Part shown: positions 1-34,840 of the stretch, piece by piece
Position numbering within the stretch: the first letter of the stretch is position 1
How the letters are laid out: every line of letters starts with the position of its first letter
NCBI GenBank assembly: GCA_030670795.1
Contig: DAOVAY010000004.1
Location: 1-34,840 of the forward strand
Source: Methanobacteriota archaeon
GTDB taxonomy: Archaea > Thermoplasmatota > Thermoplasmata > SG8-5
Direction: 5' to 3'
Length of the DNA stretch: 34,840 nucleotides
Program-made: the position numbers and the translations under genes
Notes under the pieces: model-generated
Told to the model about the DNA's origin: nothing
Seen by the model: the letters and a program-made list of their open reading frames with translations, nothing else
The model's database searches: none

Positions 1-93
1 CATCTGGCGATAATTATCCGATTATTTAACTTTGTGCCCATTTCATTTCAAAACATAAGGGTTATATATCCTTCAAGGCATTGGATTGAGACG

Positions 94-1617
94 ATGAAGG
101 AGCAGGTTCTGAAGGTTTTGCTTGACCACGGCACTCTCATTGAGCCAGATGCGGTCGATTACATACTATCTCGGAAGGACCCGGTCAAATTCATAAAGAA
201 ATATCTAGAAGGAAGGTCTGAGGCCCCGTTGATTCTAAACCTTGAGGATATTCGCACCACCGAATCGGTTCTGGACTTTGCCGATGCCGCGCCAAGAAAA
301 ATTGATAAAATCACGGATGAATCTGAGCCCGAGCCGCCTTTGCCAAAGTCGAAGCCGCGAATCAAGCCAAGCGAGTCCGAGGACCCGTCAGAGGATGAAG
401 TGATAATAATCACGGATATAACTGGCAATAGCACATGCGACGGTACGATAGACAATTTTACTCGATATTTCAGAGACCGCTTTACCGTGCTGAGAAGGAT
501 GATCAAGACCCGTATGGAAATGAGCGGCCACATCAAAATATCCCGGGCCAGACACGTAGAAAGGGACGTAAAAACAATCGGCATGGTGAGTGAGGTCGGC
601 GTGACAAAGAACGGGCACATAAGCATGACACTTGAAGATGATTCCGGCACGATATTCGTTCTCATACTGAAGAACAGCGACCTTCAATCTGAGGTCATCC
701 TGAAAGACGAGGTATTGGGGGTGGTGGGAAAGGTCAGCAGCGGCTCCCGCAGCCCCGGTGGAAAGGGAAAGAGCCCGATGTTAATACCAGAAAACATATA
801 TCGACCAGACGTTCCGGTTAATCACACACAAAGAAGGTCAAAAGAGGATATTGAGGTCGCATTTCTCTCGGATATCCATGTCGGGAGTACCTACTTCCTG
901 CCCGACGCCTGGGAACGCTTCATCGGATGGCTGGACACAAAGGAAGCGGCCAAAATTCGATGTGCGGTTGTGGCCGGTGACCTGGTGGATGGCATCGGCG
1001 TGTATCCGAACCAGATAGAAGAGCTGGACATTCCCAACATAACAGGTCAATACGAGGAGCTGGCCAAAATTTTGAAGGGCATTCCAAAAAACATAACCAT
1101 TCTCCTACAACCGGGCAATCACGATGCGGTCCGACCCGCGGAGCCCCAACCCGCTCTTCCGGAGAACTTGCGAACGTCCTTCGGAGATAACTTCAAATTC
1201 ATTGGAAATCCCTGTTATTTCAGTATTGCAGGTGTGGAGATACTAGCTTATCACGGACGCAGCATAGACGATCTGGTCGCCACCGTGCCCGGCCTCGATT
1301 ATCAGGACCCAAATCAGGCCATGCTCGCGATGCTTAAAAGGCGCCATCTGGCCGTGTCCTACGGGGCAAAGACCCCGCTCGCACCTGAGGCAAAGGACTA
1401 CATGGTGATAAATCCGGTTCCCGATATTTTCGTGACGGGACACGTGCACAGAACCACCGTGGAAAAATACCGGGGCATCACCCTCATAAATGCCTCGGCC
1501 TGGCAGTCCCAGACCCCCTACCAGGTAATGCGCAACTTCCATCCGGACCCGGGGAAAGTCGTGGTGGCCAACCTGAAAACCGGAAGGTGCAAGACGAAGA
1601 ATTTTATGAAAAAATAA
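94..1617 (+). CDS. polB: DNA polymerase II (PolD) small subunit DP1, calcineurin-like exonuclease
   Basis: Long ORF with phosphoesterase motifs (FLSDIHVGS, VVAGDLVDG, LLQPGNHDA, AYHGRSIDD, VTGHVHRT) and an OB-fold region before them. The listed ORF starts at GTG 34, but ATG 94 lies about 27 bp after a TATA-like gttatatatc, which favours a leaderless start at 94. Confidence 0.93.
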   Translation: MKEQVLKVLLDHGTLIEPDAVDYILSRKDPVKFIKKYLEGRSEAPLILNLEDIRTTESVLDFADAAPRKIDKITDESEPEPPLPKSKPRIKPSESEDPSEDEVIIITDITGNSTCDGTIDNFTRYFRDRFTVLRRMIKTRMEMSGHIKISRARHVERDVKTIGMVSEVGVTKNGHISMTLEDDSGTIFVLILKNSDLQSEVILKDEVLGVVGKVSSGSRSPGGKGKSPMLIPENIYRPDVPVNHTQRRSKEDIEVAFLSDIHVGSTYFLPDAWERFIGWLDTKEAAKIRCAVVAGDLVDGIGVYPNQIEELDIPNITGQYEELAKILKGIPKNITILLQPGNHDAVRPAEPQPALPENLRTSFGDNFKFIGNPCYFSIAGVEILAYHGRSIDDLVATVPGLDYQDPNQAMLAMLKRRHLAVSYGAKTPLAPEAKDYMVINPVPDIFVTGHVHRTTVEKYRGITLINASAWQSQTPYQVMRNFHPDPGKVVVANLKTGRCKTKNFMKK

Positions 1618-1636
1618 AAAAGGAAAGGGTGTGAAA

Positions 1637-2128
1637 TTAACTCACATTGAAGGTGGTTAACCCAAAGTATCCACTTGATGAGCTTAGGACTATTTCATCT
1701 CCGCTAGAAATACTTACAGCAGTCACAATTATTTTTATCCCAGGCCCATATTTTAGGTTGTCGGCACTGAATCCCGAGCCATAGTTCCAGCCATTAGCTT
1801 GAGTGTACCACGCTGCAATTGTGGCGTCGGCGTCGTAAACCGTGGCCTTTGTAATGTGGGTTGGCAAACCATCATGGGATAGGGCTATCACGGTTCCCGT
1901 TACCAATGCATTACCTGGTGCTGTTGATACTAAGATAGTAACGCTTGTCGAGTTCTTACCCGATTGGGATAGACCAAGCGGCAGATCGTCGATAACGGGC
2001 GGAGTCATTCCTATCACCATCACATACAGCACGGCTGCCAGTACCACAGTAATCGCAACCATGAGAATGGTCGCAATAACCGGAGACACACCTTCATTCT
2101 TCTTTCGCATATTCCATGTCTTTTTCAT
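1637..2128 (-). CDS. archaeal type IV pilin-like protein
   Basis: N-terminus MRKKNEGVSPVIATILMVAITVVLAAVLYVMVIGM is the class III signal peptide/pilin hydrophobic segment typical of archaeal pilins. Confidence 0.85.
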   Translation of the reverse strand: MKKTWNMRKKNEGVSPVIATILMVAITVVLAAVLYVMVIGMTPPVIDDLPLGLSQSGKNSTSVTILVSTAPGNALVTGTVIALSHDGLPTHITKATVYDADATIAAWYTQANGWNYGSGFSADNLKYGPGIKIIVTAVSISSGDEIVLSSSSGYFGLTTFNVS

Positions 2129-2428
2129 ATTCTGTCCTCCTGCAGGTTTCCCTGCATGATAAAATTTGACACGGGAGTTTATAAACCTATTTTTGACATG
2201 TCGGTTTTTTCAGTGGAAAAGTTAGGAGACCGCCGCACACCGTGCGAATGTTAGTGCAGTAACTCGAATCCATTAAGATTCGAGAGAATAGATGTGCGAC
2301 CTATAGAGTGTAAACATACTGGCCAAGGGAACCGGCAAAAGTGTCGACCTGTCAAAAACGTGAGGTTCTCTAAGGCCAGGTAGTTTACAACCGTCAAGTA
2401 TAAGCGCACGCCACCAATTCTATGTTCG

Positions 2429-4744
2429 ATGGCAAAACGTCGCCTCATCACGGTGGAAGAGGCCATTCTACTCAACCTGCTGAAATATAGAAGACACTTT
2501 CAGGCGGATACCGTCCCGATAGAGATGACCCAGGCGGGTATTTCGCGTGTTATCGGCGTAAGAAGGAGCCATGTGTCATCATCTTTGGATAATGCCAAGC
2601 AAAAGGGAACGCTGGAGGAGAAAACCGCCCACATCAAAGGCGAGGCAAGAAGGCGCAAGTGTTATACCTTGACAGAAATGGGCCTCGCTCATGCAACAGA
2701 TTTGGAAAGGGAAATACAAGAAGCGATTGTTTCCGCTGTACTCCCAGACGGAAAGGAATTTGAAGGCCCGATGACGGAATTGATCGAATCCGTTGGACCA
2801 TCTTATACATTATCAAGGCTCGCGTTGTTGACCTTTGACGGAATCACCAAGATACCCCCTCAGGAGGCTAAAGACGAAATGCCAGTCAGGAGCGGAGATG
2901 GCGTCCCGGATGTGAAAATTTTTTTAGGAAGAGAGAATGAACTGGCAGCATTAGATAAATTCTTCGAAGGAGAGGGGCGATTCTTAATGCTGAAGGGCAT
3001 TCCGGGCATTGGAAAAAGCGCTCTGATGGCTTACGCTGTCAAACATTTCACTGCAGAACCAAAGACATTCTGGCATAATGTGACAGAGTGGGGCACACCA
3101 AGAAACACGGCTGGCCACATGGCCGCTTTCCTCCATTCTCTGGGGTTTTCCAGGCTCAAACGCTATCTCGGGGCCCATGAGGTTCCTGACCTGGCCGACC
3201 TCAAGGACATACTCCTCGAGGTCGATAAACCGGTTGTATTTGTTTTTGATGATTGTCAGAATTCTAGTTCCAGCATGACCGCTCTTCTTAAGATGCTGGT
3301 TTCGGTAAGTGAGAGTTCTAAGACCATAAAGTTGGCCCTGGTTGGCAGAAGAATTCCAGATATAGAATTAAAACAGAGGGCGGGAGGCAAAATCATAGAA
3401 ATGGAATTGGTCGGTCTTGATATGAATTCAAGCCTTGATCTACTGCGGGGAAGAGGAATGACCAGTCCCGGGATCGAAAATATTGCATCTAAGTCCGAGG
3501 GGCATCCGTTATATCTCACGCTGGCAGAAGAGACGGATAGCGAGGTCGATGGTGATAACGTCTCCACTCTACTGGCTAGAGAAATATTTGTTGCACTTTC
3601 GGACTCTGAAAAGGAGATTCTCTCTAGCCTCTCTGTTTTCCGGATGCCCGTCAGGGGTGACGCCTTCGTCAAAGATGAAGAGGACTTTGAAGCTCTTGAA
3701 AATCTTGAGAGACGGTCAATCGTTCTCTCAAGCGGCGGCTGGACAATGCACAACCTTTTTAGAGATTTCTTTTATGAAAGACAAACCAGAACCGACCGAG
3801 AGGCCAGACATGAAAGTGCAGCGGAATATTACAACGCTTATTCCAGCGATATTCCAGGGAAGATAGAGGAGGCCCATCACCTTTTCATGGCTAGGGATTT
3901 TGAATCTGCGCTGCTGCTCCTGACCACTCAAGGCCCGGACTGGCTAAGGCATGGCAATCAGGATGAGATACTTCAGCTATCCTCGCTTCTTCCGGATGAT
4001 TACGATAATCAAGAGGAGCGTTATGAGGCTCTGATGTTGAAGGCCTCCGCCCTTGACCAGATAGGTGAATGGGAAGCAGCGAGGAGGTGCTATGAAACCG
4101 GCCGGAATATTGCCACATCAGAGAGAGACAATGAGCGGTCCGCACGGGCACTCCGCGGTCTGGGTGCCATCTATTATAGATGGGGGGAACTCGATGATGC
4201 CCTGGAGACGTTCGAAAGAGCCCTTTCCGAGACTAAATCCAGAGTCCTTAAATCTGAAATCCAGAACGGCATCGGTGTAGTCCAATGGAGATTGGGCCAG
4301 ACTCAAAAGGCAAGGGCGGCGTATGACACCGACCTCAAAATATCTGAGGAAGCACAAGACCTTCAAGGACAGGCCAGAGCATTGAACAACCTGGGAATTC
4401 TCGATTGGGAGGAAGGAGGATTTGATACGGCACTTGAGAAATATGCCAGGGCCCTGGATTTCGCCCAGCGAATATCGGCCAAGAAGCTCGTGGCAATCCT
4501 TTACAGCAATATCGCCGACGCCTACAAATCCAAAGGCGAAGTGACCGAAGCCCGAAGGTTCTACGAACGGTGCCTGGAGCTGTCCGAAGACCTGAGGTTC
4601 AATTGGCAAACGGCCGAGGCTTACAGAGGAATGGCCGATGTAGTCGAAGCCGATAGGGACAAATACCTTAAAAAGGCGCTTCGGATATTCGACAGGCTGG
4701 GCGCGAAAGAGGATGCAAAGGCCGTAAGGGTGATGATGAAATGA
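2429..4744 (+). CDS. STAND-type P-loop ATPase with N-terminal winged helix and C-terminal TPR repeats
   Basis: wHTH-like N-terminus (ISRVIGVRRSHVSSSLDNAKQKGTLEE), Walker A (LKGIPGIGKSAL), Walker B (KPVVFVFDDCQ), then multiple TPR units (RALRGLGAIYYRWGELDDALETFERAL, ARALNNLGILDWEEGGFDTALEKYARAL). Confidence 0.85.
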   Translation: MAKRRLITVEEAILLNLLKYRRHFQADTVPIEMTQAGISRVIGVRRSHVSSSLDNAKQKGTLEEKTAHIKGEARRRKCYTLTEMGLAHATDLEREIQEAIVSAVLPDGKEFEGPMTELIESVGPSYTLSRLALLTFDGITKIPPQEAKDEMPVRSGDGVPDVKIFLGRENELAALDKFFEGEGRFLMLKGIPGIGKSALMAYAVKHFTAEPKTFWHNVTEWGTPRNTAGHMAAFLHSLGFSRLKRYLGAHEVPDLADLKDILLEVDKPVVFVFDDCQNSSSSMTALLKMLVSVSESSKTIKLALVGRRIPDIELKQRAGGKIIEMELVGLDMNSSLDLLRGRGMTSPGIENIASKSEGHPLYLTLAEETDSEVDGDNVSTLLAREIFVALSDSEKEILSSLSVFRMPVRGDAFVKDEEDFEALENLERRSIVLSSGGWTMHNLFRDFFYERQTRTDREARHESAAEYYNAYSSDIPGKIEEAHHLFMARDFESALLLLTTQGPDWLRHGNQDEILQLSSLLPDDYDNQEERYEALMLKASALDQIGEWEAARRCYETGRNIATSERDNERSARALRGLGAIYYRWGELDDALETFERALSETKSRVLKSEIQNGIGVVQWRLGQTQKARAAYDTDLKISEEAQDLQGQARALNNLGILDWEEGGFDTALEKYARALDFAQRISAKKLVAILYSNIADAYKSKGEVTEARRFYERCLELSEDLRFNWQTAEAYRGMADVVEADRDKYLKKALRIFDRLGAKEDAKAVRVMMK

Positions 4745-4757
4745 GAGGAGGAATCAA

Positions 4758-5471
4758 ATGTTATTCGAAGAGATGACAACGTTCGAGGTCAAGGAAAAGG
4801 TGAACGAAACGTCCGTTGCCATACTCCCGATAGGCGCAATCGAGGAGCACGGTCCGCACTTGCCTTTGTCAACCGATTGCATACAGCCGGAACACGTGGC
4901 AGACGAAGTGGCAGAACGCTTGAATGCCTACGTTCTCCCGATTATAAAATACGGCCACTGCTCCAGCACCAAGAATTTCCCCGGCACCATAACCCTGCGT
5001 TTCGAAACACTCACCATGATAGTCGAGGACATAGTCTCTGAACTCGCCCGGACCGGTTTCAAGAACGTGGTGATCCTGTCCGGACATGCCGGCAGAGCGC
5101 ACATGACCGCGCTGAAGCTGGCCTGTGCCCGTGTTCTGGAAAAACACGATTTGAAATTGATGGTCTTATCGGATTATGACATAGCCTACACAATGGACGA
5201 GATAGATATTCCGGTGAACGACGGTCATGCCGGCATGATCGAAACGTCAAGGATAATGGCCTCGCGTCCGGATTTGGTAAAGGGCACGGCAGAGCCCCAT
5301 CACCCGAACTTTCCCGAATTCCGCGTGTTGAAGCATCCGGAAAAACACTTTCCCAGCGGCGTGATGGGAGAGCCGCAGCTGGCATCAAAGGAATTCGGCG
5401 AGAAGGCAAACAGAATCATTGCGGAAAGATTGACCGAACTGATAAAGAAGATGGTTGATTCGGAAGAATAA
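4758..5471 (+). CDS. creatininase family protein (possible ArfB-like formamide hydrolase)
   Basis: Motifs LPIGAIEEHGPHLPLSTD, LSGHAGRAHMTALK and NDGHAGMIETS are typical of the creatininase fold. The length (237 aa) fits archaeal ArfB-like members. Confidence 0.82.
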   Translation: MLFEEMTTFEVKEKVNETSVAILPIGAIEEHGPHLPLSTDCIQPEHVADEVAERLNAYVLPIIKYGHCSSTKNFPGTITLRFETLTMIVEDIVSELARTGFKNVVILSGHAGRAHMTALKLACARVLEKHDLKLMVLSDYDIAYTMDEIDIPVNDGHAGMIETSRIMASRPDLVKGTAEPHHPNFPEFRVLKHPEKHFPSGVMGEPQLASKEFGEKANRIIAERLTELIKKMVDSEE

Positions 5472-5474
5472 AAA

Positions 5475-5558
5475 TGCGAGGAACCGGATTCGAACCGGCG
5501 AACCACTAAGGAATAGATCTTGAGTCTATCGCCGTTGGCCAGGCTTGGCTATCCTCGC
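5475..5558 (-). tRNA. tRNA-Leu(CAA)
   Basis: Reverse complement GCGAGGATAGCC...TAGACTCAAGATCTA...GGTTCGAATCC...TCCTCGC: 7-bp acceptor stem, anticodon loop CTCAAGA, long variable arm, T-loop TTCGAAT. Confidence 0.93.
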
Positions 5559-5647
5559 ACCTTGCAACCTGCGGAATATCCAACAATGAAATAAAACTTG
5601 CGACTCTAAACATTTATACTGGTTTGGTATTTCGGAAGAACACTCAT

Positions 5648-5785
5648 GGGCTGTTGGTCCGTAGGAAAAGGCAGGCTTTTCCTCCTCCCACCATCTCTCA
5701 AGTGCAAAATTATTTCGCGCTGGTGGTCCGTAGGAGAAGACAGGCTTTTCCTCCTCCCACCACCCCTCATTCGCAAACTCATTTC
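5648..5785 (+). repeat. two tandem 69-bp units, each with an internal hairpin, abutting tRNA-Val
   Basis: Unit A 5648-5716 and unit B 5717-5785. Both contain ggtccgtagga[a/g]aag[g/a][c]aggcttttcctcctcccacca. The next period begins exactly at the tRNA-Val 5' end (5786). Confidence 0.85.
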
Positions 5786-5858
5786 GGGCTGTTGGTCTAG
5801 GGGTTATGACGTCGCCCTTACAAGGCGAAGATCAGCGGTTCAATTCCGCTACAGCCCA
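5786..5858 (+). tRNA. tRNA-Val(TAC)
   Basis: GGGCTGT...TCGCCCTTACAAGGCGA...GCGGTTCAATTCCGC TACAGCCCA: complete cloverleaf, anticodon TAC. Confidence 0.93.
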
Positions 5859-5863
5859 TTTCT

Positions 5864-6826
5864 TCAATAAGAATCCATTCCTTCAACCTTGATGCTGTGC
5901 CTCTCCTCGATGATTAGGTCATCTTCTATTATCTCGATGAGTACCGTATATATTCCCTCGGGCTGTTTCGGTTTTATTTTTACAGAGCCGCTGACTTCCA
6001 CTCCCGGTTCTATATTGGTGAATCTTAAGCTGCCCATGACCTGGAAGTTATGCTCCAAATCGGACAGGTCCACGAAGATGCTCTTGACTATTTCTTCACT
6101 CTCGTTTACGATTGTAGCCTTTATTACACCTGTCTCATTGATGGGTATGCTGCCGGGCACATCCAATATCACGTCGGTCATTACACTTTCTTCAAGTTCC
6201 TCCTCTTCCCTCATCCGCTCTTCTTCTTCTCTCTCCTTCTCTTCGATTCGGGCCTGGCGCGTCTTTTCGACCTCTGCTTGGTCCACAATTTCTTTTCCAT
6301 CTTCAGAGGCGCTTTCCAGCGATTCAAACTTTTTAATTGCACCGTGAATTCCCGTTAAGAGTGAGCCCCCCCCTATGATGGCCACCAGGCCACCTATTAT
6401 TGCCATAATTCCACCGAGGTATATGAAGATGCCACCAGGTTCGGAAGTATAGACAATCTGGAAGATGGACCATCCCCCGGAATCTGCAAACTGATATGCA
6501 AATACAATGGGGATAATTATGGCCATCAGGCCTCCGGCTATTACCAGAGAAGCAACTCCTCTACTTTGCAAGGAATATGCGACCGGAGAGGAAATTAACG
6601 CCAGTATACCGCCGACGACTATCAACCAACAATAGAGATATTCGCTAGTCAAATCCAATATATTAATGATTCCTTCAGGGTACGATTCGAAGGGACCCCA
6701 ACCAACAATACTGTTGTAAAACAATAAAAATGGGCCTATTAAGGCTAACCCGCCACCGGCTATCGCCACAAACATACCTTTGGACCCTGATTTTACCTTT
6801 TTGGGTGTTATGTACATTCCCTTCAT
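5864..6826 (-). CDS. hypothetical membrane protein: four TM helices, charged coiled coil, C-terminal CARDB-like beta domain
   Basis: Four hydrophobic segments, then KTRQARIEEKEREEEERMREEEE, then a beta-rich NETGVIKATIVNESEEIVKSIFVDL...EPGVEVSGSVKIKPKQPEGIYTVLIEI segment. Confidence 0.7.
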   Translation of the reverse strand: MKGMYITPKKVKSGSKGMFVAIAGGGLALIGPFLLFYNSIVGWGPFESYPEGIINILDLTSEYLYCWLIVVGGILALISSPVAYSLQSRGVASLVIAGGLMAIIIPIVFAYQFADSGGWSIFQIVYTSEPGGIFIYLGGIMAIIGGLVAIIGGGSLLTGIHGAIKKFESLESASEDGKEIVDQAEVEKTRQARIEEKEREEEERMREEEELEESVMTDVILDVPGSIPINETGVIKATIVNESEEIVKSIFVDLSDLEHNFQVMGSLRFTNIEPGVEVSGSVKIKPKQPEGIYTVLIEIIEDDLIIEERHSIKVEGMDSY

Positions 6827-6879
6827 CTCCTTGCCGTGAATTACTAAACTACTATATGCTACTTTTGGAATTCTAATGA

Positions 6880-7677
6880 TTATTCTCCATAACGCCTTGA
6901 CCTCTGCTGATAGGACCTTATGGCTCTGAGGAAATCGATCTTTCTGAAGCCCGGCCAGTACACGTCAACGAAGTATAGTTCCGAATATGCCAATTGCCAG
7001 AGTAAAAAGTTGGAGACCCTGATCTCCCCGCTGGTCCTGAGTATGAGGTCCGGGTCAGGAAGTTCGGCCGTGTATAGAAACTTCGAGAATATGTTCTCGT
7101 CGATATCCTCGACTTCTAACTCGCCTTTCTTTACTCTTTCTGAAATTTCCTTTATGGCCTGTAGAATCTCTTCTCTGCCACCGTAGGCGATGGCCAGGTT
7201 CAGCTTGTACCTGTCATAGTTCTTGGTCCTCTCCTCCGCGTGGGCTATGGCCTTCTGGACTTTCTCCGGTAAGATTGACGTCTGGCCCAATACCCGAATG
7301 GCAATCTGATTCTTATGCACCCTTTTGTCATCGGCTGCTTTGTAGAAACTCTCCTCGAAGAGGTTCATCAGCTCCTCCACCTCCTCGTCCGTACGCCTCC
7401 GATTCTCTGTGGAGAAGGCATAGACTGTCAGTATCCTGGTGCCCACCTGCAGGCCCCAGTTCAACAACTCCTCCAATTTATTTCGCCCCTTCAGGTGTCC
7501 GTCTGTCACCTCCAGACCGATTTCCTTAGCAAATCGCCTGTTCCCGTCCATTATTATGGCTATGTGCTCAGGTGCCTTTCCATGTTGAACTTCTTTTAAA
7601 AGGCGTCTTTCATATGCCAGATATGCTGTGTCGGATATGACCTTGCTGATGTCTGACGTGACCTTGGGCGACTTCAT
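6880..7677 (-). CDS. uppS: cis-prenyltransferase (undecaprenyl diphosphate synthase family)
   Basis: Motifs HIAIIMDGNRRFAKE, TVYAFSTENRRR and DLILRTSGEIRVSNFLLWQLAYSELYF. Confidence 0.96.
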   Translation of the reverse strand: MKSPKVTSDISKVISDTAYLAYERRLLKEVQHGKAPEHIAIIMDGNRRFAKEIGLEVTDGHLKGRNKLEELLNWGLQVGTRILTVYAFSTENRRRTDEEVEELMNLFEESFYKAADDKRVHKNQIAIRVLGQTSILPEKVQKAIAHAEERTKNYDRYKLNLAIAYGGREEILQAIKEISERVKKGELEVEDIDENIFSKFLYTAELPDPDLILRTSGEIRVSNFLLWQLAYSELYFVDVYWPGFRKIDFLRAIRSYQQRSRRYGE

Positions 7678-7720
7678 CCTGGGTTATATAACTGTAGGTG
7701 TATAAAAGCCATTCGCGTCG

Positions 7721-8959
7721 TTAAAGGAGATGAACTACCAATCCGCTCCGCAGCTTCGGCTCGAACCAGGTGCATTTCGGGGGCATGACGTTCCCGCTGT
7801 CCGCTACCGAAAATAATTGGTCCAAGGTAACCGGATAAAGAGAAAACGCGGCCTGAAACTTGCCGGAATCGACGAGTTTCTCCAGCTCCCCAGTGCCGCG
7901 CATCCCGCCAACGAACTTAATACGAAGGCTCGTCCGGGGGTCGTCAACACCCAGTAATGGTGCCAGCAGGTTTTCTTGAAGTATGCTCGAATCCAAACTT
8001 TTTACCGGATCGGTTTCGGGAAAGCTTCCCGGCTCTGGGGTGAGGCCATACCACTTTCCATCAAGGTACATTGAATATTGATGAAGAGATTGCGGAACCG
8101 CTTCAGCGTTCTCAGAGATGATGAAATCCTTTTCGACTCCCATCAGGAATTCCTCAGTGGATAGGCCGTTGAGGTCCACCACCGCCCGATTATAGGCCAA
8201 AATTTTCATGTGGCTCTTCGGGAATATGACGGATAGGAAATAGTTGTATTCTTCCTTGCTGGTGTGATTCGGATTTTCTCTCCGCATTCTTCTGGCTACG
8301 ATTGTGCCGGCCGCACTTCTGTGATGACCGTCGGCCACGTAAAGCAGGTCGACGTTCGAGAATATATCTTGGATTTTCCCTATTGCATCACCATCATCCA
8401 CGACCCAGACAGTGTGCCTTATCCCGTCATCGGCTGTGAAATCCGCATCCGGCCCTTTCTCTGAGCAAAAAGTCTCCTGTAATTCGTTCAGTCCGGGAAC
8501 GTCTGGATAGGTCAGGAAAACCGGCCCGCACTGTGCCTGTTGCATCATGATGTGCTTTACTCTATCCGCTTCCTTATCTGGCCTTGTGAACTCGTGCTTC
8601 TTGATTAGGTCGTTTTCGTAGTCCTCGACGGATACGGTGGCAACTAGACCGACCTGTGAGTGGCCGTCCATAATCTGGCGATAGAAGTAGTACATGGGTT
8701 TCTGGTCTTGAACCATGGTCCCTTCGTTGATCAGCCGCCTTAGATTGCAGGCGCCCTGTTGGTACACTTCCTCGGAATACTGGTCGATGTTCGGGTCAAG
8801 GTCAACCTCCGGCTTTACAACTCTCAAAAAGCTCTGGGGATTATTCTTGACAATTTCTCTGGCCTCGTCAGAATCCAGCACGTCATACGGGGGCGAGACA
8901 ACCTTTTCGGCCAGACCTTTTCTGGGTCTCAAACCTTTGAAAGGTCTTACAACAACCAT
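7721..8959 (-). CDS. DUF1015 family protein
   Basis: MVVVRPFKGLRPRKGLAEKVVSPPYDVLDSDEAREI N-terminus and ADGHHRSAAGTIVAR motif are characteristic of DUF1015/COG4198. Confidence 0.9.
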   Translation of the reverse strand: MVVVRPFKGLRPRKGLAEKVVSPPYDVLDSDEAREIVKNNPQSFLRVVKPEVDLDPNIDQYSEEVYQQGACNLRRLINEGTMVQDQKPMYYFYRQIMDGHSQVGLVATVSVEDYENDLIKKHEFTRPDKEADRVKHIMMQQAQCGPVFLTYPDVPGLNELQETFCSEKGPDADFTADDGIRHTVWVVDDGDAIGKIQDIFSNVDLLYVADGHHRSAAGTIVARRMRRENPNHTSKEEYNYFLSVIFPKSHMKILAYNRAVVDLNGLSTEEFLMGVEKDFIISENAEAVPQSLHQYSMYLDGKWYGLTPEPGSFPETDPVKSLDSSILQENLLAPLLGVDDPRTSLRIKFVGGMRGTGELEKLVDSGKFQAAFSLYPVTLDQLFSVADSGNVMPPKCTWFEPKLRSGLVVHLL

Positions 8960-8967
8960 GGTGCCAC

Positions 8968-9864
8968 CTATTCGTTCAACGCCTCAATTACCCTTTCGGC
9001 GACCTGGATTCCGGCTCTCAGCTGGCCTTCTGCGGTTTGGGCGCCGATGTGTGGTGTGCAGATGAGGTTGGGCAACGTGAGAAGGTTGTTTCCGGCCGGC
9101 GGCTCGACCTCGAAAACGTCCAAGGCTGCCATCTTCACCTTTCCGGATGTCATAGCCTCATAAAGGGCATCTTCGTCGATTGTCCCGCCCCTGGCGACAT
9201 TGAGAATAACCACGCCGTCCTTCATCATCGAGAACTGGTCGGTGGAAATCATATGTTTGGTCTCAGGAGTAAGCGGCAAGTGTAGTGTAATGAAATCGCT
9301 CCTTTTAATTAAGCCGTCAAAATCCACGTTTTCGTATTTGTCGCTCTTCACATATGGGTCGTACGCGATTATATTCATACCGAACGCCTCGGCGCGTTCG
9401 GCCACCGCAGTTCCGATTCTGCCGATGCCAGCAACACCCAAAGTCTTTCCGTAAACCTCCAAACCTTTCAGCGCCTTTTTCTCCCACCTGCCTTCCTTGA
9501 TGGTATTTGTGCCCTTGACAATCTCCCTGTATGAGGCCAGAATAAATGCGAATGTCAGTTCGGCGACCGAAATCGTTGTTGCAGCGGGCGTGTTTACGAC
9601 AGTTATGCCTTTCGATTTCGCATGCTCCAGGTCCACGTTGTCCAAACCGATGCCGGCCCTGCCGATGACCTTCAAATTCGGGGCTGCGTCAATCAATTCT
9701 TTCGTGGCTTTTGTCGCACTCCTTATCACGATGGCGTCACAGTCTTTAACGAGTTCCGGCAGTCTTTCTTTGGGCTCGTCCCAGGCAATCAGAACTTCCA
9801 ATCCCGCATCCTTCAACTTCTGCACGCCTTCCTCGGCCAGCTTATCCGATACAATAACTTTCAT
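8968..9864 (-). CDS. serA: D-3-phosphoglycerate dehydrogenase, short form without ACT domain
   Basis: MKVIVSDKLAEEGVQKL, GRAGIGLDNVDLEHAKSKGI, NTPAATTISVAELTFAFIL, GVAGIGRIGTAVAERAEAFGM, NVARGGTIDEDAL. The listed ORF extends to 9888, but the MKVIVSD start at 9864 is more typical. Confidence 0.92.
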   Translation of the reverse strand: MKVIVSDKLAEEGVQKLKDAGLEVLIAWDEPKERLPELVKDCDAIVIRSATKATKELIDAAPNLKVIGRAGIGLDNVDLEHAKSKGITVVNTPAATTISVAELTFAFILASYREIVKGTNTIKEGRWEKKALKGLEVYGKTLGVAGIGRIGTAVAERAEAFGMNIIAYDPYVKSDKYENVDFDGLIKRSDFITLHLPLTPETKHMISTDQFSMMKDGVVILNVARGGTIDEDALYEAMTSGKVKMAALDVFEVEPPAGNNLLTLPNLICTPHIGAQTAEGQLRAGIQVAERVIEALNE

Positions 9865-9865
9865 A

Positions 9866-10948
9866 TCATAACCCCCAAATTTCGTCAATATTTGCTAGAA
9901 GTGATTTGACATCCTCTAATGTCCAGTCGCCCATGTGTCCGATTCTGAACGTCTTTTCTTTCAGGGCGCCGTAACCGTTGGCAATCTGGTGCCCCCTTTC
10001 GGCCAGTGCTTTATTTAAACCAGCCACGTCCTTCCCGAGTGTGTTTCTGATTGTAGACACGGTCACGGATTCGTATCCTTTTTCAGGGAACATTTCAAAA
10101 TGATTGTTGGCCCACTCCCTTGTGCATTCGGCCATGGCCAGATGCCTTTCGTACCTTCCGCGGGGTGTTTCTTCGAGCATCCTGCTCAGCTGATGGTCCA
10201 ACGCATAAAGCAGAGAAATCGCTGGGGTGGTCGGGTTTTGGTGCCGCTTGAGCCAGTTATTATGAATTGGCAGTAGATTTGTATAGAATCCCTTTCCGGG
10301 CACTTCCTCGGCACGGGCAACTGCCTCGTCTGAATAACATGCCATGGACAATCCAGGCGGCAAGGCAAAGCACTTCTGGGTGGACGTGAATAGAATATCG
10401 GAATTGAGTTCCTCTGGCACGAGATAATCGCCTCCGGCCGAGGAAACGGCATCCACCACGAAAATCATGTCAGGATATTCTGCCTTCACGGCTTTGCCCA
10501 TCTCTGCAATGGGGTTTCGAATCCCGGTGGAAGTCTCGTTATGCACGACGATGAGGGTGTCATAATCTTCCTTGGCCAGTTCCTCCATAACTGCGTCTGT
10601 TTTTACGGCCTTCCCCCATTCAACGTCCAGAAGGGTCGTGTCCTTACCGCAATCTGCAACGGTCTGGTACATGCGTTTCGAAAATGCGCCGCACGCTGCG
10701 GCCAGCGCCTTCTTCTTCACCATGCACCTGCCGGTTATGTCCATCCAGATAGTACCGGATGCGGTCTGCGTGCAAACGTTCTGCTCTGTCTGAAAATATT
10801 TTACGAGTTTTCCGATAACGCTTTCGTACAATTCCGTATACTCGCCACTCCTATGGCCCACCATCCACTTGGTCTGCTGCTGTAGGGCCTCCTCCCTGAC
10901 CTCTGTAGGACCGGGAATCCACAATTTCTTATGAGACATCAATGTCAC
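9866..10948 (-). CDS. class V aminotransferase (alanine/serine-glyoxylate or phosphoserine aminotransferase-like)
   Basis: LWIPGPTEVREE N-terminus; PLP-lysine region DILFTSTQKCFALPPGLSM; VVDAVSSAGG. Confidence 0.9.
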   Translation of the reverse strand: MTLMSHKKLWIPGPTEVREEALQQQTKWMVGHRSGEYTELYESVIGKLVKYFQTEQNVCTQTASGTIWMDITGRCMVKKKALAAACGAFSKRMYQTVADCGKDTTLLDVEWGKAVKTDAVMEELAKEDYDTLIVVHNETSTGIRNPIAEMGKAVKAEYPDMIFVVDAVSSAGGDYLVPEELNSDILFTSTQKCFALPPGLSMACYSDEAVARAEEVPGKGFYTNLLPIHNNWLKRHQNPTTPAISLLYALDHQLSRMLEETPRGRYERHLAMAECTREWANNHFEMFPEKGYESVTVSTIRNTLGKDVAGLNKALAERGHQIANGYGALKEKTFRIGHMGDWTLEDVKSLLANIDEIWGL

Positions 10949-10989
10949 CTCAGGGGAGATAATAAAAGCGGGTTTAAATCTTTTGAGAA

Positions 10990-11544
10990 TTATTCTGGTA
11001 CGTACTGCTTATAAATTCCGGACTTGTGCTCCTGTGCAAGTCTTCTGTATGTTTCGGCATTGAGGCGGGCGTCTTCTCTCAACTTCTCATCCCCCTCTTT
11101 GATAATCTTTCCGGGGATACCGACGACCAAACTGCCCGGGGGCACTGCCATTCCCAGCTTGACGACTGCATTTGCACCTATTATCGAGCCGGAGCCAATT
11201 GTCACGCCGTTCATCAGGACCGCATTCATTCCCACAATCACGTCATCGTCGATAACGGAGCCGTGGACAGTGCTGCCGTGACCTATGGAAACGTTCTTGC
11301 CGATTTTGGTGGGATAACCCTCGGTAACGTGAAGGACGCAGCAATCCTGGACGTTCGACCCAGCGCCAATTTCTATAATGTCCTCGTCACCCCTTATTAC
11401 GGCATGGGGCCAGATGCCGCAATTTTCATGAATTATAACATTGCCTATTATCACGGCCGTGTGGTGTACAAAACAGCTGTCGTGTACCTTTGGAGTCATC
11501 GTGGACGGATACGCAATTACCCTTATGAAATTTATGCTGGGCAA
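10990..11544 (-). CDS. gamma-carbonic anhydrase family / hexapeptide-repeat protein
   Basis: Left-handed beta-helix hexapeptides (VIIGNVIIHENCGIWPHAVIRGD, IGKNVSIGHGSTVHGSVIDDDVIVGMNAVLMNG). Confidence 0.9.
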   Translation of the reverse strand: MPSINFIRVIAYPSTMTPKVHDSCFVHHTAVIIGNVIIHENCGIWPHAVIRGDEDIIEIGAGSNVQDCCVLHVTEGYPTKIGKNVSIGHGSTVHGSVIDDDVIVGMNAVLMNGVTIGSGSIIGANAVVKLGMAVPPGSLVVGIPGKIIKEGDEKLREDARLNAETYRRLAQEHKSGIYKQYVPE

Positions 11545-11597
11545 TCGAGCCAGACATTTTCCGAAAAGTTTTAATAAACTCTCGTGCTATTCATAAT

Positions 11598-11840
11598 ATG
11601 ATGAGGACATATCTAACGATGATGTTCAACACAGAGGGCGGGCGCCCCTCGGACATAGTGGAGCGGTTGCAGATGATCGGCTTCAAACCGACGACTGGCA
11701 ACTATGATTTCGTCTACGAATGGGACAAGAATGCCACCATCGAGGATACGATATACTTTGCGGACAAGATACACGGGACCCTCAAAGGACTAGGCGTGAT
11801 GTTCAAACTGGAAACGGAAGTTGTTTCCGAGTCTGAATAA
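11598..11840 (+). CDS. small conserved hypothetical protein
   Basis: 80-aa ORF after a TATA-like region, compact and free of low complexity, immediately upstream of nadC. Confidence 0.65.
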   Translation: MMRTYLTMMFNTEGGRPSDIVERLQMIGFKPTTGNYDFVYEWDKNATIEDTIYFADKIHGTLKGLGVMFKLETEVVSESE

Positions 11841-11873
11841 GATTTTTGCAAACCTTTTTTTAGTAGGCCGCAC

Positions 11874-12701
11874 ATGGATTGTTGCATGTTGGAGCCATAT
11901 GAGTATCTGCCCGAGGACCTGGGTAAGGGTGATGTGACCACCGAGGCCTTGGTTTCAGACGTCGAAGCCAGAGCCAATCTTTTAGCAAAAGAGGACTGCA
12001 TACTTGCAGGCTCGGAAGAAGCTACCAGGATATTCGAGCATCAGGGTCTTAGGCTCAGACACTTCGCCCGAGACGGTGAAAGAGTAAGGGCGGAAACCAT
12101 AATCATGGAGATATCCGGCAGTGCCAAGGCCATACTCGGAACAGAAAGGCTCGCACTTAATTTCGTAATGCAGATGACCGGCATCGCCACCCTTACCGGT
12201 CAACTGGTCGGGAAGTGCAGGGCCATCAATCCGGACATCACGATTGCGGCCACCAGAAAGACCACGCCGGGTTTCAGGCAATACGAAAAAAGGGCGGTGG
12301 AGCTGGGCGGCGGAATTAGGCACAGAGAGGGGCTGTACGACCAGATATTGATAAAGGACAATCATCTGAAATTTACCGAATCCATTACCGACGCGGTAAA
12401 ACGCGCCCGCGAATCCGGTCTTTCCGATGTGGTGGAAATAGAGGTCGTTGACATTGCGGGTGCAAGGGAAGCGGCAGAGGCCGGAGCCGACATAATAATG
12501 CTGGACAATATGCAGCCAGACAAGGTGAAAGAGGCCGCCCGGGCGATTAGAGACATCAACCCCAAAATCGAGATAGAGATATCCGGCGGCGTTACACCGG
12601 AGAACATAACATCTTACGCGGAGTTCGCAGACAGAATTTCTCTTGGCTGGCTAACACATTCGGCAAGGGCCTGTGACTTTTCTATTGAGATAATAGAATA
12701 G
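11874..12701 (+). CDS. nadC: nicotinate-nucleotide pyrophosphorylase
   Basis: EDLGKGDVTTEAL, LNFVMQMTGIATLTGQLV, ATRKTTPGFRQYEKRAVELGGGIRHREGLYDQILIKDNHL, EIEISGGVTPENI. Confidence 0.96.
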   Translation: MDCCMLEPYEYLPEDLGKGDVTTEALVSDVEARANLLAKEDCILAGSEEATRIFEHQGLRLRHFARDGERVRAETIIMEISGSAKAILGTERLALNFVMQMTGIATLTGQLVGKCRAINPDITIAATRKTTPGFRQYEKRAVELGGGIRHREGLYDQILIKDNHLKFTESITDAVKRARESGLSDVVEIEVVDIAGAREAAEAGADIIMLDNMQPDKVKEAARAIRDINPKIEIEISGGVTPENITSYAEFADRISLGWLTHSARACDFSIEIIE

Positions 12702-12773
12702 CGGGGAGTCGATTTGAACGACTGATCTTCGGGTTATGAGCCCGATGGGATTTCCTGGCTACCCCACCCCGCT
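12699..12773 (-). tRNA. initiator tRNA-Met(CAT)
   Basis: Reverse complement AGCGGGGTGGGGTAGCCAGG...TCGGGCTCATAACCCGA...CGTTCAAATCG...CCCCGCT. The GGG/CCC anticodon stem and A1-U72 end are initiator traits. Confidence 0.92.
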
Positions 12774-12864
12774 ATGGTGGAGCCGCATATAATCGCTTTC
12801 AGGTAAAAACCTATCGCTTTTTCATCATCAACCTTATTAATAAGTAAAACTTCGACATCCCCCA

Positions 12865-13488
12865 ATGGCCAATCTAGTCGAATGGGGCACTGGCATAATA
12901 TTGGGGATAATCGCCGCCCTCAGCTATCCGGGCATTATCTTTCTTATGGCCCTGGAGAGCGCGTGCGTCCCCGTGCCCAGCGAGATAGTCATGCCTTTCG
13001 GCGGGGCACTGGCATCCGGTTATCTGGTACACCTGTATCCCAAACTCGATTTCTGGTTGGTGGGCATGTCCGGGACCATCGGGTGTCTTCTCGGCTCCCT
13101 GGTGGCGTATTATATCGGCTATAAGGTGGGCCGTCCGACGATATTGAAGTATGGCAAGTATATCTTACTATCCGAGAAGCACCTGAAGAAGACCGAGAAG
13201 TTCTTCAAGAGGCGGGGAGAGATGACCGTTTTTGTGTCACGTTTGTTGCCAGTTGTGAGGACTTTTATTTCCTTGCCAGCAGGTATTGCCAAGATGGAAA
13301 TCAAGAAATTCACAGTATACACTTTCCTGGGCTGTTTGCCATGGTGCTATGCTCTTACTTACGTGGGATATTGGTTGGGCCCGCGGTGGAGGAGCGTCAT
13401 GGCCGCCTTCCGCCAATTCGACATAGTCATCATAATTGCTATAATAATTTTTATAATTTGGTACATCTGGTATGTTAGAAAAGAGTGA
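12865..13488 (+). CDS. DedA/SNARE-associated family membrane protein
   Basis: ESACVPVPSEIVMPFGGALAS, GCLLGSLVAYYIGYKVGR, FVSRLLPVVRTFISLPAGIAKM. Confidence 0.93.
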   Translation: MANLVEWGTGIILGIIAALSYPGIIFLMALESACVPVPSEIVMPFGGALASGYLVHLYPKLDFWLVGMSGTIGCLLGSLVAYYIGYKVGRPTILKYGKYILLSEKHLKKTEKFFKRRGEMTVFVSRLLPVVRTFISLPAGIAKMEIKKFTVYTFLGCLPWCYALTYVGYWLGPRWRSVMAAFRQFDIVIIIAIIIFIIWYIWYVRKE

Positions 13489-13568
13489 GGAATCTTTCCT
13501 CAAGTATTATATATTCGAAGATATATGTTACGGATAAGGGCAAGAGTGACTTGCTCAAGGGTGATGAA

Positions 13569-14990
13569 ATGAAAAAGACTATAGGATTGACACTGGCCGC
13601 CCTCATGTTCGGTGCTGTGTTCCTTGGGGCACTGTCGATCAACGTGAGTGCGGATGCTGAGCTTCCGGTTTGGCAGGTCGGCGACGGCTGGTGGTTTGAG
13701 AACACGGTGGACTTCTCAGAACTGCAACAGGAAATAGATGCAGGTATGGCGGAGCTCCCACCGGGATTCAATGCTGACATAACGGTCGGCGGCGGAATCG
13801 GCATTTATTTTGGAGTCGAGGTCGTGGATACCGCTTATGAATATAACGGCTACAACTGCTATAAGGTCGACTTCACCGGAGCCGTAGGCATAGATTTCGG
13901 GTTGGAAGCCAGCGTGAACGGTGAAATAACCGAGGAACTCTTGAGCCTTGAGATTGATGCAACCGGGCAGCTGGTCATCGTGGGTGAAGCTAACTTGGTT
14001 GGCAGCCTCTACTTCACGGTAGATGAACTGGCATTGGCAGGAGGAGATTTTACCCTAACGGTCGAGGCCACGGGAGACCTTCTGGTTGACGCTTACATTA
14101 ACATATTTATGGACACGTCTGGATTCGGAGGCCAAGTCATTAGCGAGGAGGCAAACATCGACGTAGACGCCTCCGTGGCTGTCGAGAATGTTTTGATTAC
14201 GGGCTCTCTGGAGCTGGATCCCCCCATAGACTTCCTTGATTTTCCCATTTTTGAAGGTGATGAGTGGGAAGTGCCCGAGCAAGATACGGATTGGATCGCA
14301 TCATTGGTCGGCAGCGGCACAATCACGGTCGACGCTGATGTAACAGGAATTCCCGAGCAACCGCCCATACACGAACACGAAGTAATAGATCTAGGTGTGG
14401 AAATCGGAACTAACACCGAATCGGGCGTTTTCGACAATTTCTATGCAAGAGGGCTGCGTTGTGTTGCCGTCTATGGTGATAACTACATCATTGAAACAGA
14501 CATAGGCAATTTCTTCAACTATTACGACTGGGGAACCAGGCAATACGGAATTGACCCGCTCGACTATGTCGGTGATGTTATACCATCTTCTGCAGGAGTA
14601 CAGTATTCTGCTAGCGAAGGCTTCATCACAGGCGTAACCGTGGATGGCGAGGTCATGACCGAAGCCAGCGACAAAGCCTCTGTGGAGGGAGCTGCTGCCG
14701 ATCCATTAGGAAAGGTTCAGGAGGAAACCGGTGGTCATGGTAGCGTCGGTGAAAGAGGAGGCATATTCACCCTATTATTGATAGGCATAATCGTGATTGT
14801 GCTAGTCTTGGTTCTTGTGGCCGTGATAGCTGGCAGGCGCAAGAAGCAGGGACCGGAGGAAATGTACGGTGCCCAGCAACCACAACAGACGGCCTATCAA
14901 CAGCCCCCGCCTCCGCCACCTCCAGAACAAGAAACAGTGGTTCAGGATGACCAGACGTTGGTCGAAGATGATCAAACGCTGGTCGAATAG
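13569..14990 (+). CDS. secreted, C-terminally membrane-anchored hypothetical protein with Pro/Gln-rich cytoplasmic tail
   Basis: Signal peptide MKKTIGLTLAALMFGAVFLGALSINVSA, beta-rich ectodomain, TM (IFTLLLIGIIVIVLVLVLVAVIAGRRKK), tail PQQTAYQQPPPPPPPEQETVVQDDQTLVEDDQTLVE. The listed ORF begins at 13485, but the signal peptide starts at 13569. Confidence 0.75.
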   Translation: MKKTIGLTLAALMFGAVFLGALSINVSADAELPVWQVGDGWWFENTVDFSELQQEIDAGMAELPPGFNADITVGGGIGIYFGVEVVDTAYEYNGYNCYKVDFTGAVGIDFGLEASVNGEITEELLSLEIDATGQLVIVGEANLVGSLYFTVDELALAGGDFTLTVEATGDLLVDAYINIFMDTSGFGGQVISEEANIDVDASVAVENVLITGSLELDPPIDFLDFPIFEGDEWEVPEQDTDWIASLVGSGTITVDADVTGIPEQPPIHEHEVIDLGVEIGTNTESGVFDNFYARGLRCVAVYGDNYIIETDIGNFFNYYDWGTRQYGIDPLDYVGDVIPSSAGVQYSASEGFITGVTVDGEVMTEASDKASVEGAAADPLGKVQEETGGHGSVGERGGIFTLLLIGIIVIVLVLVLVAVIAGRRKKQGPEEMYGAQQPQQTAYQQPPPPPPPEQETVVQDDQTLVEDDQTLVE

Positions 14991-15019
14991 GCAAAAAGAT
15001 ATTACAACAATCTCAAATG

Positions 15020-15060
15020 GGCGGTCTTCGACCGCCTACCGTTTTCATTTTTATTTCTTA
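15020..15060 (+). terminator. hairpin plus T-rich tract terminator
   Basis: GGCGGTC-ttc-GACCGCC perfect 7-bp hairpin (15020-15036), then taccgttttcatttttatttctt, 30 bp after the 14990 stop. Confidence 0.65.
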
Positions 15061-15097
15061 GTTACTTTTATATCTAGTGGCTTAATCATTCAGATGC

Positions 15098-16732
15098 ATG
15101 CGCATAACGATACTTGACGGTTACATCGACGAACCATCTAGGTTGGGTGTTCCCCCTTACATCTCGTCTTACCCGAGATACGTTGCCGGCGCCATCACAA
15201 GCGCTAGCCATGATTATGAATATCTCACCATAGACCGTTTGCGTTCTGGCCAGGGACCGAAAGGCCAGTTGTTGTTCGTCATATTCGGTGCTCTGGTGCC
15301 GGGCAAGTATCTCAGGTCAATGCCCATGTCCTTACAAGAGTTGGGGCGGATTCTGTCTGAATACCAAGGCGAAAAGGTTGTTTGGTCTCCGGCAGCACTA
15401 GCACAGAAGGACAGGATTTCCGGAATAGAATACATAAGCGGCTGTGACCCGGACGCTTACATTTTCGACCTTTTGACATCTGGGAGCCCATCCAATAGGC
15501 GGAGGCAAGCGGAGGAATGGAACCTTTGGGCGACTTCTGGAGCTAAGGTTATCACTCACCATCAAGACTTTCCCCAACCCCTGATAGCGGAGATTGACAT
15601 GTCCTATGGTTGTCCCCGTTACATCAGCGGCGGCTGCAGCTTTTGTACCGAGCCGCTCTTCGGTAAACCGGTGTTTCGCAATCCTGAAGATATTATTGCG
15701 GAGATTAAGGCCTTAGTCAAAATCGGGTGCGCCAATTTCAGGCTGGGCGGCCAGTCCTGCATCATGAGTTTCATGGCAGAAGGCGTGGGGGAAACGGAAA
15801 ACCCGAGACCAAACGTCAGGGCAATGGCCAATCTCCTCAAAGAAATTTCCAAACTTGAGGGCATAAGGGTTCTGCACACAGACAATGCAAATCCCGGCAT
15901 AATCGCCGCATACCCCGAGGAATCCGCCCAGATACTGGAGATGCTGGTGAAGACGTGCACCGGAGGCAATGTCCTTTCACTGGGCATTGAGAGTGCGGAC
16001 CCGGAAGTCATTGAAAAGAATAATCTGAATGCGAGGCCGGACCAGGTAATGGCCGCGATAAAGCTAATCAACAGTAGGGGTGCCCGACACGGACCGACAG
16101 GGTTGCCCATGTTACTTCCCGGCCTGAACTTCCTTTCCGGACTTGAAGGGGAGAGCAGGGAAACGTTCGAGCATAACGCCAACTTCCTGAAGTCGGTTTT
16201 GGTTTCTGGCCATATACTCAGGAGAATAAACATCCGTCAAGTGGCACCGACGAGGCGTGATTTTCCCAAGTTAAAACATCGCAAAGAGTTCATGAGGTTC
16301 AAGAAATTTGTGAGAGAGGAAATAGACCCAGTAATGCTTGAAAGGGTCACACCAGCCGGTACGGTCTTGAAGAATCTGTTCACCGAGCTGAAGCGTGGGA
16401 GATTGACGTTTGCCAGACAGATTGGCACCTATCCTCTTCTTGTAGGCATACCGCAAGACCTGGAAACCGGAAAATTCCTGGACGTGAAGGTCACCGACCA
16501 TGGCAGCCGAAGCATCACGGCAGTGGAGTATCCGCTGGACATCAATTCCTGTCAGATGAGCGCGTTGGAGGCTTTGCCCGGCGTGGGAAGAAAAAGGGCT
16601 GCCAGGTTGGTCAGGGGCAGGCCTCTTGCTACAGTTGAAGATATTAAAAATATACTTGATGAGCCTGAGATTGCCGAGGGCATTGTGGAATATCTATCTT
16701 TGGAGCAACCGAATGTAAAATCCTCTAAATGA
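15098..16732 (+). CDS. radical SAM protein with C-terminal helix-hairpin-helix (COG1031-like)
   Basis: EIDMSYGCPRYISGGCSFCTEP cluster motif, radical SAM barrel features (LSLGIESADPEVIEKNNL), C-terminal HhH MSALEALPGVGRKRAARLV. Confidence 0.87.
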   Translation: MRITILDGYIDEPSRLGVPPYISSYPRYVAGAITSASHDYEYLTIDRLRSGQGPKGQLLFVIFGALVPGKYLRSMPMSLQELGRILSEYQGEKVVWSPAALAQKDRISGIEYISGCDPDAYIFDLLTSGSPSNRRRQAEEWNLWATSGAKVITHHQDFPQPLIAEIDMSYGCPRYISGGCSFCTEPLFGKPVFRNPEDIIAEIKALVKIGCANFRLGGQSCIMSFMAEGVGETENPRPNVRAMANLLKEISKLEGIRVLHTDNANPGIIAAYPEESAQILEMLVKTCTGGNVLSLGIESADPEVIEKNNLNARPDQVMAAIKLINSRGARHGPTGLPMLLPGLNFLSGLEGESRETFEHNANFLKSVLVSGHILRRINIRQVAPTRRDFPKLKHRKEFMRFKKFVREEIDPVMLERVTPAGTVLKNLFTELKRGRLTFARQIGTYPLLVGIPQDLETGKFLDVKVTDHGSRSITAVEYPLDINSCQMSALEALPGVGRKRAARLVRGRPLATVEDIKNILDEPEIAEGIVEYLSLEQPNVKSSK

Positions 16733-16785
16733 TTCTTGTCGAAACCGTTATTACACTGAAGAATATTTGAGCCGGTGGTGAGCTT

Positions 16786-18075
16786 ATGACCGACATGAGA
16801 GCGGAAGCAAAATTTGTGGAGGAGATGATTGACAAACATCATGACTGGTTCGAGAACTCGTTACCGATGATAGCGTCGGAGAACCTTATCAGCCCATTGG
16901 CCAGAGAGATGTTGGTGTCTGATTTTCACGACCGTTATGCCGAAGGGTTGCCTGGGGAGAGATACTACCATGGCAACATCTATGTGGATGAGGTTGAACT
17001 CAAGGCCTTGGAGCTCACCAAGAAACTGTTCAAGTGCGAACATGCGGACGTAAGACCCACCTCCGGTACGGTGGCAAATATCGGGATTCTTAAGGCATTG
17101 GGTAAGCATGGCGACCCCATCACCCATTGCGCCCTATCTGACGGCGCTCACATAAGCACTGCCAAATTTGGTGCGGTCGGTGTGCGGGGCCTGGTCAGTC
17201 ACACCTATCCCTTTGACACTCACGAGATGAACATTGACGTTGACGCGGCAAGAAAGACGATTCTGGAGGTCAGGCCCAAGATCGCCCTATTCGGGCGTTC
17301 GGTATTCCTGTTTCCGGCACCGATAAAAGAGCTCGAAGACGTGCTTCAAGAGGTGGGCTGCTATACCTGGTATGACGGTGCCCATGTCTTAGGCCTGATA
17401 GCCGGCGGCAAATTCCAGGACCCGTTAAGGGAGGGCATCCAGGTGATGACGGGAAGCACACACAAGACATTTCCAGGGCCGCAACACGGCATAGTGGTCG
17501 CCAACCCCCAAAACGAAAAAATGACCAGAAAACTCAACAGCGGCATTTTCCCCGGAGTAACCAGCAACCATCATCTTCACGCGATGGCCGCACTCGGCAT
17601 ATCACTGGCCGAGCACATTGAATTCGGCGCGGCTTATTCTGATCAAATAATCAGGAATGCTCAAGCACTCGGCCAAGCACTTCAGGAGCGGGGAATTAAG
17701 GTATTGTGCGAGCACAAAGGGTTTACCGCATCCCACGCACTGGCTGTTGATGTGGAGGAGTACGGCGGCGGTGCGTTAATATCGCAATTGATGGAAGACG
17801 CAAATATGATTGCCAACATGAACATGCTCCCGCGCGACACCAAACCCAAGAGCCCGAGCGGCATAAGGCTGGGTTCACAGGAGCTGACCAGAATCGGCAT
17901 GAAGGAAGGCCAGATGTCCGAGGTGGCCGAGCTCATCAAGAGGGTGGTCGTGGACAAGGAAGCGACAGAGAAGGTCAAGCAGGACGTCATACAACTTAAG
18001 AAAGACTTCAACAAGATTCATTATTGTTTTCATGAGGGTCATTCTGCATATAAGAGATACCGCCTGGTGTCGTAG
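16786..18075 (+). CDS. glyA: serine hydroxymethyltransferase
   Basis: NSLPMIASENLISPLAREML, GLPGERYYHGN, VMTGSTHKTFPGPQHGIV. Confidence 0.95.
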   Translation: MTDMRAEAKFVEEMIDKHHDWFENSLPMIASENLISPLAREMLVSDFHDRYAEGLPGERYYHGNIYVDEVELKALELTKKLFKCEHADVRPTSGTVANIGILKALGKHGDPITHCALSDGAHISTAKFGAVGVRGLVSHTYPFDTHEMNIDVDAARKTILEVRPKIALFGRSVFLFPAPIKELEDVLQEVGCYTWYDGAHVLGLIAGGKFQDPLREGIQVMTGSTHKTFPGPQHGIVVANPQNEKMTRKLNSGIFPGVTSNHHLHAMAALGISLAEHIEFGAAYSDQIIRNAQALGQALQERGIKVLCEHKGFTASHALAVDVEEYGGGALISQLMEDANMIANMNMLPRDTKPKSPSGIRLGSQELTRIGMKEGQMSEVAELIKRVVVDKEATEKVKQDVIQLKKDFNKIHYCFHEGHSAYKRYRLVS

Positions 18076-18157
18076 TAAATTCTGCGAAAGGCTTATTAGG
18101 ACGCCTCTCTTTCAGAAACAAGGTTCCAGTGTTATCTGGCATAAACTAGGTGTTTGA

Positions 18158-19024
18158 GTGGAGCTAGTCGAAGAATTAATTCAAAAAAGGGAACGGCATA
18201 ACGCCGAAGCAGAGCGTCATAAGCGTTCTAGAGACAAACTCAACGATGATACAAGGAGTTGGGTGGCCCGTCGGGACGAACTCAATGCCCAAGCCAGGGA
18301 ATTTTTGGAAATAGCCAACAATCACAGGACTCGGAGAGACGAACTTAACGAAGAAGTAAAAGAAGCCAAGGCTCAACGGGATATATGGAACAAAAAGGTG
18401 AACGAACTAGCTGAGAAGCTGGCCAGAAAGAAGAGGGAGAAGATGCCTAAAGGCGGCCCTTCCATCGGCCAATTAAAGAAACGCCTGAAGGCTCTGGAGT
18501 TCCAACAGATGACGTCTGTCTTGAAAACCGACAAGGAGAAGGTCCTAATTGAAGCAATCGCTGAGCTTCAAGCCGAGGTCAAGGAAAAAGAGGCCCAATT
18601 GGAGAAGGATGAAGAGGTAAAGAATCTCATGCATGAGGCCAGTGAAGCAAGGGAAAAGGCAGAACACAATCATTCGATGGTTGGAAAACTCGCCGAAGCA
18701 GCCCAAAAAGAGCACGACGCTATGGCGGAAATATATGAAAAAAGCGACGCAATTAGAAAAGAAGCGGATAAAGCCCAAGAGAATTTCATCAAGTGTAAGT
18801 TACAGGCCGACGAAGAACATCAGAAACACATAGAGACGATAAAACAAGTGCACGACTTCGACAAGATGTTGTCTGGCCTGAGACAGAGAAAGGTTACGGT
18901 ATCCACTCAATCCGAAAAGAAAACGGTTCGTGAGGAGGCCGAGGATATTTATGAAAGATTCAAGAGGGGAGAAAAACTAAGCACCGAAGACCTCATGGCG
19001 TTACAAAAGTCTGGGTATATATAA
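18158..19024 (+). CDS. coiled-coil protein, COG1340-like archaeal family
   Basis: GTG-start ORF, almost entirely heptad-rich (QKRERHNAEAERHKRSRDKLNDDTRSWVARRDELNAQAREFLE), ending FKRGEKLSTEDLMALQKSGYI. Confidence 0.82.
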   Translation: MELVEELIQKRERHNAEAERHKRSRDKLNDDTRSWVARRDELNAQAREFLEIANNHRTRRDELNEEVKEAKAQRDIWNKKVNELAEKLARKKREKMPKGGPSIGQLKKRLKALEFQQMTSVLKTDKEKVLIEAIAELQAEVKEKEAQLEKDEEVKNLMHEASEAREKAEHNHSMVGKLAEAAQKEHDAMAEIYEKSDAIRKEADKAQENFIKCKLQADEEHQKHIETIKQVHDFDKMLSGLRQRKVTVSTQSEKKTVREEAEDIYERFKRGEKLSTEDLMALQKSGYI

Positions 19025-19100
19025 TAATTAAATTTAAAAAATCACATTATAATTTATACAAGTTTTTAATCCACAGTATATAAACCTTTTTCAAAACTTA

Positions 19101-19108
19101 TTTATATA
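19101..19108 (+). promoter_or_regulatory. TATA-box-like element for the candidate ncRNA at 19130
   Basis: TTTATATA about 25 bp before the first base-paired nucleotide (19130), with no ORF following. Confidence 0.5.
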
Positions 19109-19129
19109 CTCTTAAATATATCGTTAGTA

Positions 19130-19200
19130 GGGAATTTTGGGCTAGTTGTTAGAGTGCATCCCATCCCTTCTGACAAGGCTAGCCCTCCCTTCCCTTTTTA
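19130..19200 (+). ncRNA. candidate structured small RNA
   Basis: Nested stems GGGAA(130-134)/TTCCC(190-194), GGGCTAG(139-145)/CTAGCCC(179-185), TTGTTAGA(146-153)/TCTGACAA(169-176), then cccttttta; TATA-like element at the expected distance. Confidence 0.55.
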
Positions 19201-19212
19201 TTCAATTGTTAG

Positions 19213-19352
19213 TATTTTGTGGAGAATTCTAACGTATTCGATAATAGCGTAGTAGAACGAAGTTCGACGGGAGGTCAGCCGAATCGCTATCGGTTTCTAG
19301 GCGATTACGATTCGGCGATACCCAGCTTCCCACATATGCCTCCCTCTTTCAT
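19213..19352. other. candidate second structured RNA element (strand uncertain)
   Basis: GCCGAATCG(278-286)/CGATTCGGC(308-316) with inner ATCG/CGAT; TGTGG(218-222)/CCACA(330-334); GGGAGG(269-274)/CCTCCC(339-344); GAAC-gaa-GTTC (255-265). Confidence 0.4.
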
Positions 19353-19454
19353 TTATGAATCGGCCTAACCGCAATTTCCCCTCTTAAAAACTACTAAAAC
19401 CAATCAGACCCCTAAAGTTCCCCACGGTTTGCGACCCAATGTTAAAATCACGGT

Positions 19455-19604
19455 TTATTCTACCCATTCGTGAACCAGGGCAAGGGTCATTACCAAACCG
19501 CAAACCAGTATGGGTAGATTGTCCAGCACCGTGCCTGTTGCTGCTGTAAAGTTCAATCCTCTTTTTCGCCCATTACCTTTATATTTTGTATGTTCAGCAC
19601 CCAT
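19455..19604 (-). CDS. small (49 aa) putative membrane protein, absent from the ORF track
   Basis: Translated by hand: MGAEHTKYKGNGRKRGLNFTAATGTVLDNLPILVCGLVMTLALVHEWVE*. The ATG lies 2 nt after the TAG of the upstream 1523-aa gene. One hydrophobic helix is preceded by a basic segment. Confidence 0.5.
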   Translation of the reverse strand: MGAEHTKYKGNGRKRGLNFTAATGTVLDNLPILVCGLVMTLALVHEWVE

Positions 19605-19606
19605 AC

Positions 19607-22600
19607 CTATTCCTCTTTTTTATTTCTTAAACTGACTAAACCGACCAGAATAATTCCGAAGGCGGCCAGAGAGACCTGAGGTAATTCGGGGATGATAACC
19701 ACCGTAGTTCTGACTCTGTCCCATTTCATTCCGCGCCAAAAGCCCCCATCTGTATAATCAACCTGAGCATAGTTTTCAAGTATATCTCCATCCATAACAT
19801 TATCGTCAACGATAACAGTTATTACGATTACCCCCCCCTCATCTGGATCTAGTGTTCCGATGTCCCATTGATTATTGCCCTGTGTCGGGGAGGGTAAGGC
19901 CCCGACGAATGTCACGCCAGCAGGATATGTTTCTGTTATTACGACATCGTAAGCAGTGGATTTCGAACAAGCATATCTGATGGTGTACGTTAGTATGTCT
20001 CCTGGTCCCGCAGTATCTCTATCGACCGTTTTGGAGAAATTGATCTTTGGCTTTGGAGCTCTTGTACCGGTGAGCGACCTTCGTGAGTTAATATCTTCTG
20101 AGTCGAGCGGCTGGTCGGCAATGTCATAGTCTCCTTTCCAATCCTTCAAAGATATGAAGATTGTGAAATTATCATCGGACGTAATCCCCAGAGTGCCGGG
20201 TTCAACCTTCAATTCCATTCTATACCAATCAATAGCTGATGGGACGTCGTCTACCAAGACCCAGGGAATACCCGGCAGAAGGGGATCATACCTGAAAAGT
20301 TCGCTTGATGTAATCTCGTTGCCCTTACCAGTAACGATAATCACGTGGTCGGCACCGATTGCGCCTAACGTAACGGCACCCGTCATGGGATCATCATCTG
20401 AGTCTATGAGCACGTACGCGTGATCTTCACCGGTATTTTCTACATATTTAATCGGACCAATATAGATCGAGACGTTCATCCCGGAGTAGTTCATCGGGAA
20501 ATTTGTCGGTATGGTCGTATTGAGCCACCAATCCGTGCCCCCGCGGTCATAATCTCTCTCATCATCATCGTCAATGGAATTGTTTGGCTCGTCAGTGTCG
20601 TTTACACCGTCATTATCGAAATCCAGCGGCATGAGGTCGTCTACATCTGGCACTCTATCCCTGTCAGAGTCCTCTATTTGTGGAACAGAAGGTCCCGGTC
20701 GTAACTTGATGGTCGGTATGTCAGAACCGCCGAGCATTACCCCGGAAACAGAGAGATAAACGGACAAGGAATCGTCGAGGTCGAACCGCACATCGGCCAA
20801 GTCTATGTTTTTGTTTATCGTAGTATAGTTGTACGTGAGCGATAAGACGTCATTGGCCGCATCTACATTTTCCGTGGTTCCGGACCAGTCTCCGAAGGCG
20901 CCGTCTATTTGGACATCAGATGGGGCACCGATATAATGTTTCAACCGTTCCAGGTTGTTTACGGACGTAACAGCCTCCATCGCACTTGCGTCGGCCATTA
21001 ACATTTCGATTGTGGTTCCATAAGGGGCAACGGTCAGGCCGGAGAACAAGGATAATGTCAGAGGCACACCCACGGGGGCTTCCAGCGGCTCACCCAATAG
21101 AACCGTGAAGTTATGCTGGTCAAGCCAATTAATGGCGCAGTTCAATTCCCCGGTTTGCAAGTCAGGATTGCCGTCTTGGTCTGTGTCGTTGACCAATCTG
21201 ATGTTGCCCAGGTGGTTAAATGTGGCATTGCCGTTGATAGTAAAGTTCATTGCAGTGAGACTACAAACATCACCGTAGCCTTTCATCCGCATCCGTAGTA
21301 ATTCAACATCTTGAGCGCCCGGGGCCAGGATGTCCGCCCCAATCCCATATGTGTTGATGTGCAGGCTTGCAGGCAGGGAGGACATCACAGAATCTGTGGC
21401 GTCCGAATATCCCACAGAGTTCATGGCAATGGCCATAACCTTTGGACGCTCATTTTCCTCAATTATCAGGTGGTTGGGCAACAGGACCCTGACCTCGAGT
21501 TGAGAATCTACGACCGCGCAAGGAGCCGGGCCGCTCTTAACGAAACGGTTCCAGTCATTGCGCTCGCTTGTATCATTGAATGAATATGCGGTAGATGAAT
21601 CAATGTTGTTGTCCCAGCCGTGTATTTCCACCATGATGTCTGCTCCCAGGTTGTTGATGGCATAGCCGGTGTCCGAAGCCGAATCCATGTCCATGAATAT
21701 GAAAATTGAATCGACGCTATTGTTCATGCTGCTGGAGCTGCCGCTTAAGGCGGTGCCTTCGACTCTTAAGAACATGTCAATGCGCTCGCTCCCGCAGACC
21801 AATTTTGTCTCCAAGATGTTGAGGTCTGGATCACTCACCTGGTCTGATGTGCTGTCCTCGAAGGATGTGAATTGGTCCCAGTCTGAGAAGTTGCCGTCGA
21901 TGCTGATGGCATAGGTGGGTTGGGTGAGCATGTTCGCGAACATCGGAACGATGAGGACGAGCCCCACCAGAACAACCATCCAGCTGACCCGGAGGCGCCA
22001 ATCCCTTCTCGCTTTTTCTAGCTGTCGGGCCCTATAGAATCTGCCCCGTCCGTTGATCAATCCCTGCCCGTTGATCATGCCGCCGTTAATCAGACCATTA
22101 ACTCTACCGTTTATCAATCCACCGTTAACGAGGCCGTTTACCTTTCCCCTACCATTAACTCTACCGTTCACCAATCCATTGACCAGGCCATTGACCCTTC
22201 CCCGACCGTTGACCCTGCCGTTCACCATACCGTTAATCTTGCCGGTGCCGTTTATCAAGCCGCGCTGAATAAGTAGCCCGTTCACCCAACCGTTGACCCT
22301 TCCCTGACCATTTGTCAATCCCACTGATATTTGCGGTTGTTTGAGGGAAAGCACAACGCCTTCCGTCTCCTTCTGGAGGCTAGCATAAGAAAGTTTGATG
22401 GATTCGTCAAAGCATCTGATTGCCTCTTCATGACGACCCAGCTTCTCCAAGAGCTCTCCCTTTTCCTGCCACAGTCCCTCATCCTCAGGGTTCTCGGCAA
22501 GTTTCTCATCGATTTCGGCGATTTTTGCTTCGGTATTTTTCCTTATCGCCTCTTCCTCAAGGGAAATCTCTCCATCTTCCTCTAGAGATACAAGTTCTGC

Positions 22601-24178
22601 TAAATCTACCGGTTCCTCTTCAACCCCGACCCCTAATATGTCCAGTATCCTTCTTTTGTACTCTGTTTCTTTGGCGGGGTTAAGTTCGGCCGCCTTGTCC
22701 AGACAAGCAACGGCTTCGTCTTGTCGTTCAAGTTCGACGAGTATGCTTGCCTTCTCTGCCCACAACTCATGGTTTTTCAGGTCAGATTCTAACTTCAAGT
22801 CTATCTCTGCCAGACGCTCTTCTTCGGGTTTATCCGGGAGAGTCAATAGATCAAGTTCTTTCTCTATCTCCTCGTCCGTGAGCCTAACGGTTTCCCACCG
22901 TTTCTTAAAATCCTTGACAATGGACGGGGCATCTTCTTCCTTCTTTTCCCACCTGCTCAGGAAGTCCTTTGAGATGCCCTTTTTTGTCTCCGGCGAAATG
23001 GATTCCTCTACCTCTTTTTTCGGGGGTTCCAGTTTCTCGAGTTCGATCTCTTCAATTTCAGCCTGGATTTCCTTGGAGATTTCCTCCGGTATCTCGGGAA
23101 GTTTGAAGTCATCAACATATACGCCCTCCTCCGGAACATCCTCTTCCTCAAGAGCTGTTCCACAGACACTGCATTTGGTTGCGCTTCCCGATACAAACGC
23201 GCCACAGCTTGGACACATGTACAGCGATTGTTCGAAGTCCTCCGCCGCCTTTTCTACCTCAGGTACTGGTTTCGCCTCCTCTTCGACGTCTTCGCCTTCA
23301 AAGACTATTCCACATTGGGGACAATTATCTGCCGTCTCCGGAATGAAGGCGCCGCAGTTTGGGCAGATAAACAAAGACGTTTGATCTTTATACCAGAAAC
23401 CGTCATCACTCTCGAAATGAAATCCACAAGACGGACACGAATCCATACCAGGCTCAAGGTGTGATTTACAGTTGGGGCACGCTAGTTCCCTCGGTTCCGG
23501 TGAAGGCTCCGCTTCTTCTTCGGCTTCAAAGACCACGCCACAAGTCCGACAGCTGTTTGCATCCTCTGGAATAAAGGCGCCACAGTTTGGACACATGAAA
23601 AGGCCTGTTTCTTCTTTGTACCAGAAACCGTCCTTTTCTTTCATTTCTCTCTCTGGTTTTACTTCTTCCTCGAGTTCTTCATCCTCATCGAATTCGGCGC
23701 CACAGTTCTCACACCTGACGGCATCGGCAGGGATTAGCGCACCACAGCCGGGGCACATGTAGAGCTGGGGGGCTTCTTTATTGTGCCAGTATCCGTCTAC
23801 ATCATCTTCTTTTCCGGGATCTGGCGCATCTCCTTTTTCAATCTCCTCTTCCTCGTCAGAAAAAGCAATACCACAGCTGGGGCAGTTTTTCGAATCCGCA
23901 CCGACCATTGAACCGCACATTGGACACACAAAAAGAGAGGACTCTCTCTCTAATTTCTCCTCTGGGGTTTTTGAAGGTACGACCATGGCGGATACGAAAC
24001 TCAGGATGTCAGATGCCAGCCTTTCATCTATTCCCGGCACCTTTGCCAATTCTTCTGAGTTTGAGTTCGAAACGTCATCAAGAGAACGGTAGCCGGCGGA
24101 ATAAAGGGCCTGTGCCTTTTTTCTCCCAATTTTTGGAATCATTAGAAGTTCAGCGATCTCGTCATCCGTATCTTTCAT
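19607..24178 (-). CDS. giant multidomain membrane protein: HhH, six zinc ribbons, TPR, NG-rich repeat, TM, ectodomain with Ca-binding-like repeats and DUF11-like domain, C-terminal anchor
   Basis: HhH (IPKIGRKKAQALYSAGYRSLDD...VPGIDERLASDIL); six CPxCG...CxxCG ribbons; two TPR-like units; TNGQGRVNGWVNG...INGRGRF repeat; TM WMVVLVGLVLIVPMFANML; DSDRDRVPDVDDLMPLDFDNDGVND; DUF11-like FSKTVDRDTAGPGDILTYTIRY; C-terminal LPQVSLAAFGIILVGLVSLRNKKEE. Confidence 0.85.
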   Translation of the reverse strand: MKDTDDEIAELLMIPKIGRKKAQALYSAGYRSLDDVSNSNSEELAKVPGIDERLASDILSFVSAMVVPSKTPEEKLERESSLFVCPMCGSMVGADSKNCPSCGIAFSDEEEEIEKGDAPDPGKEDDVDGYWHNKEAPQLYMCPGCGALIPADAVRCENCGAEFDEDEELEEEVKPEREMKEKDGFWYKEETGLFMCPNCGAFIPEDANSCRTCGVVFEAEEEAEPSPEPRELACPNCKSHLEPGMDSCPSCGFHFESDDGFWYKDQTSLFICPNCGAFIPETADNCPQCGIVFEGEDVEEEAKPVPEVEKAAEDFEQSLYMCPSCGAFVSGSATKCSVCGTALEEEDVPEEGVYVDDFKLPEIPEEISKEIQAEIEEIELEKLEPPKKEVEESISPETKKGISKDFLSRWEKKEEDAPSIVKDFKKRWETVRLTDEEIEKELDLLTLPDKPEEERLAEIDLKLESDLKNHELWAEKASILVELERQDEAVACLDKAAELNPAKETEYKRRILDILGVGVEEEPVDLAELVSLEEDGEISLEEEAIRKNTEAKIAEIDEKLAENPEDEGLWQEKGELLEKLGRHEEAIRCFDESIKLSYASLQKETEGVVLSLKQPQISVGLTNGQGRVNGWVNGLLIQRGLINGTGKINGMVNGRVNGRGRVNGLVNGLVNGRVNGRGKVNGLVNGGLINGRVNGLINGGMINGQGLINGRGRFYRARQLEKARRDWRLRVSWMVVLVGLVLIVPMFANMLTQPTYAISIDGNFSDWDQFTSFEDSTSDQVSDPDLNILETKLVCGSERIDMFLRVEGTALSGSSSSMNNSVDSIFIFMDMDSASDTGYAINNLGADIMVEIHGWDNNIDSSTAYSFNDTSERNDWNRFVKSGPAPCAVVDSQLEVRVLLPNHLIIEENERPKVMAIAMNSVGYSDATDSVMSSLPASLHINTYGIGADILAPGAQDVELLRMRMKGYGDVCSLTAMNFTINGNATFNHLGNIRLVNDTDQDGNPDLQTGELNCAINWLDQHNFTVLLGEPLEAPVGVPLTLSLFSGLTVAPYGTTIEMLMADASAMEAVTSVNNLERLKHYIGAPSDVQIDGAFGDWSGTTENVDAANDVLSLTYNYTTINKNIDLADVRFDLDDSLSVYLSVSGVMLGGSDIPTIKLRPGPSVPQIEDSDRDRVPDVDDLMPLDFDNDGVNDTDEPNNSIDDDDERDYDRGGTDWWLNTTIPTNFPMNYSGMNVSIYIGPIKYVENTGEDHAYVLIDSDDDPMTGAVTLGAIGADHVIIVTGKGNEITSSELFRYDPLLPGIPWVLVDDVPSAIDWYRMELKVEPGTLGITSDDNFTIFISLKDWKGDYDIADQPLDSEDINSRRSLTGTRAPKPKINFSKTVDRDTAGPGDILTYTIRYACSKSTAYDVVITETYPAGVTFVGALPSPTQGNNQWDIGTLDPDEGGVIVITVIVDDNVMDGDILENYAQVDYTDGGFWRGMKWDRVRTTVVIIPELPQVSLAAFGIILVGLVSLRNKKEE
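22050..22330 (-). repeat. degenerate tandem DNA repeat encoding the (V/I)NG(x)n array
   Basis: Recurring ccgttaac/ccgttgacc/ccgtttatc core, coding VNG/ING units at 4-6 aa spacing. Confidence 0.85.
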
Positions 24179-24281
24179 GTTGCATATAGCTCATATAATT
24201 TGATATAAAAGAATTGTAGGGAATAAGTGGACATCATTGGGTATTTTTAGAGCGCTATTATTACATTTTTTTGTTTTGCTT

Positions 24282-24986
24282 TCACAAGAATGTCATATAA
24301 GGGTTGATGCCGATTTCCATGGTATATTCGCCTCTTTTCGGCCCCAGTTCCAGTATTATTCTCTCTACGCTTTTTTTAACAATCTTGGGTTCCCTTCCCC
24401 CGCCTTCCTTCAATTTTTTCAATAAGAATTCGGTATATCTCTTGGAACGGTTATAGAAATTTTCGGACTTATCAGACAGCAACTTTGTCGGATAATATCT
24501 GATATGACTCCCATCGGATACCGAAGATATCAGTTCCTTGGATACTAGGTATATCATCGTCTTCGATACGGACTGATGGCTCATCTTGGATTTTTCCGAA
24601 AGCTCGCTTTGAGAATTACCCGGATTACCAAAAACTAAAGAAAGTAACACTCTAACAGGGAACTGGTTAAGAGTATAGAAAAGTGTGACATCCTCTGAGG
24701 GAACCAATCCCTCTGGAAAGTAGATTCTTCGCCCTCCAACACGCCGCTCAACAATATAACTGGATTTTATCAATCGCTCTATGTGCCATCCGGCAGTGTT
24801 GGCTTTAATCTCGGTTCTACGGGAAATCTCGGCGATGTTCATACAAGGCGAAAGGGTGAGTTCAGAGAAAATTGCCCTTCGACAACGGTTTGAGAATATG
24901 TCTATGCCCTTTCTATGGACGGTTTTTTCGGGTATGTCCTTCTCCTTCAAAGCGGATTCCAGAGCCTTACCAACGCCCCTACTCAT
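24282..24986 (-). CDS. transcriptional regulator with two winged-helix domains
   Basis: RRAIFSELTLSPCMNIAEISRRTEIKANTAGWHIERLIKSSYIVERRVGGRRIYF and a second wHTH SQSELSEKSKMSHQSVSKTMIYLVSKELISSVSDGSHIRYYP. Confidence 0.82.
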   Translation of the reverse strand: MSRGVGKALESALKEKDIPEKTVHRKGIDIFSNRCRRAIFSELTLSPCMNIAEISRRTEIKANTAGWHIERLIKSSYIVERRVGGRRIYFPEGLVPSEDVTLFYTLNQFPVRVLLSLVFGNPGNSQSELSEKSKMSHQSVSKTMIYLVSKELISSVSDGSHIRYYPTKLLSDKSENFYNRSKRYTEFLLKKLKEGGGREPKIVKKSVERIILELGPKRGEYTMEIGINPYMTFL

Positions 24987-24989
24987 GGA

Positions 24990-25865
24990 CTAATCCTCGT
25001 ATTCTGTGATGATTTCTTCTATGATGTCTTCCGGAGACATTTCCATGAAATCCTCGTCCCTGAGCTCCTCCAAGACCTCTAATAGCCTTTGATGGACACT
25101 ACTGGGTATTCGTCCTTTGTTCTCCTCGAGCATTTTCCTAACCTGTGTGGGAACATCTCTTGAGGGCGGAGTTCTGGCTCCGCCGGGGTTGACTACCAGA
25201 CCAAGCCCCTTCATAATGCTGTATTTGTGTTCCATCTTGCTGTGCCGGCTGTTCCGGCACTTGACAATTTTAAGCTTTCTTTGAAGCCCGGATTCCGAAT
25301 CCAGATAGCTCTTGAGATGGATTACGGAGTCTGCCAGATACATGGGGATGACTGTTTCGGTACCGGACAAATCACCGGCGGTTCCATGTTCTTCCAGAGT
25401 GGCAAGCACGGTGCCCACCTTTCTAGTCTCCTTTAACATGAAGCCGATCAACTCTCTCTGTTCATATCGGTCCGTGACCGCCCACATGACCGGCGTGAGC
25501 GGGTCAATAGAAATCCGGGCATTTGCTCCCTTCCAATCGGCAACAAAGGACGGCAATTCCTTCTTTATGAAGGTCGAAAATTCCAAGCCAGACGCATCAA
25601 TGAAAACGAGGTGCTCGTCCTCGATGTAATCGACGATGCTCTTCCACCCCATCTCGACCGCTTCCCTTATTATCTGCTCTTTGTTCTCGTCCAGGCTCAC
25701 AAATATGCCTTCCTGTCCGCTTTCCAAACCTCTTCTTATAAACTGAGTTGCAAAGGTGGTTTTTCCGGCTCCGGAGCATCCAATGACGACGGTAGCCGAG
25801 TTCTCGTTTATCCCTCCGTCCAGCAAGGGATTTAAACCGAATATACCACTCTTGATTTTATTCAC
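24990..25865 (-). CDS. KaiC-like/RAD55 family RecA-fold ATPase
   Basis: IFGLNPLLDGGINENSATVVIGCSGAGKTTFATQFIRRGLESGQEGIFVSLDE; VADWKGANARISIDPLTPV. Confidence 0.87.
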   Translation of the reverse strand: MNKIKSGIFGLNPLLDGGINENSATVVIGCSGAGKTTFATQFIRRGLESGQEGIFVSLDENKEQIIREAVEMGWKSIVDYIEDEHLVFIDASGLEFSTFIKKELPSFVADWKGANARISIDPLTPVMWAVTDRYEQRELIGFMLKETRKVGTVLATLEEHGTAGDLSGTETVIPMYLADSVIHLKSYLDSESGLQRKLKIVKCRNSRHSKMEHKYSIMKGLGLVVNPGGARTPPSRDVPTQVRKMLEENKGRIPSSVHQRLLEVLEELRDEDFMEMSPEDIIEEIITEYED

Positions 25866-25871
25866 GTGGAC

Positions 25872-26807
25872 CTACCAACCCCTCTCCTGCAACCTCTGCT
25901 CTTCCGGAATATCTTTTATGTCAAGGCCAGCCATGGCCTCTCCCAATCCACTGGATACCTCCAGCATCACCTTCGGGTCGTCGAAATGGGCCACGGCCTC
26001 CACAATTGCCTTCGCCCGAACTTCCGGATTATGGGATTTGAATATGCCGGAGCCTACGAATACGCCGTCGCTGCCCAGCATCATCATTAAAACGGCGTCC
26101 GCGGGAGTCGCCACGCCTCCTGCGGCAAAGTTGACAACAGGCAATCTCTGCAACTGTGCCACCTCCTCAACAAGCTCTCTTGAGACCCGCAATTCAATGG
26201 CCTTTTCTCGAAAATCGGCCTCGTCGTACAATTCCTTGAATTTGGCAATCTGATCGTTGATTTGTCTCTGATGGCGTACCGCCTCTACAATGTTACCGGT
26301 TCCGGCCTCTCCCTTCGTCCTTATCATTGCCGCTCCTTCATCGATTCTCCTTAAAGCTTCACCGAGGTCTCTTGCCCCGCACACAAAAGGAATCTGGAAT
26401 ATGCTCTTATCCACGTGTCGGAAAGGATCCGCCGGGGTCAGAACCTCTGATTCGTCAATCATGTCTACGCCGAGGACCTCCAGTGCTTTTGCTTCGGCGA
26501 TATGGCCGATTCTTACTTTAGCCATGACAGGAATCGAGACGGCATCCATGATTTCCCGTATTTTATCTGGGTCGGCCATTCTGGCCACACCGCCATCTTT
26601 TCTGATGTCTGCAGGAACACGCTCCAGTGCCATTACAGCCACGGCTCCCGCATTCTCTGCTAGGACAGCCTGCTCCTTGTTGGTGACGTCCATTATCACT
26701 CCACCTTTCTGCATCTTTGCAAAGCCTCGTTTGAGCAGTTCTGTTCCGAATCGGAGTGTTTCTAAATCCAGTTCAAGGGGCATATCCTCACCAATTGGCA
26801 AGACCAC
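25872..26807 (-). CDS. pdxS: pyridoxal 5'-phosphate synthase lyase subunit
   Basis: [96 protein letters not shown]. Confidence 0.97.
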
Positions 26808-26855
26808 AGTTCATATTTAAGCCTTATGTAATTATATAGCTGGAAAAAGAGCCAG

Positions 26856-27635
26856 TCACCTCTTTCTTTTATGCTTCTTCTTACGACGTTTGTGTAAAAC
26901 CACAAATGGCCCGAGGGCAAGATAGGCTAGCATAAAGATAATTGCAAGATACTCGATTTCCGTGGCTGGGATGTCGATGGTGTTACTCAATAAAAGGTAC
27001 CAAATCAACGGTATACTTGCAATAAGCAATACCAGAGCAGTGGGCACAACCAACCAACCGCGGATGTTCGGATAAGGAACATCGCTGATCATCAGGAAGG
27101 CAATGATTATTGTCAACGCCAAGGCAAACGTCTCCATTTCCGCAACCGCGAATGGATTGAGGTCCGGACTTCCCCATAACAGAGTGATAGAAACCGCCAG
27201 CACTCCAGCGGCCGGCGTGGGAAGTCCAACGAAGTGCCTTTCCGAATAGTCCTTACCCGCGAACCTTGCAAGCCTAAGTATTCCAAAGAACGCGTAGAAC
27301 ATGCAGGCAACGACGGCTATGGCATTGGGCATCGAAACCCAGGCCGAGCCGAGACTCTTGTCGTAGAAGTTATTATAGATAAGCAGAGCCGGTGCTAGGC
27401 AAAAGGAGACGGTGTCCGATATGGAATCGAGGAATCTGCCGAACTCGTGCGGCGTGCCGTATTTTCTGGCGACAATGCCATCAAGCCCATCCACTACAAC
27501 AGCCATGAAGATGAGAAGACAGGCAATCACATGCTCCCGGTCCAGGATGTAGGTTATGGCCAGCACTCCAAGAAGCCCATTCGTGACCGTCAAAACGTCC
27601 GCGCCGGAAATCTTACCCAACCACTTCATTGACAA
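26856..27635 (-). CDS. pssA: CDP-alcohol phosphatidyltransferase, probable archaetidylserine synthase
   Basis: CDP-OH-P motif DGLDGIVARKYGTPHEFGRFLDSISD, several TM helices, overlap with the downstream partner decarboxylase gene. Confidence 0.88.
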   Translation of the reverse strand: MSMKWLGKISGADVLTVTNGLLGVLAITYILDREHVIACLLIFMAVVVDGLDGIVARKYGTPHEFGRFLDSISDTVSFCLAPALLIYNNFYDKSLGSAWVSMPNAIAVVACMFYAFFGILRLARFAGKDYSERHFVGLPTPAAGVLAVSITLLWGSPDLNPFAVAEMETFALALTIIIAFLMISDVPYPNIRGWLVVPTALVLLIASIPLIWYLLLSNTIDIPATEIEYLAIIFMLAYLALGPFVVLHKRRKKKHKRKR

Positions 27636-28236
27636 CCTCCGCGACTTTGGACTTACCCGCCAGCAGCTTATCTCCGGCTTTTACGACACACTTAACCATC
27701 TCTACCGGAAGCTCAAGGTCAACCCTGGAGCCAAATCTTATTATGCCTATCCTCTGTCCTTTCTTTATTATCTGGCCTTTGCGGATGTATGGTACAATCC
27801 TCCATGCAAAGGTCCCGGCTATCTGTGTTATTCTTACTGTGCCGATTTTTGTTTTTAACGTTATGATTAAACAAGAATTCCCGCCTGCCTTTGTGTGAAA
27901 TGCCGGCCAGTATCCGCCCTTCCTACGTTTAATGGCAATGACCTTTCCCCACATCGGCGCTCGATTGACATGCACATTATGCAGATTCATAAAAGTGGAA
28001 ATTAACACACGGTTGTTTTTAACGACCACGTCCCTAACGGTCCCGTCCGCAACTGCAACAATACCTTTTCCAAGCCGTCTCTTTGGGTCCCTGAAAAAAA
28101 CGAGAAAAATTACAAAGAATATGAGGCAAACGATGGTAAGTAGCCAGAGGCTAAAATACCACAGCACCAAGGCGAGGGCTAGCGGTGTGGCAATTACATG
28201 GCCCGAACGTCTGGCAAACATACCACCCCATTTCAC
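27613..28236 (-). CDS. asd: phosphatidylserine decarboxylase-like, probable archaetidylserine decarboxylase
   Basis: N-terminal TM pair, NLHNVHVNRAPMWGKV, and IGIIRFGSRVDLELP with the GS self-cleavage site. Confidence 0.9.
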   Translation of the reverse strand: MKWGGMFARRSGHVIATPLALALVLWYFSLWLLTIVCLIFFVIFLVFFRDPKRRLGKGIVAVADGTVRDVVVKNNRVLISTFMNLHNVHVNRAPMWGKVIAIKRRKGGYWPAFHTKAGGNSCLIITLKTKIGTVRITQIAGTFAWRIVPYIRKGQIIKKGQRIGIIRFGSRVDLELPVEMVKCVVKAGDKLLAGKSKVAEVVNEVVG

Positions 28237-28319
28237 TTATCCGATAAGGCGGTTTCGGTAAAGATAAACCAAAATATGATTAATGTGTTCTACATAACCT
28301 ACGACAATGTGGTTGGTGT

Positions 28320-29171
28320 GTGAAGATGGGTAAACCTCAGGTGGGTCCATTTTTCATCGTATTCGAAGGTATTGATGGAACCGGTAAAAATACCCAAGTT
28401 AAATTATTAAAGAAATATCTGAATCGTACATACCCCAAAATATTTGCTGTTAAAACGACAGCAGAGCCAACCAGAACCAAATTCGGTAACTTTCTTCGGG
28501 AACAAATGAAAACTAAATCCCGCACCCAGGCAGAAGAACTTTCGTTATTATTTGCTACCGATAGGGCATTTCATGTGATAAACACAATAATTCCTCAAAT
28601 TCGGAAAAAAAATATCGTGATTTCTGAACGTTATGTTTATTCTTCCTTAGTTTATCAAGGTTATTATCTTCCTATTAGGTGGTTGATAGAATTAAATGCA
28701 TTAGCCATTGTTCCAGATTTAGTATTTGTAATTGATTTATCACCGGATATTGCACAAAAAAGAATTAGAAAAAGATTTGAGCAAAGTAAAAATAATGTTT
28801 TGAAAGACAAGCGAGAATTCTTTGAAAAAGAATATTGGTTCCTCCAAAGAATTAATGAGATGTTTAAAGACATTTGTAATAAAGAATTGGAATTACCTCC
28901 TACCCGCACATTCAACAAGGATATACGATTTGATGACCCAACGTTTGTGATTTTAGATGGAGACAAGTCTCCTGGAGAAATACATCAGCAAGTAATACCA
29001 CATGTCGAAAGCTTATTGCAAGGAGAGCATATTCGAATTACAGAGAGATATGACTTTGATGCTTTTTACAATAGCAAATCACAAACATCAATTATGGATT
29101 TCTTAGGTAAGGTTTCCAACAACCACAATAAATCTATAAATTCTTCACTTGAGGAATTTCGAAAAAAATAA
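28320..29171 (+). CDS. tmk: thymidylate kinase-like protein
   Basis: FIVFEGIDGTGKNTQVKLLKKYL, TTAEPTRTKFGNFLR, SERYVYSSLVYQGY, FVIDLSPDIAQKRIRKR. Noticeably AT-rich compared with neighbours. Confidence 0.85.
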   Translation: MKMGKPQVGPFFIVFEGIDGTGKNTQVKLLKKYLNRTYPKIFAVKTTAEPTRTKFGNFLREQMKTKSRTQAEELSLLFATDRAFHVINTIIPQIRKKNIVISERYVYSSLVYQGYYLPIRWLIELNALAIVPDLVFVIDLSPDIAQKRIRKRFEQSKNNVLKDKREFFEKEYWFLQRINEMFKDICNKELELPPTRTFNKDIRFDDPTFVILDGDKSPGEIHQQVIPHVESLLQGEHIRITERYDFDAFYNSKSQTSIMDFLGKVSNNHNKSINSSLEEFRKK

Positions 29172-29223
29172 TATACCCAAACTTCCTGCATATCCGTGTG
29201 TGATGATTGAACTCTTGCTGAGG

Positions 29224-29418
29224 GCGATTCTGCGGAATCGCTTGGGGCAATGCTTCGCATTCCCCACGTAATCTTAAAGATTGCGCGATGATGAAGATCT
29301 TGAGTGCTGAGGATCACGTGAGCAAAGCTCACATTTCACCACAGAATTGAAATGATGGTGATATTCACCAAAATTTCAAGTCTAGTGTCCGTACAAGTTG
29401 CGCCAGCAACTTTACGGA
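29224..29418. repeat. cluster of five short-loop hairpins (inverted repeats)
   Basis: GCGATTC-tgcg-GAATCGC; GGGGcAATGC-ttc-GCATTCCCC; GTGAGC-aaa-GCTCAC; TTGAAATgatGGTGA-tat-TCACCaaaATTTCAA; TCCGTAcaaGTTGC-gcca-GCAACttTACGGA. Confidence 0.8.
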
Positions 29419-29525
29419 TTGATGGAAAATAATTTCTAATCAACAGTTCCGCCAGAAATTCTTTATAGATAACTGCAATCTGGTTGCTGAAGTTCAGGGT
29501 GTTCATCCCAAAGGGGGGTTAGGCG

Positions 29526-30953
29526 ATGGCAGAAAAGAAAGGTTCGAAGCTTGAGAAAAAGCTGACGATTAAGCAAGAAAATTCTTGGTTGACGATTGAC
29601 AAGAAACAGGAAAAGGAGATATACACATTTTCAGAATCCTATAAGAATTTTTTGAATGTGGCGAAAACCGAGAGGGAAGTCGTAGATTTCGTCATAGCCA
29701 CCGCTACGAAGCACGGTTTTAAGCAAATCGAGAAGACGAAGAAGCTCAAGCCGGGGGACAAGGTGATTGTAACGAGCATGAAGAAAAACCTCGCACTGGC
29801 TGTAATAGGCAAAACGCCCATCGAAAAAGGAATGAAAATTTTAACTTCTCATATAGACTCCCCGCGGTTGGACCTCAAGCAGAAGCCCTTATACGAGGAT
29901 AAGGATGCCGAGCTGGCTCTATTCAAGACACACTATTATGGCGGTATCAAGAAGTATCAGTGGGTTAACATTCCTCTGGCGATTCACGGTGTGATAAGCC
30001 GTGCAGATGGCAAATTAATCGACGTGAACATCGGAGAGGACCCGGACGACCCAGTCTTGGTTATTGGGGACCTTCTGCCCCATCTTTCCCGGAAGGCTCA
30101 AGGGAAGAGGGAACTCTTTGAAGGGATAAAGGGCGAAGAGCTGAGACTCATCGTGGGCAGTCGCCCGCTGAAAACAGAGAAAGACGCCAAACGCAAACTC
30201 AAATTAAACATTCTTAATATTTTGAATAAAAAATACGGAATCGTGGAAGAGGATTTGATAAGCGCAGAGCTTGAAGTTGTCCCGGCTCTGCCATCCAGGG
30301 ATGTGGGGCTGGACAGGAGTTTGGTCGGCGGCTACGGCCATGACGATAGAGTCTGTGCTTTTACAACCCTTATGGCAACCTGCGAACTCAAGAACCCGAA
30401 AAGGACCGCCATGACTTTATTTTTCGACAAGGAGGAGGTGGGCAGCGTCGGTGCTACCGGCGCCCAATCTAATTTTTTCGAGTTGTGCGCGGGCGAAATC
30501 CTCGAGAGACTAACGCCGAAGTATAAGTATTCCACTCTGAAACGCGCCCTGGCCACCTCGAGGGCCATATCTGCGGATGTGGCTGCGGGTATGCATCCCG
30601 TATTCAAGGACGTGTACGAGAAGCAGAACGCAGCCAAACTCGGTCATGGAGTTGTTATATGTAAGTACGGGGGTGCGCGCGGAAAGCAGGGGGCAAACGA
30701 TGCCAGTGCCGAATACGTCGGTGAAATCCGGGCGCTGTTTAATAAAAAGAAGATACCGTGGCAGTACGCCGAGCTTGGAAAAGTAGACGAAGGCGGCGGC
30801 GGCACGGTGGCCAGGTTTATTGCCAGGTATAATTTAAATGTTGTCGACTGCGGCCCACCGGTAATAAGCATGCACTCGCCCTTTGAAATCGTCAGCAAAA
30901 TAGACCTCTATTTTGCCTATCTGGCTTATAAAGAATTCCAACTGGCCGAATAG
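29526..30953 (+). CDS. M18 family aminopeptidase
   Basis: ILTSHIDSPRLDLKQKPLYE, GYGHDDRVCAFTTL, FFDKEEVGSVGATGAQS, VVDCGPPVISMHSPFEIVSK. Confidence 0.93.
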   Translation: MAEKKGSKLEKKLTIKQENSWLTIDKKQEKEIYTFSESYKNFLNVAKTEREVVDFVIATATKHGFKQIEKTKKLKPGDKVIVTSMKKNLALAVIGKTPIEKGMKILTSHIDSPRLDLKQKPLYEDKDAELALFKTHYYGGIKKYQWVNIPLAIHGVISRADGKLIDVNIGEDPDDPVLVIGDLLPHLSRKAQGKRELFEGIKGEELRLIVGSRPLKTEKDAKRKLKLNILNILNKKYGIVEEDLISAELEVVPALPSRDVGLDRSLVGGYGHDDRVCAFTTLMATCELKNPKRTAMTLFFDKEEVGSVGATGAQSNFFELCAGEILERLTPKYKYSTLKRALATSRAISADVAAGMHPVFKDVYEKQNAAKLGHGVVICKYGGARGKQGANDASAEYVGEIRALFNKKKIPWQYAELGKVDEGGGGTVARFIARYNLNVVDCGPPVISMHSPFEIVSKIDLYFAYLAYKEFQLAE

Positions 30954-31128
30954 GTAAACGGGAGGCTTTACTCCAACTTTCAGAACTGCTATATAAGTTT
31001 TGCCCGGCATCACTCATATATACCTTTTTCTATGGAAAAAGAGGTAGTTTTAAATATCAGTTGCGAAATCTTTAAATATAAGATGTACTTAGGGAGAAGC
31101 CCAAAACTACTTAAATGATGAGGGCAGC

Positions 31129-31392
31129 ATGAAGCGTTTGGGCACGGTAAAGAATGTCATGCGTGACGGTTCCATCCTCCTAAAGATTACGATTGCAGTT
31201 AAACCTGGAACCATTGTGTATGACGCCAGGGGCGAGTCCCTCGGCCGCGTGTCCAGGGTCTTCGGACCAGTAGAGGAGCCGTACATGATAATGAAGCATC
31301 ATTCGGAGGGTTCTGAGACGCTCAATCTGCTTGATTCGGTCGTGTACTTCGACCCAGCAGGGCTCGGGGACACGAAGAAAAAAAGGGGGTGA
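31129..31392 (+). CDS. gar1: H/ACA RNP protein Gar1
   Basis: Compact beta-barrel [20 protein letters not shown]...[28 protein letters not shown], immediately upstream of TFB, an arrangement known in euryarchaea. Confidence 0.88.
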
Positions 31393-31429
31393 ACACACGG
31401 CAAAGAAGAGAGCATCTACTGAAGAAGAA

Positions 31430-32329
31430 ATGGAATGTCCGGAATGTGACGGTGTCCATTTGGTAAGGGATTATAACAGGGGCGAATTGGTTTGTGAAGA
31501 TTGCGGTCTAGTTATTGACGAGCAACTGATAGACCAAGGTCCGGAATGGCGCGCCTTCGATGCGGACCAGGGTGAGAAGAGGGCAAGAACAGGCGCACCC
31601 ATGACGTATACGATTCATGATAAGGGTTTGTCAACCGAGATCGGTTGGAAGAACAAGGACTCTTACGGTAAGAGCATACCCACTAGGAACCGCGCGCAGT
31701 TGTACAGGCTGAGAAAATGGCAGAGGCGAATACGCGTCTCCAACGCCACCGAGAGAAACCTGGCCTTTGCCCTGAGCGAACTCGACAGAATGGCATCTGG
31801 CATGGGATTACCTAGGAACGTAAGAGAGACGGCGGCCGTCATATACAGAAAGGCCGTAAACAAGAACCTGATCAGGGGAAGGAGCATAGAGGGCGTTGTG
31901 GCCGCATCCTTGTACGGTGCATGCAGACAGTGCAACGTCCCAAGAACTCTGGATGAAATTGCGTCTGCCAGCAGAGTAGGTCGAAAAGAAATCGGCCGGA
32001 CCTACAGATTCATGACCCGTGAACTCAAACTCAAGCTTATGCCGACACGTCCCGAGGATTACATCTCCAGGTTTTGCAGCGAACTTAAACTCGGCGGTGA
32101 GGTACAGGCGAAGGCCATGGACATCTTGGCGGATGCGGCAAAGAAGGAGTTGACCTCCGGTCGCGGACCGACCGGCGTGGCCGCCGCTGCCATATATATA
32201 TCTTCAATACTTTGCAATGCCAGGCGGACTCAGAGGGAAGTGGCAGACGTTGCCGGCGTAACCGAGGTTACGATAAGGAACCGTTATAAAGAACTCACTG
32301 AAAAGCTGGGTATAGAGATCCAACTATAA
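31430..32329 (+). CDS. tfb: transcription initiation factor IIB (TFB)
   Basis: Zn ribbon [29 protein letters not shown], two cyclin repeats, [24 protein letters not shown]. The ORF frame opens at 31331; ATG 31430 is the first in-frame ATG before the ribbon, but an upstream alternative start is possible. Confidence 0.95.
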
Positions 32330-32335
32330 CTTTCC

Positions 32336-33103
32336 TCATTCAAGCAACGGCCCGACTTCTGCCCAGGCGGCCTCTCCGATACGGGTGAAGCCCAGATGTT
32401 CGCATAAGGCAATGCTTTCCTTATTATCCTTTATTATGTGACACGTCCCTTTCTTACCTCTCTTGACTACCCGATTGACCAACGCTTTTGTGACGAGCGC
32501 CGCATACCCCTTTCTCCTCTCTTCCTTCAAGGTATGGGCAAATCCCATGTTTGCCACATTATCGATCTCAAAATGTAATCCTGCCCAGGAAACGGGTTTG
32601 CCATCGACGCGCACACAAACGCTCTCGTATTTTTCCACACGTTTTCTTATGTGAGACTCTGGGTCATCACTCAAGCCCCAGTGCTTCGCAACCATAGGTA
32701 TTTCGTCTTGCCTTATACCGCCCAATTCGTCCCAGGGGCCGGTTCCGAAACCATCCGGTGCGAGATAGAACCAACAGGGCCACTCACCGTCAATCTTGTA
32801 TTTTTTTCTGAGCAGTTTCATGACATCGGGCGGGCACGCGGATACAAAGAAACCGTCTTTGTTTAGCAGTTCTGTTGGTAAACGACGATTATGCCACTTA
32901 CCCGTAAAAACCACATGTTTTTCATCACCCTTCTCAATAGCAACGACCGCGTTCCGGTTCTCATCCACATAGCAGTCGAAATCCAGTTCGGATTCAAAGG
33001 CCCAGTATATGAAGGCGGCATTCTCAAGTAGGTTTTTGGCAAGCGCTTTCTTTAAAGAATCAGAGTTATCCAGGTGTTTAAGACGCTCGACCATGTAGGG
33101 CAC
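32336..33103 (-). CDS. GNAT family N-acetyltransferase
   Basis: C-terminal NVANMGFAHTLKEERRKGYAALVTKALVNRVVKRGKKGTCHIIKDNKESIALCEHLGFTRIGE. Confidence 0.88.
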   Translation of the reverse strand: MPYMVERLKHLDNSDSLKKALAKNLLENAAFIYWAFESELDFDCYVDENRNAVVAIEKGDEKHVVFTGKWHNRRLPTELLNKDGFFVSACPPDVMKLLRKKYKIDGEWPCWFYLAPDGFGTGPWDELGGIRQDEIPMVAKHWGLSDDPESHIRKRVEKYESVCVRVDGKPVSWAGLHFEIDNVANMGFAHTLKEERRKGYAALVTKALVNRVVKRGKKGTCHIIKDNKESIALCEHLGFTRIGEAAWAEVGPLLE

Positions 33104-33274
33104 CGACCGGTTTGGTAATAAACGCGACAGATATAAAGGTGAATGGACTTTTTAAAAGAAAATGAAATGTTTTCTGCTCTGAAACGAACTAAATAATTAT
33201 TGCATAACGAAAAAATATTTATCATAGTTATACCATTACTTCGATTGAGGGAATACACCTTGAAAGGAAGAGAT

Positions 33275-34516
33275 ATGTACGAGGACCTTGAGAAAATCGA
33301 GGCCCGGGGAAAAAGGAAGAAGGAGAAGCAAAAAAAGGAAGGGTTTTCCCTGTTTGGAAAAAAAGAGGGGAAGGAGGAACCAGAACCCACTCCCACAGTA
33401 GAGCCCACTCCGATGCCTGAACCTAAAGAATCTCCGGCTCTCGACATTCATGAAGAATCGTCCGTGCACAAATCCCCGGCTGAACCCACGCCCGCATTTA
33501 CTGAGACGGCAGTCACTTCAGAGGCTGGCGAAAAAATCGTATATTCAGAGCCCGAATCTGTTGAAGAGCAACAACCTGAGGAACCCATGGTGATTACGGA
33601 AATATCGAAATCTCCTGAACAGCCCGAACCCGTGATAGAAAAAGAACCCGTAAGCGTCTTAGAAAGCCAAGAACCCTCTTCACCGCCTGAGCCAGTAGAT
33701 GAAGTTGGAAGCCCGGACACAACAGGATCATCGGAGACGATAGAACTGGTAGAATCTACAGATGATGTTGACCAGCCCGAAGAAGAAAAAGACAGGCCGA
33801 CGTTGCAAGACAGCGAATTTTATAAGAGAGACATATACGCAGCGTTTGATACGATAGAGCAACGGGGCAAGAGCCTGAAAGAACAAAGGTCCGGATTCTT
33901 TAAACAACAAGAACGCCCGGCAAAGGCAGCGCCATCAACACCTCCCGAAGTAGAGGAGCCGGTTCCTGAAGAAGTGGTTGAAGCGCCGGCGGTTACAGAA
34001 CCAATAGTGGAGTCTGTTGAAGAACCGGTTGCGGAAATAACAGTGGAACCCGAACCGCAAGAGGCAACCCAAAGAACGGAAACGGTATCCGCATCATCCG
34101 AAGAAGAAAAAAAAGAGCGAACGTTGCGAGACAGCCAGTTTTATCAGAGAGACATTTATGCGGCGTTAGACAACATAGAGCAACGGGGCAAGAGCCTGAA
34201 AGAACAAAGGTCCGGTTTCTTTAAACAAGACCGCCCGGCAGAGGCAGCGCCGGCGGCAACAAAACCAACAGCGGAGCCGGTTTTTGAATCTAAACCATTA
34301 GCAGGGTCAACTCGAGAGGAAGCGGTTCAAGAAACGATAGCCGAGGCCCGATGGGAGCCGCTTTCCGGGAGAGACCTGAAAAAGGCAGAAGTGGAACTGT
34401 TACAATACAAGAGAAAACTGGACAAGGGTTTCAGATCAGGCAAATTGACAAAAGAGCAGTGTGTGTCCATGGTCAGAAAGAAGGAGATTGACTTGGGCCT
34501 GAAACCGTCTACCTAG
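33275..34516 (+). CDS. acidic, Pro/Glu-rich low-complexity protein with repeated RDIYAAxDxIEQRGKSLKEQRSGFFKQ motif and SHOCT-like C-terminus
   Basis: Two near-identical motifs plus a degenerate N-terminal copy (MYEDLEKIEARGKRKKEKQKKEGFSLFGKK), separated by acidic linkers; C-terminal LLQYKRKLDKGFRSGKLTKEQCVSMVRKKEIDLGLKP. ATG 33275 is preferred over the TTG frame opening at 33200. Confidence 0.75.
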   Translation: MYEDLEKIEARGKRKKEKQKKEGFSLFGKKEGKEEPEPTPTVEPTPMPEPKESPALDIHEESSVHKSPAEPTPAFTETAVTSEAGEKIVYSEPESVEEQQPEEPMVITEISKSPEQPEPVIEKEPVSVLESQEPSSPPEPVDEVGSPDTTGSSETIELVESTDDVDQPEEEKDRPTLQDSEFYKRDIYAAFDTIEQRGKSLKEQRSGFFKQQERPAKAAPSTPPEVEEPVPEEVVEAPAVTEPIVESVEEPVAEITVEPEPQEATQRTETVSASSEEEKKERTLRDSQFYQRDIYAALDNIEQRGKSLKEQRSGFFKQDRPAEAAPAATKPTAEPVFESKPLAGSTREEAVQETIAEARWEPLSGRDLKKAEVELLQYKRKLDKGFRSGKLTKEQCVSMVRKKEIDLGLKPST

Positions 34517-34840
34517 AGTTCCTGAGAAAATCCAATTTTTCTTTTGCTTCCGGAGAATTTATCATTTTCCAGAGTTTTTCCAGACGTTCACAAGGGTATT
34601 TTCCACAATAGGAGCAGTTTTCCACGCTCCTTTCAAGTCCGCACGCCCTTACCTCACATTTCGAGCAGAACACGTTCAGCCGCTTTTCGAAGGCCAGGCA
34701 ACCGTCGCAAATGATGTCGTCCGCGTCTATTTTGAAATCTTTCGTGGACCAACCCTTCGCCGTCTTAATTCTCATTTCAAGGTCGTCGGTTTGGGTTGCG
34801 ATGAAGGCGGGGCACTCCGTACAGTTGAGTCCGCAGTAGG
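34509..34840 (-). CDS. DUF3795-like cysteine-rich protein, 5' end truncated by the window
   Basis: The open frame continues to the window edge: YCGLNCTECPAFIATQTDDLE joins MRIKTAKGWSTKDFKIDADDIICDGCLAFEKRLNVFCSKCEVRACGLERSVENCSYCGKYPCERLEKLW. Confidence 0.82.
   Translation of the reverse strand, partial: YCGLNCTECPAFIATQTDDLEMRIKTAKGWSTKDFKIDADDIICDGCLAFEKRLNVFCSKCEVRACGLERSVENCSYCGKYPCERLEKLWKMINSPEAKEKLDFLRNSR

Follow-up and report, generated by a model that had tools for sequence, protein, structure and literature searches.

The 1523-residue protein encoded on the minus strand between positions 19607 and 24178 of the window, by which we mean the whole 34,840-nucleotide stretch of DNA analysed here, belongs to a large family of archaeal membrane proteins that has apparently not been described before. 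Judged from sequence, models and gene order, we lean slightly towards the view that it spans the envelope and serves an archaeal KaiC-hub signalling cassette in the manner of a receptor. Literature searches of partial coverage found no description of the family, and its novelty is provisional. The features of the protein, from its N- to its C-terminus, and the two genes that precede it in the predicted cassette are as follows:

24990..25865, minus strand: KaiC-like ATPase with a C-terminal extension, first gene of the cassette (PF06745, E 5e-34; conserved neighbour)
24282..24986, minus strand: winged-helix regulator with two wHTH domains, second gene of the cassette (Pfam; conserved neighbour)
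19607..24178, minus strand: whole ORF, predicted trans-envelope protein of 1523 residues (ORF calling and homologues)
23984..24163, minus strand: HhH domain, residues 6-65 (HHH_5), predicted cytoplasmic (Pfam)
23162..23926, minus strand: six zinc ribbons, CxxC..CxxC at residues 85-102, 142-159, 196-213, 234-251, 272-289 and 322-339 (Pfam, sequence)
22814..23152, minus strand: Glu/Lys-rich charged linker, residues 343-455 (sequence)
22388..22768, minus strand: two TPR units, residues 471-502 and 569-597 (Pfam)
22049..22318, minus strand: NG array with 18 NG, residues 621-710, predicted cytoplasmic and juxtamembrane (sequence)
21923..21988, minus strand: predicted transmembrane helix, residues 731-752, after the basic stretch RGRFYRARQLEKARRDWRLR (hydropathy, positive-inside rule)
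21377..21910, minus strand: ectodomain 1, modelled CBM9/DOMON-like β-sandwich, residues 757-934 (AlphaFold2, pLDDT 94.3; Foldseek against the PDB)
20945..21376, minus strand: middle all-β domain(s), residues ~935-1078 (AlphaFold2)
20069..20944, minus strand: ectodomain 2, second IDGAFGDW domain, residues ~1079-1370 (sequence, AlphaFold2)
20522..20671, minus strand: Asp-rich DSDRDRVPDVDD... insert within ectodomain 2, residues 1170-1219, probable Ca2+ site (sequence, AlphaFold2)
19745..20035, minus strand: DUF11 domain, residues 1382-1478 (Pfam)
19610..19696, minus strand: IPEL-hydrophobic-RNKK tail, residues 1495-1523, probable archaeosortase signal (sequence, relatives)

The ORF is real and begins with an ATG. 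The first-pass annotation had read from it an order of HhH, six zinc ribbons, a charged region, two TPRs, an NG array, a membrane helix, an ectodomain with an Asp-rich part and a DUF11 domain, and a tail; this order is borne out by Pfam (HHH_5, Zn_ribbon_3, TPR, DUF11) and by inspection of the sequence, and a survey of related genomes recovered the identical succession in full-length orthologues. Because such orthologues, present in several genomes of the same family, keep the same order, the possibility that two genes were fused in assembly is excluded.

Within the N-terminal half, HHH_5 matches residues 10-59 (E 5e-13), the first hairpin reading KIG here and GIG or GVG in many relatives, and Zn_ribbon_3 matches six stretches (E 1e-24), the six CxxC..CxxC units together spanning residues 85-339. 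Some of the about 105 core proteins surveyed have short N-termini without any inner domain. For the non-HhH N-termini of four relatives (L052, L055, L061 and L065) their appearance had suggested DUF835, for which Pfam gave no support. The 1523-residue protein also shows a weak NCBIfam match to TcaA, a protein in which a cytoplasmic zinc ribbon is followed by a membrane helix and then by an extracytoplasmic part. The archaeal protein shares this arrangement of TcaA-type zinc-ribbon membrane proteins, but differs in having six ribbons together with an HhH, TPRs and an NG array, and in an unrelated ectodomain.

The ectodomain comprises about 760 residues, and the part common to relatives consists of the membrane helix and a core of about 620 residues. 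Relatives were collected using an eight-row alignment as the query, as a single protein gave no matches and a 23-row alignment was too diverse. A named collection yielded 182 candidate loci for relatives, of which the best 80 all belong to Thermoplasmatota MAGs; the taxa among the relatives include Methanomassiliicoccales, DHVE2, Aciduliprofundum sp. and Saliniplasma. The protein is matched at E<=0.001 in 59 of 61 related genomes, in some through the HhH or TPR alone, and the ectodomain core at E<=1e-10 in 38 of the 61, while a phylum-wide sample yielded 14 positive genomes out of 194, several of them beyond the class. In the genome of the window itself (1.44 Mb, 59% complete) at least five further loci match the NG-TM-ectodomain part, and paralogues number up to dozens per genome, reaching 33 matching stretches in G036. 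The anatomy described below was surveyed in about 105 distinct core proteins, every one from Thermoplasmatota, including a few near-identical copies from close genomes. Relatives additionally carry surface modules such as DUF11, LTD, FG-GAP and DUF2341. Two pairs of contigs from MAGs of different families (G000:C69, with locus L012, and G010:C58; G000:C44 and G010:C32) show identical match coordinates and near-identical scores; they are thus apparently shared between bins, so that the C69 paralogue may be foreign to the organism of the window.

A transmembrane helix immediately precedes the core in all 105 core proteins, and the 20 residues flanking it carry a mean net charge of +4.9 on the N side and -3.3 on the C side, with the N side exceeding the C side in 105 of 105 relatives. 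Zinc ribbons lie on the N side of the helix in 73 proteins and on the C side in one (L122), whose ORF seems to continue into other coding sequence, and the HhH lies on the N side in 52 proteins and on the C side in none. Given the charge rule and the sidedness of the zinc ribbons and the HhH, the prediction that the N-terminal half is inside and the ectodomain outside is well supported, and the trans-envelope topology with a single membrane helix that had been claimed from the window alone is upheld by it. N-glycosylation sequons were dropped as a further test of topology: they number 1678 in the ectodomains against 1016 in shuffles, and 260 against 274 in the inner halves, but relative to a mirrored-motif control both halves were equally enriched.

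Between the inner domains and the helix lies the NG array, which is itself a conserved feature of the family: at least five NG occur within the 120 residues before the helix in 91 of 105 core proteins, with the end of the array at a median of 20 residues from the helix. Between neighboring xxNG units, 60% of third codon positions are changed as against 22% of first and second positions, all four Gly codons occur, and TRF found only 2.5 diverged copies in the window, the DNA of the array being barely repetitive. These results rule out a DNA microsatellite, and it is therefore the protein motif that has been kept rather than a DNA repeat. The NG-NG spacings in about 105 proteins are mostly even (758 of four residues, 190 of six, 110 of two, 59 of eight and 46 of ten, against 86 odd spacings altogether); when multiples of four are excluded, even spacings outnumber odd ones in 72 proteins and odd outnumber even in 12. 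NG pairs of the ectodomains show no even-spacing bias. The preference for even spacings is a pattern suggesting a two-residue structural register, and one reading of the array is that it adopts an alternating, β-strand-like register. In the window's own genome, matches to a strict period-4 NG pattern are confined to the loci of core proteins. The array is a conserved low-complexity element.

A Pfam search with residues 701-1380 gave no match, nor did a PDB sequence search with the ectodomain alignment. The AlphaFold2 model of residues 757-1380, built from 59 sequences, is almost entirely β (pLDDT 92.5, pTM 0.86). Foldseek with this whole 624-residue ectodomain matched, at low TM only, integrins and tandem immunoglobulin domains, and domain 1 was therefore modelled alone. 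It then recovered the γ subunit of ethylbenzene dehydrogenase (2ivf_C, E 2e-4), CBM9 (7nwn, E 2e-3; 1i82, E 5e-3; both with TMq of about 0.5), glucodextranase and a putative carbohydrate-binding protein, with E-values from 2e-4 to 3e-2 and TMq of 0.4-0.5. In the model domain 1 is a two-sheet β-sandwich of the CBM9/DOMON-like type, with similarity that is moderate only; it resembles the sandwiches of CBM9, the ethylbenzene dehydrogenase γ subunit and DOMON, but has no sequence match to the PDB or Pfam, searches of which likewise showed no sequence similarity to the CBM9 family. Domain 2 repeats the IDGxFxDW start of domain 1 and appears as a second CBM9-like domain. The TSP3-like Asp-rich repeats that had been noted earlier are Asp-rich but do not form a repeat array, as there is a single DSDRDRVPD segment, inserted in the second CBM9-like domain. 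The DUF11-like domain seen in the first pass is a genuine PF01345 domain (residues 1382-1475, E 4e-10, 40.4 bits against a cut-off of 24.6). From fold and composition, we infer that the ectodomain may bind sugars and Ca2+.

The hydrophobic tail of the protein (IIPELPQVSLAAFGIILVGLVSLRNKKEE) ends in RNKKEE, and among the 79 relatives whose ORF includes a stop codon, 69 have a C-terminus of the form PE(F/L/Y/M/I)-hydrophobic-R/K. Archaeosortase (PF09721) is matched above the cut-off in 15 of 15 core-positive genomes that are at least 90% complete, as against one of 21 core-negative ones, and the association between core and archaeosortase holds in family-level counts (p 0.0004). Two of the PF09721 matches read ACSGIYSF..NxxRM, which we take to be the pattern expected for the catalytic Cys and Arg of archaeosortases. 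The genome of the window (59% complete) has no archaeosortase match. In the wider phylum the association is looser, PF09721 occurring also in genomes without the core, as expected if archaeosortase has other substrates. The NCBIfam CTERM models do not match the tail of the window protein, and the best of six relatives' tails reached 22.9 against the TIGR03024 cut-off of 23. Of the C-terminal hydrophobic anchor described in the first-pass annotation, the hydrophobic tail is retained, but in place of a plain anchor the PE(F/L) tails and the distribution of PF09721 indicate that it is probably a sorting signal of the PEF-CTERM kind. The family shares with PEF-CTERM and PGF-CTERM archaeosortase substrates the C-terminal PE(F/L)-TM-basic tail and a co-occurrence with PF09721 in many genomes; it differs in that a large cytoplasmic N-terminal half and a membrane helix replace the signal peptide, and in that the tails are at or under the TIGR03024 cut-off. 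One of the collected loci (L152:1396-2586) encodes a protein resembling archaeosortases, whose C-terminal tail is rich in cysteine and similar to a RING or zinc ribbon (CAICGEMM...CPNCGSEI).

The gene of the 1523-residue protein is the third of a recurrent set, all on the minus strand in the window, that comprises a KaiC-like ATPase, a wHTH protein and the receptor-like gene; the closest solved relative of the ATPase (24990-25865) is KaiC (E 2e-35). The recurrence was counted over 72 core genes whose start is intact and which have 2.5 kb or more of upstream sequence, from loci gathered via the ectodomain and not via KaiC. A KaiC-family gene lies on the same strand within 1.5 kb upstream in 40 of these, 32 of which have the full KaiC-wHTH-core order, and the 32 core genes without an adjacent KaiC include many without the HhH/zinc half. 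Reciprocally, 57 of the 67 KaiC matches in the collected loci are followed by a core gene within 4 kb downstream. All three HhH copies of the window's own genome (in the window and on contigs C87 and C69) have the cassette. It is shared by several families and extends to other classes of the phylum (L184, L187). In counts that are not corrected for phylogeny, a wHTH neighbor accompanies 30 of 40 genes with HhH against two of 32 without (p 2e-9), and a KaiC neighbor accompanies 39 of 56 with a zinc ribbon against one of 16 without (p 6e-6). The KaiC partners of HhH-type proteins have a C-terminal extension of about 57 residues that other KaiCs lack. The KaiC orthologue is present in 29 of 38 core-positive genomes and in only one of 23 core-negative ones, the exception (G001) having the N-terminal half of an orthologue at a contig end; counted by family, the figures are 13 of 16 against 0 of 6 (p 0.001). 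In a search for relatives of the window's own neighboring genes, the wHTH gene recurs beside the ATPase, as do, in near relatives, the metabolic genes PdxS, PssA and PSD.

In four relatives an inactivated KaiC domain stands in place of the HhH, and the KaiC gene directly adjoins the core gene or shares a few bases with it; PF06745 was recovered in these N-terminal halves with E-values of 2e-25 to 3e-27 (three of the four checked). The proteins themselves are giant surface proteins (L089:981-5945, L093:8510-13978, L096:8507-13969 and L137:8090-14251). KaiC-like ATPases are reported as proposed archaeal signalling hubs, with inactivated KaiC domains as hub parts, in PMC5847659. With such hubs (Makarova, Galperin, Koonin 2017, as cited in PMC5847659) the present system shares the KaiC ATPase, the inactivated KaiC fusions of some relatives and the adjacent wHTH; it differs from them, as they are described in that citing source, in that the role of partner falls to a giant trans-envelope protein with one membrane pass, which combines a CBM9-like ectodomain with an HhH/zinc-ribbon inner half. 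In the window the ATPase is present in the same cassette, and the HhH and zinc ribbons occupy the place where some relatives have the inactivated KaiC.

Three further genes of the window deserve mention. The product of 1637-2128 (minus strand) has a type IV pilin/archaellin-like N-terminus (GVSPVIATILMVAITVVLAAVLYV). An acidic Pro/Glu-rich protein (33200-34516, plus strand) contains FYxRDIYAAxDxIEQRGKSLKEQRSGFFKQ twice. A probably secreted protein with weak Pfam matches only (13485-14990, plus strand) has a C-terminal membrane helix; its Pro/Gln-rich tail ends in repeats of DDQTLVE, which may be a phosphothreonine/FHA-type motif.

Several readings of these observations can be compared. A purely structural role, in which a surface layer or coat is anchored inside to a network of protein or nucleic acid and the KaiC and wHTH proteins only regulate its synthesis, would accommodate the DUF11, LTD, FG-GAP and DUF2341 modules of relatives, which are typical of surface proteins or adhesins, as well as the dozens of paralogues in some genomes (33 stretches in G036), the ability of HhH and zinc ribbons to bind nucleic acid or protein, and the members that have short N-termini and no inner domain. 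Taken alone, however, such a scaffold or adhesin leaves unexplained why HhH halves pair with KaiC-wHTH and KaiC-domain halves with an abutting KaiC gene, and we regard it as rather unlikely. Signalling is favored over a passive scaffold because the inner domains co-vary with KaiC and wHTH. The trans-envelope part of the scaffold to cytoplasmic or nucleoid components envisaged in the first-pass annotation stands, but its nucleoid link gains no support from any of the results; the KaiC/wHTH neighbors and the replacement of HhH by KaiC domains in some relatives point instead to signal transduction.

At the base of the archaellum sits ArlH/FlaH, itself a KaiC-like ATPase, and by this precedent the ATPase of the cassette could power or gate the assembly of a surface structure via the membrane protein; a pilin-like gene (1637-2128) does lie 17 kb away in the window. 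This motor or assembly role is nonetheless improbable, as the ATPase of the window is nearest to solved KaiC proteins and the recurrent neighbors, in a search for relatives of the genes flanking it in the window, are wHTH and, in near relatives, the metabolic PdxS, PssA and PSD rather than archaellum or pilus genes. We give equally little credence to an incidental gene order, in which an ordinary surface protein with promiscuous inner fusions happens to lie beside an unrelated conserved KaiC-wHTH pair: HhH, zinc ribbons and TPRs do occur in other proteins of the same genome, but the cassette is found in several families and other classes, and genomes without the core family almost always lack the KaiC orthologue.

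If the protein is a receptor of the KaiC-hub cassette, its ectodomain would engage a glycan, the S-layer or a neighboring surface ligand, while an archaeosortase would recognize the IPE(F/L)-TM-RK tail and thereby hold the ectodomain at the outer face. The ligand or the state of the envelope might then be relayed by way of the membrane helix and the NG array beside it to the HhH/zinc-ribbon/TPR half, which would dock the KaiC-like ATPase or the wHTH factor and so alter transcription. A broader proposal, which we put forward tentatively and hold to be somewhat less likely than not, is that the family constitutes a hitherto unrecognized class of archaeal transmembrane receptors, spread across the phylum, in which a glycan/Ca2+-binding-like ectodomain is coupled to a KaiC-ATPase/wHTH output, the even-register NG array serving for transmission or clustering.

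The family points to archaeosortase processing in Thermoplasmata's parent phylum, Thermoplasmatota. Two-component systems are scarce in Thermoplasmata, with three histidine kinases and four response regulators across the 11 genomes of a table in PMC5847659. The core family, found in 38 of 61 related genomes, often multicopy and linking a surface domain to a KaiC-wHTH cassette, is a testable candidate for the input by which these organisms sense the outside. If this is true, a receptor class with a KaiC/wHTH output would represent a native archaeal counterpart of the membrane-bound sensor systems of bacteria.
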